In this document: positions 1-64,000 of the stretch, in pieces
How the letters are laid out: every line of letters begins with the position of its first letter
How positions within the stretch are numbered: position 1 is the first letter of the stretch
NCBI RefSeq assembly: GCF_000283655.1
Contig: NC_016622.1
Coordinates: 1,810,501 to 1,874,500, forward strand
Length of the DNA stretch: 64,000 bases
Direction: 5' to 3'
Origin: Azospirillum lipoferum 4B
Lineage (GTDB): Bacteria > Pseudomonadota > Alphaproteobacteria > Azospirillales > Azospirillaceae
Translations under genes and position numbers: made by a program
Notes under the pieces: generated by a model
What the model was told of the DNA's origin: nothing
What the model saw: only the letters and a program-made list of their open reading frames with translations
The model's database searches: none

Positions 1-1
1 G

Positions 2-88
2 TCCGGCCTCGTCGCCCGCTACCAGTCGCCGCAACCCTTCTACGAACGCAAGCTGATCGACTATCTGAAGGCGCTGCGGGGCCTGTAA
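2..88 (+). CDS. 3' end of an unidentified gene (partial)
   Basis: Only the last 28 codons and the TAA stop lie in the window, reading in frame from base 2. The visible tail ends in YERKLIDYLKALRGL and carries no motif that identifies a family. It lies 54 bp upstream of mutL on the same strand and could be cotranscribed with it. The high GC third positions and clean stop make it a credible gene end, but its function cannot be read from this fragment. Confidence 0.55.
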   Translation, partial: SGLVARYQSPQPFYERKLIDYLKALRGL

Positions 89-142
89 TGCACTGGCTCC
101 GCCCGAAGATGGTGGTGCCGCGCGCCGGCTGCCACTATATCT

Positions 143-2092
143 ATGGGCATGCCGATCCGTCTTCTCCCTGAAACGCTCGTCAACCGCATCGCCGCCGGCG
201 AGGTGGTCGAACGTCCCGCCGCCGCCGTGAAGGAGCTGGTGGAGAACGCCATCGACGCCGGCGCCACCCGCATAGACGTGGTGGCGCGCGACGGCGGCAA
301 GTCGCTGATCGCCGTCACCGACGACGGCTGCGGCATGACCGCGGACGAGCTGGTGCTGGCGGTCGAACGCCATGCCACCTCCAAGCTGCCGGGCGACGAC
401 CTGCTCGACATCCGCTCCCTCGGCTTCCGGGGGGAGGCGCTGCCGTCCATCGGCGCGGTCAGCTGCCTGACCATCACCAGCCGCGCCCGCGGCGCCGACA
501 GCGCCTGGAGCCTGACGGTGGATGCCGGGGCGAAGGGCCAGCCGCAGCCGGCGGCGCTGGCCCAGGGCACGCGGATCGAGGTGCGCGACCTGTTCGCCGC
601 CGTGCCGGCCCGGCTGAAGTTCCTCAAGGCCTCGCGCACCGAATACGACCACATCGCCGATTGCCTGGAACGTCTGGCGATGGCCCATCCCGGCGTCGCC
701 TTCACGCTCAGCGACGGCGGGCGCGGGGGATTGCGGCTGAGCGCGGCGCAGGGCGACCTGCTGGACGCCCGGCTGACTCGGCTGGGCGCTCTGATGGGCC
801 GCGATTTCCAGGAGAATGCCGTGTCGGTGACGGCGGCGCGCGAGGGTGTGACGCTGGCCGGCTGGATCGGCCTGCCCACCCTGCACCGCCCGACTGCCAA
901 GCACCAGCACCTGTTCGTCAACGGCCGCCCGGTGCGCGACAAGCTGATGGTGGGCGCGGTGCGCGCCGCCTATGCCGATTTCCTGCCGCGCGACCGTCAC
1001 CCGATGCTGGCGCTGTTCCTCGACATCGACCCGCAGGAGGTCGACGTCAACGTCCATCCGGCCAAGGCCGAGGTGCGCTTCCGCGACCAGGGTCTGGTGC
1101 GCGGCCTGATCGTCGGATCGCTGAAGCACGCGCTGGCCGAGGCCGGCCACCGTGCCTCCACCACCGTCGGCCTCGCCACGCTGGGCGCCCTGCGGCCCGA
1201 ATCGGCGGGAGAGACCGACGGCCAAAGGGATGGGGGCTTCACCCCCTCCCCCCTGCCCTACGGCCGTTCCGGCGGCGGCGGAGGTTCGGGCGGGAGTTGG
1301 GGCGGGAGTTGGGGCGGCTCCTACACGCCGGCCGCCGTGCCGCGCGGATTGGCGGAGCGCTCCGCCGCCTTCCAGGCGCCGACCCAAACGGGGCTGCCGC
1401 CGCTGCAGGGCCGTCTCAGCGGCTTCGGCAACGGCTTCGCCCCGTCGGCCCGCCCGCCGGAATACCGCACCCCCGACCCGTCCGCGCAAAAGCCCGAGCC
1501 GCCGCTCGACAGCCATCCGCTGGGCGCGGCGCGGGCGCAGGTCCACACCACCTACATCGTGGCCCAGACCCGCGAGGGCATCGTCATCGTCGACCAGCAC
1601 GCCGCCCATGAACGGCTGGTCTATGAGCGGATGAAGACCGCCCTGCTGGAAGGCGGCGTGAAGCGGCAGGCCCTGCTGATCCCCGAGCTGATCGAGCTGG
1701 ACGAACCCTCCGCCAACCGCCTGCTCGCCCGCAGCGCCGAACTGGCCGAGCTGGGTCTGGTGATCGAGGGCTTCGGCCATGGCTGCGTCATGGTGCGCGA
1801 GGTTCCGGCCCTGCTCGGCCAGTCCGACGTGAAGAACCTGATCCGCGACCTTGCCGAGGAACTGTCCGAACTGGGCGACGCCCTGTCCCTGAAGGAACGC
1901 CTTGAGGAGGTCTGCGCGACCATGGCCTGCCACGGGTCCGTCCGCGCCGGCCGCACGCTCAGCGTCGACGAGATGAACGCATTGCTGCGGCAGATGGAGG
2001 CGACTCCGCACAGCGGCCAGTGCAACCACGGCCGGCCGACATACGTGGAGCTGAAGCTGGCGGATATTGAGAGGTTGTTTGGGCGGAGGTAG
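143..2092 (+). CDS. mutL: DNA mismatch repair protein MutL
   Basis: MutL couples mismatch recognition by MutS to strand incision and excision. The 649-residue protein opens with the GHKL ATPase region. The N-box LVENAIDAG is near residue 33, followed by DDGCGM, HATSKL and GFRGEAL. A Gly/Ser/Trp-rich low-complexity linker (around residues 375-390) separates the ATPase from the C-terminal dimerisation domain. That domain carries [12 protein letters not shown] near residue 484, matching the DQHA(x)2E(x)4E metal-binding motif of endonuclease-proficient MutL. This is expected in a bacterium that uses methyl-independent repair. The start shown is an ATG; a second ATG two codons later is equally possible. 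Length is normal for the family. Confidence 0.97.
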
Positions 2093-2158
2093 GAAGCCTG
2101 CATAAGCACCTAATAAAAGCAAAAAGAGAGCAATAAAAAGTTAAGGGACGATCACTCG

Positions 2159-2941
2159 TTAACCGCGATCCGAAACTCTCACGAGCCTTTCTTTAGCAAA
2201 AGCCAGTATTTTTTGCATTTCTGAAGATAGCTTGCGGATTTGATTCCAATCCACATCACCACCCTCAGCAATCGCCATCAAATTCTGGTTAATTATCTTG
2301 TAATCTTTGGGGGTTAATGAGATAATATTGTGAGCATACAAGTCACTCTGTATTGTTGATAGGTCGGCTTCTTTCATCTCTTTACGCCTCCATCCAGGAA
2401 AACGGTATGAGAGAATTCGAAGCCATCTAGCCCATATTCTTCCCAGAACTGCATCCTGGATACCTGGATCAGATTTATTAAGAGATTCAATTTGTGATAG
2501 CGCAATTTCAATTTCTGCCTCCAAGGCATTCCAATTCCTAGCCGTAGCTCCTTTCATTTTTCTTGCACGAAATCTATCTGCCGACCCGTCCAAGAATCTA
2601 ATTTCGATATCGGAAAATACATCATTATTTTCTAATACTATTCTCTGCAAGTCTTCAAAGCGATCACCAGCTTTTTTGTTGTAGAGTTCTGTATCAGGGC
2701 TTGGCCACCCGACTCTATCGCGATTTGCAATTTCGACAATCAGAAGATGCGGTCGCGCAAGACCAACGCTTTCACCACCCCCTTTGTAGTCTACTACTAT
2801 ATCAGCCTTTATATCATATTTCAGTAGACGATCCCTGTTCTCGAGATTTTTGATTTGTCCTATACGGACATCATGGAAAACCTCAGCCCCTCCGACAGAG
2901 TACTGCCCAATCAGGAGCTTAATTTGGTCACTCTGCTTCAT
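2159..2941 (-). CDS. Unknown protein of an AT-rich cassette
   Basis: I do not recognise this 260-residue protein. It is visibly AT-rich against GC-rich neighbours and lies 2 bp after the stop of the RusA-like gene, so the two are almost certainly cotranscribed and translationally coupled. The N-terminal half has a beta-strand pattern with acidic residues (ADIVVDYKGG, then HLLIVEIANRD near residue 86). This vaguely recalls a PD-(D/E)xK fold, but the final Lys is replaced by Asn, so nuclease activity is only a guess. The C-terminal half is helical and charged. There is no signal peptide or membrane segment. Base composition points to recent horizontal acquisition. Confidence 0.75.
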   Translation of the reverse strand: MKQSDQIKLLIGQYSVGGAEVFHDVRIGQIKNLENRDRLLKYDIKADIVVDYKGGGESVGLARPHLLIVEIANRDRVGWPSPDTELYNKKAGDRFEDLQRIVLENNDVFSDIEIRFLDGSADRFRARKMKGATARNWNALEAEIEIALSQIESLNKSDPGIQDAVLGRIWARWLRILSYRFPGWRRKEMKEADLSTIQSDLYAHNIISLTPKDYKIINQNLMAIAEGGDVDWNQIRKLSSEMQKILAFAKERLVRVSDRG

Positions 2942-2943
2942 TG

Positions 2944-3402
2944 CTAAATCCTAGTTCTTTGATTTGGCGGATTGTCAATCCGAACGTAAATTGCGGCAGC
3001 GCCAAGCCTTGCATCTTGCAAAGCATCAAACTCACTTCTGGTGAAGGCTGATCCAGTTAGTCTCGTATGAATCGCCAAATCTGTTCGACGACTGCGAACT
3101 TCTTCGACATACCTGTCATCATCTATTAAGCGCGTTGGATTCCGTGTCCGCCCAACATATAATCCTTGAAGCGCATCCATAATTGGCTTCAAAATATTGT
3201 CAACATCCTTCACGGGATCCGTTCTTCGATAGTATCGAACACGTACCGTGCACAAGCCAGGTACTACAATTGTTCCCGGAGCCACTCCACTGACGCTAGC
3301 GTTATAGACATCTGCTCTCCAGGCGTTATACGCAGAAGTCCCATATCTATTTACCGTAACGGGTGTACCGGCAAGGCGGAAGTCTTTTAAAGGAGGAGCC
3401 AT
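2944..3402 (-). CDS. RusA-like Holliday junction resolvase
   Basis: The core DVDNILKPIMDALQG, followed by a conserved DDDRYVEEV stretch, matches the RusA family, where acidic residues in (D)xDNxxKxxxDAL and the later DD bind metal and cleave four-way junctions. The sequence is AT-rich like its partner gene 2 bp downstream. The ATG shown (152 residues) gives normal RusA length. In-frame ATGs at 3435 and 3504 would add an N-terminal extension with no family resemblance, but no start has a convincing Shine-Dalgarno, so the 5' end is uncertain. RusA proteins are usually phage-borne. Here no phage genes surround it, only toxin-antitoxin sequences, which suggests a small defence or mobile cassette. 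Confidence 0.8.
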   Translation of the reverse strand: MAPPLKDFRLAGTPVTVNRYGTSAYNAWRADVYNASVSGVAPGTIVVPGLCTVRVRYYRRTDPVKDVDNILKPIMDALQGLYVGRTRNPTRLIDDDRYVEEVRSRRTDLAIHTRLTGSAFTRSEFDALQDARLGAAAIYVRIDNPPNQRTRI

Positions 3403-3523
3403 CTTTAACTCGCAATTTTTTGCGTTGCATAGCATCTTCCTAATCCAAAAGAAATATCGCAAATTGCCGAAGAGGCCAGGATCGAGCAACAATGGGAAGA
3501 TCACTAGGAAGGTGCTGGGCTAG

Positions 3524-3684
3524 CCGTTCGAAATGGCGCCGCCGGCAGCGGAGTCGTGCTGGCCGATCAGGTGAAAAGCCTCGACCGCCGCGTCCGCCAA
3601 CTCGACCCGGTCGGCTCGGTGCCCGAGGCGGTGCTCCAGCAGGTGCTTGCCAAACTGGCGCCCCTGCTGTCGCTCCGCCTCTGA
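3524..3684 (+). pseudogene. Decayed MazF/PemK toxin remnant (3' end)
   Basis: The frame ending at the TGA at 3682-3684 reads GVVLADQVKSLDRRVRQLD and then SVPEAVLQQVLAKLAPLL. This is the characteristic C-terminus of MazF/PemK endoribonucleases (compare VLLDQVKSI...RARG in E. coli MazF). Just upstream, PFEMAPPA lies in another frame and resembles the strand that normally precedes this region, so a frameshift separates the two. Everything N-terminal is missing and is replaced by the AT-rich RusA cassette on the other strand. It is best read as a toxin gene truncated by the cassette insertion. No MazE-like antitoxin remains. Confidence 0.7.
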
Positions 3685-3758
3685 CACCGGCCACCGAACG
3701 GCAGTGTCAAGCAATGGCAAATCTTGCTCCCACCACGGGAGCGCTATAAACTCCCTCC

Positions 3759-4055
3759 ATGCGGATCATTTCACGGCGAACTCTGCGGGAGCACTGGGAG
3801 AAGCCTGGCCGGAGTGACAGCGAGGCGCCGTTGACGGATTGGTTCAACGTCGTTCGCAACGTCGACTGGCCGGATACGGCAGCCGTCAAGGCTCAGTTCC
3901 GCTCGGCGTCTTTCGTGGGTGACCGGGTGGTCTTCAACATTGCCGGCAACAAGTACCGGCTCGTTGCCGGGATCGATTACCGGTATCGCACGGTTTATGT
4001 GAAATGGGTCGGCACGCATCGGGAATACGACGCCATCGACGTGAGGACGGTGTAA
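3759..4055 (+). CDS. higB: HigB-type mRNA interferase toxin
   Basis: This 98-residue protein has the HigB_toxin (RelE superfamily) layout. The N-terminus is MRIISRRTLREHWEKP, the middle contains SASFVGDRVVFNIAGNKYR, and the C-terminal strand is YVKWVGTHREYDAID. HigB proteins cleave mRNA on the ribosome. The gene stops two bases before the antitoxin ATG, giving the toxin-first order typical of higBA, unlike most toxin-antitoxin operons. It follows the MazF remnant by 74 bp, so two toxin loci were neighbours here. The pair looks intact, so it is probably functional and autoregulated by the HigA partner. Confidence 0.9.
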   Translation: MRIISRRTLREHWEKPGRSDSEAPLTDWFNVVRNVDWPDTAAVKAQFRSASFVGDRVVFNIAGNKYRLVAGIDYRYRTVYVKWVGTHREYDAIDVRTV

Positions 4056-4057
4056 TC

Positions 4058-4432
4058 ATGGACATCCGCCCAATCCGGTCCGATGAGGACCACGCCACCG
4101 CCCTGGAGGAGATCGAACGCCTGTGGGGCGCCGATCCCGACACCGACGACGGTGCGCGGCTCGAAATCCTGATGATGCTGGTGGACGCCTATGAAGAGGC
4201 CAACCATCCGATTCCGCCGAGCGACCCGATCAGCGCCATCGAGTTCATGATGGACCAGCGCGGGCTAACCCGGCACGATCTGGAACCGATGATCGGCAGC
4301 CGCGCCCGTGTCGCCGAAATCCTGAACCGCAAGCGGGCCTTGACCTTGCCGATGATCCGGCGGCTGTCGGAAGGGTTGAAAATCCCCGTCGATATCCTGG
4401 TGCGCGACTATCCCGTCCAACGGGCGGCCTGA
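4058..4432 (+). CDS. higA: HigA-type antitoxin, HTH transcription factor
   Basis: The 124-residue protein contains an XRE-like helix-turn-helix in its C-terminal half (AIEFMMDQRGLTRHDL followed by RVAEILNRKRALTLPMIRRL, about residues 62-112). Its acidic N-terminal half (residues 1-55) is the likely toxin-neutralising portion. HigA antitoxins bind HigB and repress their own promoter. The ATG follows the higB stop by two bases, indicating translational coupling. Length is typical of the larger HigA subgroup. An inverted repeat just after the stop probably ends the transcript. Confidence 0.9.
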   Translation: MDIRPIRSDEDHATALEEIERLWGADPDTDDGARLEILMMLVDAYEEANHPIPPSDPISAIEFMMDQRGLTRHDLEPMIGSRARVAEILNRKRALTLPMIRRLSEGLKIPVDILVRDYPVQRAA

Positions 4433-4452
4433 CCAGACTGCCAAACACCAAC

Positions 4453-4480
4453 GGGCGGCGCTCCCTTGCGAACGCCGCCC
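4453..4480. terminator. Strong hairpin between convergent genes
   Basis: An 8-bp perfect GC stem (gggcggcg ... cgccgccc) with a 12-base loop lies between the convergent higA and the oxidoreductase gene. There is no T-run, so it may be a weak intrinsic terminator or simply a transcript-end hairpin serving both strands. Confidence 0.5.
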
Positions 4481-4488
4481 GCCTCCCC

Positions 4489-5100
4489 TCAATACCCCAC
4501 CGTGAACCGCTTGCGCTCGTGCTTCGGCGTCTCGATCTCGTCGGCCAGCGCCACGGCGAAGTCCTCGTAGCTGATCCAGCTGCGGCCGCTCTCGTCCGCC
4601 AGCAACCCATCGGCCCCCAGCCGGAACTTGGCTGTCCGCTCGCCCAGCACGAACTCGGCGGACGGCGACAGGAAGGTCCAGTTCAGGTCGGGCTCGGCCT
4701 TCAGGCGGTCGAGGAACTCGGCGCCCTTGGTGGCTTCGGCGCGGTAGGCTTCGGGAAATTCCGGCAGGTCGAGCACGCGCACGCCCGGCGCCACCTCCAG
4801 GCTGCCGGCGCCGCCGACCACCAAATAGCGCGGCACGCCCGACGCCTTCACCGCGCCGATCAGGCTGTCGGCATCGCCCAGCAGGAACATCACGGCGCTG
4901 ACCACGGCGTCATGGCCGGCCAGCAGCGGGGCCAGCGTCGCGGCATCGTTGGCGTCGCCGGTCTTCACCGTCAGGCCGGGGGCGGCGGCGACCTTGGACG
5001 GATCGCGAACGATGGCGGTCACGGCATGCCCACGGCGGAGCAGTTCGGCCTGGATACGGCTGCCGGCGCGGCCGGCGGCGCCGATGATGGCGATGTTCAT
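4489..5100 (-). CDS. NAD(P)-binding oxidoreductase (NmrA/SDR-like)
   Basis: The 203-residue protein begins MNIAIIGAAGRAGSRIQAEL, a Rossmann dinucleotide-binding motif (GxxGxxG type) followed by a basic residue consistent with NADP preference (AIVRDPSK). A later segment, RYLVVGGAGSLEV, is typical of the atypical SDR group that includes YwnB/NmrA-like enzymes. It is too short to carry a large substrate domain. The ATG at 5100 is preceded by aggacacctgcc, a usable ribosome-binding site. The gene is divergent from an HxlR regulator, an arrangement very common for this enzyme class, in which the regulator responds to quinones, aldehydes or oxidants. Confidence 0.85.
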   Translation of the reverse strand: MNIAIIGAAGRAGSRIQAELLRRGHAVTAIVRDPSKVAAAPGLTVKTGDANDAATLAPLLAGHDAVVSAVMFLLGDADSLIGAVKASGVPRYLVVGGAGSLEVAPGVRVLDLPEFPEAYRAEATKGAEFLDRLKAEPDLNWTFLSPSAEFVLGERTAKFRLGADGLLADESGRSWISYEDFAVALADEIETPKHERKRFTVGY

Positions 5101-5227
5101 GGCAGGTGTCCTCTGACTGGGTTTCCAATGGTGACTTGATGCCGGTTTGGAAATCTGGTGTAAAGAAGGCACCTTTTCGTGACATGGTCACCCGTGTGTA
5201 ACCGCCGGGCGGCCCGCTTGGGAGTGG

Positions 5228-5671
5228 ATGGGGATGGACAGGACCTTGCTGGGGCTGGGCGGCAAACGGCCGTCGGAGGTGGATCAGCTGCCCGACGCCT
5301 ATGCCTCCGGCTGCCCGACGCGGCAGGCGCTGGACCGCATCGCCGACAAATGGACGGTGCTGATCCTGGGTTTGCTGGAAGGCGGGCCGATGCGCTTCAA
5401 CCAGCTGCGCCGGGAGATCGAGGGCATTTCGCAGAAGATGCTGTCGCAGACGCTGAAAAGCCTGGAGCGCGACGGGCTGGTCAGCCGCAAGGTCTTCGCC
5501 ACCGTGCCGGTCACCGTCGAATACGCCATCACCCCGCTGGGCGCCACGCTGGCGGAAACGCTGGTGCCGCTGCGCATCTGGGCCGAGACCCACATCGCCC
5601 AGCTGTTGGAATCGCGCGCCGCCTATGACCGGGACGAGAGCGACGCCCCGGCCCGGCTGGACGTCGCCTAA
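5228..5671 (+). CDS. HxlR-family transcriptional regulator
   Basis: A winged-helix HxlR domain spans about residues 28-125. It shows the conserved Cys in SGCPTRQALDRIADKWT, then GGPMRFNQLRREI, ISQKMLSQTLKSLERDGLV, and the wing VEYAITPLG. HxlR proteins often sense electrophiles through that N-terminal Cys. The divergent oxidoreductase gene, whose start is 127 bp away, is the obvious target. An ATG two codons downstream is an alternative start. The stop overlaps the end of the convergent GH13 gene by four bases. Confidence 0.93.
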   Translation: MGMDRTLLGLGGKRPSEVDQLPDAYASGCPTRQALDRIADKWTVLILGLLEGGPMRFNQLRREIEGISQKMLSQTLKSLERDGLVSRKVFATVPVTVEYAITPLGATLAETLVPLRIWAETHIAQLLESRAAYDRDESDAPARLDVA

Positions 5672-7353
5672 CCCCCCTCGCCGGGTTTCTTGTCCGCCTC
5701 CGTCCGGCGCAGCAGGTAATCCAGCCCGCCGACGCGGAACCAGCGATAGCCGTAGGCTTCCAGCACCAGATCATGGCGCCCCTCGCTGTCGGGCTCGCTG
5801 TGGTCCTCCGACAGCAGGTTGACCAGCCGGCAGGCCTCGCCGTGGCCCTCGACGTCCAGCAGGATCTCGCAGGGCTTGTCCGACAGGTTGTGCAGGACGA
5901 CCACCCCGTTGTTGCGCCAGTCATAGCGCAGAGCCAGCACCTCCGGCCGGCCGGTCTTCAGGATTTGGAAGTCGCCCCAGCCGATCTCCGGGCATTCCTT
6001 GCGCATGCGGATGATGCGCTCGGTCCAGTTCAGCAGCGATTCGGGGTCGCGGCGCTGCACCGCGGCGTTGATCCGCTCATAGCCGAAGACCCCGCCGGCG
6101 ATCACCGGGATTTCCGGCCCGTCCGACTTGGTGAAGCCGCCATGCGGTTCGTCCGACCATTGCATCGGCGTGCGGGCGCAGTTGCGCTCCGGCAGCGACA
6201 GGTCGTCGCCCATGCCGATCTCGTCGCCATAGCGGATGACCGGCGTCCCCGGCAGGGTGAACATCAGGCTGTAGGCCAGCTCGATCCGCCGCCGGTCGTC
6301 GTGCAGCATCGGCGCCAGCCTCCGCCGGATGCCGCGGTCGTAGAGCTGCATGCATTTCTCCGGCCCGAAGGCGGCAAAGACGGCTTGGCGCTGCTCCTCC
6401 GTCAGGCGGCCGAGATCCAACTCGTCGTGGTTGCGCAGGAAACAGCCCCATTGGGCGGTGGCCGGGCGCGGTTTCGTCACCTTCAGCGCCGTCACCAGCG
6501 GCGCGGTGTCGGCGGTGGCCAGCGCATAGAACAGAGTCTGGTTGACCTGGAAATTGAACATCATGTGGCAGCGGTCGCCGTCGTCGCCGAAGTAATGCAG
6601 GTCGTCCTCCGGCAGGATGTTGGCCTCCGCCAGCAGAACGGCATCGCCGCGGCGCCACTGCACGAATTCGCGGAAACTGCGCAGCATGCCGAACTGCTCT
6701 TTCGGCTCGGTCACCTCCGCCCCCTTCTCGGCGATGATGAAGGGAACGGCGTCCATGCGGAATCCGGCGACGCCCAGCTGGATCCAGAAGCCCATGATCT
6801 TCAGCAGCTCGGCATGCACCTCCGGGTGGGCTGTGTTCAGGTCGGGCTGGAATTTGTAGAAGCGGTGGAAGTACCAGGCCTTCGCCTCGCGGTCATAGGT
6901 CCAGGTCGATTCCTGCACGCCGGGAAAGACCATGCCGGTGTCGGCATTCGCCGGCTTCCTGTCTGACCAGACGTACCAGTTGCGATACTTGCTGCCCGGA
7001 TCGCTGCGGGCCGCCTTGAACCAGGGATGCCGGTCGGAGGTGTGGTTGATCACCAGATCGATGATGACCCGGATGCCGCGCTGCTCGCAGGCATGGGTGA
7101 ATTCCACGAAGTCGCCCAGAGTGCCGTATCGCGGATCGACAGTGTAGTAGTCGGCGACGTCATAGCCGTCGTCCTTCATCGGCGATGTCTGGAACGGCCC
7201 CAGCCAAATGCAGGTCACGCCCAGCCCGTGCAGGTAATCCAGCCGGCGCAGCAGCCCCTGGAAATCGCCGATGCCGTCGCCGCTGGCGTCCATGAAAGTC
7301 GACAGCGCCAGATTGTAGATCACCGCATTCTTGTACCAGAGGTCCCCGATCAT
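5668..7353 (-). CDS. Trehalose synthase-like GH13 alpha-amylase family enzyme
   Basis: This 561-residue GH13 enzyme shows all catalytic regions. SGDGIGDFQG is near residue 24 and DLVINHTS near 99. The nucleophile is Asp201 in GFRMDAVPF, the acid/base is Glu243 in LLAEANI, and the transition-state stabiliser is Asp310 in LRNHDELD. The closest subfamily by motif is trehalose synthase (maltose/trehalose isomerase), as the ILPEDDLHYFGDDGDRCHM segment suggests. It lacks the C-terminal maltokinase domain of fused TreS proteins. An osmoprotectant or glycogen-related role follows from the family. The ATG of MIGDLWYKN is the family start; the upstream in-frame extension has no similarity. Confidence 0.9.
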   Translation of the reverse strand: MIGDLWYKNAVIYNLALSTFMDASGDGIGDFQGLLRRLDYLHGLGVTCIWLGPFQTSPMKDDGYDVADYYTVDPRYGTLGDFVEFTHACEQRGIRVIIDLVINHTSDRHPWFKAARSDPGSKYRNWYVWSDRKPANADTGMVFPGVQESTWTYDREAKAWYFHRFYKFQPDLNTAHPEVHAELLKIMGFWIQLGVAGFRMDAVPFIIAEKGAEVTEPKEQFGMLRSFREFVQWRRGDAVLLAEANILPEDDLHYFGDDGDRCHMMFNFQVNQTLFYALATADTAPLVTALKVTKPRPATAQWGCFLRNHDELDLGRLTEEQRQAVFAAFGPEKCMQLYDRGIRRRLAPMLHDDRRRIELAYSLMFTLPGTPVIRYGDEIGMGDDLSLPERNCARTPMQWSDEPHGGFTKSDGPEIPVIAGGVFGYERINAAVQRRDPESLLNWTERIIRMRKECPEIGWGDFQILKTGRPEVLALRYDWRNNGVVVLHNLSDKPCEILLDVEGHGEACRLVNLLSEDHSEPDSEGRHDLVLEAYGYRWFRVGGLDYLLRRTEADKKPGEGG

Positions 7354-7709
7354 GGCCGTTCCGTCCCGCGTCGTGCCGGTGGCGATCGCCGTCCCGATGC
7401 GGGATCGACAGGCGGGCAACAGCGGCAAGGCCGTTTTGGTTGCGGGGCAATGTTGCTGAACTGACTGACCATTTGGGTCGGTAGCACTGCGTCAAAGTTG
7501 CAGGTCAGGCACCCGGTATCTGGCATGCAAAACTTTTTGCGAAGGTATGCCAGTTTCCTTATGTTGCGTTACAGCATGGCCCTGGCTTGGCCGCCGGAAC
7601 TGAGCTTCCGGCAGCGATGCTTTTCGGCCTCATGCGCTGTTGTCCCTTGTCGAACCCCTCTCCCCTCGGCCCTCCCTTGGCCCCTCGCTTGCGATAAGGA
7701 TGCCCCGCC
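7354..7709. other. Intergenic region between divergent genes
   Basis: The 356 bp upstream of both the GH13 gene and the small membrane-protein gene contain no convincing gene. The notable element is the interrupted inverted repeat at 7518-7558, listed separately. The rest shows no clear promoter hexamers. Confidence 0.5.
7518..7558. promoter_or_regulatory. Inverted repeat, candidate operator
   Basis: The half-sites atctggcatgc (7518-7528) and ggtatgccag (7544-7553) face each other across a short spacer that itself contains complementary A and T runs. The same tggcat/atgcca core recurs as a long palindrome upstream of the OxlT-like gene (9549-9595). TGGTATACCA-like palindromes are typical of FCD-subfamily GntR regulators, so a shared regulator is possible. 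This is inferred from sequence alone. Confidence 0.4.
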
Positions 7710-7928
7710 ATGATCGAGACCCAGGCCCTTCTGTTCCTCGCGCTGACCGGCATGATCGGCCACGCCGTCTACATGGCCAGCGGCCGGGGCGGCTTCACCG
7801 TGATCGAGCCGGAGAAGGAGGAGACGGAGGAGGAGACCATCCTGTTCACCTCCGACCGGTTCCAGCAGACGCCCCAGAAGAAGCCCGGGACCGAAAAGGG
7901 CGAGGATCGTCCCTTCTGGCTGGAATGA
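7710..7928 (+). CDS. Small single-span membrane protein
   Basis: This 72-residue protein has one N-terminal hydrophobic segment (ALLFLALTGMIGHAVYM, about residues 6-22) followed by a strongly acidic stretch (EPEKEETEEET) and a charged tail. It is convergent with the OFA-family carrier 106 bp away. Some OFA carriers are accompanied by a small membrane protein, but those are normally on the same strand, so partnership here is only suggested by proximity and by the shared upstream motif. The ATG at 7710 has gataaggatg-type purines upstream. Its function is unknown. Confidence 0.65.
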   Translation: MIETQALLFLALTGMIGHAVYMASGRGGFTVIEPEKEETEEETILFTSDRFQQTPQKKPGTEKGEDRPFWLE

Positions 7929-8034
7929 CGGACGGACCGGGACCGCTCGTCGCGTCCCCGGCCCGTCGCCTGTCTTCTCTCCTAAGTCGACCCCTCAGGC
8001 CGATCCCTCAGGCCAAGCCCTTGCGCTTGTGCTT

Positions 8035-9387
8035 TCAGCCGTTGGCCGCACCCGTTGCCGCTCCGACCGGGACGGTGCGGGCGATGTCGCCCTGTTCGGC
8101 ACGGCGAGCCAGCTCCTCGTTGCGGGCATGGTGGCGGGCCAGCATCGGCTTGAGAACCAGCAGCGCACAGGCCGCGGCGGTGAGGTCCATGGTGGCGGTG
8201 ACGTACAGCACGGTCGCCCAGGTGCCGGTGGCTTCCATCAGCAGGTTGCCCAGCGGGACCAGCAGGGCGGCGACACCCTTGGCGCAGTACAGGACGCCGT
8301 AGATCTTGCCGGCATGCTTGGTGCCGAAGGTGTCGGCCGAGGTGGCGCTGAACAGGCTGTACACTTCACCCCAGGCCAGGAAGACCATGCCGCTGAGGAT
8401 CAGGAACATCATCGGGTCGTGGCCGAACTTGCTGAGCATGATGATGCCCAGGCCTTCCAGGGTGAAGGCGACGAACATGGTCGCCTCACGGCCGATGTGG
8501 TCGGAGATGAAGCCGAACAGCGGACGGGAGATGCCGTTCATCACGCGGTCCAGCATCAGGGCGAAGGGCAGAGCCGCCATGGTGATGCCCAGGACGCTGA
8601 CCGGGGTCTCCTTCACGCCCAGATCGTGGGCGATGACGCCCAGCTGGGCCACCGCCATCAGGCCGCCGGTGACGGTGCCGATGAACATCGCCCACATCAC
8701 CCAGAACACCGGGGTGCGGATGGCTTCGCCCAGCGTGTAGTCGCGGCGGGTCTGGGCGACCTTGGTGGAGGCCTTGACGTGCTCCTTCTGCGGCATGCGC
8801 AGGAAGAAGGCGGCGGCGATGATGATCGCGCCCTGCAGCAGGCCGAACCAGAAGAAAGTGGTCTGATAGCCGCTGCTGTGGATCATCGCGGAGATCGGCA
8901 GGATGGTGAGGGCCGAGCCGGCGCCATAGCCGCCCGCCGTCAGGCCGACCGCCAGACCGCGCTTTTCCGGGAACCACTTCAGCGCGTTGTTGACGCAGGT
9001 GGCATAGACGCAGCCGACGCCGATGCCGCCGATGGCCGAGCCGACATACAGCATGCCGAGCGAGCCGGCATAGCTGTCGATGACCCAGGACAGGCCGGTG
9101 AAGAAGCCGCCGGCGCCGACGATCACGCGGGGGCCGTACTTGTCGATGAAATAACCCTCGATCGGCGTCAGCCAGGTCTGCACGACGACGAAGATGGTGA
9201 AGGCGGTCTGGATCGAAGCGCGCGTCCAGCCGTGGGTCGCCTGGATTTCCGGGACGAACAGCGTCCAGGCATACTGGATGTTGGCCGCAGCCACCATGCA
9301 AACGATGCCGACGACGATCTGCATCCAGCGGACGGTATCGGACACCGGCGCCTGTGCCGCCGCCGGTTGTGAATTCATATGAGCCAT
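8035..9387 (-). CDS. OFA-family MFS transporter (oxalate/formate antiporter type)
   Basis: This 450-residue protein has twelve predicted membrane segments and the OFA signature. The N-terminal helix NIQYAWTLFVPEI is followed by a long MFS motif region and the YSLFSATSADTFGTKHAGKIYGVLY stretch typical of OxlT relatives. OFA carriers exchange oxalate for formate, or move related small carboxylates. The start at MAHMNSQ is supported by a good Shine-Dalgarno (gggaggcacgATG). An in-frame extension upstream is GC-rich noise. The gene stands alone, with a large upstream region containing a palindrome. No oxalyl-CoA decarboxylase or formyl-CoA transferase gene is nearby, so the substrate is not proven. 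Confidence 0.88.
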   Translation of the reverse strand: MAHMNSQPAAAQAPVSDTVRWMQIVVGIVCMVAAANIQYAWTLFVPEIQATHGWTRASIQTAFTIFVVVQTWLTPIEGYFIDKYGPRVIVGAGGFFTGLSWVIDSYAGSLGMLYVGSAIGGIGVGCVYATCVNNALKWFPEKRGLAVGLTAGGYGAGSALTILPISAMIHSSGYQTTFFWFGLLQGAIIIAAAFFLRMPQKEHVKASTKVAQTRRDYTLGEAIRTPVFWVMWAMFIGTVTGGLMAVAQLGVIAHDLGVKETPVSVLGITMAALPFALMLDRVMNGISRPLFGFISDHIGREATMFVAFTLEGLGIIMLSKFGHDPMMFLILSGMVFLAWGEVYSLFSATSADTFGTKHAGKIYGVLYCAKGVAALLVPLGNLLMEATGTWATVLYVTATMDLTAAACALLVLKPMLARHHARNEELARRAEQGDIARTVPVGAATGAANG

Positions 9388-10022
9388 CGTGCCTCCCAAT
9401 GATCTTGCCTGAGCCGGTGGCGCGGCCCCTCTCCCGGGGACCGGCGCACCAATCACGATTGCGGAATGACCCGGACGGACCGCTCTTGCTGACGGTTCCA
9501 TTCCGGAACTCGGCGCGGATGCCGACAATCGCTCGGAGTTCGATTGTCCCGGTTTCGGCATGCCAGATATGAAATCTGGTATGCCAAAACCGGGGACAAA
9601 AAGACCCGGACGGACGGTCCGACGCCGTATACACACCTGCTGACCAAGTAAAACTTACGTCTCGTGCCGCTTCGAATGTCCGGTCCACATCGGTTCTTGT
9701 GTCCGATCACTCGGTGCGACGCACATCCTGTAAAAAGAAGCCGTGCCGGTACCTGCACGGCCCCCTCGAACGAGGGTGTGCAGTCTTAGGAGATAGATAG
9801 ATGCCGCCGTTTCCATAGAGGAACCGCATCGGCGACACATAATCTTTTGCTCGGATTGTTTTGGAACTCAACAGTCCATTCGGGCTTTCCGTATCATGGA
9901 AAAACACCGGAGAGCGCCTTGGGACAGGCAGGGCTCTTCGTCACCCGGCCGATGGGCGCGGGCGCGGAAAATGAAACTCGGACCGGGAGGAACGGAAATG
10001 GGCGGGCCACGCCGCCGATGGG
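9388..10022. other. Long gene-free region upstream of the MFS gene
   Basis: This 635-bp stretch has no gene I can support. It holds the palindrome at 9549-9595 and lower-GC DNA from about 9640 to 9900. The rsmD gene ends at its right edge. It may contain a long 5' leader or an unrecognised small RNA, but no sigma-54 or rho-independent signal is clear. Confidence 0.5.
9549..9595. promoter_or_regulatory. Large imperfect palindrome upstream of the MFS gene
   Basis: Two arms of about 18 bp (ggtttcggcatgccagat and atctggtatgccaaaacc) match at 16 positions around a 5-base centre. The match continues outward through cccg/cggg. It lies about 160 bp before the ATG of the OFA transporter gene. The central tggtatgcca core resembles the pseudo-palindromes bound by FCD-type GntR regulators, so it is a plausible operator. 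The arms could also form an RNA hairpin. Confidence 0.5.
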
Positions 10023-10583
10023 TCAGGCCGGGCGACGGACCGTCAGGAAAGCGACGCGGGTGTCGCCATAGCGGCGTTCATCGACGGCGCTGAAGCCGTC
10101 GGGCAGAGGCAGGGGGTCGCGTTCGGCCACCTCGACCACGGCGAGGGCGCCGTCGGCGAGCCAGCCGGCCTTCAGCAGCCCGTCCAGCGCACGCGGCGCC
10201 AGATCCTGGCCATAGGGGGGATCGAGGAAGGCCAAGGCGCAGGCCCGCGGGGCCGGCGGCGGCTTGGTGGCATCGGCGCGCAGGATCCGCGCATTGCCGG
10301 CTTCGCCCAGGGCATCGACATTGGCGCGCACGGCGTCCAGCGCCGGCCGGCCCATGTCGAGGAAGCCGCACCAGGCGGCCCCGCGCGACAGGGCCTCCAG
10401 CCCCAGCGCACCGGTTCCGCAAAAGGCATCGACGACCGCCGCGCCCTCGAACTCGGGCGCCCAGTTGGCATGGGCCAGGATGTTGAAGATGGCTTGCCGG
10501 GTGCGGTCGGTGGTGGGGCGGGTGTCGCGCCCGCCCGGTGCCACCAGACTGCGGCCGCGGTGCTTACCGCCGACGATCCGCAC
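10023..10583 (-). CDS. rsmD: 16S rRNA (guanine966-N2)-methyltransferase RsmD
   Basis: RsmD methylates G966 of 16S rRNA in the 30S subunit. The 186-residue protein starts at a GTG reading RIVGGKHRGRSL, the family N-terminus. It shows the SAM-binding motif I VVDAFCGTGALGLEALSRGA and the catalytic DPPY in AFLDPPYG. The GTG start overlaps the 3' end of rluB by 20 bp, so the two are translationally coupled. Length is normal. Confidence 0.95.
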   Translation of the reverse strand: MRIVGGKHRGRSLVAPGGRDTRPTTDRTRQAIFNILAHANWAPEFEGAAVVDAFCGTGALGLEALSRGAAWCGFLDMGRPALDAVRANVDALGEAGNARILRADATKPPPAPRACALAFLDPPYGQDLAPRALDGLLKAGWLADGALAVVEVAERDPLPLPDGFSAVDERRYGDTRVAFLTVRRPA

Positions 10584-11946
10584 GCGGGCGCTCCGTCCGT
10601 CCGCCGGCACCGCCGCCCGACCTGTCGCCGCCGGCCTTCGGACCACCCTTCGGCGCCGAACCGGCGGCCTTCGGACCCGCGGACCTGGAGGCCGCCGATT
10701 TCGGAGCGGCAAATTTGGCGTCCCTCGGCTTGTCGTCCCGGGGCTTCGCATCCCGGGACCTTGCCCCCTCGGAACGGGCGCCCTCGGAACGCGGGCCGTC
10801 CGACTTCGCGGCACCGGCCTTGAACCCGCCGGGCTTCGCCCCCCGCGGACCGGCAGCACCGGCCGGCTTGGCGGCATCGCGGCCTTCCGGCTTGCCGGGC
10901 CGGCCGGACTTGGCCGCAGCGGGCCCCGACTTGCTGAGCGACAGCGTGCCGCGCCGGGCGGGCTTGGTCTCTTCAACACGGGCAGCTTCGGCCTCGTGCC
11001 GCTTGGTGGCGGACCGCGGCGCACGCTTCGGAGCGGCCTTGGCGTCGGCCTTCGCCGCTACGGTCTTCCCCGGCGCGGACTTGGCGGGGGCAGACTTGGC
11101 GGGGGCAGACTTCACCGCCGCGTCGGCTCTCGCCTTGGCACGCTGCTTGGTGCCGGATTCGGCGGGCTCCGCCCCTTCGGGGGTGCCGAAGAAGGGGGCG
11201 ATCTGTTCGCGGACGACGCGCTTCGGCACCTCCTCGACGGCGCCTTCCTCCAGCTTGCCGAGCTGGAAGGGACCATAGGCGACGCGGATCAGCCGGTTCA
11301 CCTGGAGCCCCAGCGACTCCATCACCTTGCGGATCTCGCGGTTCTTGCCTTCCTTCAGGCTGACGGTCAGCCAGGCGTTGCGGCCCTGGATGCGGTCCAG
11401 CACGGCCTCGATCGGGCCGTACTTCACGCCTTCGATGGTCGGGCCCTTCTCCAGCGCCGCCAATTGCCTCTCGTCCACCTCGCCGAAGACGCGCACGCGG
11501 TAGCGGCGGGTCCAGCCGGTGGCCGGCAGTTCCAGGAAGCGGGCCAGCTCGCCGTCGTTGGTCAGCAGAAGCAGCCCCTCGGTCGTCAGGTCGAGGCGGC
11601 CGATGGAGACCACGCGCGGCAGGTCGGCCGGCAGCCGGTCGAAGACGGTCTCGCGCCCCTTCTCGTCGCGCGCGGTGGTGACCAGCCCGGACGGCTTGTG
11701 GTAGCGCCACAGGCGGGCGGGTTCCGGCTCCGGAATGACCTTGCCGTCGACCTGGACGATGTCGCCGGGGCGAACCACGCAGGCGGGGCTGTCGAGCACG
11801 CGGCTGTTGACCGCGACGCGGCCCTCGGCGATCCAGCGTTCGGCGTCGCGGCGCGAGCAGAGCCCAGCGCGCGCCAGTCGCTTGGCGATGCGTTCACCGC
11901 CATTTGTGGCGGAATCGGATTTCTTGGCAGTATCGGAGCGGTCCAT
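10564..11946 (-). CDS. rluB: 23S rRNA pseudouridine synthase RluB family, with long basic tail
   Basis: Residues 1-245 form the enzyme. An S4 RNA-binding domain (RIAKRLARAGLCSRRDAERWI) is followed by a pseudouridine synthase domain with the catalytic Asp in GRLDLTTEGLLLLTNDG and the GKNREIRKVMESLG motif. RluB/RluE-type enzymes modify 23S rRNA. The remaining roughly 200 residues are a low-complexity Ala/Lys/Pro/Arg/Gly-rich tail with repeats such as SAPAKSAPAKSAPGK and later SEGARSEGARS. Such tails are common in alphaproteobacterial RluB and probably bind RNA nonspecifically. The ATG of MDRSDTAKKS is chosen because upstream codons are non-homologous. The gene overlaps rsmD downstream and is divergent from tadA. 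Confidence 0.92.
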   Translation of the reverse strand: MDRSDTAKKSDSATNGGERIAKRLARAGLCSRRDAERWIAEGRVAVNSRVLDSPACVVRPGDIVQVDGKVIPEPEPARLWRYHKPSGLVTTARDEKGRETVFDRLPADLPRVVSIGRLDLTTEGLLLLTNDGELARFLELPATGWTRRYRVRVFGEVDERQLAALEKGPTIEGVKYGPIEAVLDRIQGRNAWLTVSLKEGKNREIRKVMESLGLQVNRLIRVAYGPFQLGKLEEGAVEEVPKRVVREQIAPFFGTPEGAEPAESGTKQRAKARADAAVKSAPAKSAPAKSAPGKTVAAKADAKAAPKRAPRSATKRHEAEAARVEETKPARRGTLSLSKSGPAAAKSGRPGKPEGRDAAKPAGAAGPRGAKPGGFKAGAAKSDGPRSEGARSEGARSRDAKPRDDKPRDAKFAAPKSAASRSAGPKAAGSAPKGGPKAGGDRSGGGAGGRTERPRADRRR

Positions 11947-12051
11947 GGCCGGACCATAGGGCCTGGACGCGCCGCCCGCAACACGAGTTCGGCGCCCGGA
12001 CACCGGAATCCGGTTGACGCGCCCGGCGGGCGGTTGGCACCCTGCCCGGCC

Positions 12052-12504
12052 ATGCCCTCTCCCCGCTATATGGACCTCGCCTTCGCCGCCGCCGAGGCCG
12101 CCGCCGCGCGCGGCGAGGTGCCGGTCGGCGCCGTCGTCGTCGATCCCGCGACGGGCGCCGTACTATCCAGCGCCGGCAACCGGACGGAGGAGCTGTGCGA
12201 CCCGTCGGCCCATGCCGAACTGCTGGCGATCCGCGAAGCCTGTGCGCAGCGCGGCCAGCCCCGCCTGCCCGGCTGCGACCTGTATGTGACGCTGGAGCCC
12301 TGCGCGCTATGCGCCGCCGCGATCAGCTTCGCCCGCATCCGGCGGGTCTATTACGGCGCCTACGATCCCAAGGGCGGCGCGGTGGACCACGGTCCGCGCT
12401 TCTTCACTCAGCCCACCTGCCATCACGTGCCGGAGGTCTACAGCGGCATCGGCGAGACACGGGCCGGGGCGCTGCTGCGCGACTTCTTCAGGGAGCGGCG
12501 GTGA
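12052..12504 (+). CDS. tadA: tRNA(Arg) adenosine-34 deaminase TadA
   Basis: TadA converts the wobble adenosine of tRNA-Arg(ACG) to inosine. The 150-residue protein contains the zinc-binding HAE (SAHAELLAIREA) and PCALCAAA motifs of the cytidine/deoxycytidylate deaminase fold, plus the FARIRRVYYGAYDPKGGA segment typical of TadA. The ATG lies 105 bp from the divergent rluB start. Another ATG six codons in (MDLAFAAAEAA) is possible. Confidence 0.95.
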   Translation: MPSPRYMDLAFAAAEAAAARGEVPVGAVVVDPATGAVLSSAGNRTEELCDPSAHAELLAIREACAQRGQPRLPGCDLYVTLEPCALCAAAISFARIRRVYYGAYDPKGGAVDHGPRFFTQPTCHHVPEVYSGIGETRAGALLRDFFRERR

Positions 12505-12738
12505 GCCCCCAGCCGGATACGCACGCGGCGCAATGTTGTTTTGAAAAAGTAGCAATAAAATTTCTCGAAGCCATTCGCAATCGACCCCGGCTCTTCACCA
12601 AGAGGCCAAACGAAAAACTCGCTCTACCATACAACCGGGCGAAATCCATACGCACAAGACAATATAGTCTGTTAAGTGTTTGTTTAGCGAACATATGCGC
12701 ATGATGGGCTGACCGCTTCCAGCCATCAGGAGTTACGA

Positions 12739-14244
12739 ATGTTTTCGTTCCGCAAGCCGCAGGAAAATCAAGCGGCCGAAGAGTTGGCCCTGCTGGGCCG
12801 CCATGCGGGAGTCGGGCTTTGGGACGCGGTCATCCACAATGGCGATCCGATGCACGCGCAAAGCAATTGGCATTGGTCGCCGGAGTTCCGCCGGCTCGTG
12901 GGCTTCGACCGCGACGACAAGACGGGCTTCCCCGACAAGGTCGGTTCCTGGGCCGACCGGCTGCATGCGGACGATGCCAAGCCCACCTTCGATGCCTTCA
13001 TGGCCTGCCTGAACGACCGCAGCGGCCGCACCGGCTATGACGTGAACTACCGGCTGAAGGTGAAGGACGGCAGCTATCGCTGGTTCCGCGCCATCGGCGG
13101 CGTCGCCCGCGACAGCAGCGGTCTGGCCCTGCGCGCCTGCGGCTCGCTGATCGACATCGATGCCGAACGGCGGGAGCTGGAGCGGGCCAAGCTGCTCGAC
13201 CGCCACGCCGGCGTCGGGCTGTGGGACGCGGTCTTCCACAATGGCGACCCGATGCATGCGCAGAGCCGCTGGCACTGGTCGCCGGAGTTCCGCCGGCTCG
13301 TCGGCTTCGACCGTGACGACAAGGCGGGCTTCCCCGACAAGGTCGGCTCCTGGGCCGACCGGCTGCATCCGGACGACGCCAAGCGCACCTTCGACGCCTT
13401 CATGGCCTGCCTGAACGACCGAAGCGGCCGCACCGGCTACGATGTCGATTACCGGCTGAAGCTGAGGGACGGCAGCTATCGCTGGTTCCGCGCCATCGGC
13501 GGCGTCGCCCGCGACGGCAGCGGTCTGGCCCTGCGCGCCTGCGGCTCGCTGATCGACATCGACGGGCAGAAGGTTGCCGAGTTGCGGCAAGCCGAGATGG
13601 ACGGCGAGCGCCGCCGCAGCGTCACCAGCCTCGCCGAGACGCTGGACAGCGAGGTCGGCACCGCCGCCGACCGCGCCACCGCCAACGCCCAGACCGTCGC
13701 CGCCGCGACGGAGGAGCTGTCGGCCTCGATCTCCGACATCAGCACCCGCGCCAACGAGGCCTCCGGCGCCTCGCTCAAGGCTTCGGAGGAGGCGAGCCGC
13801 ACCAACGCCGCGGTGGAGGCGCTCGTCACCTCGGCCGAGCGCATCGGCGCCATCACCAAGCTGATCAACTCCATCGCCTCGCAAACCAACCTGCTGGCGC
13901 TGAACGCGACCATCGAGGCCGCCCGCGCCGGCGACGCGGGCCGCGGCTTCGCCGTGGTGGCGAACGAGGTGAAGTCGCTGGCCCAGCAGAGCGGCAGCGC
14001 CGCCGACGACATCGCCGCGCAGATCGCCTCGGTCCAGCAGGAGGCGCTGCACGCGGTGGATGCCATCCGCCGGATCGGCGCCATCGTCACCGACGTCCAG
14101 CAGATCTCCACCACCATCGCCGCCGCCGTGTCGCAGCAGGAGTCGGCAACCAGGGAGATCGCCCACAGCGTCACCCGCGTGGTCCGCGACATCGAAGTGG
14201 TGTCGCAGAACATCGCCAGCGCATCGGAACGGCTGCGGGCGTGA
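12739..14244 (+). CDS. Soluble methyl-accepting chemoreceptor with duplicated PAS domains
   Basis: This 501-residue cytoplasmic chemoreceptor has no membrane segment. Residues 18-141 and 152-275 are two PAS-like modules differing at only about 10 of 124 positions, an evidently recent tandem duplication. Residues from about 290 onward form the coiled-coil signalling domain, with the conserved hairpin tip around IASQTNLLALNATIEAARAG, which contacts CheA/CheW. Each PAS copy keeps the same WHWSPEFRRLVGFDRDD core, so both may bind the same ligand or cofactor. It starts after a clear caggagttacgaATG ribosome-binding site. It stands alone downstream of an AT-rich spacer. Energy, redox or small-ligand sensing is plausible from the family but not shown. 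Confidence 0.95.
   Translation: MFSFRKPQENQAAEELALLGRHAGVGLWDAVIHNGDPMHAQSNWHWSPEFRRLVGFDRDDKTGFPDKVGSWADRLHADDAKPTFDAFMACLNDRSGRTGYDVNYRLKVKDGSYRWFRAIGGVARDSSGLALRACGSLIDIDAERRELERAKLLDRHAGVGLWDAVFHNGDPMHAQSRWHWSPEFRRLVGFDRDDKAGFPDKVGSWADRLHPDDAKRTFDAFMACLNDRSGRTGYDVDYRLKLRDGSYRWFRAIGGVARDGSGLALRACGSLIDIDGQKVAELRQAEMDGERRRSVTSLAETLDSEVGTAADRATANAQTVAAATEELSASISDISTRANEASGASLKASEEASRTNAAVEALVTSAERIGAITKLINSIASQTNLLALNATIEAARAGDAGRGFAVVANEVKSLAQQSGSAADDIAAQIASVQQEALHAVDAIRRIGAIVTDVQQISTTIAAAVSQQESATREIAHSVTRVVRDIEVVSQNIASASERLRA
12790..13563 (+). repeat. Tandem duplication of a 372-bp PAS-encoding unit
   Basis: Unit 1 (12790-13161) and unit 2 (13192-13563) encode nearly the same 124 residues, separated by a 30-bp linker. 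The nucleotide sequences are also very similar, including third positions over long runs, which argues for a recent duplication or gene conversion rather than ancient PAS divergence. Confidence 0.9.
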
Positions 14245-14340
14245 GGCGGAAATGAACAAGGGGGCGCAGCGATGCGCCCCCGCATCTTTGTCGAACAGGT
14301 ATGTCGCGGCCTATGTCAGAGAGCGGCCGTCAGGTCCCGT

Positions 14341-14670
14341 TCACACCGGAACCCCCTGCTCCCTCACCGTCCGGATCAGCGGATGCTGGGACGTGCGCAA
14401 TGTCCGCGCCGACCAGACGAAAGGCTGGACGATCCTGCCCGCTTCCATGGTCGGCACGAAGGCGATGTCCATGACGCGGTCGGCTTCCTCCAGCGGATCC
14501 GCCGGTTCGTCCTTCAGGATCACCGCCAAATCCAGATCGGACTCGTCTGTGTAATCGTCGCGTGAACGCGACCCGAACAGCAGGATGGACTCAAGGCGGG
14601 AGCCGAAGACGGCTTCGGCCCCCTGGCGGAATGCGGCGATGGCCGCGCGGGTCTGGGGAGCGGTGTCCAT
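14341..14670 (-). CDS. MNT-type nucleotidyltransferase domain protein
   Basis: This 109-residue protein contains the minimal nucleotidyltransferase signature LLFGSRSRDDYTDESDLDLAVIL. The GSxxRG-like loop and two metal-binding Asp residues (SDLDL) are both present. Stand-alone MNT proteins usually pair with a HEPN partner as a toxin-antitoxin unit in which the MNT AMPylates and silences the HEPN RNase. No HEPN gene is visible on either side, so this is an orphan. A TTG ten codons upstream (14700) is possible, but the ATG at 14670 is preferred. Confidence 0.8.
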   Translation of the reverse strand: MDTAPQTRAAIAAFRQGAEAVFGSRLESILLFGSRSRDDYTDESDLDLAVILKDEPADPLEEADRVMDIAFVPTMEAGRIVQPFVWSARTLRTSQHPLIRTVREQGVPV

Positions 14671-14739
14671 ACCGGAGCACACGGCATCTGTTGGGACCAA
14701 GCTAAAAATAGCCCTTCTCGGACTGCATTTGTAGCTCCC

Positions 14740-16026
14740 TTACCGCCCCACCGCCCGCCAGCCGATGTCGCGGCGGCAGAAGCCGTCCGGCCAGTCCAGC
14801 GCGTCGACCGCCTTGTAGGCCGCCGCCTGCGCCTCGGCCACCGTCGGCGCCAGCGCGGTGACGCCCAGCACCCGACCGCCGACCGACAGAACCCGGCCAT
14901 CCTCGGCGCGCTTGGTGCCGGCATGGAACACGGTCACATTCTCAACCGCTCCGGCCTTGTCCAGCCCGCGGATCTCGGTGTTCTTGGCGTAGTCGCCCGG
15001 ATAGCCGTTGGCCGCCATCACCACGCACAGGGCGGTCCGGTCGTGCCAGCGCAGGTCGATGCTGTCCAGCACCCCGTCGGCCGCCGCCACCAGCGCCGCC
15101 AGCGCGTCGGACTTCAGCCGCATCATCAGCGTCTGGCATTCCGGGTCGCCGAAGCGGACATTGAACTCCAGCGTCTTTGGCACCGGGCCGGCCGGCGTCT
15201 GCATGATCATCAGCCCGGCGAACAGCACGCCCTTGAACGGCTTGCCTTCCGCCGCCATGCCCTTGACCGTCGGCAGGATGATCTCGCGCATCACGCGGTC
15301 CTGCAGGTCGGGGGTCAGCACCGGGGCCGGGGAATAGGCGCCCATGCCGCCGGTGTTGGGGCCGGTGTCGCCGTCGCCGACCGCCTTGTGGTCCTGGGCC
15401 GAGGCCAGCGGCAGCGCGTTCTCGCCGTCGCACAGCGCGAAGAAGCTGACCTCCTCGCCGTCCAGGAACTCTTCCACCACCACCTCGGCACCGGCGGCGC
15501 CGAAGCGGCCGCCGACCAGCGCGTCGTCGATGGCATCACACGCCTCCTGCTCGGTGCGGGCGACGGTGACGCCCTTGCCGGCGGCCAGCCCGTCGGCCTT
15601 CACCACGATGGGGGCGCCATGCTTGCGGACATAGGCCTTGGCGGCATCCGGATCCTTGAAGCGCTCGTAGAAGGCGGTGGGCACCCCGTATTTCGCCAGG
15701 ATGTCCTTCATGAACCCCTTGGAGCCTTCAAGCTCCGCCGCCGCCGCGCTCGGCCCGAAGGCCTTGACGCCCAGTGCGGTCAGCCGGTCGACCAGACCCA
15801 GCACCAGCGGGCCTTCCGGGCCGACGACGACGAAGTCGATGGCGTTGTCCTGGACGAAGCGCACCAGCGCGTCGACATCCTCCGACCCGATGGGCACCAA
15901 CGTGGCGACGTCGGCGATGCCGGCATTGCCCGGCGCGCAATAGAGCGCGTCGCACAGCGGCGAATTGGAAATGGCCCAGCAGAGCGCATGCTCACGACCG
16001 CCCGATCCGACGACGAGGACTTTCAT
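14740..16026 (-). CDS. purD: Phosphoribosylamine-glycine ligase
   Basis: PurD catalyses the second step of purine synthesis, joining glycine to phosphoribosylamine with ATP. The 428-residue protein begins [15 protein letters not shown]. The ATP-grasp core includes [17 protein letters not shown], the family motif [14 protein letters not shown] and [13 protein letters not shown]. Length is typical. The start is divergent from xseA with 73 bp between, so both promoters must lie in that gap. Confidence 0.97.
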
Positions 16027-16099
16027 GGGGTGGCGCTCCTTCCGCCTTGTTGCGAACTGCGCGCCTTGTATCATGGCGGCGTCCCAACTCAAGAGCGCC

Positions 16100-17722
16100 A
16101 TGACCTCCGACACCGACTCCCTGCCCCTGATCGCCCCGGAACCGCGCCCCGGTTCCAACCTGCCGGAATTCACCGTCGGCGACCTCGCCCGCCGGCTGAA
16201 GCGCAGCATCGAGGAGGAATTCGGCTTCGTCCGCGTCCGCGGCGAGATCAGCCAGCCGAAGAAGCACAGCTCCGGCCACTGCTACATGCGCCTGAAGGAC
16301 GACACCGCGGTGATCGAGGCGGTGTGCTGGCGCGGCACCATGGCGAAGCTGGCGGTGCGGCCGGAGGAAGGGCTGGAGGTCATCGTCACCGGGCGGATGA
16401 CCACCTACCCCGGCCGCTCGCAATACCAGCTGATCGTCGAGTCGATGGAACTGGCCGGCGAAGGCGCGCTGCTGAAGATGCTGGAGGAGCGCAAGCGCCG
16501 GCTGGCGGCGGAGGGGCTGTTCGACCCTGCCCGCAAAAAGCGCATCCCCTTCCTGCCCGACGTGATCGGCGTCGTCACCTCCCCCACCGGCGCGGTCATC
16601 CGCGACATCCTGCACCGGCTGAACGACCGCTTCCCCCGCCATGTCCTGCTGTGGCCGGTCGCCGTGCAGGGCGAGCGCGCGGCGGCCGAGGTGACGGCGG
16701 CCATCGAGGGCTTCAACCGCATCCAGCCCGGTGGCCCGGTCCCGCGACCCGACCTGATCATCGTGGCGCGCGGCGGCGGCTCGCTGGAAGACCTGATGGC
16801 CTTCAACGAGGAGAACGTCGTCCGCGCCGCCGCGGCCAGCGCCATCCCGCTGATCTCCGCCGTCGGGCACGAGACCGACACCACGCTGATCGACTTCGCC
16901 TCCGACCTGCGCGCCCCCACCCCGACCGCCGCCGCCGAGATGGCAGTGCCGGTGCGCGGCGAGTTGCTGGCCCAGATCCTCGACGACGAGCGCCGCCTGC
17001 TGGCCTGCGCCTCGCGCGCGGTGGAGGACCGCCGCAACCGGGTGGAGGGGCTGGCGCGCGGCCTGGGCGATCCCCGCGCCCTGCTGGAGGGCCATGCCCA
17101 GCGGCTGGACGACCGGGCCGAACGCCTGAACCTTGCCGCCTCCGCCATGCTGGAGCGCCGCCGCACCCGCGTCGGCGAACTGGCCGCCAAGCTGCGCCAC
17201 CCGCGCGAGAAGCTGGCCCAGGCCGGGCAAAAGCTGGCGTCGGAGAGCCGGGCGCTCGACTCAGGCTTGCGCCATGCCCTGACCACCGCCGCCGGCCGCT
17301 TCGACCGCATCGCGGGCCGGCTGTCGCTGTCCCCGGCGCGGGTGAAGCAGGAAGAGGGCGCCCGCCGCATCGCCGACCTGACCCCGCGGCTGGACCGCAG
17401 CTATGCCAAGGGGGTTGCCGACAAGGCGGTCAAGCTGGCGTCGCTGGGCCAGTTGCTGGAGAGCTACAGCTACAAGGGCGTGCTTGCCCGCGGCTTCGCC
17501 CTGGTCGAGGACCGCGACGGCCGCCCCGTCACCCGCGCCGATCAGGCGATTCCGGGTCTGGCCGTCAACATCGTCTTCGCCGATGACGCCAAAGTTGCAG
17601 CAACCATCGACGGCGGCGCGCCCAAGGCGGAGGCGGAGGTCAAGGCTGAGCCCAAGCCCGAGCCGAAGCCGGAGAAGAAGGCCAAGCCGCGGGTGGCGCC
17701 GGTGCAGGGCACGCTGTTCTGA
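16100..17722 (+). CDS. xseA: Exodeoxyribonuclease VII large subunit
   Basis: XseA with XseB degrades single-stranded DNA. The 540-residue protein has the N-terminal OB-fold ([28 protein letters not shown]), the catalytic domain with [31 protein letters not shown], and a long central coiled coil. The C-terminus ends in a Lys/Pro/Glu-rich segment ([16 protein letters not shown]) before a conserved end VQGTLF. The ATG at 16100 reads [11 protein letters not shown]; farther-upstream ATGs fall in the purD regulatory gap. It is divergent from purD. Confidence 0.97.
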
Positions 17723-17859
17723 CGGCATAGCCCTGCCGGCCGCTGCCATCTGTCGCAGGCGGCGGCCCTTCCCAGGCGGCAGCCGCCGGGACTAAAGCCA
17801 TCGGCTTCACAGGCCCGCTCCGGACACACCGAGGCGAGCCGTCCTCCGATGGCTGTTCG

Positions 17860-19227
17860 ATGACGATTGTCCCGCGCGACTGCGACGTCCTGGTGATCGG
17901 GGGCGGGAACGCAGGGCTCTGCGCCGCCATTTCCGCCCGCCGCTCCGGTGCCGCCGTCACTCTGCTGGAAAGCGCGCCCAAGGCATTGCGCGGCGGCAAC
18001 GCCCGTCATTCCCGCAATTTCCGCGTCATGCATGACCGGCCAACGCCCTGGCTGCAGGGCAGTTACCTCGCGCAGGATTACTGGTCCGACCTGGAGGCGG
18101 TGACCGATGGCGCTGCCGACGAAAGGCTGGCGCGCCTGCTGATCGCCGAGTCCGCCGGCATCGTCGGCTGGATGGGCGAAAACGGCGTTCGCTTCCAGAG
18201 CGGTGACGACGACGTCCTGCCCTATTCGCGCAAGACCGCCTTCTTCCTCGGCGGCGGCAAGGCGTTGGTGAATGCGCTCTACACCACCGCCGAAGGGCTG
18301 GGCGTCACCATCCATTACGACAGCGAGGCCTGCGCGCTTCATGCCAAGGACGGGCTGCCCTCCGTCACCGTCCGCCATCCCAAGGCGATGCGGGTGATCC
18401 GGGCGCGAGCGGTCGTCGTCGCCTCCGGCGGGTTCCAGGCCGACCGCGACTGGCTGCGCGACCAGTGGGGCGAGGCGGCCGACGGCTTCGTGATCCGCGG
18501 CACGCCCCATGCGACCGGCACCATGCTTCGGGCTCTGCTGGAGGACGGGGCGCAGCCGGTGGGTGTCGCCGGCCATTGCCACATGGTCGCGGTGGACAGC
18601 CGATCCCCCGGTTTCGATGCCGGTATCGTCACCCGGCTGGACGGAATCGCCCACGGCATCGTGGTGGACCGCGACGGCAGGCGCTTCGCCGACGAGGGCT
18701 CCCACACCGGGCCGACGCGCTTCTCGGTCTGGGGGGAGCGCGTGGCCCGCTGTCCGGGCGCCGTCGCCTTCTCGATCTTCGACGCGGCCATCGAGACACG
18801 CTTCCGCCCCTCCATCTTCCCGGCGATCCGGGCGGACGGCATCGGCGAACTGGCGGTGAAGCTGGGCATCGATCCGGCGGCGCTGGAAGCCACGGTGACC
18901 GGCTTCAACGCTGCCATCGGCGGCGACGGCTCCGCCATGGGCCTCCAGCCGCCGAAGTCGCGGCTGGCCACGCCGATCCGGGTCCCACCCTTCGGCGCCT
19001 ACCCGATGCGGGCCGGCGTCACCTCCACCTGCCTCGGCGTACGGGTCGACGGACAGGCGCGGGTCCTGCGGGAGGACGGACGGGCCATCGACGGCGTTTT
19101 CGCCGCAGGCGTCATCATGGCGCCCAACATCCTCGGCCGCGGCTATCTGGCGGGGAGCGCCATGTCCATCGGGGCGGTGTTCGGACGCATCGCCGGCCTG
19201 GAGGCCGCGGCCCATGCCCTGCACTGA
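17860..19227 (+). CDS. tcuA: FAD-dependent tricarballylate dehydrogenase TcuA
   Basis: TcuA oxidises tricarballylate to cis-aconitate, passing electrons through FAD to TcuB. The 455-residue protein has an N-terminal FAD-binding Rossmann motif CDVLVIGGGNAGLCAAISA, the family segment RGGNARHSRNFR, and a fumarate reductase-like C-terminal half ending GVFAAGVIMAPNILGRGYLAGSAMSIGAVFGRIAG. The gene overlaps tcuB by 14 bp, a two-gene operon. No TcuC transporter or TcuR regulator adjoins, so the true substrate could be another tricarboxylate. The 137 bp upstream hold no recognisable regulator site. Confidence 0.9.
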   Translation: MTIVPRDCDVLVIGGGNAGLCAAISARRSGAAVTLLESAPKALRGGNARHSRNFRVMHDRPTPWLQGSYLAQDYWSDLEAVTDGAADERLARLLIAESAGIVGWMGENGVRFQSGDDDVLPYSRKTAFFLGGGKALVNALYTTAEGLGVTIHYDSEACALHAKDGLPSVTVRHPKAMRVIRARAVVVASGGFQADRDWLRDQWGEAADGFVIRGTPHATGTMLRALLEDGAQPVGVAGHCHMVAVDSRSPGFDAGIVTRLDGIAHGIVVDRDGRRFADEGSHTGPTRFSVWGERVARCPGAVAFSIFDAAIETRFRPSIFPAIRADGIGELAVKLGIDPAALEATVTGFNAAIGGDGSAMGLQPPKSRLATPIRVPPFGAYPMRAGVTSTCLGVRVDGQARVLREDGRAIDGVFAAGVIMAPNILGRGYLAGSAMSIGAVFGRIAGLEAAAHALH

Positions 19228-20347
19228 CGACAGCCCGGACTCCATCGCGGCGGAGGCGCGGCGGGCGCTGGAGATCTGCAACGCCTGCCAATACTGCAAC
19301 GGCTATTGCGCGGTGTTCCGGGCACTGAAATCGCGGCGGCAGGTGGGGACGGCCGACATGCTCTTTCTGGCAAATCTCTGCCACAATTGCCGGTCCTGCT
19401 ATCACGCCTGCCAATACGCGCCGCCGCACGCCTTCGCCGTCAACCTGCCGAAGAGCCTCAGCCTGGTCCGGCAGCACTCCTACCGCGACCATGCCTGGCC
19501 GCCATTCCTGCGGGGAAGGCTGCGCTACACCGGCAAGCCGGTGATCCTTGCCGCCCTGTTCGCGGTTCTGGTCCTCTCGTTTGCAGCGTTCCTGGCAGTT
19601 CCGCCGGAAGCGCTGTTCGGACGGCATTCCGGCCCCGGCGCCTTCTACCGGGTGGTGCCGTGGGAGATCATGGCCGGACTGGCGGGAGGCGTCCTGCTGT
19701 GGTCGCTGCTGGCCATCGGCTGCAGCGTCGCCGATTTCTGGCGCAGCATGGGTCCGGCCCCCTCAGGCGTGCCGCTGCTGCCGGCGTTGCGGGAGACCTT
19801 GCGCGACGCCGCCACCCTGCGCAATCTGGGCGGCGGCGGGGCCGGCTGCGACGGTAGGGATGGCGGTCTGTCCCAGGCGCGGCGGCGCTGCCACCATGCG
19901 CTGTTCTACGGCGTGGCGCTCTGCTTCGCCGCCACCGGCGTCGCCACGCTGTACGATCATCTGCTGGGCTGGCAGGCGCCCTATCCGCTTTTCAGCCTGC
20001 CGGTCCTGCTGGGCAGCCTGGGCGGCGCCGGAATGCTGGCCGGCACGGCCGGGCTCGCCCTGCTGAAGCGCCGGGCCGATCCCGCACCGGTGGCCGAGAG
20101 CGTGACCGGCGCCGATTACGCGCTGCTGGTGCTGCTGTTCCTGACGGCGGCCAGCGGCTTCGCCCTGCTGGGCTTACGCGGGACGGCGGCGATGGGGCCG
20201 ATGCTGCTGCTCCATCTCGGCATCGTGCTCGGCCTGTTCGCAACGCTGCCCTATGGCAAGTTCCTGCACGCGCCATTCCGCGTCGCCGCCCTGCTGCGGG
20301 CGGCGATGGAGCGGCAGGCAGAGGCCCGCAACCGGCCGCCCGCCTGA
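19214..20347 (+). CDS. tcuB: TcuB-type membrane iron-sulfur/haem electron-transfer protein
   Basis: TcuB reoxidises the FADH2 of TcuA and delivers electrons to the quinone pool. The 377-residue protein has two [4Fe-4S] Cys motifs in its N-terminal part, CNACQYCNGYC near residue 23 and CHNCRSCYHAC near residue 56. About six hydrophobic transmembrane segments follow, and these would hold the haem. It overlaps the end of tcuA by 14 bp, indicating coupled expression. The C-terminal tail is basic and probably cytoplasmic. Confidence 0.9.
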   Translation: MPCTDDSPDSIAAEARRALEICNACQYCNGYCAVFRALKSRRQVGTADMLFLANLCHNCRSCYHACQYAPPHAFAVNLPKSLSLVRQHSYRDHAWPPFLRGRLRYTGKPVILAALFAVLVLSFAAFLAVPPEALFGRHSGPGAFYRVVPWEIMAGLAGGVLLWSLLAIGCSVADFWRSMGPAPSGVPLLPALRETLRDAATLRNLGGGGAGCDGRDGGLSQARRRCHHALFYGVALCFAATGVATLYDHLLGWQAPYPLFSLPVLLGSLGGAGMLAGTAGLALLKRRADPAPVAESVTGADYALLVLLFLTAASGFALLGLRGTAAMGPMLLLHLGIVLGLFATLPYGKFLHAPFRVAALLRAAMERQAEARNRPPA

Positions 20348-20377
20348 AGGACGGGCCGGCCGGGTAGCTGCCCTGCC

Positions 20378-21433
20378 TCAGACCGAACCGGCGAAGCGCC
20401 AGCGCAGGGTTTCGCCGCTGCGGAAGGGCAGCACGGCGTCGCCTTCGCTGACCAGGATCAGGTCGGGGGCGACCGTCGGGCGGCGCTCCAGCGCCACCTG
20501 CTCCTCGCTGACCGGCATGCCGTAGAAGCGCGGGCCGTTGAGGCTGGCGAAGGCCTCCAGCCGGTCGAGCGCCCCGGCCTCCTCGAAGGCTTCGGCATAG
20601 AGTTCCAGCGCATTGGCGGCTGTGAAGCAGCCGGCGCAGCCGCAGGCCGATTCCTTGGCGGTGACGGTGTGCGGCGCGGTGTCGGTGCCGAGGAAGAACG
20701 GCCCCTCGCCGCTGGTCGCCGCCTCGACCAGGGCAACCCGGTGCGTCTCGCGCTTGGCGATCGGCAGGCAATACAGGTGCGGGCGGATGCCGCCCTGGAA
20801 GATGTGGCTGCGGTTGATCAGCAGATGGTGCGCGGTGATGGTGGCGCCGATCCGGCCGCTGGCGGCATGCGCCCGCACGAACTGCACGGCGTCGGAGGTC
20901 GTCACATGCTCCAGCACGACGCGCAGGCTCGGGTGGCGTTCCAGCAGCGGGGCCAGGATGGTGTCGATGAACACCGCCTCGCGGTCGAAGATGTCGACGG
21001 ACTGGTCGGTCACCTCGCCATGGATCAGCAGCGGCATGCCGATCTCCGCCATGCGCTCCAGCACCGGGGCGATGCGGGCGATGTCGGTGACGCCATGGGC
21101 GCTGTTGGTGGTGGCATTGGCGGGATAGAGCTTGGCGGCGGCGAACACCCCGTCCTCGAAGCCCTGCGCCAGATCGGCGGCATCGGTGCCGTCGGTCAGG
21201 TAGGCGGTCATCAGCGGAGTGAAGGCGACGCCGTCCGGCAAGGCCGCCAGGATGCGCTCGCGGTAGGCGACGGCATCGGCGGAGGTCGCGACCGGCGGCT
21301 TCAGGTTCGGCATCACGATGGCGCGGCCGAACTGGCGGGCGGTGAAGGGCAGGACCGCCTTCAGCATGGCGCCGTCGCGCAGATGGACATGCCAGTCGTC
21401 GGGACGGCGGATGACAATTCGGTCGTTCGGCAT
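20378..21433 (-). CDS. pyrC: Dihydroorotase (class II, PyrC type)
   Basis: PyrC closes carbamoyl-aspartate to dihydroorotate in pyrimidine synthesis. The 351-residue protein begins [17 protein letters not shown], with the zinc-binding Hx[18 protein letters not shown] contains the carbamylated Lys, and VLEHVTT and FLGTDTAPH complete the site. It is the E. coli-like class II form, about 350 residues, not the longer class I. The start at [10 protein letters not shown] is the family start. It is convergent with tcuB. Confidence 0.96.
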
Positions 21434-21604
21434 GGATCGGGTCCCGGCGCTGCTGTCGGATGGGGCGGTGAGCCTGGACGACGTTCTATCGCCATCGCCG
21501 CGGCATCTCAACAGAGGCGGTCCCCAGAGGCGGGACGCGGATCTGGACCGGCGCCCCACCCGCCGGCCGGCGTTGGCGGGTGGGGCTGGCCGTTCCAGAG
21601 AGCC

Positions 21605-22198
21605 TTACTGGATGTTGGTCGAGCTCTTCACCCCCAGGATGCCGTCGATCTTCGCGGCCTGCTCCGCCGTCACCGGCTTGCCGCCGATGCTGGAGAGCTG
21701 CTGCCGGGCCTCGGCCACGGCCTTGTCGCGGGCGGCGCCGTCCTTCAGCGCATGGGCGGCCAGCATCTGCTCGTGATACTTGCCGAGCTGGGCGGACAGC
21801 TGGTCGGACGGCTTGGCGCCCAGTTCCTTGGCGACGGCGTCGGCCTGGGTCTTGGTCACTTCGGCCTTCGGGGTCGCTGCGACCTGCTCATGCTTGCTCT
21901 TGCCGGCGTCCGCCTTGGTGGCGTCGGCCTTGGTGGCGTCCGCCTTCGGAGCCTCGGTCTTGGTGGCTTCGGTCTTGGTGGCCTCGCTCTTGGTGACGGC
22001 CTTCTGCTCGGCCTTCACAGCCGGGGCGGGGGTCGTCGTGGTGGAGTCGGTCGTCGCGGCGGGGGCCGGCGTGGCCGGGACGGCCGGCGCGACCGTTGCC
22101 GCACCCGCGCTCAGCACGGGGGCCGTCGCCATCAGGGCGACAAACGCAAAGGTCGAAACGGACGAGCGGATACGCGACCCAAAGACAGTGCCGGACAT
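21605..22198 (-). CDS. Secreted Ala/Lys/Thr-repeat protein
   Basis: This 197-residue protein has an N-terminal signal peptide (basic start, then FAFVALMATAPVLSAGAA, with a predicted cut after an Ala-x-Ala). Next come a Pro/Ala/Thr-rich segment and near-tandem repeats of the type KTEATKTEAPKADATKAD (about residues 72-98). The C-terminal 80 residues are a compact helical domain with no known motif. It is probably periplasmic or envelope-associated. The low-complexity repeats are probably a flexible spacer; I do not recognise a family. It is divergent from hisS. Confidence 0.8.
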   Translation of the reverse strand: MSGTVFGSRIRSSVSTFAFVALMATAPVLSAGAATVAPAVPATPAPAATTDSTTTTPAPAVKAEQKAVTKSEATKTEATKTEAPKADATKADATKADAGKSKHEQVAATPKAEVTKTQADAVAKELGAKPSDQLSAQLGKYHEQMLAAHALKDGAARDKAVAEARQQLSSIGGKPVTAEQAAKIDGILGVKSSTNIQ

Positions 22199-22286
22199 TT
22201 GGTTTCTCCATTTCGGTGAGCGATCCTCGTTGCGGGATCGTGCTTAGATGAACGCGGCCCCGCTGCCGTTCATTCCACGCCCTTCC

Positions 22287-22317
22287 AAAAAATTTTCGTG
22301 CCCCACGAAAAATTTTC
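22287..22317. promoter_or_regulatory. AT-rich inverted repeat upstream of hisS
   Basis: Two arms rich in A and T (aaaaaattttcgtg and acgaaaaattttc) face each other across a few C residues, about 90 bp before hisS and about 90 bp after the start of the divergent secreted-protein gene. In such GC-rich DNA this is conspicuous. It could be a regulator site, a promoter up-element pair or a bidirectional hairpin. Confidence 0.45.
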
Positions 22318-22404
22318 CCCCGCGTTTTTGGGCGCAGGTGACGGGACCGGCGAAAGGGTCTAGAAAACACACGCTTTTCCTATTCCAAGCGCGGACCTTC
22401 TCCG

Positions 22405-23754
22405 ATGAGCCTGATCACGCCCCGCACCCCGCCCGGAACGATGGAGCTGCTGCCGCGCCAGCAGGTGGCCTTCCAGCGCATGCTGGACACCATCCGCCGC
22501 GGTTACGAGCGGTTCGGCTTCGTCCCCGTCGAAACCCCGGTGTTCGAGACGGTGGACACGCTGCTGACCAAGTCGGGCGGCGAGACGGAGAAGCAGGTCT
22601 ATTTCGTCCAGTCCACCGGCGCCATTCAGCAGGGCAACAAGCCGGAGCTGGCCCTGCGCTTCGACCTGACCGTGCCGCTCGCCCGCTATGTGGCGGAGCA
22701 TGAGCGCGACCTCGCCTTCCCCTTCCGCCGCTACCAGATCCAGCGGGTCTATCGCGGCGAGCGGGCGCAGCGCGGGCGCTTCCGCGAATTCTACCAGTGC
22801 GACATCGACGTGATCGGCAAGGACAGCCTGTCCGCCCATTACGACGCCGAGATCCCGGCGGTCATCCACCATGTCTTCACCGAGCTGAACTTCGGCGGCT
22901 TCACCATCAACGTGAACAACCGCAAGATCCTGCTGGGCCTGCTCGACGGTCTGGGCGTCGCCGACGCCGACACCCGCGTGCTGGTGCTGCGCGAGATCGA
23001 CAAGCTGGACAAGATCGGCCGCGACAAGGTGCGCGACAGCCTGCTCGGCCTCGGCGTGACCGAGCATGCCGCCGACACCATCCTGTCGCTGATCGCCATG
23101 AAGGGCACCAATGCCGAGACGCTGGCCGCACTCGGCGCCCTCGACATCGAGAACGCTATCTTCCGCGAGGGCGTGGGCGAGCTGACCACCGTCATCGAGG
23201 GGCTGAACGCCTTCCAGGTGCCGGAGGGGACGGTGCGCATCAACCTCGCCATCGCGCGGGGCCTCGATTACTACACCGGCACCGTCTACGAGACCTTCCT
23301 GAACGACCATCCCGGCATCGGCTCGGTCTGCTCCGGCGGGCGATATGAGAATCTCGCCAGCCACTACACCAAGTCGAAGCTGCCGGGCGTCGGCATCTCC
23401 ATCGGCGCCACCCGCCTATTCTACCAGCTGATGGAGGCCGGCCTGATCAAGGACGCCGCCCCCACCGCCCAGCTGCTGGTGACGCAGATGGACCCGGCCC
23501 TGTCCGCCGATTATTTCCGCATGGCGAGCGAGCTGCGCGCTGCCGGCATCAACACGGAAATCCAGCTGGACGGCGGCAAGATCGCCAAGCAGATGAAATA
23601 CGCCGACCGCGCCGGCATCCCCGTCGTCCTGCTCATGGGCTCCGACGAGAAGGCCCGCGGCACCGCCACCCTGAAGCATCTGGTCAAGGGCGAACAGGTC
23701 GAGGTCCCGCTGGCTGAACTGGCCGAGCGGGCGAAGGCGTTGCTGGAGGGATAA
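22405..23754 (+). CDS. hisS: Histidyl-tRNA synthetase
   Basis: This class II synthetase charges tRNA-His. The 449-residue protein shows motif 2 ([14 protein letters not shown]), the histidine-binding segment [12 protein letters not shown], and the C-terminal anticodon-binding domain. Length is normal for the alphaproteobacterial type. The start [17 protein letters not shown] matches the family N-terminus. It is followed after 95 bp by the penicillin-binding protein gene. Confidence 0.96.
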
Positions 23755-23849
23755 GAGGCACCACTTTAAATCCCCGTTAACCATGAATCCCCTACCGTTC
23801 CGGCCGACACCGATCATGTGGGTCGGGCGGCAGGGGACACGCATCCGGT

Positions 23850-26800
23850 ATGGCAAAGGCGTGGGTGCAGGCGGGGCGCTGGGCGCGGCGGGCGGTGATC
23901 GGGGTCGCCTTGACGACCACCGTGGCCGCGGTCGGCTATGCCGGATGGCGCGAGATGGAAACGTCGCGGCTCCAGGCGCGGCTGCTGTCCGGCGTCGCCC
24001 AGTCGATGACCGTGTCCTTGCGCGAAGGCCCCAACCCGGCGGCGCGCTATCCCGCGCATGGTCCCTATAACGAACGCCTCGGCTACACCGCCCTGCCCGG
24101 CCAGCTCGACCTGCTGACCCGCGACATCTATGCCGTCGAACAGCAGGCGGTGCTGTCCCCGGCGCTCGACCGTTTCATGGCCGGCGGCGGCTTTCCGATC
24201 TACCGGGAAAAGACCCAGGCCGGCCTGACCCTGCTCGACCGCAATGGCGTGCCGATGTACGCCGCGCGCTATCCCGAACGGGTGTTCGACGGCTTCGACG
24301 ACGTGCCGAAGCTGGTCGCCGACACCCTGCTGTTCATCGAGAACCGCGAATTGCTGAACGAGGACGAGCCGCGCCGCAACCCGGCGGTGGAGTGGGACCG
24401 TTTCGGCGCCGCGGTGGCGATGCTGCCTTTGCAGATGGTCCGGCCGGGCCAGCGCTCCCCCGGCGGCTCGACGCTCGCCACCCAGATCGAGAAATACCGC
24501 CATTCGCCGGACGGCCAGACCACCGGCGGCGTGGAGAAGCTGCGCCAGATGATGTCGGCCAGCATCCGCGCCTATCGCGACGGCGAGGACACCACCGAGG
24601 CGCGCCGGCGCGTGCTGGTCGATTACCTGAACTCCACCCCGCTGACCGCGAGGGCCGGCTTCGGCGAGGTGAACGGGCTGGGCGACGGGCTGTGGGCCTG
24701 GTTCGGCACCGACCTGTCGATCGCCAAGCGCGTGCTGGCCGAACCCGCTGCCGAGCCGCGCACCCTGCGGCTGAAGGCGCTGGCCTACAAACAGGTGCTG
24801 GCTCTGCTGCTGGCCCAGCGGCGTCCGTCCTATTACCTGATCCAGGACCGCACGGCGCTCGACCGGCTGGCCGATGCCCATCTGCGGGCGCTGGCCCAGG
24901 CCGGCGTGATCGACCCTGCTCTGCGCGACGCCGCCCTCGCCATCCGGCTGGCCTTCCGCGAGGAGGCGCCGTCGCCCCCCGCCACCTCCTTCATCGAACA
25001 GAAGGCGACCAACGCCGTCCGCGCCCGGCTGCTCGGCATGCTCGGGGTGCCCAGCCTCTACCAGCTCGACCGGCTCGACCTGACCGCGCAATCGACCCTG
25101 GATGCGGAAACCCAGGCCCGCGTGGTGGAGGTGCTGGGCAAGCTGAACGATCCCGATTACGCCCGCACGCTGGGGCTGACAGGCGAACGGCTGCTCGACG
25201 CCCGCAACAACGACCTGTCCAAGCTGGTCTATTCGATCACCCTGTACGAGCGGGGGCCCGAGGCCAACTATCTGCGCGTCCAGGCCGACAATCTCGACCA
25301 GCCGCTCGACATCAACGAAGGCGCCAAGCTCGATTTGGGATCCACCGCCAAGCTGCGCACGCTGGTGACATATCTGCAGATCGTAGCGGAGCTGCACAGC
25401 CGCTACGCCCATCTGCCCAAGGATTTCCTCGCCGATGTCGAGGACGAGGCGTCGGACAACCTGACGCGCTGGGCGGCCTCCTGGCTGACGACCGCACAGG
25501 ACCGGCGCCTGCCCGCGATGCTCGACGCGGCGATGGAGCGGCGCTATTCCGCCAACCCGGGCGAGGTGTTCTTCACCGGCGGCGGCCAGCACAGCTTCGT
25601 GAACTTCAACAAGGACGACAACGGCCGCATCATGACCTTGCAGGAAGCGCTGCGCAGCAGCGTCAACCTGCCCTTCATCCGGCTGATGCGCGACATCGTC
25701 CAGTTCTATATGGACGAGGGGGCCGACGACGGCGCCGAGATCCTGCGCACGCCCGACCATCCCGCCCGTCAGGCCTATCTGGCCCGCTTCGCCGACCGCG
25801 AGGGCTCGGACTTCCTCAACCGCTTCTACAACGACTACCGCAAGCGGACGCCGGACGAGGCTCTGGTCCGGCTGGCGGCGCGGTCGCGACCGGTACCCTA
25901 CCGGCTGGCGGTGATCTTCCGCACCGTGCGGCCCAAGGCCGGGCTGGCCGAATTCTCCGCCTTCCTGCGCGCCCGGCTGCCGGGAAGCACGCTGTCGGAC
26001 GGCGAGCTGTCGGCGCTCTACGCCAAATACGGGCCGGGCCGCTTCCCGCTGAACGATCTCGGCTATCTCGCCCGCGTCCATCCGCTGGAACTCTGGCTGG
26101 TCGCCCATCTCCAGAACAATCCGAACGCCACGCGGGCCGAGGTGCTGGCCGCCAGTGCCGACGAACGCCAGGAAAGCTACCGCTGGCTGTTCAAGAAGGG
26201 CATGGCCGCCCAGAACACCCGCATCCGCATCGGGCTGGAGGAGGAGGCGTTCAAGCGCATCACCGCCCAGTGGCGCAGCGTCGGCTACCCCTTCGACACG
26301 CTGGTGCCGTCGCTGGCGACCTCCATCGGCAGCTCCGCCGACCGTCCGGCCGCGCTGGCGGAGCTGATGGGGCTGATCCTGAACGACGGGGTGCGCCAGC
26401 CCACCGTGCGCATCCGCTCGCTGCATTTCGCCGCCGGCACGCCCTACGAAGCGAAGCTGGGCCTAGGTCCGCTGAAGGGCGAGCGCGTGCTGCATCCGGA
26501 GGTCTGCGCCACCCTGCGCCGCGCGCTGATGGACGTGGCGCAGAACGGCACCGCCAAGCGGGTCTGGGGCTCCTTCAAGGATCCGGCCGGCACCGCGGTC
26601 CCGATGGGCGGCAAGACCGGCACCGGCGACCACCGGCTGGAGCGCTGGGGGCCGGGCGGCGTGCTGCTGGAATCGAAGGCGGTGGCCCGCACCGCCACCT
26701 TCGTCTTCTACATCGGCGACCGCTTCTTCGGCACCATGACCGCCTTCGTCCAGGGGCCGGAGGCCGACGACTACCGCTTCACCAGCGCCCTGCCGGCCCA

Positions 26801-26894
26801 GCTGCTGAAAAGCCTCGCTCCCGCGCTGCAGCCCCTGATCGACCAGGGCGCCACCCGCACCGCCGACACCCGCCCGGCGCCGGCCGGCCTGTAG
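23850..26894 (+). CDS. Bifunctional penicillin-binding protein (transglycosylase/transpeptidase), large variant
   Basis: This 1014-residue protein has an N-terminal membrane anchor (about residues 14-33). A GT51 glycosyltransferase domain follows, with QRSPGGSTLATQIEK near residue 204, the family's substrate-binding motif. The penicillin-binding transpeptidase domain has the three active-site boxes: STAK near residue 498, SVN near 605 and KTGTG near 922. This layout is PBP1-like, but the protein is longer than the usual 750-850 residues. The expected GT51 catalytic Glu lies in a divergent IENRELLNEDEP context instead of EDRRFxxHxG. It builds peptidoglycan at the inner membrane. The N-terminal start (ATG at 23850) is not supported by a strong ribosome-binding site. 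Confidence 0.85.
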   Translation: MAKAWVQAGRWARRAVIGVALTTTVAAVGYAGWREMETSRLQARLLSGVAQSMTVSLREGPNPAARYPAHGPYNERLGYTALPGQLDLLTRDIYAVEQQAVLSPALDRFMAGGGFPIYREKTQAGLTLLDRNGVPMYAARYPERVFDGFDDVPKLVADTLLFIENRELLNEDEPRRNPAVEWDRFGAAVAMLPLQMVRPGQRSPGGSTLATQIEKYRHSPDGQTTGGVEKLRQMMSASIRAYRDGEDTTEARRRVLVDYLNSTPLTARAGFGEVNGLGDGLWAWFGTDLSIAKRVLAEPAAEPRTLRLKALAYKQVLALLLAQRRPSYYLIQDRTALDRLADAHLRALAQAGVIDPALRDAALAIRLAFREEAPSPPATSFIEQKATNAVRARLLGMLGVPSLYQLDRLDLTAQSTLDAETQARVVEVLGKLNDPDYARTLGLTGERLLDARNNDLSKLVYSITLYERGPEANYLRVQADNLDQPLDINEGAKLDLGSTAKLRTLVTYLQIVAELHSRYAHLPKDFLADVEDEASDNLTRWAASWLTTAQDRRLPAMLDAAMERRYSANPGEVFFTGGGQHSFVNFNKDDNGRIMTLQEALRSSVNLPFIRLMRDIVQFYMDEGADDGAEILRTPDHPARQAYLARFADREGSDFLNRFYNDYRKRTPDEALVRLAARSRPVPYRLAVIFRTVRPKAGLAEFSAFLRARLPGSTLSDGELSALYAKYGPGRFPLNDLGYLARVHPLELWLVAHLQNNPNATRAEVLAASADERQESYRWLFKKGMAAQNTRIRIGLEEEAFKRITAQWRSVGYPFDTLVPSLATSIGSSADRPAALAELMGLILNDGVRQPTVRIRSLHFAAGTPYEAKLGLGPLKGERVLHPEVCATLRRALMDVAQNGTAKRVWGSFKDPAGTAVPMGGKTGTGDHRLERWGPGGVLLESKAVARTATFVFYIGDRFFGTMTAFVQGPEADDYRFTSALPAQLLKSLAPALQPLIDQGATRTADTRPAPAGL

Positions 26895-26973
26895 GGTCGG
26901 CTTTGGTGACCGCGACAACCGCCGCCCCCTCCTGTTGAGGCTGTCGATACAGCGCAAACCGGAGGGGAGAAGG

Positions 26974-27942
26974 ATGCGGGATCTGCAAGGCGCCGCCGTC
27001 GTGGTGGCCGGAGCATCGAGCGGAATCGGGCGGGCCACCGCACTGGCCTTCGCCCGCGAAGGCGCCCGGCTGGCGCTGGCCGCCCGCCGGGAGGAGCTGC
27101 TGGAGGAGGTGGCGGAGGAGTGCCGCCGCTTGGGCGCCGGCGCCGTCGTCATCCCCACCGATGTCACCGATGCCGACGCGGTGAAGCGCCTCGCCGAGCG
27201 TACGGTGGAGGAATTCGGCTCCATCGACATCTGGATCGCCAATGCCGGCGTCGGCGCGGTCGGCCGCTTCGAGGATACCCCGGTCGAGGCGCACCGCCGG
27301 GTGATCGAAACCAACCTGCTGGGGCCGCTCCACGGCGCCCATGCGGTGCTGCCGCTGTTCCGCCGCCAGGGCCACGGCACCTTCATCGCCACCGTATCGG
27401 TCGGTGCCTTCGCGCCCGCTCCCTATGCCGCGGCCTATGCCGCCAGCAAATACGGTCTGGACGGGCTGCTGGAAAGCCTGCGGGCCGAGCAGGTCGACAG
27501 CCCCGGCCTGCATGTCTGCGGCGTCTATCCCGCCTTCACCGACACGCCCGGCATGATGCACGGCGCCAACTACACCGGGCACGAGCTGTCGCCGGAAGGC
27601 CCGATCTACGACGATCCCGAGGACGTGGCGGCGACGATGGTGTCCGTCGCCCGCCGGCCGCGTGCCAAGGCGATGGTCGGGGCGCTGACGCCGCTGGCCC
27701 GGCTCGGCCACGCCGTGGCGCCGCGTCTGGTGGAGGCGGTGGCCGGCTATGGCGCCCACCGTCATTTCGACCGCCAGCCCCCGGCGCCGCACAGCGACGG
27801 CAACCTGTTCCAGCCGGTGGAGCGCGGCCGGGACATCACCGGCGGCTTCTACACCCCACCGCCCGCCTGGGTCTCTCCCGTGCTGGTGGCCGGCGCCGCA
27901 GTCGCCGCCTTTGCCGCCTACCGCAGCCTGCGGCGGCATTGA
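26974..27942 (+). CDS. Short-chain dehydrogenase/reductase with C-terminal extension
   Basis: The 322-residue protein has the classical SDR core: the NAD(P) loop VVAGASSGIGRATALAFARE, the NAG motif WIANAGVGAVG, and the active-site Ser-Tyr-Lys (SVGAFAPAPYAAAYAASKYG, with Tyr and Lys in the YxxxK arrangement). After residue 250 there is an extension of about 70 residues that ends in a hydrophobic segment (SPVLVAGAAVAAFAAY), suggesting membrane anchoring, plus a basic tail. Substrate is unknown. The ATG at 26974 is chosen for its strong upstream ribosome-binding site (ggaggggagaagg). Confidence 0.9.
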   Translation: MRDLQGAAVVVAGASSGIGRATALAFAREGARLALAARREELLEEVAEECRRLGAGAVVIPTDVTDADAVKRLAERTVEEFGSIDIWIANAGVGAVGRFEDTPVEAHRRVIETNLLGPLHGAHAVLPLFRRQGHGTFIATVSVGAFAPAPYAAAYAASKYGLDGLLESLRAEQVDSPGLHVCGVYPAFTDTPGMMHGANYTGHELSPEGPIYDDPEDVAATMVSVARRPRAKAMVGALTPLARLGHAVAPRLVEAVAGYGAHRHFDRQPPAPHSDGNLFQPVERGRDITGGFYTPPPAWVSPVLVAGAAVAAFAAYRSLRRH

Positions 27943-28041
27943 CCGCCCCTCCGGAATGGCGTCGACATCGGCTTCAATCGCCCTCTCCCGCCCCGGGAGA
28001 GGGTGTGACTAGCGATCCCCTGCGAAATCCCGCCACGCCCC

Positions 28042-28070
28042 TTGACGCAGCCCCCCGATTGCCGTAAGCA
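28042..28070 (+). promoter_or_regulatory. Candidate sigma-70 promoter for rplY
   Basis: A TTGACG box at 28042-28047 and TAAGCA at 28065-28070 are separated by 17 bp, about 60 bp before the rplY ATG. The -10 is imperfect but the spacing is ideal for a housekeeping promoter. Confidence 0.45.
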
Positions 28071-28129
28071 CGCCGCGCACGCGTCGGCACCCCTGGAGGC
28101 CGGCGCCCTTTTCGTTTTGGAGCATCGTC

Positions 28130-28726
28130 ATGACCAAGATCATTCCGCTCGGCGCTGAGACGCGCGAACGGGCCGGCAAGGGGACCGCCCGCCAGACCCG
28201 CCGTGACGGCCGCATTCCGGCCGTCATCTACGGTGGCAAGCAGGCTCCCCTGACCATTTCGCTCGAGAAGTTCGAGTTCACCCGCGTCCTGCATCAGCCG
28301 GGCTTCTTCACCCACCTGTTCGAGGTGACCGTCGACGGCACCGCCCATCGCGTCCTGCCGCGCGACGTGCAGTTCCACCCGGTGACCGACGTCCCGCTGC
28401 ATGTCGACTTCCTGCGCGTTTCGGCCGACACCCGCACCAACGTGCAGGTTCCGGTCGAGTTCGTCGACCAGGAGAAGTCGGCCGGCCTGAAGCGCGGCGG
28501 TGTGCTGAACATCGTCCGTCACGAGCTGGAGCTGAGCTGCCCGGCCGACAGCATCCCCGAGCACATCACGATCTCGTGCGAGGGCTTCGACGTCGGCGAC
28601 TCGATCCACATCTCCTCGGTCAAGCTGCCGGAGGGTGTGACCTCGACGATCACCGACCGCGATTTCACCATCGCGACCATCGTTGCCCCGTCGGGCCTGA
28701 AGTCGGACGAGAACGCCGCTTCCTAA
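28130..28726 (+). CDS. rplY: Ribosomal protein L25/general stress protein Ctc
   Basis: L25/Ctc binds 5S rRNA. The 198-residue protein has an N-terminal L25 domain (RERAGKGTARQTRRDGRIPAVIYG) and the Ctc C-terminal beta-domain present in long alphaproteobacterial forms. It is followed by an intrinsic terminator and then pth, a widely conserved order. Confidence 0.95.
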   Translation: MTKIIPLGAETRERAGKGTARQTRRDGRIPAVIYGGKQAPLTISLEKFEFTRVLHQPGFFTHLFEVTVDGTAHRVLPRDVQFHPVTDVPLHVDFLRVSADTRTNVQVPVEFVDQEKSAGLKRGGVLNIVRHELELSCPADSIPEHITISCEGFDVGDSIHISSVKLPEGVTSTITDRDFTIATIVAPSGLKSDENAAS

Positions 28727-28759
28727 CCGGAGCGTTCGTTCTTCGACGATGGTTACAGT

Positions 28760-28785
28760 GGGGGGCTTCGGCCCCCCGCTTCGTT
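28760..28785 (+). terminator. Intrinsic terminator after rplY
   Basis: A GC stem (ggggggc / gcccccc) with a ttcg tetraloop is followed by a T-containing tract (gcttcgtttt) 34 bp after the rplY stop. The shape is typical of a rho-independent terminator. Confidence 0.8.
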
Positions 28786-28816
28786 TTGTGGAGTTGCCTT
28801 TCAAAGGGTGAGGGAC

Positions 28817-29389
28817 ATGCTGCTTCTGGTCGGACTGGGCAACCCCGGCAACGAGTATGCCCGCAACCGCCACAACATCGGTTTCATGGCGGTGGAGACC
28901 ATCGCCCAACGCCATCGCTTCACCCCATGGAAGAAGCGCTTCCAGGGCCAGACCGCCGAGGGCACCGTCGCCGGCGACAAGGTTCTGGCGCTGGAGCCCG
29001 CCACCTTCATGAACCTGTCGGGCCAGTCGGTGGTGGCGGCCCTGCAATTCTACAAGCTGAAGCCCGAGAACGTCGTCGTCATCCATGACGAGCTGGACCT
29101 GCCCCCCGGCAAGATCCGGGTGAAGAAGGGTGGCGGCCATGGCGGCCACAACGGCCTGCGCTCCATCGACGCGCATATCGGCAAGGACTACTGGCGCATC
29201 CGGCTGGGCATCGGCCATCCCGGCAACAAGGATCTGGTCAGCGGCTATGTCCTGCACGACTTCGCCAAGGCCGACCAGGGCTGGATCGACCCGCTGCTCG
29301 ACGCCGTCTCCGACAACCTGCCCCTGATGGTGGAAGGCCAGCCGGAGCTGTTCATGAACAAGGTGACGGTGGCGACGCAGGCGCGATAA
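28817..29389 (+). CDS. pth: Peptidyl-tRNA hydrolase
   Basis: Pth releases peptides from tRNA after premature drop-off. The 190-residue protein shows [21 protein letters not shown], with catalytic His in the RHNIGF motif, [30 protein letters not shown], and the C-terminal LGIGHPG motif. The ATG at 28817 is preceded by gtgagggac, which supplies a Shine-Dalgarno. A GTG three codons earlier is possible. It is followed by ychF, the usual neighbour. Confidence 0.96.
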
Positions 29390-29493
29390 GCCGCCGCCTG
29401 CCCGTCCCCTCCCCCACTTCGCGTTTGCGCTTTGCCCCCCTTCGTAGGATAAAGCGCAACAATTCCAGCATTTCCGACGGCGAGCACCCACCC

Positions 29494-30594
29494 ATGGGCT
29501 TCAATTGCGGCATCGTCGGCCTGCCGAACGTCGGCAAGTCGACCCTTTTCAACGCGCTGACCGCCACCCAGGCGGCGGAGGCGGCGAATTTCCCCTTCTG
29601 CACCAAGGAGCCGAACGTCGGCCGCGTCAGCGTGCCCGACCCGCGGCAGGACAAGCTGGCGGAAATCGCCAAGTCGCAGAAGGTCATCCCGACCCAGCTG
29701 GAGTTCGTGGACATCGCCGGCCTGATCCGCGGCGCGTCGAAGGGTGAAGGGCTGGGCAACCAGTTCCTCGCCAACATCCGCGAGGTCGACGCCATCGTCC
29801 ATGTGCTGCGCTGCTTCGAGGACGACGACATCACCCATGTCGAGGGCAGCGTCGACCCGCTGCGCGATGCCGAGGTGGTCGAGACCGAGCTGATGCTTGC
29901 CGACATGGAAAGCCTGGAACGCCAGCTGACCAGCCTGCAGAAGAAGGCCAAGGGCGGCGACAAGGACAGCAAGATCAAGGCCGACCTGATGGAGCGCGCC
30001 CTGAAGGTGCTGCAGGACGGCAAGCCGGCCCGCGTGGTCGAGGTGTCGGACGAGGAGCGGCCGGTGTTCAAGCAGTTCATGCTGCTGACCGCCAAGCCGG
30101 TGCTCTATGTCTGCAATGTGGAGGAGGCGTCCGCCGCCACCGGCAACGCATTCTCCGCCAAGGTCGCCGAAAAGGCCAAGGCCGAGAATGCCGAAGTCGT
30201 CGTGATTTCCGCCGCCATCGAGTCCGAGGTCGCCCAGCTCACCGACCCGGCCGAGAAGGCGGAGTTCCTGGAATCGATGGGGCTGGAGGAAACCGGCCTG
30301 AACAAGCTGATCCGCGCCGGCTTCAAGCTGCTGGACCTGATCACCTTCTTCACCGTCGGCCCCAAGGAGACGCGCGCCTGGACCGTGCGCCGCAACGCCA
30401 AGGCCCCGGAAGCGGCGGGCGTCATCCACACCGACTTCGAACGCGGCTTCATCCGCGCCGAAACCATCGACTACACCAGCTATGTCACGCTGGGTGGCGA
30501 GCAGGGGGCGAAGGACGCCGGCAAGATGCGCCAGGAAGGCAAGGAATACGTCGTCCAGGATGGCGACATCTTCCACTTCCGCTTCAACGTTTAA
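29494..30594 (+). CDS. ychF: Redox-regulated ATPase YchF (Obg-like)
   Basis: YchF is a TRAFAC P-loop ATPase that binds ribosomes. The 366-residue protein begins MGFNCGIVGLPNVGKSTLFNALT with a G1 loop, then DIAGLIRGASKGEGLGNQFL, and a C-terminal TGS domain (YTSYVTLGGEQGAKDAGKMR). The ATG at 29494 is the family start. Confidence 0.96.
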   Translation: MGFNCGIVGLPNVGKSTLFNALTATQAAEAANFPFCTKEPNVGRVSVPDPRQDKLAEIAKSQKVIPTQLEFVDIAGLIRGASKGEGLGNQFLANIREVDAIVHVLRCFEDDDITHVEGSVDPLRDAEVVETELMLADMESLERQLTSLQKKAKGGDKDSKIKADLMERALKVLQDGKPARVVEVSDEERPVFKQFMLLTAKPVLYVCNVEEASAATGNAFSAKVAEKAKAENAEVVVISAAIESEVAQLTDPAEKAEFLESMGLEETGLNKLIRAGFKLLDLITFFTVGPKETRAWTVRRNAKAPEAAGVIHTDFERGFIRAETIDYTSYVTLGGEQGAKDAGKMRQEGKEYVVQDGDIFHFRFNV

Positions 30595-30657
30595 GAAAGC
30601 GGGGTCTGGGGGGCGAGGGCTCAACCGCCCCCCTACTCCACCTCCGCCGTCACCCAA

Positions 30658-30675
30658 CTGTCATATTGTCGTAAC
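30658..30675 (+). promoter_or_regulatory. Possible degenerate Pho box
   Basis: A perfect half-site CTGTCAT (30658-30664) is followed after four bases by TCGTAAC, a poor match to a second CTGTCAT. It lies about 85 bp before the sodium/phosphate carrier gene. PhoB boxes are two such 7-bp repeats at 11-bp spacing. The second half-site is weak, so this is only a candidate. Confidence 0.3.
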
Positions 30676-30742
30676 AATTCGCACACCCCACCCTTCAGTT
30701 AGGGGTGCGACCTGACCGCCCCGATCCGACAGAGGGGGTGCG

Positions 30743-32413
30743 ATGCAGGCGACGCGGGTGCTGCTGGAACTGGCCGGGAATGTCGTGCTGCTCCTGTGGG
30801 GGCTGCACATGGTGCAGAGCGGGCTGACCCGCGCGCTGGGCGGCGACCTGCGCCGCATCCTGGGCGCCGGGCTGCGCAACCGCTGGACCGCCTTCCTGTC
30901 CGGCATGGGCATCACCATGCTGTTGCAGAGCAGCACCGCCACCGGCCTGATGGCGACCGGCTTCACCGCCAACGGGCTGGTGTCGCTGATGCCGGCGCTG
31001 GCGGTGATGCTGGGGGCCAATGTCGGCTCCACCCTGATCGTCCAGGTCCTCGCCTTCGACGTCACCCATGTGGCGCCGGTGCTGCTGCTCGGCGGCTTCC
31101 TTGCCTTCCGCCGCGGCGGCCGGACGCGCAGCCGCGACCTGGGCCGGGTCGCCATCGGTCTGGGGCTGATGCTGCTGTCGCTGCACCTGCTGGTCGCCAC
31201 CATCGCTCCGGCAGAGAACGCGCCGATGCTGCGGCGGATGCTGGGCATGCTGACCGCCGATCCGGTGGTGGCGGTGCTGTTGGCCGCCATCCTGTCCTGG
31301 GCCGCCCATTCCAGCGTCGCCGCGATCCTGCTGATCGCCTCGCTGGCCGGCGGCGGGGTGATCGGGCCGGAGGCCGCCGTCGCCATGGTGGCCGGCGCCA
31401 ATCTGGGCAGCGCGATCAATCCCATCGTCGAGGGGCCGGGCGGCGACGGCCACAATCCGGCGGCCCGGCGGCTGCCGGTGGGCAATCTGGTCAACCGCAT
31501 CGCCGGATGCCTGATCGTCCTGCCGCTGCTTGGGCCGATCACCGCCGGGCTGCAGACGCTGTCGCCGGATGCCACCCGGCTGGCCGCCAACTTCCACCTC
31601 GCCTTCAATCTGGCGATGGCCGCGCTGTTCATCGGTCCGCTGCCCTGGTTCGCCCGGGTTCTGACCCGGCTGTTCCCGGAACGGGTAGCCGTCGCCGATC
31701 CGGGAATGCCGCTCTATCTCGACCGCAGCGCGCTCCGCGTCCCCCACCTCGCCATCGCCAACGCGGCACGCGAGGCGCTGCGCATGGCCGACGCGGTGGA
31801 CAGCATGCTGCGCGGCGCCCTGGACGTGCTGCACAGCGACGACCGCAAGCGGGTGCAGGAAATCCGGCGGATGGACGACGTGCTGGACCGGCTGCATGAC
31901 GCGATCAAGCACTATCTCACCCAGATCAACGTGGAGGATCTGGACGAACGCGACGCCCGCCGGGTGTCGGACGTGCTGACCTTCACCATCAACCTCGAAC
32001 ATGTCGGCGACATCGTCGACCGCAACCTGATGGAGGCGGCGTCCAAGAAGATTCGGCGCAAGCTGCGCTTTTCCACCGAAGGGGCGGCCGAAATCGCCGG
32101 CATGCTGGAACGGCTGAGCGAAACCCAGCGGCTGGCCGCCGCCGTCTTCGTGTCCGGCGACATCCGCTCCGCCCGCGCGCTGATGCGCGAGAAGGAAGTG
32201 ATCCGCGACCTGGAGACCAGCGCCACCGAGGCGCATTTCGCCCGCCTGCGTGCCGGACGGACCGAAAGCGTGGAGACCAGCGCCCTGCATCTGGACATCC
32301 TGCGCGACCTGCGCCGCATCAACGCCCATCTGGTCGCCGCCGCCTACCCGGTGCTCGATCAATCGGGGGAGTTGCTGCCCAGCCGTCTCAAGCACGGGGC
32401 AACCCATGGGTGA
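30743..32413 (+). CDS. Sodium/phosphate cotransporter family protein with C-terminal PhoU-like domain
   Basis: This 556-residue membrane protein starts with paired Na/Pi repeats. GMGITMLLQSSTATGLMATGF is near residue 53, and a second copy is marked by HSSVAAILLIASL near residue 189. The inverted QSS-type motifs are characteristic of NptA/YjbB-like phosphate carriers. The last 200 residues are an all-helical PhoU-like domain (DDVLDRLHDAIKHYLTQ..., RDLRRINAHLVAAAYPVL). It probably exports or imports phosphate and may be controlled by phosphate status. An ATG start at 30743 is used; upstream sequence is non-coding. Confidence 0.9.
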   Translation: MQATRVLLELAGNVVLLLWGLHMVQSGLTRALGGDLRRILGAGLRNRWTAFLSGMGITMLLQSSTATGLMATGFTANGLVSLMPALAVMLGANVGSTLIVQVLAFDVTHVAPVLLLGGFLAFRRGGRTRSRDLGRVAIGLGLMLLSLHLLVATIAPAENAPMLRRMLGMLTADPVVAVLLAAILSWAAHSSVAAILLIASLAGGGVIGPEAAVAMVAGANLGSAINPIVEGPGGDGHNPAARRLPVGNLVNRIAGCLIVLPLLGPITAGLQTLSPDATRLAANFHLAFNLAMAALFIGPLPWFARVLTRLFPERVAVADPGMPLYLDRSALRVPHLAIANAAREALRMADAVDSMLRGALDVLHSDDRKRVQEIRRMDDVLDRLHDAIKHYLTQINVEDLDERDARRVSDVLTFTINLEHVGDIVDRNLMEAASKKIRRKLRFSTEGAAEIAGMLERLSETQRLAAAVFVSGDIRSARALMREKEVIRDLETSATEAHFARLRAGRTESVETSALHLDILRDLRRINAHLVAAAYPVLDQSGELLPSRLKHGATHG

Positions 32414-32600
32414 CGAACCTGCCCAAAGACGGGGTGAGGCGAGGCCCACGCTTCGCCCTTTTCTTGTCACCGCCCCAGTAACGTTAACTCTTTCGTAACC
32501 ATCTAAAATTCGTCAAGCTCTTTCGCGACATGGTTAACAAACCATTGCCGTGGTTGTTATGCCAGGGAGTGCCGGGCATCGACCGGCGAAGGTTGGCGGA

Positions 32601-33485
32601 ATGGAGCGGACGGTGGCGAACACGCGCGCGACGTCGAACGGGCCGGATACACCGGGGACATCCGACGCCGGATTCGTCGAGCGGGTCCGCGACGCCATCG
32701 ACCGGCAGGAGCTGTCGCTGGTCTTCCAACCACAGGCCGACGTCTTCACCAACCGCCTGACCGGGTTCGAGGCGCTGTCGCGCTGGCGCCTGTCCGACGG
32801 CACCATGCTGCCCCCCGACGTCTTCGTGCCGATGGCCGAACAGGGGGAGGCAATCCACCTGCTGGGCGAATGGACCCTGCGCGAGGCCTGCTCGGCGGCG
32901 GCCGGCTGGCTCCGCGCCGGCATCGTCGACGTTCCGGTATCGGTGAACCTGTCGGCCCGTCAGCTCGACGATCCGGGTCTTGTGCTGAAGGTACTGGGGA
33001 TCCTGGCCGAAACCGGCCTGCCCGCTGCGAACCTCAAGCTGGAACTGACCGAAACCGCGATGTTCAGCCAGACCGCCGACGCGCGGGAGGCCCTGCTGCA
33101 GCTGCGCGGCGCCGGAATCCGGATGGTGCTGGACGATTTCGGCACCGGCTGGTCGTCGCTCGCCACCCTGCGGCGGGTGCCGGTGGAAGCGCTGAAGATC
33201 GACAAGCAGTTCGTCCAGGCGATGGTGGAGGATCGCGACTCCGCCGCCATCGTCCAGGCGGTGGTGGCGCTTGCCCATGCCCTCGACCTCGGTGTGGTGG
33301 CGGAGGGGGTGGAGACGGCCGAACAGCGCCTGTACCTCCAGGCCTACCGCTGCGACACGCTGCAGGGCTATTGGCTGTCGCGCCCGCTGACCGCCGACGG
33401 CGTGGCGGAGTTCCTGGCCGAACGCAGCGTCGTCATCGGCCTGAAGCCGGGCGGGCCTTCCGCTGTTCCGCCGACATCAGGATGA
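32601..33485 (+). CDS. EAL-domain cyclic-di-GMP phosphodiesterase-like protein
   Basis: This 294-residue protein is an EAL domain with little else. It carries FEALSRW (the EAL signature), LELTETAMF, DDFGTGWSSL, IDKQFVQ and EGVETAEQ, all of which are metal-binding or catalytic motifs. It therefore probably hydrolyses c-di-GMP and should be active. There is no sensory domain and no membrane segment; a flexible N-terminal tail precedes the domain. Its last 53 bp overlap the 3' end of the convergent Nudix gene. The ATG at 32601 has aaggttggcgga upstream. Confidence 0.9.
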   Translation: MERTVANTRATSNGPDTPGTSDAGFVERVRDAIDRQELSLVFQPQADVFTNRLTGFEALSRWRLSDGTMLPPDVFVPMAEQGEAIHLLGEWTLREACSAAAGWLRAGIVDVPVSVNLSARQLDDPGLVLKVLGILAETGLPAANLKLELTETAMFSQTADAREALLQLRGAGIRMVLDDFGTGWSSLATLRRVPVEALKIDKQFVQAMVEDRDSAAIVQAVVALAHALDLGVVAEGVETAEQRLYLQAYRCDTLQGYWLSRPLTADGVAEFLAERSVVIGLKPGGPSAVPPTSG

Positions 33486-33906
33486 CCCGGCGGGTCTCGT
33501 CCCACTCCGTCAGGTCGCCGGCCTCATCGGCGGTGGCCCAGCAGGCTTCCAGCGCATCGTCGGCGCAGATCGGGTCGCCCTCCGCACTGTCCGCCGCCAC
33601 CTCCACCAGCGTGTAGTGGTAATGGACGCGGCCCTCGGCATCGGGGGTGATGGCGTCCACCACGGTGACGATGCCGGTCGGCACCACCTCCAGCCCGGTT
33701 TCCTCCCGCACCTCGCGGATCGCGGTCTCGAACACGGTCTCGCCCACCGACTGCGCCCCGCCCGGCAGGCTCCATTGCCCCAGCCGCGGCGCCTTGCCCC
33801 GCCGGATCAGCAGGACCCGGTCCCCGCGCCAGACGACGACCCCCACCCCCACCCAGGGACGGTCGGGATATTCGCGGCTGGAACGGTCGGGCTGGGTGGA
33901 GGACAT
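33433..33906 (-). CDS. Nudix hydrolase
   Basis: The 157-residue protein contains the Nudix box GGAQSVGETVFETAIREVREETGLEV (GX5EX7REUXEEXGU pattern), which binds metal and cleaves diphosphate bonds. Substrate is not predictable; ADP-ribose or oxidised nucleotides are common. Its 3' end overlaps the EAL gene on the opposite strand by 53 bp. It is divergent from the LysR gene. The start at MSSTQPDRSS follows a reasonable purine tract. Confidence 0.92.
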   Translation of the reverse strand: MSSTQPDRSSREYPDRPWVGVGVVVWRGDRVLLIRRGKAPRLGQWSLPGGAQSVGETVFETAIREVREETGLEVVPTGIVTVVDAITPDAEGRVHYHYTLVEVAADSAEGDPICADDALEACWATADEAGDLTEWDETRRVILMSAEQRKARPASGR

Positions 33907-34024
33907 GCGTGGCTCCCTATCGATGGCTTGACCCGACGTTAACGCGATCCGACACTGGCACACCAGACGCGACGACGCGCCGCCGCCTTTTGCCGGCTCA
34001 CATTCACAGCCCCATGGCCGTCCC

Positions 34025-34966
34025 ATGAAGCTCAACGAAATCCGCACCTTCATCGCCGTGGCCGATGCGCAGTCGGTGCAGGAGGCCGGCAACCGGTTGG
34101 GGCTGACGCAGTCGGCGGTGTCGCGGCTGATCCAGCGGCTGGAGGCGGAATTGGGCGTCGTGCTGTTCGACCGGCAGACCAAGCCGTTGGCGCTGACCCG
34201 CGACGGGGAGCTGGCGCTTGCCCATGCGCGGCGCATCCTGGCGGCGGCCAGCGACTTCGCCGACGCGTTCGCCGGGTCCGCCGAACCGCGCGGGCTGCTG
34301 CGGCTGGGCGTGGCGCATGTGCTGACCGCGCTTGCCGCCGGACGGCCGCTGGACGATCTGCGCGCCGGCTTTCCGGGCCTGACGTTGCGGCTGCATTCCG
34401 ACTGGAGCAACCCGCTGATCGAGCAGGTTCGCGCCGGTACGCTCGATGGCGGGCTGATCCTGATGTGCGAGGAGCAGACGCCGCCCGACGACCTGCCCGC
34501 CCGCCGGATCAGGACCGAGGATGTCAGCATCGTCGCCTCCCCCGACCGGTCGGTCGGCGCCGATCTGGCATCGATGAACGAACATGGATGGGTGTTGCAG
34601 CCCAACGGCTGCCGGTATCGCGAGGCGCTCCATCAAGCGCTGGCGCCGCTGGGACTGCAGCCGAACGTGACGGTGGAGGCCTACGACCAGAGCCTGCTGG
34701 TGTCGCTGGTCGCGCGCGGTGTCGGATTCGGGCTGGCGCCGATGGGCCTGATCGCGCCGATCCCCGGTGCCGCCCTGGTGCGGCCGGTCGAGCTGCCCGG
34801 CTTCCGGATGTCGGTGACCATCTGGCTGATCCAATCGCGGACGACCGGACGCATCGCCCCGGTGTTCGACCGGCTGGAGGAGGCGCTGCGGCGCGAGTTG
34901 GCCACCGCTCAGCCGGTGAAGCAGGCGATGGAACAGGTCGCCCTCTTGCATTCCGCCGCGGAATGA
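34025..34966 (+). CDS. LysR-family transcriptional regulator
   Basis: The 313-residue protein opens with a winged helix (LNEIRTFIAVADAQSVQEAGNRLGLTQSAVSRLIQRLEAELGVVLF) and continues with a periplasmic-binding-like effector domain. It is followed on the same strand by an MFS transporter whose expression it probably controls. The inducer is unknown. A Nudix gene is divergent. Confidence 0.92.
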   Translation: MKLNEIRTFIAVADAQSVQEAGNRLGLTQSAVSRLIQRLEAELGVVLFDRQTKPLALTRDGELALAHARRILAAASDFADAFAGSAEPRGLLRLGVAHVLTALAAGRPLDDLRAGFPGLTLRLHSDWSNPLIEQVRAGTLDGGLILMCEEQTPPDDLPARRIRTEDVSIVASPDRSVGADLASMNEHGWVLQPNGCRYREALHQALAPLGLQPNVTVEAYDQSLLVSLVARGVGFGLAPMGLIAPIPGAALVRPVELPGFRMSVTIWLIQSRTTGRIAPVFDRLEEALRRELATAQPVKQAMEQVALLHSAAE

Positions 34967-35104
34967 CCCGGTTGCCGATTATGAATTTGCCGAACTGTTG
35001 ATGCCTGCCTATCGTCGGAGGCGACACAACGCCACGATGCGTCTTCCGCTTCCGCGCTGCCGCGCCGGATTGGCACGCATCGGCACCCGACCCCGGAGGA
35101 CGCC

Positions 35105-36355
35105 TTGACCACCGCCACCCCCGCACCGGCGCCCTCCTGGAGGACGCCAGCACTCGTCGTCGTCTGCGGCTGCCTGATCTCGATGCTGGCCTTCGGACCG
35201 CGGTCCAGCATGGGCCTGTTCATCGGGCCGCTTTCGGAAACCCGCGGCTGGGGCCGCGATGTCTTCGCGCTGGCGATGGCGATCCAGAACATCCTGTGGG
35301 GGGCCGGCGGCCCCTTCGCCGGGGCGCTGACCGACCGCTACGGCCCCGCTCCGGTGCTGGCCGGCGGCGGGCTGCTCTATGCCGCCGGGCTGGCGCTGAT
35401 GCCCTACGCCACCACCAGCGTCGAACTGTACCTGACGGCCGGCGTGCTGATCGGGCTGGGGCTGTCCGGCGCCTCCTTCGGCATCATCATCGCCGGCTTC
35501 ACCCGGCTGCTGCCGCCGGAACAGCGCAGCTGGTCGGTCGGCATCGCCACCGCGGCCGGCTCGATGGGCCAGTTCCTGTTCGCGCCGATGGGCCAGGCCT
35601 TCATCGCCGGCTTCGGCTGGCAGACCGCCCTGCTCCTGCTGGCGGCATCGATGATCGCGGTGCCGCTGCTGGCCGGCGTCTTTCCCGGCCCGAAGGGCAT
35701 GACGGCGAGCGGCACCCCGGCGGTGACCGGCGCCAACATCGGCTACATCGCCGCGGTGCGGCAGGCCTTCCAGCATCGAAGCTATGTGCTGCTGGTCGCC
35801 GGCTTCTTCGTCTGCGGCTTCCAGCTGGCCTTCATCACCACCCACCTGCCGCCCTACCTGACCGAGGCCGGCATCAGTGCGTCGCTCGCCGCCTGGGCAC
35901 TGGCGCTGATCGGCCTGTTCAACGTCATCGGTTCCTACGCATCCGGCGTGCTGGCGGGCAAGGTCAGCAAGCGCTATCTGCTGTGCGCCAACTATTTCTC
36001 GCGCGGCATCGCGACCGCCATCTTCATCCTGCTGCCGATCTCGTCGGTGACGGTGATCGTCTACGCTGCGGTGATGGGGCTGCTGTGGCTGTCCACCGTG
36101 CCGCCGACCTCCGGCCTCGTCGCGCTGATGTTCGGCACCCGCTACATGGGCACGCTCTACGGCTTCGCCTTCTTCAGCCATCAGGTCGGCGGCTTCCTGG
36201 GCGTCTGGCTGGGCGGCGTCCTGTATGAGCGCACGGGGTCCTACGACGTCGTCTGGTGGCTGGGCGTGGCGCTGGCCATGTTCGCGACCATCGTCCACTG
36301 GCCGATCGCCGAGAAGCCCGCACCATCGCTGGCGGCGGCCGAGGCGAAGGCGTAA
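35105..36355 (+). CDS. MFS transporter (monocarboxylate/OFA-like)
   Basis: This 416-residue protein has 12 predicted transmembrane segments and an MFS motif A-like loop (GALTDRYGPAPVLAGG). It resembles monocarboxylate or OFA-type porters, but its substrate is unknown. A TTG start at 35105 is used because a good ribosome-binding site (cccggaggacgccTTG) lies just before it and no upstream ATG is suitable. The LysR regulator 138 bp upstream is a likely activator. Confidence 0.88.
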   Translation: MTTATPAPAPSWRTPALVVVCGCLISMLAFGPRSSMGLFIGPLSETRGWGRDVFALAMAIQNILWGAGGPFAGALTDRYGPAPVLAGGGLLYAAGLALMPYATTSVELYLTAGVLIGLGLSGASFGIIIAGFTRLLPPEQRSWSVGIATAAGSMGQFLFAPMGQAFIAGFGWQTALLLLAASMIAVPLLAGVFPGPKGMTASGTPAVTGANIGYIAAVRQAFQHRSYVLLVAGFFVCGFQLAFITTHLPPYLTEAGISASLAAWALALIGLFNVIGSYASGVLAGKVSKRYLLCANYFSRGIATAIFILLPISSVTVIVYAAVMGLLWLSTVPPTSGLVALMFGTRYMGTLYGFAFFSHQVGGFLGVWLGGVLYERTGSYDVVWWLGVALAMFATIVHWPIAEKPAPSLAAAEAKA

Positions 36356-36365
36356 GGTAGGTGTC

Positions 36366-36773
36366 ATGAGCGACCGCCCCACCCCCTCCTCTTCCGGTCT
36401 CCCCATCGGCCACGGCCTTGCCGCGGCGCTGTTCGGCGGCGTCCTGCTGGTGTGGGCGGGGCTGATGGGGCTGTCGCTGCAACGTGCCGCCCTGCCGGAC
36501 GCGACCGACGGCATGATGCTGGCGGTCTTCTCCCCCGGCACCAGCGACGCCGATGCCATGGCGGCGATGGCGCGGGCCGGGGGCGAGCCGGTGCGTTCCA
36601 CCTGGCTCGGATTCGCCTGGGTCGCCCGCGGGACGGAGCCCGGATTCGTCGGCCGGCTGAAGGCGGAGGGCGCGCTCGGCGCCTTTGGGGAGCTTCCGGT
36701 CGGGCCGACGCTGGGCGGCTGCACCGCCACCCCGGTCGACACCGCCAAGATCGCCGCGACCCGCTTGCAATAG
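36366..36773 (+). CDS. Small membrane-anchored protein
   Basis: This 135-residue protein has a single N-terminal hydrophobic segment (GHGLAAALFGGVLLVWAGLMGLSLQ, about residues 15-39) and a periplasmic or cytoplasmic tail with the motif MMLAVFSPGTSDADAMAAMARAGG. It starts 10 bp after the MFS gene stop, so it may be cotranscribed. I do not recognise a family. Start ATG at 36366. Confidence 0.65.
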   Translation: MSDRPTPSSSGLPIGHGLAAALFGGVLLVWAGLMGLSLQRAALPDATDGMMLAVFSPGTSDADAMAAMARAGGEPVRSTWLGFAWVARGTEPGFVGRLKAEGALGAFGELPVGPTLGGCTATPVDTAKIAATRLQ

Positions 36774-36907
36774 GCACCTCTTTCCACCCTGCGGAGCAGC
36801 TTGGGCCTCACCAACGGTGGACGCGCGTCCCTTGCGGTGTCATAGTGCGGCCCGCATTCGACCAGCCCCGTGTCCGCGGGGCCAGACTCCGGAATTCGTG
36901 AGCGACG

Positions 36908-37300
36908 ATGAGCGAGCCGATCTCCCTGTTCACCAAACTGGCGAACATCCACATCCGTTACGTCACGTGGCGTCGGGGCGCCAAGGTCGGCAGCGACCGC
37001 TTCGGCAACGTCTATTACCGCAGCAAGGACACCAAGGCCGGCACGCGTGAGCGCCGCTGGGTCCTGTATGCCGGTGAGCCCGACGCCTCCAAGATCCCGC
37101 CGGAATGGCACGGCTGGCTGCACCACACCACCAAGGATCCGCTGCCCGAGGGGTCGAGCGCCTTCCACAAGCCCTGGCAGAAGGAACATCTGCCCAACAT
37201 GTCGGGCTCGGTCCAGGCCTATCGTCCGCCCGGCCATGCGCTGGCCGGCGGGAAGCGCGTGCCGGCCACCGGCGATTACGAGCCCTGGACGCCGAACTGA
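36908..37300 (+). CDS. NADH:ubiquinone oxidoreductase NDUFA12-type subunit
   Basis: This 130-residue protein is the bacterial homologue of the mitochondrial 17.2-kDa accessory subunit. It shows DRFGNVYYRSKDTKAGTRERRWVLYAGE, IPPEWHGWLHHTTKDPLP and the conserved NMSGSVQAYRPPGH. It docks on the membrane/peripheral-arm junction of complex I in alphaproteobacteria and mitochondria. It is separated from mlaD by a terminator hairpin. The location next to mlaD and DUF2155 is a conserved alphaproteobacterial arrangement. Confidence 0.93.
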   Translation: MSEPISLFTKLANIHIRYVTWRRGAKVGSDRFGNVYYRSKDTKAGTRERRWVLYAGEPDASKIPPEWHGWLHHTTKDPLPEGSSAFHKPWQKEHLPNMSGSVQAYRPPGHALAGGKRVPATGDYEPWTPN

Positions 37301-37337
37301 CCCCTGCCTGGGACTGACCCTCACGTCAGAGCGGAAA

Positions 37338-37365
37338 GCCCGGCCCCTTTCGGGCCGGGTTTCGT
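37338..37365 (+). terminator. Intrinsic terminator after the NDUFA12 gene
   Basis: A GC stem (cccggccc / gggccggg) with a ctttc loop is followed by tttcgttt, 37 bp after the NDUFA12 stop. It probably ends that transcript before mlaD. Confidence 0.7.
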
Positions 37366-37392
37366 TTCTGGAACTCGCAGCAGGATAGCTCT

Positions 37393-37902
37393 ATGCGCCG
37401 GAATGTGATCGAAACCGTGCTGGGCGGCGTCGTGCTCGCCGTGGCCGCCGTGTTCCTTGTCTTCGCCTACAAAAGCGCCGATCTGCGCAAGGTGCAGGGC
37501 TATGACATCACCGCCAACTTCACCAGCATCACCGGCCTGCAGGGCGGCGCCGACGTCCGCATCAGCGGCGTGAAGGTCGGCACGGTCACCGGACTGTCCC
37601 TCGACCCCACCAGCTATCAGGCGGTGGTCCACCTGTCGGTCGACAATTCGGTGAAGCTGCCGAAGGACACCGCTGCGGTCATCGCGTCGGAAAGCCTGCT
37701 GGGCGGCAAGTTCCTGTCGCTGGAGCCGGGCGGCGATCCCGACATGATCAAGCCGAACGGCAAGATCGAGTTCACGCAGAGCACGCCGGGCCTGGAACAG
37801 CTGCTGGGTCAGGTCATCTTCTCGCTGCAGAGCATGAGCAAGCCGGGCGAGTCGTCGAACGGCCAATCCTCCCAGCCGCCGGCACAGCCGCCGAAGCTGT
37901 AA
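37393..37902 (+). CDS. mlaD: MlaD-like MCE-domain protein
   Basis: This 169-residue protein has a single N-terminal membrane span (ETVLGGVVLAVAAVFLVFAYK) and an MCE domain (GYDITANFTSITGLQGGADVRISGVKVGTVTGLSL), like E. coli MlaD. MlaD forms the periplasmic hexamer of the Mla phospholipid-transport system at the inner membrane. No mlaE/mlaF genes are adjacent here, which is common in this group. The ATG follows the terminator hairpin. Confidence 0.93.
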   Translation: MRRNVIETVLGGVVLAVAAVFLVFAYKSADLRKVQGYDITANFTSITGLQGGADVRISGVKVGTVTGLSLDPTSYQAVVHLSVDNSVKLPKDTAAVIASESLLGGKFLSLEPGGDPDMIKPNGKIEFTQSTPGLEQLLGQVIFSLQSMSKPGESSNGQSSQPPAQPPKL

Positions 37903-38003
37903 TCGCCAACCCTGGGCGTGGCCGGAACAGACGGCCACGCTCCGGCGTTCTTCCTGCTGTCCGGACGGCGACTGCCGCCGGATCCTGTAGCAGGAGGAGT
38001 TCG

Positions 38004-38210
38004 ATGCGTCTTTCCCATTTGGCCGCGTTCGGCTTGGCCCTGGCGACCGCTGCCTGCGGCGCCGACATGCAAGAGAAAACCGCCAGCGAACGGCTTGGCG
38101 GTGCTGGCGCCGGTGCGGCGACCCAGAAGATCGAAGACCACGACACGGCCCAGAGCGGGTCCGGCTCCACCTACAGCGCCCCTGCATCGCGCAGCAGCGT
38201 CACGCGCTGA
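38004..38210 (+). CDS. Small predicted lipoprotein
   Basis: This 68-residue protein has a signal peptide with a clean lipobox (LAAFGLALATAACGAD, Cys at about residue 19) and a short charged, Ser-rich tail. It lies between mlaD and the DUF2155 gene. It is probably a lipid-modified envelope protein, but no family is recognisable. The start follows aggaggagttcgATG, a strong ribosome-binding site. Confidence 0.75.
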   Translation: MRLSHLAAFGLALATAACGADMQEKTASERLGGAGAGAATQKIEDHDTAQSGSGSTYSAPASRSSVTR

Positions 38211-38362
38211 ACCATCCGCCACGGACAACCCATCCCGGCGTCCCCGCCACTGGACGCTGACCCGCTTCCGGGCTAGAAGGCGGAGCGCCCCCGGCAGAAC
38301 CCGCGCCGACAGGCAGGTCCCGGCCGCGAGGGCGCCGTCCGCAATAACGGAAGCGATCCGAC

Positions 38363-38767
38363 GTGACGCGACTCTCAAGATGTTTCCGGCCGGCCGCCCG
38401 GTTGATGGGTACCGCGGCGGTGCTGGTCCCGCTGGCCGTCCAGGCTGCCCCGGTCCCGAACCAGATGTTGGAGCGGCCGGCGGCAAAGCTGCAATGGCTG
38501 GACAAGGTGACCGCCCGCACCTCCACCTTCACCATGAAGGTCGGGGAAACCAGGGCGATGAGCAGCCTGCGCATCACGCTGCGCGCCTGCCGCGAGAACC
38601 CGCCGATCGAAACACCGGAATCCGCGGCCTTCCTGGAGGTGACGGAAATCAAGCCCGGCGAGCAGGCGGAACAGGTCTTCAGCGGCTGGATGTTCGCCTC
38701 CAGCCCTGCCCTGTCGGCGATGGAAAACCCGATCTACGACGTGTGGGTTCTGGGCTGCGAGCAGTGA
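38363..38767 (+). CDS. DUF2155 secreted protein
   Basis: This 134-residue protein has an N-terminal signal peptide (LMGTAAVLVPLAVQAAP). The DUF2155 core follows: LDKVTARTSTFTMKVGE, IETPESAAFLEV, and FSGWMFASSPALSAMENPIYDVWVLGC. This family is widespread in alphaproteobacteria and is usually near the NDUFA12/mlaD genes; its role is unknown. The GTG start at 38363 is used, and an internal ATG (MGTAAV) would remove part of the signal sequence. Confidence 0.88.
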   Translation: MTRLSRCFRPAARLMGTAAVLVPLAVQAAPVPNQMLERPAAKLQWLDKVTARTSTFTMKVGETRAMSSLRITLRACRENPPIETPESAAFLEVTEIKPGEQAEQVFSGWMFASSPALSAMENPIYDVWVLGCEQ

Positions 38768-38785
38768 GGGCGTCGGGGAGGGTCG

Positions 38786-38943
38786 GGCTTATTGCCCCCT
38801 CCCCATCCCTCCCCCGCTATGCGGGAGAGGGGGTAGGACGCTTGCCGGCGTGACCTAATCGTCGAAGCGGCGGCAGTCCCCTCTCCCGCGATCGGACCGG
38901 CCTTTGGCCGGCCGAGGGCGGGGGAGGGTTAGGGAGGGGGCAC
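38786..38943. repeat. REP/MITE-like pair of inverted repeats
   Basis: The outer arms (near 38790-38818 and 38920-38943) are long, matching inverted sequences rich in C runs and G runs. Inner palindromes (ccgctatgcggg and related) sit inside. A shorter copy of the ccctctcccgc...gcgggagaggg element occurs again at 27981-28007. The structure resembles a bacterial interspersed mosaic element or REP pair located between convergent genes. Confidence 0.6.
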
Positions 38944-38962
38944 GCGCCGCGATACCGATCCC

Positions 38963-39625
38963 TTACTCCGCCACCGCCGCGATGGGATTGCCCAGCGCCT
39001 TGTCCAGATAGTCGTCGACCTGCGTCGCCAGATCGTCGGTGCGGTTGACGAAGAAGTGGCTGGCGCCGGGGACCACGCGGTGGTCGATGCGGATGTCCTT
39101 CTGGTGCGACAGCTTGGTCACCAGCTTGCTCACCGCAGCCTGGGGCACCACCTCGTCCTTGTCGCCATGGATGATCAGGCCCGAGGACGGGCACGGCGCC
39201 AGGAAGGAGAAGTCGAACAGGTTGGCCGGCGGCGAGACCGACACGAAGCCGTCGATCTCCGGACGGCGCATCAGAAGCTGCATGCCGATCCAGGCGCCGA
39301 ACGACACGCCGCCGATCCAGCAGACCGGCGCATTCGGGTTGTAGGTCTGCAGCCAGTCAAGCGCCGCCGCGGCGTCGGCCAGTTCCCCCTCCCCCTTGTC
39401 GTAGGTACCCTGGCTGCGCCCGACACCGCGGAAATTGAAGCGAAGCGCCGAATAGCCGCGCTTGGTGAAGGACTGGAACAGGGTGAAGACCACCTTGTTG
39501 TTCATCGTCCCATTGTGCTGCGGGTGCGGGTGCAACAGCAGCGCGACCGGGGCGTTCGGCTGCTTGCCGTGGGTGTAACGGCCTTCCAGGCGACCGGCGG
39601 GACCGTTGAAGAGCACTTCAGGCAT
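38963..39625 (-). CDS. Alpha/beta hydrolase
   Basis: The 220-residue protein has an alpha/beta hydrolase fold. The nucleophile elbow is GGVSFGAW (Ser in GxSxG), HGDKDEVVP precedes the acid, and GASHFF supplies the His. It also contains LHPHPQHNGTMNNKVV near the N-terminus, characteristic of a dienelactone-hydrolase-like group whose genes often sit beside iscR and cysE in this lineage. It is divergent from cysE. Substrate is unknown. Confidence 0.9.
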   Translation of the reverse strand: MPEVLFNGPAGRLEGRYTHGKQPNAPVALLLHPHPQHNGTMNNKVVFTLFQSFTKRGYSALRFNFRGVGRSQGTYDKGEGELADAAAALDWLQTYNPNAPVCWIGGVSFGAWIGMQLLMRRPEIDGFVSVSPPANLFDFSFLAPCPSSGLIIHGDKDEVVPQAAVSKLVTKLSHQKDIRIDHRVVPGASHFFVNRTDDLATQVDDYLDKALGNPIAAVAE

Positions 39626-39969
39626 GGGAACGACGTTCCTGACGCGGACAAAGGGTTGTTGGAACCGCCGCAGCGGCGAACCGGGGATGATCCGGCCTGC
39701 CGCCCCGACGCACGGGGCCTTACGAGCCCCTCACGGATTTTCCCGCTTTGGAGTGGGGTTTTTCGCACACAATTCTTGACCGTTTTGCTTGGTCATCATA
39801 TATGCGTCGTAACGTCCTCCGGGGCAACCCGCCTGACCCGCCCGATCGGCCCAGCGCTAGCGGGACCGGCCGAAAGACCGGGTCCATGCCGGTCGGATCC
39901 GCAAGGTTCCGGACCGGAAGGTCCTGAACCGCAAGGTTCCGACCGGCCGAAGCCGGGCGCGGGCGACCG
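39626..39969. other. Divergent regulatory region of the hydrolase and the cysE-isc operon
   Basis: This 344-bp gap holds a strong sigma-70-like promoter (listed separately). Just before cysE it also carries two copies of ccgcaaggttccg (39899-39911 and 39929-39941) among other stem-forming GC-rich sequence. The copies suggest a structured mRNA leader. No gene is supported here. Confidence 0.5.
39776..39804 (+). promoter_or_regulatory. Sigma-70-type promoter for cysE-iscR operon
   Basis: TTGACC at 39776-39781 and TATATG at 39799-39804 are separated by 17 bp. These are close to consensus, and the position about 165 bp before cysE suggests a long leader. IscR, encoded downstream, is a likely repressor at or near this site, but no unambiguous IscR box is visible. 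Confidence 0.6.
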
Positions 39970-40764
39970 ATGAGAGCGGCGGACTATACCACGGCGGGTG
40001 ATGGCGTGTTCAAGCATCTTCGCGAAGAGATCGACGGGATCATGGCGCGCGACCCGGCGGCGCGGTCCCGGCTGGAGGTGGCGGTCTGCTACCCCGGATT
40101 TCATGCGATCGTGCTCCATCGCCTTGCCCGGCGTGCCCGCGACGCCGGCTGGCACCTGACCGCCCGCCTCGTCTCGCAGATCGCCCGCTCGCTGACGGGC
40201 ATCGAAATCCATCCCGGCGCCACCATCGGCCGCCGCTTCTTCATCGACCACGGCATGGGCGTCGTGATCGGCGAGACGGCGGAGATCGGCGACGACGTCA
40301 TGCTCTATCACGGCGTGACGCTGGGCGGCACCTCGCTCGATCCCGGCAAGCGCCATCCGACGCTGGGCGACGGCGTGATCGTCGGCGCCGGCGCCAAGAT
40401 CCTGGGCGCCGTCACCATCGGGCGCGGCGCCCGCATCGGCGCCAATGCCGTCGTGGTGGCCGACGTGCCTGCCGACACCGCTGTCGTCGGCATCCCGGCC
40501 AAGCCGGTCACCCCGCGCGACCGGGCGGAAACGCGCAAGTTCATGCCCTACGGCACCCCCTGCGGCGAAATCCCCGATCCGGTGGCCCGCGCACTGACCG
40601 GCCTGCTCGATCAGGTGACGGCGCTGCAGGCCCGTGTCGGCGAGTTGGAGGCGGCGAACCCGCCATCGGCCGCAGCCTTACTACCCCGTTCAACACCCAC
40701 ACCGCTGGAAGCGGTGGCGTCCCACCCCGTCGGGATGCAAGAAGCCCAAGGAGAACCGCGATGA
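39970..40764 (+). CDS. cysE: Serine O-acetyltransferase
   Basis: CysE makes O-acetylserine for cysteine synthesis. The 264-residue protein has an N-terminal helical domain followed by the left-handed beta-helix: [43 protein letters not shown] and the repeated hexapeptides to [10 protein letters not shown]. It ends in an unusual Pro/Ala-rich tail. It overlaps iscR by four bases (ATGA), so cysteine supply and Fe-S assembly are cotranscribed, an arrangement seen in several alphaproteobacteria. Confidence 0.94.
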
Positions 40765-41246
40765 GACTCAGCACCAAGGGACGCTATGCCGTGATGGCGA
40801 TGGTCGATCTGGCCGCCACCAGCCAGGGCAGCCCGGTCGCGCTGGCGGACATCGCGGAACGGCAGGAGATCTCGCTGTCCTATCTAGAGCAGCTGTTCGC
40901 CAAGCTGCGCAAGGGCGGGCTGGTCAAGAGCGTGCGCGGTCCCGGCGGCGGCTATCTGCTGGCCCACCCGGCCGATGCCACCCGGGTGTCCGACATCATC
41001 CTGGCGGTGGACGAACCGATCCGCACCACCCGCTGCGCCAATGGCACGCCGCAGGGCTGCCGCACCAACCGATCGCGCTGCCTGACCCACGACCTGTGGG
41101 AGGAACTGGGCAACCAGATCCACATGTATCTCAGCTCGGTCACCGTGGCCGACGTGGTGGAGCGGCGGATCATCGGCACCAGCGGCCTGAACCTGCTGCG
41201 CCCGGCCCCGGCCGCCGACAGCGCCGCGGTCGCCGCCGCCGAGTGA
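40761..41246 (+). CDS. iscR: Fe-S cluster regulator IscR (Rrf2 family)
   Basis: IscR is a winged-helix repressor/activator that senses [2Fe-2S] status. The 161-residue protein begins [19 protein letters not shown] and has the wing GGYLLAHP. Three Cys near residues 92-108 (CANGTPQGC and SRCLTH), followed by His, form the cluster site of canonical IscR. The four-base overlap with cysE indicates translational coupling. It should control this operon. Confidence 0.94.
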
Positions 41247-41281
41247 AGACGACCCTTTCCGGACACGAGCACGCCTGAAAA

Positions 41282-42421
41282 GTGACCACCCTACCCGCCA
41301 ACCTGTTCCGGCGGACCGGAGTCTATCTCGACCACAACGCCACCGCCCCGCTGAAGCCGGAGGTGAAGGCGGCGATGGGTCAGGCGATGGATCTGGTCGG
41401 CAACCCGTCCTCCGTGCATGCCTTCGGCCGCAGCGCCCGGCGCGCGGTGGAAGAGGCGCGCGCCGCCGTGGCCGCGCTCGCCGGGGTCAGGCCGGCGCAG
41501 GTGCTGTTCACCGGCAGCGGGACGGAGGCCAACAACTTCGCGCTGCGCGGCTTCGCCGGCCGCCGGGTGCTGACCTCGGCCATCGAGCATGAATCGGTGC
41601 TGGCCGCCCGGCCCGACGCAGAGCGTTTCGGCGTGACCCGCGACGGCATCGCCGACCTGCAGGATCTGGAGAGCCGCCTGGCCGGTGGGGACGAACCGGC
41701 GCTGGTCTCGCTGATGCTGGTCAACAACGAGACCGGGGTGATCCAGCCGGTGGCGGACACGTCCAGGATCGCCCACGCCCATGGCGCGCTGGTCCATTGC
41801 GACGCCGTGCAGGCGGCGGGACGGCTGCCTCTGTCGCTGTCCGGCCTCGGCATCGACCTGATGACGCTGTCGGCCCACAAGCTGGGCGGCCCGACCGGCG
41901 TCGGGGCGCTGATCCTGGCCGAGGGGCTGGAACCCGATGCGCTGATCCGCGGCGGCGGCCAGGAACGGCGCAAGCGCGCCGGCACTGAGAATCTGCTGGG
42001 CATCGTCGGCTTCGGTGCCGCGGCGCGTCTGGCGCTGGACGGGCTGGCGGCGGCCGCCGACCTCGCCGCCCTGCGCGACCGGCTGGAGCGCGAGGCGCTG
42101 GCCGCCATGCCGCGCGCCCGCGTGATGGGCGCCGGTGCGGCGCGCGTCGCCAACACCAGCTGCCTGATGCTGCCCGGCCTGCCCGGCGAGACCCAGGTGA
42201 TGACGCTCGACCTCGCCGGGGTGGCGGTCAGCGCCGGCTCGGCCTGCTCCAGCGGCAAGGTGAAGCCGTCGCATGTACTGGCGGCGATGGGCGAGGACGA
42301 CCGCTCCGCCGCCAGCGCCATCCGCGTCAGCCTGGGCTGGACCAGCGACGAAGAGGCGGTCGACCGCTTCCTGACGGCCTGGACCGCGATGGCGCGGCGA
42401 AGCGCGCCCGCGAATGGCTGA
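41282..42421 (+). CDS. Cysteine desulfurase (NifS/IscS family)
   Basis: This 379-residue PLP enzyme releases sulfur from cysteine for Fe-S assembly and tRNA thiolation. The PLP Lys lies in TLSAHKLGGPTGVGAL, the catalytic Cys in SAGSACSSGKVKPSHVLAAMGE, and the substrate/PLP motif is TGSGTEANNFAL. It is shorter than canonical IscS (about 404). It has a GTG start at 41282 and follows iscR by 35 bp. No iscU or iscA gene follows. Confidence 0.92.
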   Translation: MTTLPANLFRRTGVYLDHNATAPLKPEVKAAMGQAMDLVGNPSSVHAFGRSARRAVEEARAAVAALAGVRPAQVLFTGSGTEANNFALRGFAGRRVLTSAIEHESVLAARPDAERFGVTRDGIADLQDLESRLAGGDEPALVSLMLVNNETGVIQPVADTSRIAHAHGALVHCDAVQAAGRLPLSLSGLGIDLMTLSAHKLGGPTGVGALILAEGLEPDALIRGGGQERRKRAGTENLLGIVGFGAAARLALDGLAAAADLAALRDRLEREALAAMPRARVMGAGAARVANTSCLMLPGLPGETQVMTLDLAGVAVSAGSACSSGKVKPSHVLAAMGEDDRSAASAIRVSLGWTSDEEAVDRFLTAWTAMARRSAPANG

Positions 42422-42619
42422 GCCCCCGGTGCCGGCATGGCTGCGCGACCATCTGTCTCCTGTCCGGAAAGCCTGCATTCGCGCATTGCGCCGAATGCGG
42501 CTTCTGGGTATGACGCCGCGGAAGGCCTCTATGATGTCGGGCCGGATGGCGGCGGGGGTATGATGTCGGGTACACCATCCTATCGGCCGAGCCTTTCGGC
42601 GTTTTGACGGACAGCGCGC

Positions 42620-43321
42620 ATGACCCGTTCCAAATCCGGCCCGCCCGGCAACAACAGCGGCGGAATTTCCGGCGCCATCGCCGGCGATCTGGAGCCCTGC
42701 GGCGCCTGCGGCCGCTCGGTGGCGCCGCGCGCCCTGTTCTGCCACGCCTGCGGTGCGGCGCAGCCGCCGCGGCCGCTCGACCCCTTCACCCGGCTGGGGC
42801 TGGAACGGCGCTTCGACATCGATCTGGAGCAGCTGTCGAAGCAGCATGCCGGCTTCACCCGCGCCATGGACCCGGAACGCTTCGCCGCCCGCGGCCCGCG
42901 CCAGCAGGCCAACGCCAAGGCCCAGGTCGACGCGCTGCGCGAAGCCTACGAGGTGCTGCGCGATCCCATCCGCCGCGCCCATGCGCTGCTGTCACTGCTG
43001 GGCGGCGCGCCGGCCGCGAGCGACGGGGCCGGGAATGGGGCCGATAACGGCGATGAGGAGATCGCCGACCTCGCCGCCCGGCTGACCCGTGCCGACGACG
43101 CGCTGGAACTGGACCGCATCGGCCTGGACCTCGGCCAGCGGATCGAGGCCTGCATCAAGTATCTCGCCCCCGCCTTCCGCAAGGCGCAGACGGCCTCCGG
43201 CCCGGACAGCCCGCCGGCCACCGATGGCGCCGCCCGCATCCTGGCCCGGCTGGAACGGCTGGAGGCGCTGGCAGCCGACGTCCGCGACCGCCGTGCCGCC
43301 CTGACGCCGCCGCGCCCCTGA
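42620..43321 (+). CDS. HscB-like cochaperone with zinc ribbon and atypical J domain
   Basis: This 233-residue protein has an N-terminal CxxC...CxxC zinc ribbon (ACGRSVAPRALFCHACG, about residues 28-48) like the one in eukaryotic HSC20. It then has a J-domain-like and C-terminal helical region typical of HscB (QVDALREAYEVLRDPIRRAHALLSLLG). However, the HPD motif that stimulates Hsp70 ATPase is replaced by MDPERF in the same place. It may therefore be impaired in HscA activation, or have changed partner. It lies between the cysteine desulfurase and ferredoxin genes, so Fe-S biogenesis is the likely context. The start ATG is at 42620. Confidence 0.78.
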   Translation: MTRSKSGPPGNNSGGISGAIAGDLEPCGACGRSVAPRALFCHACGAAQPPRPLDPFTRLGLERRFDIDLEQLSKQHAGFTRAMDPERFAARGPRQQANAKAQVDALREAYEVLRDPIRRAHALLSLLGGAPAASDGAGNGADNGDEEIADLAARLTRADDALELDRIGLDLGQRIEACIKYLAPAFRKAQTASGPDSPPATDGAARILARLERLEALAADVRDRRAALTPPRP

Positions 43322-43388
43322 CCCGGCCTAACCCTTTCCAACCCCTGCCCTTTCAATCGCTAGGCAACCTTAGAAGAACGAGGACCCC

Positions 43389-43718
43389 ATGCCCAAGATG
43401 ACCTTCATCGAGCCCGATGGCAGCCGCCGCGAGGTGGACGCCCCGCTCGGCCTGTCCGTGCTGGAGATCGCGCACAAGAACAGCCTGGACCTGGAAGGCG
43501 CCTGCGAGGGCTCGCTGGCCTGCTCCACCTGCCATGTCGTGATCGAGCCGGAATGGTTCGACGTCCTGCCGGAAGCGCAGGAGGACGAGGAGGACATGCT
43601 GGACCTCGCCTTCGGCCTGACCAAGACCTCGCGCCTCGGCTGCCAGATCATCATGACCGAAGAGCTGGACGGTCTGGTCGTCCGCCTGCCGGGCGGCAGC
43701 AACAACGCGATGAAGTAA
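43389..43718 (+). CDS. fdx: ISC-type [2Fe-2S] ferredoxin
   Basis: The 109-residue ferredoxin has the adrenodoxin/Isc-type cluster motif [16 protein letters not shown] (Cys-x5-Cys-x2-Cys) and the fourth Cys in RLGCQI. It supplies electrons for Fe-S cluster assembly. It sits between the HscB-like gene and mnmA, matching the usual isc order minus hscA. Length and start are normal. Confidence 0.95.
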
Positions 43719-43853
43719 CGGCGCGGGGGAACCCTGTTCCGGCCGCCGGAGACGGCGTCACGCGACGCAAGACCCGGCGGCCTCTTTCCCCTGCCCGTCC
43801 CCTGTTTCGATTTCCTACTTTCCCGGGCGCCTGCCCGTACCATATAGGGCGCC

Positions 43854-45017
43854 ATGAACTCCCTCGGTCTTTCAAAGCGCCCCCAGGACACCCGCGTCGT
43901 CGTCGCGATGTCCGGCGGGGTGGATTCCTCCGTCACCGCCGCCGTGCTGCGGGAGGAGGGCTATGACGTCGTCGGCATCACGCTGCAGCTTTACGACCAC
44001 GGCCTCGCCTTGCAGAAGCCGGGCGCATGCTGCGCCGGCCAGGACATCTACGACGCCCGTCAGGTCGCCGACCGCATCGGCATCCCGCATTACGTCCTGG
44101 ATTACGAAGGCCGCTTCAGCCAGGACGTGATGGATGATTTCGCCGACAGCTATCTGCGCGGCGAAACGCCGATCCCCTGCGTGCGCTGCAACCAGCGCGT
44201 CAAGTTCCGCGACCTGCTCAACACCGCCCGCGACCTTGGCGCCGACGCGCTCGCCACCGGCCATTACGTCCGCCGCATCGCCGGTCCGCAGGGCGCCGAA
44301 CTGCACCGCGCCGTCGATCCCGCCAAGGACCAGAGCTATTTCCTGTTCGCCACCACGCGCGAACAGCTGGAGTTCCTGCGCTTCCCGCTGGGCGGCCTGA
44401 CCAAGCCGGAAACCCGCGCGCTGGCCGAGCGCCACGGGCTGGAGGTCGCCGCCAAGCCCGACAGTCAGGACATCTGCTTCGTGCCCAACGGCAATTATGC
44501 CGAGGTGGTGGCGAAGCTGCGCCCCGGCTCCGTCGAGCCCGGCGACATCGTCCATGTCGACGGCCGCGTTCTGGGCCGCCACAAGGGCGTCGTCCACTAC
44601 ACGGTCGGCCAGCGCAAGGGGCTGGGCATCGGCGGCATCCGCGGTCAGGAGGAGGAAGCGCTCTACGTCGTCCGCCTGGAGCCGGCCCGCCGCCGCGTCG
44701 TGGTTGGCCCACGCCGCGACCTCGCCCGCTCGCTGGTAATGGTGCGCGACGTGAACTGGCTCGGCCCCGATCTCGCCGACGGTGCGGGGATCGAGGTGTC
44801 GGTGAAGCTGCGCTCCGCCCAGCCGGCGGCCCCCGCCCTGTGGCGCGCCGGGCCGGACGGCAGCGCGCGCGTCGAACTGCTGGAGGCCCAGCACGGCATC
44901 GCCCCCGGTCAGGCCTGCGTCGTCTACCAGGGCGACCGCGTGCTGGGCGGCGGCTGGATTGCCGGCACCGCCGGAGGTGTGGCCGAGGGCGCCGAGGTGG
45001 GTGAAACGGTGGCTTGA
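43854..45017 (+). CDS. mnmA: tRNA-specific 2-thiouridylase MnmA
   Basis: MnmA uses ATP and persulfide sulfur to make s2U34 in tRNA-Lys, -Glu and -Gln. The 387-residue protein shows the PP-loop [17 protein letters not shown], the first catalytic Cys in [17 protein letters not shown] and the second Cys in [10 protein letters not shown]. Its sulfur comes from cysteine desulfurase, whose gene is in the same cluster. Length and ATG at 43854 are typical. Confidence 0.96.
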
Positions 45018-45082
45018 ATCAGGGGGTTAAGCGGTTTTCCGCCGACCGGCCGAAAAAAAACGCACCCCCCGAAAATTCCGCG

Positions 45083-45112
45083 TTGACAGGCCAACTCGCC
45101 CTATCCTATATA
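45083..45112 (+). promoter_or_regulatory. Sigma-70-like promoter of the tRNA gene
   Basis: TTGACA at 45083-45088 and TATATA at 45107-45112, 18 bp apart, lie 75 bp upstream of the tRNA. The -35 is consensus. Confidence 0.75.
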
Positions 45113-45186
45113 GCGGCTCCCGGCGGCAACGACGGGACACGATGGTAGCCAACGGCGGCGGAAACGCCAACAACGGCGAACACGAT

Positions 45187-45261
45187 GGCAGCGTAGCTCA
45201 GTGGTAGAGCAGGGGAATCATAATCCCTTGGTCGGGGGTTCAAATCCCTCCGCTGCTACCA
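45187..45261 (+). tRNA. tRNA-Met (CAT anticodon)
   Basis: The sequence folds into a complete cloverleaf. The acceptor stem is GGCAGCG/CGCTGCT (closing G-T pair at the end), and the D stem is gctc/gagc. The anticodon stem is gggga/tcccT with loop ATCATAA, and the T loop is TTCAAAT. An encoded CCA closes the gene at 45261. The CAT anticodon fits elongator tRNA-Met; tRNA-Ile2 (lysidine) cannot be excluded by sequence alone, but the body is unlike an initiator (no CGCGGGG start). It lies just upstream of the mobile element and could be its integration site. Confidence 0.9.
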
Positions 45262-45265
45262 TCAG

Positions 45266-45301
45266 AAAGGCCAGTCAATCCAACGGATTGACTGGCCTTT
45301 T
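45266..45301 (+). terminator. Rho-independent terminator after the tRNA
   Basis: A perfect 15-bp stem (aaaggccagtcaatc / gattgactggccttt) with a short loop is followed by tgcttt. It is one of the clearest terminators in the window. It ends the tRNA transcript before the island. Confidence 0.85.
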
Positions 45302-45331
45302 GCTTTCTGGCCGACGCGGTCTTCGGGGGCG

Positions 45332-45353
45332 CCAGTAAGCACCCAGTAAGCAC
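45332..45353. repeat. Tandem 11-bp direct repeat
   Basis: The unit ccagtaagcac occurs twice in immediate succession, between the tRNA terminator and the first island gene. It may be part of an attachment site or integrase binding region; I cannot show a matching copy elsewhere in the window. Confidence 0.5.
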
Positions 45354-45365
45354 GCGGCCGACGAA

Positions 45366-47843
45366 CTACCGGCGGGTTCCGATCACGGTCGGAATCGCCA
45401 GGCGCATGGCGACCGGTGTGTAGATGTCCACCGGTGCGCCGGGGGCGCGAATCGAGACGATCAGGGCGTAACGGGCCGGCGTGCTCCAGCGGTCCAGGAA
45501 GGGCTTCTCCTTCCACCAGCCACCGACCGGGAAGACGCCGATAGCGTCGCGCGACGCCAGCTCGGCCGCGGTTCCCCGCCACCAGTCCGAATGGATCGAG
45601 CCGCGGTCGCGCAGGGTGCCGAGCAGCCAGCCGTCGCCACCGGTCGCTGTGGCCGTGCCCCCTTCCTCCTCCTCACGGGCCGCCTTGTTGATACGGCGTC
45701 GGAAGTCGTCCAGCGGCTCGGTCGCGCGTTTGACGGCGAAACGCAGGGCGTGCGACGCGTAGCGGTGCCGCCGCGTCCAGCCGCGCTCGCCGGGATTGGG
45801 CTCGACGAAGTACGACAACGTAAGGCGCAGTTCCACGGGCAGTTCGCCAAGCGCCTCCAGTTCGTCGCGCGGCCAGGGCAGCCGGTGCAGGTTCATGTTC
45901 TTCATCGTCGCCGTGCTGCCGTCGCGCTGAAACGGCTGCACCTCGTCCTCGACCATGAGGGTAAGGTCGTTGCTGGCGCTCAGCAGAGCCCGCCCGAGGT
46001 CCGGCACACCATAACCATAGCGGCGCAACAGCGCCTGCATCTCGCGCTTCCCGCCACAGGCGTCGAACCGCGCCCGCATCGCCGGAGTCCATTCCGCGGC
46101 ATGGACGATCAGCCCGCGCACCGTCTCCGGCCACAGCCGGGGCCGGGCCGTCCTGATCCGGGCGGCCATGTTGGCCGCCAGGGCCGTGGCACCGCTGGTG
46201 TCGCCCAGCGTGTCGAACAGGCGCCGCGCGGGCCGGTAATGGGTCGTCAGCAGTTGCAGGTCGTCGATGGCTTCCGGCGGAAAGCGGCCATCCCCAGCGA
46301 GATTGCCGCCTTCGAACGTCACCTCGGGCTTGATCGGCCATTGGCGCTCCCACAACACCGACGTCCGGCTGCGCGGTGAAAGGTCTCCCGCTGGAGCCAG
46401 AGGCGCCCAGCCGTCGTAAGCCGGATGGGTGATGGTAATCTTGTCCGTGCAGGCGCCGACCGTCAGCGCGTTCCACGCCTGGGCGGGGTCTTCGACCGGC
46501 TCCAGATCGTTCCGGTCGAGGTAGGCGGCCGGATCGAGGTCATCCCGGATGTTGCCGGCGGACACCACCACGAGGCGGCGCCCGGTTTCGTCGAAGCAAA
46601 GCTGATCGATGGCGGACGACCACGACGACGGCCTCCCGCGTGACGGGCTCGGGCTGGTCACCGCCATGCAAACGACTCGGTTGCGGAACGGCGCCTGCAC
46701 CTCGGCGCGGGCGATGGCTTCACCGGTGAGCGCGCCGTACAACTCCGGCTCGTTGTCCGGAACGCCGTCGGGCGGCAGGATCTTTACACTTTCCAGCCGA
46801 TGGGACAGGGTGACCGGATCGGCCGTCTCCAGGACCGCATGCAGGTCGCCGTAGAGTGCGGCCCCCGCCATGGCCGTACCGTGCCCCAACCACCGGCCAG
46901 CGGAGTCGGCCACGCCCCAATCAGGATTGACCGTGTGCAGGTCCTCGTCGGCGAGAGCCGGACGCAGCAGCGGGTGTCCCGCCGTAGCGCCGCTGTCGAG
47001 CAGGCAAACAGCGCTGGCAGCGCCATCCGGCGGCGTCAGGCGACCGAGAAGCTCATCCGTCCACTCCCGCTGGGCGGCCCCATCCATGGCGAGGAACATG
47101 GCCGGCGTGTCCTTGGCCGCCCGCAATTCAGCCACCGCGTCGCTGTTGCGCACCAGCCGGGTCATCGTGGCCTCATCGGCCAGGGCTAGCACCACGTCCC
47201 GTTCGGGAAAGCGGACGGCGTGCGGTTTCACAGGCACGTTCAACCGTCCGGCGACTCGCTCGAACAGCGGGCGTGTGTCGCGGCGCAGCCACACCTCCCA
47301 CCAGATTGCCTGACCGGGGGGCGGATACAGCGCGTCCGCATCAGTGAACAGTGAGCGCACGGTGGCCACGCGCACCGTTTCCAGGCGGGTGACCAGAGCT
47401 TGGTTCTTCGGGTGGCCCTTGGCCGTCTGTTCGGTTCGATAGGCTTCCACCTTGTCCAGGTAGAACGACTCGGCGCCGGCCGGGATGAACACCGTGGCGG
47501 CAACCGGCCCGGCCGGATCGCCGGGATCGCGAACGGCGACGACCTCCACGGCCTTGCGGCGGTCGCCGAGCTGGTCGATGGCGGCCCGTTCGGCAGCGGC
47601 GATCTCGACCTCCAGATAGAAGCCCGGCCTGCCTTCCGCGATGTCGGGCTCCCGCGCCGCCATCTCGCGGCGTCCGCCCGCGAGCGCTTCGCCGATGGCC
47701 CGTTCGAGCGCCTGCGCGTGGCCCTCACGGTCGCGCAACGGCAGTGGACGGGGCGTGATCTTCTGCGGTGGGCGGCTGTAGGGCTCGGAGGTGCCGCCGC
47801 CTTCGACGTGGAGGTGCGGCCGGTCGCGCGGAGTATCGGGCAT
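45366..47843 (-). CDS. ietS: Subtilisin-like serine protease IetS
   Basis: This 825-residue S8-family protease has the three catalytic segments. Asp is in AVCLLDSGATAG, His in GRWLGHGTAMAG, and Ser in GDTSGATALAANMAARI. A long N-terminal region (about 270 residues) and a long C-terminal region flank the protease core. Paired with the AAA ATPase gene just upstream, it matches the IetAS system, first known as a plasmid-stability (toxin-antitoxin-like) module of Agrobacterium Ti plasmids and later listed among phage defence systems. IetS is the candidate effector. The ATG at 47843 follows the ATPase stop by 15 bp; a GTG two codons earlier (47849) is also possible. Confidence 0.88.
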   Translation of the reverse strand: MPDTPRDRPHLHVEGGGTSEPYSRPPQKITPRPLPLRDREGHAQALERAIGEALAGGRREMAAREPDIAEGRPGFYLEVEIAAAERAAIDQLGDRRKAVEVVAVRDPGDPAGPVAATVFIPAGAESFYLDKVEAYRTEQTAKGHPKNQALVTRLETVRVATVRSLFTDADALYPPPGQAIWWEVWLRRDTRPLFERVAGRLNVPVKPHAVRFPERDVVLALADEATMTRLVRNSDAVAELRAAKDTPAMFLAMDGAAQREWTDELLGRLTPPDGAASAVCLLDSGATAGHPLLRPALADEDLHTVNPDWGVADSAGRWLGHGTAMAGAALYGDLHAVLETADPVTLSHRLESVKILPPDGVPDNEPELYGALTGEAIARAEVQAPFRNRVVCMAVTSPSPSRGRPSSWSSAIDQLCFDETGRRLVVVSAGNIRDDLDPAAYLDRNDLEPVEDPAQAWNALTVGACTDKITITHPAYDGWAPLAPAGDLSPRSRTSVLWERQWPIKPEVTFEGGNLAGDGRFPPEAIDDLQLLTTHYRPARRLFDTLGDTSGATALAANMAARIRTARPRLWPETVRGLIVHAAEWTPAMRARFDACGGKREMQALLRRYGYGVPDLGRALLSASNDLTLMVEDEVQPFQRDGSTATMKNMNLHRLPWPRDELEALGELPVELRLTLSYFVEPNPGERGWTRRHRYASHALRFAVKRATEPLDDFRRRINKAAREEEEGGTATATGGDGWLLGTLRDRGSIHSDWWRGTAAELASRDAIGVFPVGGWWKEKPFLDRWSTPARYALIVSIRAPGAPVDIYTPVAMRLAIPTVIGTRR

Positions 47844-47858
47844 CGGCACGGTCTGCGG

Positions 47859-48842
47859 CTATTCCGTGGTGGCGCGCCGCTCCGCGATGGCCGCGAGCAA
47901 CGCTTCGGTGGTGATCGTGATGCCGCCGTCGAGCACGGCGGCTTTGGCGGCTTCATCCGCAGCGCGGGTCGATTCGGCATGGCTCAGGCCGACGGCAGCC
48001 TCCGCGACGGCTTTCCAGTCGATCCAGTCCACCGTGAACGCGGCGAGACGCGCCTTGAGCAACCGCTCGATCAAGGTGGCGTCGGGCAGCGTGTACTCCA
48101 GGACGTCGTCGAACCGGCGGAACAACGCCCGATCAAGCAAATCCGCATGATTCGTCGCCGCGACGATCAGGCCCTGACTGTCGTCCTGCTCCAGGAATTG
48201 CAGGAAGGAGTTGAGAACGCGCCGGATTTCACCGACATCGTTCTCGGTCGTGCGGCGGGCGCCAAGCGCGTCGAACTCGTCGAAGAAGTACACACCCCGA
48301 GTCGCCGCCATCGCCTCGAACACGAGCCGCAGCTTGCCCGCCGTGTCCCCCATGAACTTGGAGATGAGACCGTCGAGCACGACGGTGAACAGCGGCAGCC
48401 GCAGTTCACCGGCCAACGCCGCTGCCGTCATCGTCTTGCCCGCCCCGGGCGGTCCGACGAGCAGGAGCTTGCGGCGCGGCACGAGGCCATGTGCGCGAAG
48501 CCGTTCCTGCTGCGTCTGTTCCAGAAGCGTACGCCGCAGGCGCCGCTCGACGCCGTCGGTCAGCACCATGCTATTGAGCCGCACGTCCGAATATCGGACA
48601 GACAACAGGTTCGCCAGCTCGCCCTTCGGCTGAACCAGCGGTACGGGGCCGCCGGGCCGCCGCTCGACCGCGCTCGGCCGGACCTTGGCTGCATCGATCA
48701 GGTCGCGCAGTTCCTGGGCCAGCTTGCCGTGTCCCTGGCGCGCTTCAAGCGCAGCAACCTGCATCGCCACCGAGAGGAACTGCTGTTCATCCCCGGCGAT
48801 GTGGCTCTTGAGCAGGGCAATGATGTGGCGTGCGGCGGTCAT
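47859..48842 (-). CDS. ietA: AAA ATPase IetA
   Basis: The 327-residue AAA ATPase shows Walker A (LLVGPPGAGKTMTAAALAG), Walker B (GVYFFDEFDALGA) and the sensor-1 region VAATNHADLLDRALFRRFD. IetA probably controls the neighbouring protease, as chaperone-like antitoxin or sensor. The N-terminal region is helical. It is upstream of ietS on the minus strand, and the short gap implies an operon. The ATG at 48842 has no strong ribosome-binding site. Confidence 0.9.
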   Translation of the reverse strand: MTAARHIIALLKSHIAGDEQQFLSVAMQVAALEARQGHGKLAQELRDLIDAAKVRPSAVERRPGGPVPLVQPKGELANLLSVRYSDVRLNSMVLTDGVERRLRRTLLEQTQQERLRAHGLVPRRKLLLVGPPGAGKTMTAAALAGELRLPLFTVVLDGLISKFMGDTAGKLRLVFEAMAATRGVYFFDEFDALGARRTTENDVGEIRRVLNSFLQFLEQDDSQGLIVAATNHADLLDRALFRRFDDVLEYTLPDATLIERLLKARLAAFTVDWIDWKAVAEAAVGLSHAESTRAADEAAKAAVLDGGITITTEALLAAIAERRATTE

Positions 48843-49197
48843 AATGAGAACGATATAGGAACAAAGGGGTCAACACCAAGGATCGGCAGACGCGCTTGGC
48901 GCGCACGGAGTCTAACGGCTTCTTGCCACATTGTATCCTGCCATTGAGCGGCCCGTCGATTTTGGTGTGGATAACCATCCTGAGGGGGGACTCCAACCAT
49001 GACATAGGCCATCCGCGCCAAGCTCCCCGCCAATGGAGCTTGGGTGAGAGGGCGCCAGAGGATCGAAATCGGCAATCCGGAACCCCCTGTCATCTGTTGC
49101 GGCACCGCGCCGAAAAGGGAGAGGGCCGGGAGGGGAACCATGACGGGCTTGGAAGCGGGAGGAAAGGCCTCCGGCCGGTCCGTCGCGGAGACCTGTC
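48843..49197. other. Divergent regulatory region of ietAS and ardC
   Basis: These 355 bp separate the two divergent promoters and contain no gene. The last 30 bp before ardC hold a leader motif (gcctccggccggtccgtcgcggaga) that recurs before the parB gene. Confidence 0.5.
49166..49197 (+). repeat. Shared leader motif, copy 1 (before ardC)
   Basis: The sequence gcctccggccgg...cgtcgcggaga lies 10 to 30 bases before the ArdC ATG. It is nearly the same as the element before the ParB ATG (50173-50205). Both end with cgcggaga, which includes the Shine-Dalgarno, so the element spans the initiation region. Confidence 0.6.
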
Positions 49198-50157
49198 ATG
49201 CCTCATGCCCTGCGAGACGCCCAGCCTGCTTCCGGGCGCGCCAGCCTGTACGCCGAGATCACCACCCGCATCATCGCCGAACTGGAAGCCGGGCGGCTGC
49301 CCTGGGTCCAGCCGTGGGGAGGCGCGGACACCGCCTCCCTCGGCCTGCCGCGCAACGCCTCTTCCGGCCGCCCCTACAGCGGCATCAACGTTCTGATCCT
49401 GTGGGGAGCCGTCTTCGCCGGCGGCTTCTCAGGCCAGACATGGCTCACCTACCGGCAGGCCCAGGCGCTGGGCGGCACCGTCCGCCGGGGCGAGCGCGGC
49501 ACCACAATCGTCTACGCTGCCCGCTTCGTTCCCGACCGCGAGCGCCTTAGGGCGCGCGAGGAAGGTGAGACCGCCCAGCCGATCCCGTTCCTCAAGCGCT
49601 TCACTGTCTTCAACACCGACCAGTGCGACGGCCTGCCCGAGAACATCGCCCCGATGCCGCCGCCGATTCCGGCGGGACTGATCCTGCCGCGGGCCGAAGC
49701 GCTGATCCGCGCCAGCGGGGTGGAGGTCCGCATCGGCGGCGACCGGGCCTTTTACCATCTCCAGCACGATTGCGTGCAGGTGCCGGCTCCCCAGAGCTTC
49801 TTCGAGCCGGTCAACTGGCACCGCACAGCCCTCCATGAGCTGGGTCACAGCACCGGCCATCCCAGCCGGCTGGGCCGCGACCTGTCCGGCGCCTTCGGCT
49901 CCCGGAAATACGCGTTCGAGGAGCTGGTGGCTGAGATCGCCTCGGCCTTTCTCTGCGCGGCCCTCGGCATCGTACCCACCGTCCGCCATGCCGACTACAT
50001 CGGCACCTGGCTGGAGGTGCTGCGCGAGGACGATCGCGCCATCGTCCGGGCCGCCAGTCAGGCCAGCCGAGCCGCTGATTATCTGCTTGCTTGCCTGCCC
50101 GAAGGCACCATGCCCGGAAGAGAGGAAGAGGGGGGTGGGGATCGGGGGGACGGGTGA
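49198..50157 (+). CDS. ardC: ArdC-type antirestriction protein
   Basis: The 319-residue protein has an N-terminal ssDNA-binding domain (ITTRIIAELEAGRLPWVQPWGG..., SGINVLILWGAVF, TYRQAQALGGTVRRGERGTTIVY). A zincin-like metallopeptidase domain follows, with HELGHSTGHPSRLGRD near residue 213. ArdC proteins protect incoming plasmid or ICE DNA from restriction. It precedes parB by 48 bp and has a leader motif in common with it. Start ATG at 49198. Acidic and Gly-rich residues at the C-terminus are probably disordered. Confidence 0.93.
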   Translation: MPHALRDAQPASGRASLYAEITTRIIAELEAGRLPWVQPWGGADTASLGLPRNASSGRPYSGINVLILWGAVFAGGFSGQTWLTYRQAQALGGTVRRGERGTTIVYAARFVPDRERLRAREEGETAQPIPFLKRFTVFNTDQCDGLPENIAPMPPPIPAGLILPRAEALIRASGVEVRIGGDRAFYHLQHDCVQVPAPQSFFEPVNWHRTALHELGHSTGHPSRLGRDLSGAFGSRKYAFEELVAEIASAFLCAALGIVPTVRHADYIGTWLEVLREDDRAIVRAASQASRAADYLLACLPEGTMPGREEEGGGDRGDG

Positions 50158-50172
50158 GGAGATCGGGAGAGA

Positions 50173-50205
50173 GGCTCCCGGCCGCCCGTCGCGGAGATCA
50201 TCCCC
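50173..50205 (+). repeat. Shared leader motif, copy 2 (before parB)
   Basis: The sequence ggctcccggccgcccgtcgcggagatcatcccc lies immediately before the ParB ATG. It shares the ccggccg...cgtcgcggaga core with copy 1, allowing for one or two changes. A looser relative (gcgcccggccgctccg) precedes the methylase/helicase gene (around 52381). Confidence 0.6.
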
Positions 50206-52362
50206 ATGGCCGTCGCCAAGATCGTCCTCAGCACCTCGCGCGACATCCCCTTCAACAAGCTGGTGCTGTCCCAGGCCAACGTCCGCAAGCTCAAGGCCGG
50301 CGTCTCGATCGAGCAGCTCGCCGAGGACATCGCCCGGCGCACCCTGCTGCACGGGCTCACCGTCCGGCCGGTGCTCGACGCCGAGGGCAACGAGACCGGA
50401 GTCTATGAGGTGCCGGTCGGCGGCCGCCGCTTCCGGGCGCTGGAACTGCTGGTCCGGCAGAAGCGCATGAGCCGGACCCAGCCGGTCCCCTGCGTGGTGC
50501 GTAGCGGCGGCCTCGCCGAGGAGGACTCGCTGGCCGAGAACCTGCAGCGCGAGCCGCTGCATCCGCTCGACCAGTTCCGCGCCTTCCAGACCCTGCGCGA
50601 GGCGGGTCTGGGCGAGGAGGAGATCGCCGCCCGCTTCTTCGTCGCCCCCGCCGTGGTGAAGCAGCGCCTCAAGCTGGCCGCCGTCGCCCCGGCCCTTCTC
50701 GACGCCTACGCCGAGGAGCGGATGACGCTGGAGCAGTTGACGGCCTTCACTGTCACCGACGACCGGGCGCGCCAGGAGCAGGTGTGGGAGACGCTGTCGC
50801 GCGCCTACAGCCGCGAACCTTATCAGATCCGCCGGTTGCTGACCGAGGGGGCGGTGCGGGCCTCGGACAAGCGGGCGCTGTTCGTCGGGCTGGAGAGCTA
50901 TGCGGCGGCCGGCGGCATGGTGATGCGCGACCTGTTCCAGCTCGACGACGGCGGCTGGTTGCAGGATCCGGCGCTGCTCGACCGGCTGGTCGCCGAGAAG
51001 CTGGAGGCCGAGGCCGCCATCATCCGGGCCGAGGGCTGGAAGTGGGTGGAGGCGGCGCTGGCCTTCCCCTATGGCCACAGCCGGAGCCTGCGCCGTCTGG
51101 CCGGCGAGCCGGTGCCGCTGACCGAGGCCGAACAGGCCACCTACGACGCGCTGCACACCGAGTACGAGGAACTGGAGAACACCGATCCAGCCGACCTGGA
51201 GGCGCTGGAGACCTCGTCGCAGCGGCTCAACGCCATCGACGTCGCGCTGCGGGAGCTGGAGGAGCGGCCGCTGGTCTTCGAGTCGGCCGAGGTGGCGCGG
51301 GCGGGGGTGTTCGTCAGCGTCGATGCCGAGGGCCGGCTCCAGATCGACCGCGGCTACGTGCGGCCGGAGGACGAGGCGCCGGTCGAGCCGGTGCCGGTGG
51401 CCGGCAGCAATGACGCCCCGGCAGCCGAACCGGTGAGCGGTGCCGGCGGCACTGTCGCGGCTCAACCCGCCGTCATCATCGGCGGCAGCCGGGTCTCGGC
51501 ACCCGCGCCGATCCCCGCCACCGGATCGGACGGTGCGGATGAGGAGGACGCCATCCGCCCGCTGCCCGACCGGCTGCTGACCGAGCTGAGCGTCCACCGC
51601 ACCCTGGCGCTGCGCGACGCGCTCGCGCGGGAGCCGGACACCGCCTTCCTGGCGGCGCTCCACGCGCTGTGCCTGCGCCTGTTCTATCACCGGGGCAGCG
51701 GCTCCTGCCTCGACCTGGAGGTGAAGAGCGCGACCTTCAGCGTGCAGCCGCCGGACCTCGCCGCCAGCGCCGCGGCGAAGGCGATCGACGCCCGCCAGCG
51801 CCTGTGGGCCGAGCAGTTGCCGCGGGAGCCGGACGAGCTGTGGACGGTGCTGCTGGGGTTCGACGGCGCCAGCCGGGTGGCGCTGTTCGCCCACTGCGTC
51901 TCTCTGGGCGTCAACGCCGTGCATGAGTCCTGGAACCGGGCGCCGCAGCGTGCCGCCCATGCCGACGTGCTGGCCGGGGCGGTCGGGCTGGACATGGTGG
52001 CGGCAGGCTGGACGGCAACGGTGGACAGCTATCTCGGCCGGGTGCCGAAGATGCGCATCCTCGAAGCGGTGCGGGAGGCGCGGGGCGCCGAGGCAGCCCG
52101 GCTGATCGACCATCTGCGCAAAGGCGACATGGCGAAGGAGGCCGAGCGGCTGCTCGCCGGCAGCGGCTGGCTGCCGGAACCGCTGCGCGCCCGGCCGGAG
52201 GAAGCCCCGACGGCCGGGGATGGAGACGTGGTCGATCATGGGGACGCGGTTGACAGCGGCGACAGCGTCGGCGGTGCGGGCACCGATGCTCTGCCCGCTT
52301 TCCTGACCGGCGCCGGTGGTCCGGGGGATGAGGAAGAGGAGGCTCCCGCCAAGGCGGCCTGA
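50206..52362 (+). CDS. ParB/RepB/Spo0J-family protein, extended
   Basis: This 718-residue protein has an N-terminal ParB CTP-binding/nuclease domain (VSIEQLAEDIARRTLLHGLTVRPVL, VGGRRFRALELL, SLAENLQREPLHPLDQFRAF) and a KorB/ParB HTH (GLGEEEIAARFFVAPAVVKQRLKLA). The remaining 400 residues are an ICE-specific region, with an acidic Ala/Gly-rich linker in the middle. Chromosomal ParB is only about 300 residues. These long forms occur on alphaproteobacterial plasmids and ICEs, between ardC and the large helicase gene, and may serve in DNA processing or partition. No parA is nearby. Confidence 0.9.
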   Translation: MAVAKIVLSTSRDIPFNKLVLSQANVRKLKAGVSIEQLAEDIARRTLLHGLTVRPVLDAEGNETGVYEVPVGGRRFRALELLVRQKRMSRTQPVPCVVRSGGLAEEDSLAENLQREPLHPLDQFRAFQTLREAGLGEEEIAARFFVAPAVVKQRLKLAAVAPALLDAYAEERMTLEQLTAFTVTDDRARQEQVWETLSRAYSREPYQIRRLLTEGAVRASDKRALFVGLESYAAAGGMVMRDLFQLDDGGWLQDPALLDRLVAEKLEAEAAIIRAEGWKWVEAALAFPYGHSRSLRRLAGEPVPLTEAEQATYDALHTEYEELENTDPADLEALETSSQRLNAIDVALRELEERPLVFESAEVARAGVFVSVDAEGRLQIDRGYVRPEDEAPVEPVPVAGSNDAPAAEPVSGAGGTVAAQPAVIIGGSRVSAPAPIPATGSDGADEEDAIRPLPDRLLTELSVHRTLALRDALAREPDTAFLAALHALCLRLFYHRGSGSCLDLEVKSATFSVQPPDLAASAAAKAIDARQRLWAEQLPREPDELWTVLLGFDGASRVALFAHCVSLGVNAVHESWNRAPQRAAHADVLAGAVGLDMVAAGWTATVDSYLGRVPKMRILEAVREARGAEAARLIDHLRKGDMAKEAERLLAGSGWLPEPLRARPEEAPTAGDGDVVDHGDAVDSGDSVGGAGTDALPAFLTGAGGPGDEEEEAPAKAA

Positions 52363-52428
52363 TCGCGGTGTGGCGGAGTGGCGCCCGGCCGCTCCGCCTT
52401 CTTCCCTTCCTTCATCCGGAGGTTCGCC

Positions 52429-55400
52429 ATGACCATGATCGCCGATGCCCGCGGTTTCCCCGCGGACGCCCGTGCCGCCGCGCGCGGAACCGCGGGCGCC
52501 GCCCTGTTCGCCGTCGCCGAGCGGCTGCTGCCCGACCTCGAACGCGGCCGTGCCATCGACATCGCAGCGTTGCGCACCGCGATGACGGCGGCCTTCGGCG
52601 GCACCGACGCCGAGGGCGCCTGGACCTGGAAGCTGGCCTACGATGCCGGCGAGGCCGCGCAGCTTCTGTTCCTCCGTCGCTTCGGCGCCGCCATACGCCT
52701 CCGGGCCGGTGACCCGGCGGCCTTCGCGGCGCTGCTGGCGCGGGTGGCGGCGCTGCTGCCGTCCCAGACCCGCCGCTCCGAGGAGAGCCAGGCCCGCCAG
52801 CAGTTCTCGACCCCGCTGCCGCTGGCTGCTGCGGTCGCCGCGGCCGCGGCGCTGACCCCGGCCGACCGTGTGCTGGAACCGTCCGCCGGCACCGGCCTGC
52901 TGGCCATCTTCGCCGAGCTGGCCGGGGCCTCGCTCGTTCTCAACGAGTTGGCGGACAGCCGGGCCGGCCTGCTGGAACGGCTGTTTCCCGGCGTGCCGGT
53001 AACCCGGTTCGACGCCGCCAGCCTGCACGATCACCTCGATCCGGCGGTGGTGCCGACGGTGGTGCTGATGAACCCGCCTTTCTCGGCCCTGGCCGCGGTG
53101 GACGGCCGGGTGGCCGACGCCGCGCTCCGGCACATCGCCGCGGCCCTGGCCCGGCTGGCCGAGGGTGGGCGTCTCGTCGCCGTCACCGGTGCCGGGCTGT
53201 CCCCGGATCATCCGGCGTGGCGGGACGCCTTCACCCGCGTGCAGGAGCGTGGCCGGGTCATTTTCTCCGCCGCCGTTGACGGCAAGGTCTACGCCCGCCA
53301 CGGCACCACCGTCGACACCCGCCTCACCGTCATCGACCGCATCCCGGCCGAGGACCCGACCGTCTTTCCGTCCTCCTTGGGCACCGCCCCCGACGTTGCG
53401 ACGCTGCTCGGCTGGGTCCGACAGGCCGTTCCATACCGTGCACCGATGGCCGCGTCCACAACGCCGCTCCGGCCGATGATGGCCCGGCCTGCGGCGGGAC
53501 GAAAGGCGCGCCGGGCAATGCCCAGCCCCAGGACCATGGCGCCGATGGAGCCGACGGCGGTCGAACTGGTCTACGAGACGCGCGACTGGACGCCGCCCGC
53601 CGACGCCCGGCTCACCGCCGGCCTCTACGAGCCCTACGCACTGCAATCCATTGTCATCCCCGGCGCCCGGCCACACCCGACGCCGCTGGTGCAGTCCGCC
53701 GCCATGGCTTCGGTCGCGCCGCCCAAACCGCGCTACCGCCCGCATCTGCCGGCCGCCCTGGTCACCGGCGGCACCCTCTCCGACGCCCAGTTGGAGAGCG
53801 TCATCCTCGCCGGCGAGGCGCACGCTGGCCACCTCGCCGGCTTTTGGATCGTGGACGAGACCTTCGACAGCGTCTCGGCCGCGCCGGAGGGGGCCGATGG
53901 GGCGGTGCGTTTCCGCCGCGGCTGGTTCCTTGGCGACGGCACCGGCGCCGGCAAGGGCCGGCAGGTCGCCGGCATCCTGCTCGACAACTGGCTGAAAGGC
54001 CGCCAGCGCGCACTCTGGGTCTCGAAGTCCAACACCCTGATCGAGGACGCCCAGCGCGACTGGTCGGCCCTCGGCCAGGAGCGGCTGCTGGTGACTCCGC
54101 TGTCGCGCTTTCGGCCCGGCGTGCCGATCACGCTGGAACGCGGCATCCTCTTCACCACCTACGCCACGCTGCGCGGCGACGGCGGCGAGAACGCCGTGCC
54201 GCGCGTGCAGCAGATCGTCGACTGGCTCGGCCGCGACTTCGACGGCGTCATCGTCTTCGACGAGTCCCATGCCCTGCGCAACGCCGGCGGCACCGCCGGC
54301 TTCGGCGGCGAGGGCAGCGCCGGCACCCCGTCCCAGCAGGGCCGCGCCGGCCTGCGGCTCCAGCATGCCCTGCCGGAGGCCCGAATCCTCTACGTCTCCG
54401 CCACCGGCGCCACCACCGTGCACAACCTCGCCTATGCCCAGCGCCTCGGGCTGTGGGGCGGCGAGGATTTCCCCTTCGCCACCCGTGCCGAGTTCGTCCA
54501 GGCCATCGAGGCCGGCGGGGTCGCCGCCATGGAGGTGCTGGCCCGCGACCTCAAGGCCCTCGGCCTCTACAGCGCCCGCTCGCTCTCCTTCGACGGCGTC
54601 GCCTACGAGATGGTCGAGCACCGGCTGACGCCGGGACAGATCGCGATCTACGACGCCTACGCCGCCGCCTTCCAGGTCATCCACGCCAACCTGAACGCAG
54701 CGCTGGAGGCCAGCAATGTCACCGGAAGCGGCGGCACCCTGAACCGCGCCGCCAAGGCCGCCGCCCGTTCCGCCTTCGAGAGCGCCAAACAGCGCTTCTT
54801 CAACCACCTGATCACCGCGATGAAGACGCCGACCCTGCTGCGCGCGATCGAGCGCGACCTCGCCGCCGGCCACGCGGTTGTAGTGCAGCTTGTCTCCACC
54901 GGCGAGGCGCTGATGGAGCGCCGGCTGGCCGATCTGCCCACCGAGGAATGGGGCGACATCCGCATCGACGTCACGCCGCGCGAGTACGTGCTCGACTATC
55001 TGGCCCACTCCTTCCCGGTGCACCTGCACGAGCCCTTCACCGACGGTGACGGCACCCTGTCGTCGCGGCCGGTGTGGCGGGACGGCCAGCCGGTGCTGTG
55101 CCGGGAGGCGGTCGAGCGGCGCGACCGCATGATCGAGCGGCTGGCGGCGCTCGACCCGGTGCCGGGGGCGCTCGACCAGATCGTCCAGCGCTTCGGCGTC
55201 GAGATGGTGGCCGAGGTCACCGGCCGCTCGCGGCGCATCGTGCGCAAGCTCGACCCCGGCGGGCTGGAGCGGCTGGCGGTGGAGAGCCGCCCCGGTTCGG
55301 CCAACCTCGCCGAGACCCAGGCCTTCCTCGACGACGACAAGCGCATCCTGGTCTTCTCCGACGCCGGCGGCACCGGCCGCAGCTATCACGCCGACCTCGG

Positions 55401-56802
55401 GGCGAAGAACCAGAGGCTGCGGGTGCATTACCTGCTGGAGGCCGGCTGGAAGGCCGACGCCGCCATCCAGGGGCTGGGGCGGACCAACCGCACCAACCAG
55501 GCGCAACCGCCGCTGTTCCGCCCGATCGCCACCGATGTCCGAGGCGAGAAGCGCTTCCTCTCCACCATTGCCCGCCGGCTCGACACGCTGGGGGCTATCA
55601 CCCGCGGCCAGCGCCAGACCGGCGGTCAGGGCCTGTTCCGCGCCGACGACAACCTCGAATCCGTCTACGCCCGTGCCGCCCTGCGCCAGCTCTACGGCCT
55701 GCTGCACGCCGGCAAGGTCGAGGGCTGTTCGCTGGGGGACTTCGAGGCGGCGACCGGGCTGTCCCTGAGCGACCGCGACGGTGGCCTGCGGGACGAGCTG
55801 CCGCCGATCACCACCTTCCTCAACCGGCTGCTGGCGCTGACCATCGGCTTGCAGAACACGCTGTTCGGCGTGTTCGAGCAGTTGCTGACCGCCAGGATCG
55901 AGGGGGCCATCTCGTCGGGCACCTACGACCGCGGCGTCGAGACGCTGGTGGCCGACAGCTTCACCGTCACCGGGCGGCGGACGCTCCACACCCACGCGGC
56001 GACCGGGGCGGAAACCCGGCTGTTCACCCTGGCCCGGCGCGACCGCAACCAGCCGATGGGTGCGGAGGACGCGCTGGAACGCGGTGCCGGACCGCAGGCC
56101 CGGTTGCTGGTGAACACGCGCTCGGGGCGGGCGGCGGTGGCGGTGCCGGCGGCGAGCCTGATGCTGGACGACGGGACGGTGGAGCGCCGGGTGCGGCTGC
56201 TGCGGCCGATGGAGCGGGTGACGGTGACGCTGGCCGAACTTGCCCAGAGCCAATGGCGTCCGGCCGAACCACCGGCCTTCTCGGCCGCCTGGGAGGCGGA
56301 GGTCGCCACGGTGCCGGACTTCTCCACCAGCACGCTCCACCTCGTGACCGGGCTGCTGCTGCCGGTGTGGCGGCGCCTGCCGGACACGAACCTGCGGGTG
56401 GTGCGGTTGCAGACCGACGCGGGCGAGCGGATCATCGGCCGCGTGGTGGCGCCGGACGTTCTGCCCGAGGTCGAGCGGAACTTCGGCGTTGGGGCCGGGG
56501 CGGCGGTTCCCGTGCCGTCGGTCGAGGAGGCCTGGACGCGGCTGCAAGGCGAGCGGGTGGCCCTGCATTTGGCCGACGGGCTGTGGCTGCGCCGGGTGAC
56601 GGTGGCGGGCGCGCATCGCGTCGAGCTGTTCGGCTTCACCGGCGGGATGGTGGACCGGCTGAAGGCGCTGGGGCTGACGGGGGAGATCATCGCCTGGAGC
56701 CTGCGGCTGTTCGTGCCGGTGGGCGAGCGGGGAGCGGCGGTGTTCGCGGCACTGCTCGCACGGCACCCGCTGCTGCGCGTCGTCGAGCGGACGGTGGCGT
56801 GA
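52429..56802 (+). CDS. DNA methylase-Strawberry-notch-type helicase fusion
   Basis: This 1457-residue protein has an N-terminal adenine methyltransferase-like domain. It has the SAM-binding motif [14 protein letters not shown] near residue 150 and the catalytic NPPF near residue 216. A P-loop helicase with [19 protein letters not shown] (near residue 502) and [12 protein letters not shown] (DESH box, near 612) follows, then a C-terminal helicase domain ([44 protein letters not shown]). This is the Strawberry notch family, frequent in mobile elements. Methylation of the element together with DNA remodelling would aid antirestriction. The ATG at 52429 is preceded by a purine-rich region (ccggaggttcgcc). 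Confidence 0.93.
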   Translation: [1457 protein letters not shown]

Positions 56803-56814
56803 GCGGCCGGCACC

Positions 56815-57843
56815 ATGTCCGCGGCGTCGGAGATTGCGCAACGCCTCGCGCGGGAGGCCGAGGCGGTGTGCCGGCGCTACCTGCCGGTTGGCCGGCGGGA
56901 GGGCCACTACTGGCGGATCGGCGACGTTCAGGGCACGCCAGGGGGCAGCCTTTACGTCCACCTGCACGGCGTCGCCGCCGGCAAATGGGCCGACGCCGCC
57001 ACCGGCGAGCACGGCGACCTGCTCGATCTCATCGGGGCGAACCGGGGGCTCGACCGCCTGCGCGACGTTCTGGCCGAGGCCCGGGCGTTTCTCGGCCAAC
57101 CGAGGATCGGCCCTGGTCCCGGCGATCGTGAGGCGCCGGTGTCGGCCGGATCGCCGGAGGCCGCCCGCCGGCTGTTCGCCCGGTCCCTGCCGGTCGCCGG
57201 CACGCTGGCCGAGGCGTATCTGCGCAACCGCGGACTTCCGGACATCCGGAATTCCGGCCCCCTGCGCTTCCAGCCACGCTGCTGGTACCGGGATGCCGGG
57301 GACCGGTTCGTCGCCGGCCCGGCGCTGGTGGCGGCGGTCACCGACCTGGACGGCCGGCTCACCGGGGTGCAGCGGCTCTGGCTCGATCCCTCCGGCCGGG
57401 GCAAGGCGGCGATGCCGTCACCGCGCCGGGCGCTGGGGCACCTGCTCGGCAACGGCGTCCGCTTCGGCGTGGCGCGCGACGTGCTGGCGGCGGGGGAAGG
57501 CATCGAGACCATGCTGGCGCTGCGGCTCGCCCTGCCGGTCCTGCCTGCGGTGGCGGCACTCTCAGCCGGGCACCTTGCCGCCCTGCGGCTGCCGTCGGCG
57601 CTGCGGCGTCTCTACATCGCCCGCGACAACGACGCGGCCGGGCAGCGGGCCGTGGACCGGTTGGGCGACCGTGCTGACGCGGCCGGCGTCGAGGTCCGGG
57701 TGCTGGCGCCGCAGGCCAAGGACCTCAACGACGACCTGCGGGACCACGGTCTGGCGATGCTGCGGGCGCATCTGCGGGCGCAGCTCGCTCCAGAGGAGGG
57801 CGCAGCGGGCTGGGAGACTGGCGATCCGGGGCGCAACGGATAG
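56815..57843 (+). CDS. Toprim-domain primase-like protein
   Basis: The 342-residue protein has an N-terminal region resembling the DUF7146/zinc-free primase family (EGHYWRIGDVQGTPGGSLYVHLHG). Its C-terminal Toprim domain carries VLAAGEGIETMLAL (catalytic Glu) and LYIARDNDAAGQRA (DxD-type acidic pair). It is likely to make primers or act on ssDNA during transfer of the element. It begins 12 bp after the helicase stop, so they are cotranscribed. Start ATG at 56815. Confidence 0.9.
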   Translation: MSAASEIAQRLAREAEAVCRRYLPVGRREGHYWRIGDVQGTPGGSLYVHLHGVAAGKWADAATGEHGDLLDLIGANRGLDRLRDVLAEARAFLGQPRIGPGPGDREAPVSAGSPEAARRLFARSLPVAGTLAEAYLRNRGLPDIRNSGPLRFQPRCWYRDAGDRFVAGPALVAAVTDLDGRLTGVQRLWLDPSGRGKAAMPSPRRALGHLLGNGVRFGVARDVLAAGEGIETMLALRLALPVLPAVAALSAGHLAALRLPSALRRLYIARDNDAAGQRAVDRLGDRADAAGVEVRVLAPQAKDLNDDLRDHGLAMLRAHLRAQLAPEEGAAGWETGDPGRNG

Positions 57844-58157
57844 GCAGGCGGGAAGCGGGCAAGTGTCGGGCGGGGCGCTGGTTGGAGCCGGGCAGCCCCT
57901 CCGGTCCGGGAGAGGCCGCGGCCACGGCCTTCCAGCGGGCGATCGGGCGGCAGCCGCGGCAGGACCGCAACGGTGGCGGTCAACTTTCTTCCCCGGCCGG
58001 CCAAGCCGGCCTTCCTCGCGAAACAAGAAAGCCGCCCGCCGCCGTCCTCCGCTCGCGCTGCGGCCCAAGAGGGTGCGGACCCGCCCCGCCCGCCGCGAAG
58101 GGATCGCCACGAAGGCCGCGATGGGCGCGGCCGGTCCCAGCCGAAGGACGATCCGTC
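57844..58157. other. Intergenic leader region before the DUF2493 gene
   Basis: This 314-bp gap carries the long leader repeat in its right half. Its left half is GC-rich and shows no gene. Confidence 0.5.
57987..58157 (+). repeat. Long leader repeat, copy A (before DUF2493 gene)
   Basis: About 170 bp share long blocks with 62169-62346: tcttcccc at the start, cgctgcggccc at 58056-58066, gggtgcgg, gatcgcca at 58102, and aaggccgcgatgg at 58112-58124. Each copy ends just before an ATG. Palindromic ggccggccaagccggcc near the left end can form a hairpin. The copies are probably structured mRNA leaders or promoter/operators used by two island genes. Confidence 0.75.
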
Positions 58158-59096
58158 ATGGTCACCGCCCCCGACACCGACGACATCGAGCCCCGCCACG
58201 CCGCCTCCGCCACCGACCACGCGCTGGTCGAACTCCAGCTCTACGGCCACCGCCCCTTCCAGGACGATCCCGACCCCCGGCCGCTGCCGGACGAGACCGC
58301 CATCCGCGGTGCCTTGGCCGACGTTTTCGACGCCCTGGTTTCCACCCTGACGGACACCCGGTTGGAGCCCGATCTGGCCGACCTGCTGTGGTCCACCGTC
58401 AACCTGTTCCACCGCGCCGCCGACCGGGTGCAGCGTGAACTCGACGACAACGAGGACGCCCAGAAGCGCAGCCAGCGCGAGCAGGACGGTTCGGAGATCC
58501 GCTCGGTCGAGCTGGAGCGGCTGCTGGCCGAAGGGCTGACGCTGATCGAGCGTCGCACCGCCATGGAAATCTTCCGCGACCACGCCGCCGAGCTGTTCGA
58601 GGTCCACACCGGTTCCGCCTGGCGGCCGCGCGCCGGTTCGCTGGTCAGCCGCCGCACCCTGACGGCATCGCTGATCGACAGCCGCGACTTCCTCGCCGCC
58701 AAGCGCCGGGCCGAGACCGAGCCGCTGCTGCCGCCCGGTCCCCGCATCGCCTTCACCGGTGGCGTCGAGTGCAACGACCATCACCGCATCTGGGCGGTGC
58801 TCGACAAGGTGCGCGCCAAGCACCCGGACATGGTGCTGCTGCACGGCGGCAGCCCGAAGGGGGCGGAGCGGATCGCAGCCTGCTGGGCCGAGCATCGCAA
58901 GGTGGCGCAGGTGCTGTTCCGGCCCGACTGGGCGCGCCATGCCAAGGCCGCCCCCTTCAAGCGCAACGACCGGCTGCTGGAGGCGCTGCCGATCGGGGTC
59001 GTCGCCTTCCCTGGCTCGGGCATCGTGCAGAACCTGGCCGACAAGGCACGGGCGATGGGCATTCCGGTCTGGCGCTTCGGTGATGGTGGGGCGTGA
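58158..59096 (+). CDS. DUF2493 (SLOG-superfamily) protein
   Basis: The 312-residue protein has a C-terminal SLOG/DUF2493 domain: RIAFTGGVECNDHHRIWAVLDKV, DMVLLHGGSPKGAERIAACWAE and GIVQNLADKARAMGIPVWRF. This is a Rossmann-like nucleotide-derivative-binding fold. An N-terminal helical region (residues 1-190) is specific to the mobile-element form. Such proteins are constant in alphaproteobacterial ICEs but their role is unknown; SLOG domains in other settings bind nucleotides in defence or signalling. It is preceded by the long leader repeat. ATG at 58158. Confidence 0.9.
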   Translation: MVTAPDTDDIEPRHAASATDHALVELQLYGHRPFQDDPDPRPLPDETAIRGALADVFDALVSTLTDTRLEPDLADLLWSTVNLFHRAADRVQRELDDNEDAQKRSQREQDGSEIRSVELERLLAEGLTLIERRTAMEIFRDHAAELFEVHTGSAWRPRAGSLVSRRTLTASLIDSRDFLAAKRRAETEPLLPPGPRIAFTGGVECNDHHRIWAVLDKVRAKHPDMVLLHGGSPKGAERIAACWAEHRKVAQVLFRPDWARHAKAAPFKRNDRLLEALPIGVVAFPGSGIVQNLADKARAMGIPVWRFGDGGA

Positions 59097-59171
59097 GCCT
59101 CCGCCCATCCGGCGATCCGCAAAGACGCACTGCCGGATTTCCACAATTTATGAAGAATATATCATTAAATC

Positions 59172-61352
59172 TCAATTTTCCTCTTCTGAATTAATTTGAA
59201 ATCTGAAAAAGCAAATCCCATCATACGTCGAGATTTTGGATTTTTTCGATCTTACTATTATAACGCAATCAGTCGCCCCTATATTTGACGCCATATCGCT
59301 TGAAATTGTTCGAGATATAAATTTCAACTCTTCAATATCTGCGGGAGTCTCTTTTGTCATATGTACGGCGACTACAAACACCCTATTTCCGACCTCCACC
59401 CGCCCTACTGCTGTATTGCCGCCACCTAATCCTCCACCTGATCGCCATCTCTTCACTCTTTGCTCAATCCCAGCCAGAACACCAGGATGTTGATTGAGAA
59501 GCGCTTCGAGTATATCGAAGCGGTGCTTTGAACTCTTAGTCGCGTATATTTCGGCCGCGATAAGTCGCCACCATGCCGTTAGAGTAACGCCGATGTTCTC
59601 AAAGCGAGTTCGATCACCTGGTACCGGTGACCGACCGCGAACCATAGCATCAGCCTGATGCATTATTATATCTGCGCCCGCCAAATCCGACCCGTTAATA
59701 GCAAAGCCATTTATTAGGTACATTGACAATAAATCTTGCTCATCTCCATGGAATTTTATCAACTCATCAATTGATGATCGTCTTGCTAGGTAATGAAACA
59801 AAGAGGCTTCTGTATCAAGTCTACTGCATATCATGCGAAGTTCACCAAGAGATAAGATTGGAGCCCAAGGAGTTTTTGGCTCTGATAGCTTAAGTTCTAT
59901 ATACCAATGGCGAGCACTGCTCAAATGAGCCATGTGTTCAATGCAAACTCCAAACATAAAAACAATCTTTGGTGTATTGTGATTGATGGGTAAGGCTTGT
60001 CCTTTCCGATCATGGAGCATTCCTGTAGCTAGAGATCCTGTAGACAGCAAGTCGCGCAAGCGACGAGCTTGAGTCCCTGGCGCAACAAATAATTCTCGGA
60101 AATTTTTAACGAGACTTTCTTTTCCGCCACGGCGGGTTGCATCTTTAATTCTCCCTGCTTTGGCCTCAAATATAAACACATGATTTCCAAGAATGGCTAC
60201 TACGTCGTGCTCCCATGTCTTGTTTGTTGCTGGATCAGTCCATTTAACGCCACGATGCACGCTAGCAGATGGCAATCCTACTTGGAGAAGTCGCTCAATC
60301 TCATCCTCTAAATAATTGGCGCGCGCCAACGAATAAGCGGCATCCAATTTTCCGCCCTTTGGTATAGTTTGCTCAATTATCCAGAAAGGAAAACTAATAA
60401 TGAGCCCCGGCAAGGGCAGCATGAGTGTATCATGGCTTATCTTAACAAAAGGACGCCGCCAAACCGGATTATTTAGGTGAACTCCCGATAAATCGTTTTC
60501 TGAAATTGATCCAGGGGTTAAGGCGAGAGAAAATAAAGCGTTAGAAACATTTTCGCCAAATTTGTCTACAAGGTCAGATCTATCAAAGCAGAACATAGGT
60601 GCATGCGCCGTCTCTGCTATCTGAAATATAGTAAATGCTCGTTCATCGTCCCTGCGCAAGTATTTTGAGCATCTATTCCAGAGCTTTGCTGCGATTGGTG
60701 TTTCTGAAAACAATTTATCTAGATCGACATTATCTAGGCGTCCGCCCAATAGTTCCCTCATAATATCAGATGATTTATATGCACGCTCTACTATTATCCC
60801 TATTAATGAAAATAGAGACCTTACCAAATCAGAGAGAGGGAAGCCAATTTCTTTTACAGCGGCGGCATCAATACGAGAAAAAATCTCCGGTAAAATTTTT
60901 TCTGCTTCATCGCTGCTAAAAATATTTCGATAGTAAGTAGTCTGCAGTCTTGTCAATCGTATAACTATATCGAGACCTTCATCGTTTTTTGATGGTGCAG
61001 GCCCTTGGCGAGCCCAAAGATCTTCGCCAAGTAGCTTCCATAATTTAATTATACTACGAGGCGAAGAAAGAACAGGCCGCCCCGTCCCCCAAGCAAGAAT
61101 ATAAGCTTGTAAAATCTCAGCTGCAGGTTGGTCAATAAAGCATGATCCGTCTTCTCTTTTGGGATCTGACAATAAATCAATAAGAAGCTGTTGTCCAGAT
61201 TTCGCAAGAATAGATAATGCATCACGCCCAATAAGAGCGCTGCGAATTTGTTTCTGTATTTTTATGGGATCGCCCCGCTCATTAGGAGAGAAAGCATGAA
61301 GTTGCTTCAACGAAATGGCAGCGTAGCCGGGAATACTGGGAAAATTTTCCAT
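59172..61352 (-). CDS. AT-rich gene for a large putative PD-(D/E)xK nuclease
   Basis: This 726-residue protein is markedly AT-rich against its neighbours and is probably a recent insertion into the island. A region around residues 350-410 has a restriction-endonuclease-like pattern. An acidic helix (EDEIERLL) is followed by EHDVVAILGNHVFIFEAKAG, where the Asp and the Glu-x-Lys fit a nuclease active site resembling NERD/RE-like nucleases. The N-terminal 340 residues and C-terminal 250 residues are without recognisable motifs. It stands alone on the minus strand, with no partner gene. A TATAAT -10 box (61372-61377) is 20 bases before its ATG. I suspect a defence role, but this is inference. Confidence 0.8.
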   Translation of the reverse strand: MENFPSIPGYAAISLKQLHAFSPNERGDPIKIQKQIRSALIGRDALSILAKSGQQLLIDLLSDPKREDGSCFIDQPAAEILQAYILAWGTGRPVLSSPRSIIKLWKLLGEDLWARQGPAPSKNDEGLDIVIRLTRLQTTYYRNIFSSDEAEKILPEIFSRIDAAAVKEIGFPLSDLVRSLFSLIGIIVERAYKSSDIMRELLGGRLDNVDLDKLFSETPIAAKLWNRCSKYLRRDDERAFTIFQIAETAHAPMFCFDRSDLVDKFGENVSNALFSLALTPGSISENDLSGVHLNNPVWRRPFVKISHDTLMLPLPGLIISFPFWIIEQTIPKGGKLDAAYSLARANYLEDEIERLLQVGLPSASVHRGVKWTDPATNKTWEHDVVAILGNHVFIFEAKAGRIKDATRRGGKESLVKNFRELFVAPGTQARRLRDLLSTGSLATGMLHDRKGQALPINHNTPKIVFMFGVCIEHMAHLSSARHWYIELKLSEPKTPWAPILSLGELRMICSRLDTEASLFHYLARRSSIDELIKFHGDEQDLLSMYLINGFAINGSDLAGADIIMHQADAMVRGRSPVPGDRTRFENIGVTLTAWWRLIAAEIYATKSSKHRFDILEALLNQHPGVLAGIEQRVKRWRSGGGLGGGNTAVGRVEVGNRVFVVAVHMTKETPADIEELKFISRTISSDMASNIGATDCVIIVRSKKSKISTYDGICFFRFQINSEEEN

Positions 61353-61696
61353 ATAACCAAAGCCTCACGCTATTATAAATAGTAAATACGCCAGACATCT
61401 CTTGGGTGGAACTTAGACTAGCTTGTAATGTTTTGCACGCTCGCTGTGGGTTCAAAAGCCGCAGTGATTTTCTCATAAATCCCGTATTGTCATAGGGTTT
61501 ATAAGTGCTTCTGGCGGCTGTGCGGGCAAGCCCGCCCATCGGGCTCTCGTGAACCGAGCCACCTACGGCGTCTCGGCCCTCCGGGCTTCGATCCCTACCG
61601 CGGTCGTTGTTTTGGCGGAAGCGAGGGCGACGGGCCGGTGCATCCTTCAGCATCGGTGCGCGGGAGCAGCCAGTCAGGCAGGGAACGACCACCCGG
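61353..61696. other. Composition transition upstream of the AT-rich gene
   Basis: The left part (to about 61500) is AT-rich and carries the likely promoter of the minus-strand nuclease-like gene, with tataat on the minus strand at 61372-61377. The right part returns to high GC. No gene is supported. The right part may be a fragment of older island DNA. Confidence 0.5.
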
Positions 61697-61903
61697 TCAT
61701 GCCGTTGGATCGCCGCTGAGGTCGGCCGCCTCGAAGGCCCGTTGAAGGCTGCCCGGTGCGTAGCCGCGCAACGATCTCCCGCCGCTCTCGAAACGGCGGA
61801 CGGCCGGCACGGACAAGGTCGCCTTATCGGCCAGGGTCTCCTGGGACCATTGATGCTGGCTTCGGAAGGTTCGGCACTGTTCGGGTGCGCGTCCTATCTC
61901 CAC
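61697..61903 (-). CDS. Small HTH protein (XRE-like), start uncertain
   Basis: The frame encodes RAPEQCRTFRSQHQWSQETL followed by SVPAVRRFESGGRSL. This is the helix-turn-helix pattern of small XRE regulators that begin around PEQC(R)xAR. There is no in-frame ATG in a good place; a GTG at 61903 or a TTG at 61921 could start it. It may therefore be truncated or rely on a weak start. It is probably a regulator of island genes. Confidence 0.5.
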   Translation of the reverse strand: MEIGRAPEQCRTFRSQHQWSQETLADKATLSVPAVRRFESGGRSLRGYAPGSLQRAFEAADLSGDPTA

Positions 61904-62168
61904 CGCTCTATCGAGGCGCAATCATGGCCGGTCGGGTTGGTTCGTACCTCTTCTGCCGGTGTGGCCACCGCAGTGCGCCGATGGTGGAGCGCCTGGGAGC
62001 GCCCAGCATGACCATCCCTCTCCGGGTCGAAACCGCTGAGCCATCCGGCATCCCCAGCGGTCTGGAGTCCGGTGCGGCCAGCGCGGCTTTGTCTGCTGGC
62101 GACTCTGGCGCCAGGGACGGCTGCCTCGGCAGCCCGACCTCGATCCCGCAACCGGCGAACGCCAACCG

Positions 62169-62346
62169 TCTTCCCCGTCGTGCTCGGCCAAGGCCGGCGC
62201 GCGGCTTCCTCGCGAGGCAAGACGCCCGGCTCCCGCCGGTCCTCCGCTGCGCTGCGGCCCTTTGGGTGCGGGCCGGTCGCCCGGCGCCCTTTGATCGCCA
62301 TCAAGGCCGCGATGGTCGCGACCGCACCCCATCAAGGAGACGACAG
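62169..62346 (+). repeat. Long leader repeat, copy B (before DUF736 gene)
   Basis: This region matches copy A (57987-58157) in order and spacing of several blocks, including cgctgcggccc (62250-62260), gggtgcgg, gatcgcca (62293) and aaggccgcgatgg (62303-62315). It ends at a strong ribosome-binding site (aaggagacgacagATG). It contains hairpin-forming ggccaaggccgg and cctcgcgagg segments. Confidence 0.75.
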
Positions 62347-62643
62347 ATGGCCCAGATCGGCAGCTTTACCCGCGGCGACGACGGTTCCTTCGCCGGCACG
62401 ATCAAGACCCTCACCCTCAACATCAAGGCCCGCTTCGTTCCTATGGAGAAGGAGCACGACAAGTCCCCTGACCTGCGCGCCCTGTGCGGGCCGATCGAGA
62501 TCGGCGCCGGCTGGCGGAAGGCCGCCAAGGACACCGGCCGGCCCTACCACTCGGTCAAGCTCGACGATCCCAGCTTTCCGGCCCCGATCTACGCCAGCCT
62601 GATCGAAGTCGATGGCGGTTACGCGCTGATCTGGTCCCGCTGA
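62347..62643 (+). CDS. DUF736 family protein
   Basis: This 98-residue protein is a DUF736 member: IGSFTRGDDGSFAGTIKTLTLNIKARFVP, RALCGPIEIGAGWRKA and FPAPIYASLIEVDGGYALIWSR. The family is almost confined to alphaproteobacterial plasmids and ICEs, where it accompanies ardC and DUF2493 genes. Its role is unknown. A strong ribosome-binding site (aaggagacgacag) and a long repeated leader precede it. Confidence 0.93.
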   Translation: MAQIGSFTRGDDGSFAGTIKTLTLNIKARFVPMEKEHDKSPDLRALCGPIEIGAGWRKAAKDTGRPYHSVKLDDPSFPAPIYASLIEVDGGYALIWSR

Positions 62644-62947
62644 GGTGACACGCCGGTTGCAGCGTTCCGTCCGGGGAACTGCAACCGGCAGGTCTGTCCG
62701 TCTGGTCCATTACGGCCGCCGCGGTCCGACCTGCGGCATCCCCGTTTTCCCGAACGTTCTATCTGCCTTTTCAGACCTCCCAGCCTACCATGCCGGATCG
62801 CCCCGCATCGAGGACGAGCGGTGCCCCCAAAATGCTGCGCATTTCGGCTCCCCCGCTCGCCGGCCGGCCGGTCGCCTGTGGCGATCCTCGACCCGGACCG
62901 CTCCGGCACCGTGCGAGCCCTCCTGTCTTCAAACACAGGAGGGACCG
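62644..62947. other. Spacer between DUF736 and the 57-residue gene
   Basis: These 304 bp hold no gene I can support, but they end with the stem that hides the next Shine-Dalgarno. GC-rich inverted blocks (tgcgcatt..., ccggccggccgg) suggest a structured leader. Confidence 0.5.
62918..62943 (+). promoter_or_regulatory. Hairpin that sequesters a Shine-Dalgarno
   Basis: A perfect 9-bp stem (ccctcctgt / acaggaggg) with an 8-base loop (cttcaaac) covers the AGGAGG Shine-Dalgarno of the next small gene, whose ATG is five bases beyond. Folding would block ribosome binding, so translation may be conditional. A transcription terminator role is less likely because there is no T-run. Confidence 0.65.
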
Positions 62948-63121
62948 ATGCTGACCATCGACCGGCAAATCCAGGAACTCCGCATGGAACTGGCTGCTTG
63001 CTTCCTGACCCGTCGCGAGCGTGTCCAGGCCCGGCGGGAGCTGGACACCCTCCTCGCCCGGCACGCGGACCGGGAAGGCGCTTTCAAGACCCTGGCCGCC
63101 GACGACCCGGCGCCCGATTGA
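62948..63121 (+). CDS. Small island protein
   Basis: This 57-residue protein reads MLTIDRQIQELRMELAACFL and RRERVQARRELDTLLARHAD, and is fully helical with a basic middle, probably a coiled coil or DNA-binding helix. It has an optimal AGGAGG ribosome-binding site five bases before the ATG, but that site is buried in the hairpin at 62918-62943. The protein is of a type often found next to DUF736 genes. Function unknown. Confidence 0.7.
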   Translation: MLTIDRQIQELRMELAACFLTRRERVQARRELDTLLARHADREGAFKTLAADDPAPD

Positions 63122-63132
63122 GGCGCTGTTTC

Positions 63133-63390
63133 CTAGGATGACCGAATCGGTGCGATGGTCCCTTCTTCGTCAACCGCGGCCGCATCCGACTCCAGCAACA
63201 CACTCGCGGGCACGCCCAGCGCGTCGGCCAGTTCCTTCAGCACGGTGATGGTGGGGTTGCGGGCGCCGCGTTCGATGCCGCTGATGTAGGTGCGGTGCAG
63301 GCCCGACTCGAAGGCAAGCTGCTCCTGCGACCAGCCGCGCGTGCGCCTGATCCGCTGAACGTTGAGCCCGACCTGCCTGCAGATATCCAT
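63133..63390 (-). CDS. XRE-family transcriptional regulator
   Basis: This 85-residue protein is almost wholly an HTH_3 domain: LNVQRIRRTRGWSQEQLAFESGLHRTYISGIERGARNPTITVLKELADALGV. A short acidic tail follows. It is divergent from the second XRE gene and ends close to the 57-residue gene. It probably regulates island functions, for example excision or transfer. Confidence 0.9.
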   Translation of the reverse strand: MDICRQVGLNVQRIRRTRGWSQEQLAFESGLHRTYISGIERGARNPTITVLKELADALGVPASVLLESDAAAVDEEGTIAPIRSS

Positions 63391-63545
63391 CCGGACAGCT
63401 AGCCGGCATGTAGCCTATCGGTCTACAGACTATGAGTAACATTTTGTTGAGAGCCTGCGCGTTACGGTCCATGCTGCACAGCCGGCGCGGGAGAAACGGT
63501 GCAACGGCATCCCGTAAGCGAAGGCGTGATGCAGGAGAAGGCTTC

Positions 63546-63995
63546 GTGAACGTCGTACCAGAGGCGAGACACAGGGGGCGCGGTCGCACGCCGAAGGTCG
63601 GGACCGGCCTGGACAGGGTGGACACCCATGTCGGCGGCCGGCTGCGGCTGCGCCGCACACTGCTCGGCCTGTCGCAGACCGAACTGGGGCAGAGGGTCGG
63701 CCTGACCTTCCAGCAAATCCAGAAGTACGAGCGCGGCGCCAACGGCATCGCCGCCTCGCGGCTCTGGCAGTTGGCGGACGTCCTCGATGTTCCGGTCAGC
63801 TTCTTCTTCGACGATATGCCCGACGTGGCGCCCCGTGCATCCGGGCTGTCCGATCCCGAAGCGCCGCCGATGGGGCGGCGGGAGACGCTGGAATTGGTAA
63901 AATGCTACTACCGCATCAGGGATCCGCGCGTGCGCCGTGGGGTCTTCGACTTGGTCAAGGCGACGGTGGACGCGGTCGAGGACGTGATCAAATGA
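63546..63995 (+). CDS. XRE-family regulator with C-terminal helical extension
   Basis: This 149-residue regulator has an XRE HTH (GGRLRLRRTLLGLSQTELGQRVGLTFQQIQKYERGANGIAASRLWQLADVL) and the C-terminal DUF-like helical region common in alphaproteobacterial Xre proteins (ETLELVKCYYRIRDPRVRRGVFDLVKATVDAV). The start is the GTG at 63546, chosen because an AGGAG at 63533-63537 precedes it at ideal distance; an ATG at 63432 lacks one. It is divergent from the smaller XRE gene. Confidence 0.88.
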   Translation: MNVVPEARHRGRGRTPKVGTGLDRVDTHVGGRLRLRRTLLGLSQTELGQRVGLTFQQIQKYERGANGIAASRLWQLADVLDVPVSFFFDDMPDVAPRASGLSDPEAPPMGRRETLELVKCYYRIRDPRVRRGVFDLVKATVDAVEDVIK

Positions 63996-64000
63996 CGTCC

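Follow-up and report, generated by a model that had tools for sequence, protein, structure and literature searches.

A candidate single-gene PD-(D/E)xK defence nuclease in a recurrent cargo slot of an Azospirillum island

Between the plasmid-type genes of an island in Azospirillum lipoferum 4B lies one long, AT-rich gene. What does it encode, how did it come to lie there, and does it defend the cell or the island against invaders? A preliminary description, made from the letters alone, had suggested a nuclease of an anti-phage or anti-plasmid system. Here, we follow this suggestion through the whole 64,000-nt stretch of DNA that was analyzed (hereafter, the window), the gene's relatives, and the loci in which they and the island backbone occur.

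The gene is real and differs in composition from its surroundings

The gene and the promoter-like hexamer ahead of it are placed as follows.

59172 to 61352, (−) strand: putative PD-(D/E)xK (NERD-like) nuclease gene, single-gene cargo, 726 aa (open reading frame, tblastn, conservation, model, profiles)
61372 to 61377, (−) strand: TATAAT hexamer, ~20 bases before the ATG (read from the sequence; no promoter scored there)

The reading frame starts with ATG and runs through 726 codons with zero internal stops. Using tblastn, we found relatives in two Rhizobium plasmids, whose alignments cover 98% and 94% of the protein at identities of 36.9% and 37.5% (E = 2e-131 and 2e-134, respectively). Because these relatives are near full length at ~37% identity, 59172–61352 is a genuine protein gene and not a chance reading frame, in line with the large 726-residue gene first described. 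Its GC content is 43%. Specifically, the 1-kb windows of 59001–61000 have GC fractions of 0.458 and 0.428, compared with 0.720 to 0.758 in 56001–59000 and 0.662 to 0.681 in 62001–64000, so the strong difference from the flanking island genes (43% versus 66–76%) is confirmed. The TATAAT box ascribed to the gene fared less well: the hexamer is present on the (−) strand, but a consensus scan scored no sigma-70 promoter at 61377–61372, and we dropped a sigma-70 promoter there. Across 58900–61800, the scan returned six sites against a shuffle mean of 4.0 (sd 2.5), a count not above that of the shuffles. As an argument for an independent defence gene, the box is weak evidence.

The gene occupies a recurrent cargo slot

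The slot and the backbone genes on its two sides are listed below.

59143 to 61519, no strand: insert not common to the window and the nearest genome (G001), flanks ~94% alike (in the G001 locus, L040, the left match runs to 59142 and the right match starts at 61520)
59100 to 59146, no strand: left edge of the slot; homology to 11 of 11 loci stops at 59119–59146 (locus alignments)
57882 to 59096, (+) strand: open reading frame holding the DUF2493 gene, whose true start lies somewhere inside (name from homologous annotated plasmids)
62347 to 62643, (+) strand: DUF736 gene, across the slot from DUF2493 (also named by way of homologous annotated plasmids)

The nuclease gene thus lies between the DUF2493 gene, which ends at 59096, and the DUF736 gene at 62347–62643, as the preliminary description had noted in speaking of an interrupted gene order. 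The position stands and the interruption only in part, as one to five genes already separate DUF2493 and DUF736 in all four plasmids examined in which both are annotated; for this reason, we read the interval as a cargo slot and not as a broken operon. At the same position, G001 carries 1.8 kb of unrelated DNA with a 35% GC gene, whose HNH_5 match falls just below the Pfam cut-off. On these alignments, one gene has been swapped for another at a fixed slot.

Homology ended within 27 bases of one point in all 11 Azospirillum-like loci, which came from 10 genomes and matched at ≥87% identity (weaker matches were left out); the right edge was reached in one of them (L040). An inverted repeat, seen by eye in the alignment, follows the DUF2493 gene and adjoins the left slot edge. 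Repeats framing the insert were also considered and rejected, since none of the weak pairs (three direct, three inverted) lies at both edges.

We scanned ten cargo proteins, which came from seven loci, and viewed the remaining four of the 11 (L039, L047, L048, and L049) by eye. The scan identified SspA and SspB (L041), a type II methyltransferase with a LmuB-like (Lamassu-like) ATPase (L042), a type IIG enzyme (L044), and a HAD-type hydrolase with an ORC-CDC6-like AAA protein (L045); the protein scanned from L046 gave no match, and the four loci viewed by eye hold hypothetical, transposase, or metabolic genes. L043 contains an HD-CE protein with a HATPase domain (854 aa, L043:2678–5242, [−] strand), a possible defence protein with a weak PADLOC match. 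The defence genes of L041, L042, and L044 start 0.3 to ~3.8 kb past the slot edge, within ~5 kb, which suggests a defence hotspot after DUF2493.

Content downstream of DUF2493 also varies among eight annotated plasmids of other Alphaproteobacteria, which have an antitoxin gene (one plasmid), a restriction endonuclease and a SIR2 protein past an IS element (another), a TetR regulator (a third), a metallopeptidase (a fourth), or hypothetical genes (the rest); two sphingomonad plasmids are partly similar after DUF2493. Given this variety across loci and plasmids, the interval is a recurrent cargo slot that holds defence genes in several cases, and the stretch after DUF2493 in alphaproteobacterial islands is a place to seek further ones.

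The protein has a predicted PD-(D/E)xK catalytic core

By residue number, the protein divides into the following parts.

60483 to 61352, (−) strand: N-terminal, mostly helical region, residues 1–290; model confidence is low over most of 1–143 (predicted model)
60153 to 60353, (−) strand: catalytic core codons, residues 334–400, with E349, E381, D383, E396, and K398 (22-member alignment, model with a helix then three strands, Can2 alignment)
59619 to 60482, (−) strand: module joined to GapS1 by profile–profile comparison, residues 291–578, including the HYLxRR and GDExDLL motifs (hhalign; the window clade alone fails)
59172 to 59420, (−) strand: C-terminal alpha/beta domain, residues ~645–726 (predicted model, Pfam scan)

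We compared 22 family members, leaving out three broken or partial ones (L015, L018, and L066). E349, E381, and D383 are invariant (22/22), residue 396 is E or Q in every member, and K398 is kept in 21 of 22, so that the PD-(D/E)xK set E...D...(D/E/Q)xK is present in the family as a conserved E...ExD...(E/Q)xK arrangement, read as catalytic from the alignment. A second conserved motif, HYLxRR...GDExDLL, includes the invariant residues R525 and E538.

The predicted window model (mean pLDDT 65.6) contains an alpha-beta-beta-beta-alpha-beta core formed by helix 335–359, strands 364–372, 379–388, and 391–398, helix 411–438, and strand 463–470, and the same order is found in the model of a relative (L016). 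Structure prediction, which had been proposed as the check on a nuclease fold, therefore gave a PD-(D/E)xK-like fold in both models, predicted to be of the FokI/Can2/McrC type. Foldseek gave no match at an E-value of 0.001 or better. VIA alignments cover mainly residues 146–543 of the window model and thus say little on the fold toward either terminus.

Profile searches against the PDB point the same way, more weakly. The nuclease-region profile had 22 matches, in which Can2 (E = 0.01) aligned at its catalytic residues; Armadillo-repeat proteins, mostly designed, followed at 0.011 to 0.76 with two others at 0.2 and 0.55, and we read all matches other than Can2 as noise. The full-family profile matched only Can2 (E = 0.074) and parvalbumin (1.1), and the N-terminal profile only two designed proteins (0.13 and 0.87), neither meaningful. 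A type III secretion chaperone model (E = 0.14) and a PHROG without assigned function (0.22) also matched the window protein, both, in our reading, by chance. Taken together, conservation in 22 members, two predicted models, structural alignment, and the less strong profile links (to Can2, and to GapS1 for the family as a whole) bear out the PD-(D/E)xK centre that the first reading of the letters had picked out as possible, and we consider it highly probable that this putative nuclease is one.

The family shares a module with GapS1

GapS1 is reportedly a tested anti-phage protein according to its source paper. It is likewise presented as one by its family name (NF047931, antiphage_GapS1) and in the Phold paper (PMC12774648). 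The NCBIfam GapS1 model matched one of the 22 members at an E-value of 0.1 or better (5e-4), evidently the Gordonia plasmid protein. When nine records were searched with the model, Gordonia was the sole match (E = 2e-5, model positions 214–353, 19.3 bits); none of the nine passed the cut-off of 320 bits, and the window protein had no match at an E-value of 0.1.

For a comparison between families, GapS1-family proteins were drawn from 398 genomes, of which 11 matched, three above the cut-off; the GapS1 side consisted of five proteins (three above and two below it). The 22-member profile aligned to these with a probability of 95.5 (E = 1.4e-8, 261 columns). Controls gave E-values of 0.18 (reversed profile), 0.46 (best of 20 column shuffles), and 0.058 to 0.5 (six unrelated proteins, which as single sequences are a weaker test than profiles), and removal of the Gordonia protein left the alignment at E = 3.2e-9. 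The five-sequence window clade alone fails against GapS1 (E = 0.064). The homology of residues 291–578, as profile comparison reveals it, is therefore at family level and runs through distant members; it is not direct for the window clade.

All five GapS1-family proteins have the D and (D/E)xK positions and three of the five the helix glutamate. In contrast, the GapS1 model spans 455 positions versus the 726 aa of the window protein, whose ~290 N-terminal and ~150 C-terminal residues are unmatched. The predicted catalytic part thus seems to be common to the window protein and the GapS1 anti-phage family.

Comparison with other known systems

No PADLOC family matched the window protein, and NCBIfam returned no significant family. 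Mokosh and Nhi-like systems are defined by a NERD domain together with a helicase. NERD (PF08378), which PMC10952713 lists for Mokosh type I and Nhi-like, matched 13 of the 22 members at an E-value of 0.1 or better (best, 2.5e-4). The window protein, however, scored 16.8 bits, under the Pfam gathering threshold of 22.1, and is not assigned as a plain NERD protein; unlike Mokosh and Nhi-like proteins, neither it nor any of the 22 members has a helicase domain, and the insert has no second gene. Shedu was also dropped, as SduA_C (PF14082) did not match the window protein at an E-value of 5 and hhalign against the Shedu neighbor of a relative gave 0.058.

The best-scoring solved folds for the predicted models were the FokI/Nt.BspD6I cleavage domain and the Can2/Card1 CRISPR ancillary nucleases, but the family, unlike these enzymes, contains no CARF or restriction-enzyme recognition domain by Pfam. 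Upx (PDB 9wuf) aligned to both models (Z = 8.6 with 344 residues aligned and Z = 11.1 with 373); since one alignment falls on residues 29–739 of Upx and the other on its other half (754–1265), at rmsd values of 5.5 and 9.2, they establish no register, and membership was left aside, with no Upx model among the PADLOC matches.

The SEC-C motif occurs in seven of the 22 members and is absent from the window protein. PADLOC models of PDC-S12 and E2/E1-E2 matched seven of the 22 members (best, 2.6e-8 for PDC-S12 and 2.9e-6 for E2), again not including the window protein; as this number equals the SEC-C count, the matches probably run through SEC-C and not through the nuclease. Two Streptomyces plasmid members (L006:6125–8626 and L007:6071–8536) carry the annotation "preprotein translocase subunit SecA," apparently in error. 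A literature search that took in parts of PMC12409351, PMC10952713, PMC12458937, PMC12629846, PMC12774648, and PMC12259885 turned up no description of the nuclease family there.

Neighbors of the relatives

In the sequence fetched for each relative, 11 of the 21 proved to have a gene of defence or toxin type.

L001: D12 methylase and DndB-like protein
L002: GmrSD
L003: KAP NTPase and methylases (by annotation)
L004: HEPN protein (by annotation)
L005: helicase with NOV_C, and annotated DUF1156 and DUF499 proteins
L007: KAP NTPase
L014 (Azorhizobium): TIR and PDDEXK_13
L016: CHAT
L051: OLD-like ATPase
L052: RES
L063: SduA_C

The proposed search for homologues in defence settings gave these 11; for the other ten (L006, L008, L013, L017, L050, L053, L061, L062, L064, and L065), such a gene was not seen or lay outside the scan, and L017 (Nitrospirales) has housekeeping surroundings, with ribonucleotide reductase and a DnaJ protein. 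Being a count without a background rate, the neighbor tally is supportive only.

Defence by nuclease attack and its alternatives

Slot content, neighbors, patchy spread (below), and the GapS1 link make defence by nuclease attack the best explanation. Specifically, we propose, with a probability of roughly 0.6, that the gene by itself makes up a nuclease defence module, which an integrative/conjugative-type island carries in its cargo slot; its defence activity, target, and trigger are what we infer. We rate it as a predicted single-gene PD-(D/E)xK defence nuclease, unlike catalogued families outside the shared module. FokI- and Shedu-type enzymes act as dimers or larger assemblies. In the proposed mechanism, the C-terminal domain and the helical region at the N terminus would hold the nuclease silent and recognize an invading phage or plasmid, the trigger being a DNA end, a replication intermediate, or something else. 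The activated enzyme, probably a dimer or larger assembly as in FokI- and Shedu-type enzymes, would nick or cut DNA with Mg2+, stopping the invader, perhaps along with the infected cell, and the island would benefit, since competitors would be kept from its host.

Can2/Card1/Cdn1-type PD-(D/E)xK domains cut DNA or RNA on signalling. Such domains are among the best structural matches, with the Can2 profile at E = 0.01, and the insert at 59143–61519 is a single gene with no methyltransferase beside the nuclease, so that, unlike in restriction-modification, no cognate partner is encoded there to protect host DNA, though the genome may encode a methylase elsewhere. Both points would suit a nuclease toxin that attacks RNA or some other component of the host and is set off during infection (abortive infection), the trigger being something besides foreign DNA itself. 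We regard this reading as unlikely, since CARF, SAVED, and other ligand domains were unmatched by Pfam at an E-value of 0.1 in all 22 members, and the PADLOC CARF_PDDEXK models matched only weakly (3/22, best 0.0045, and 2/22, best 0.013).

The distribution of the family bears on the other alternatives. Relatives occur in 10 of 72,556 plasmid records and in none of 50,697 phage records, and plasmid-type backbone genes surround the window copy. This would fit a nuclease that works for the island, either on rival plasmids or during conjugation (anti-plasmid activity or entry exclusion), with phages not its target. Against this stand the relatives on bacterial contigs, the one relative beside P2-like prophage genes, and the same backbone in G001 without the nuclease gene, and we hold such a role to be less likely still than a toxin. 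By record type, the sources of 20 of the 21 relatives are plasmids or bacterial contigs; the other, on a viral contig, follows P2-like tail genes (named by eye, with one GPD domain by Pfam). On this tally of records, homologues are not confined to phage structural regions, the finding that had been named as counting against a defence role, and a phage structural protein was rejected because no phage record matched. Viral scans with A2, A3, and A6 returned no relative and that with A1 returned one; a query with this viral protein found itself only.

At higher ranks, the family was found in five genomes out of 385 in the class (one match partial; 4 of 385 with the first profile) and 6 of 398 in the phylum, and in none of 61 genomes of relatives (37 of one genus and 24 from elsewhere in the class). 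Six loci came from one pattern-limited scan of genome contigs. This sparse spread and the swapped cargo position ill suit a core repair enzyme, and a resolvase-like DNA repair or recombination nuclease with no defence role is very improbable. Finally, a decaying gene without function, as the internal stop in L066 (G665) and the split or partial L015 and L018 might suggest, is the least likely reading, since the window copy is full length and keeps its catalytic residues at ~37% identity to its nearest relatives.

Two Rhizobium proteins, one from Tistlia, and one from Azorhizobium form a clade with the window protein (100/100 support). The genomes of the latter two, G780 (L013) and G781 (L014), contain at least one further family match each, and the extra Azorhizobium copy has an internal stop.

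Returning to defence by nuclease attack, we would give slightly less than even odds to the broader proposal of a widely spread new class of single-protein anti-phage/anti-plasmid nucleases, with a helical sensor, a GapS1-like module with HYLxRR...GDExDLL, and a variable C terminus (SEC-C end in 7/22), loaded into a slot where conjugative elements of Alphaproteobacteria recurrently carry defence genes. As an unlisted predicted defence nuclease family, it would join GapS1 to NERD- and SEC-C-bearing proteins annotated as hypothetical or, in Streptomyces plasmids, as SecA.

Other features of the window

A second AT-rich insert lies at 2159–3504 ([−] strand) beside mutL (44% GC in 2001–3000), with two open reading frames of 260 and 186 aa that have no Pfam match; mutL and the RusA-like look of the smaller frame were recognized by eye. 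Elsewhere, a subtilase (Peptidase_S8, E = 2.6e-66) at 45366–47849 is paired with an AAA ATPase (E = 1.9e-28) at 47859–48842, both on the (−) strand. The pair comes just after tRNA-Met (45187–45261) and ahead of the plasmid-type genes, and this region is possibly the end of the island at a tRNA attachment site.
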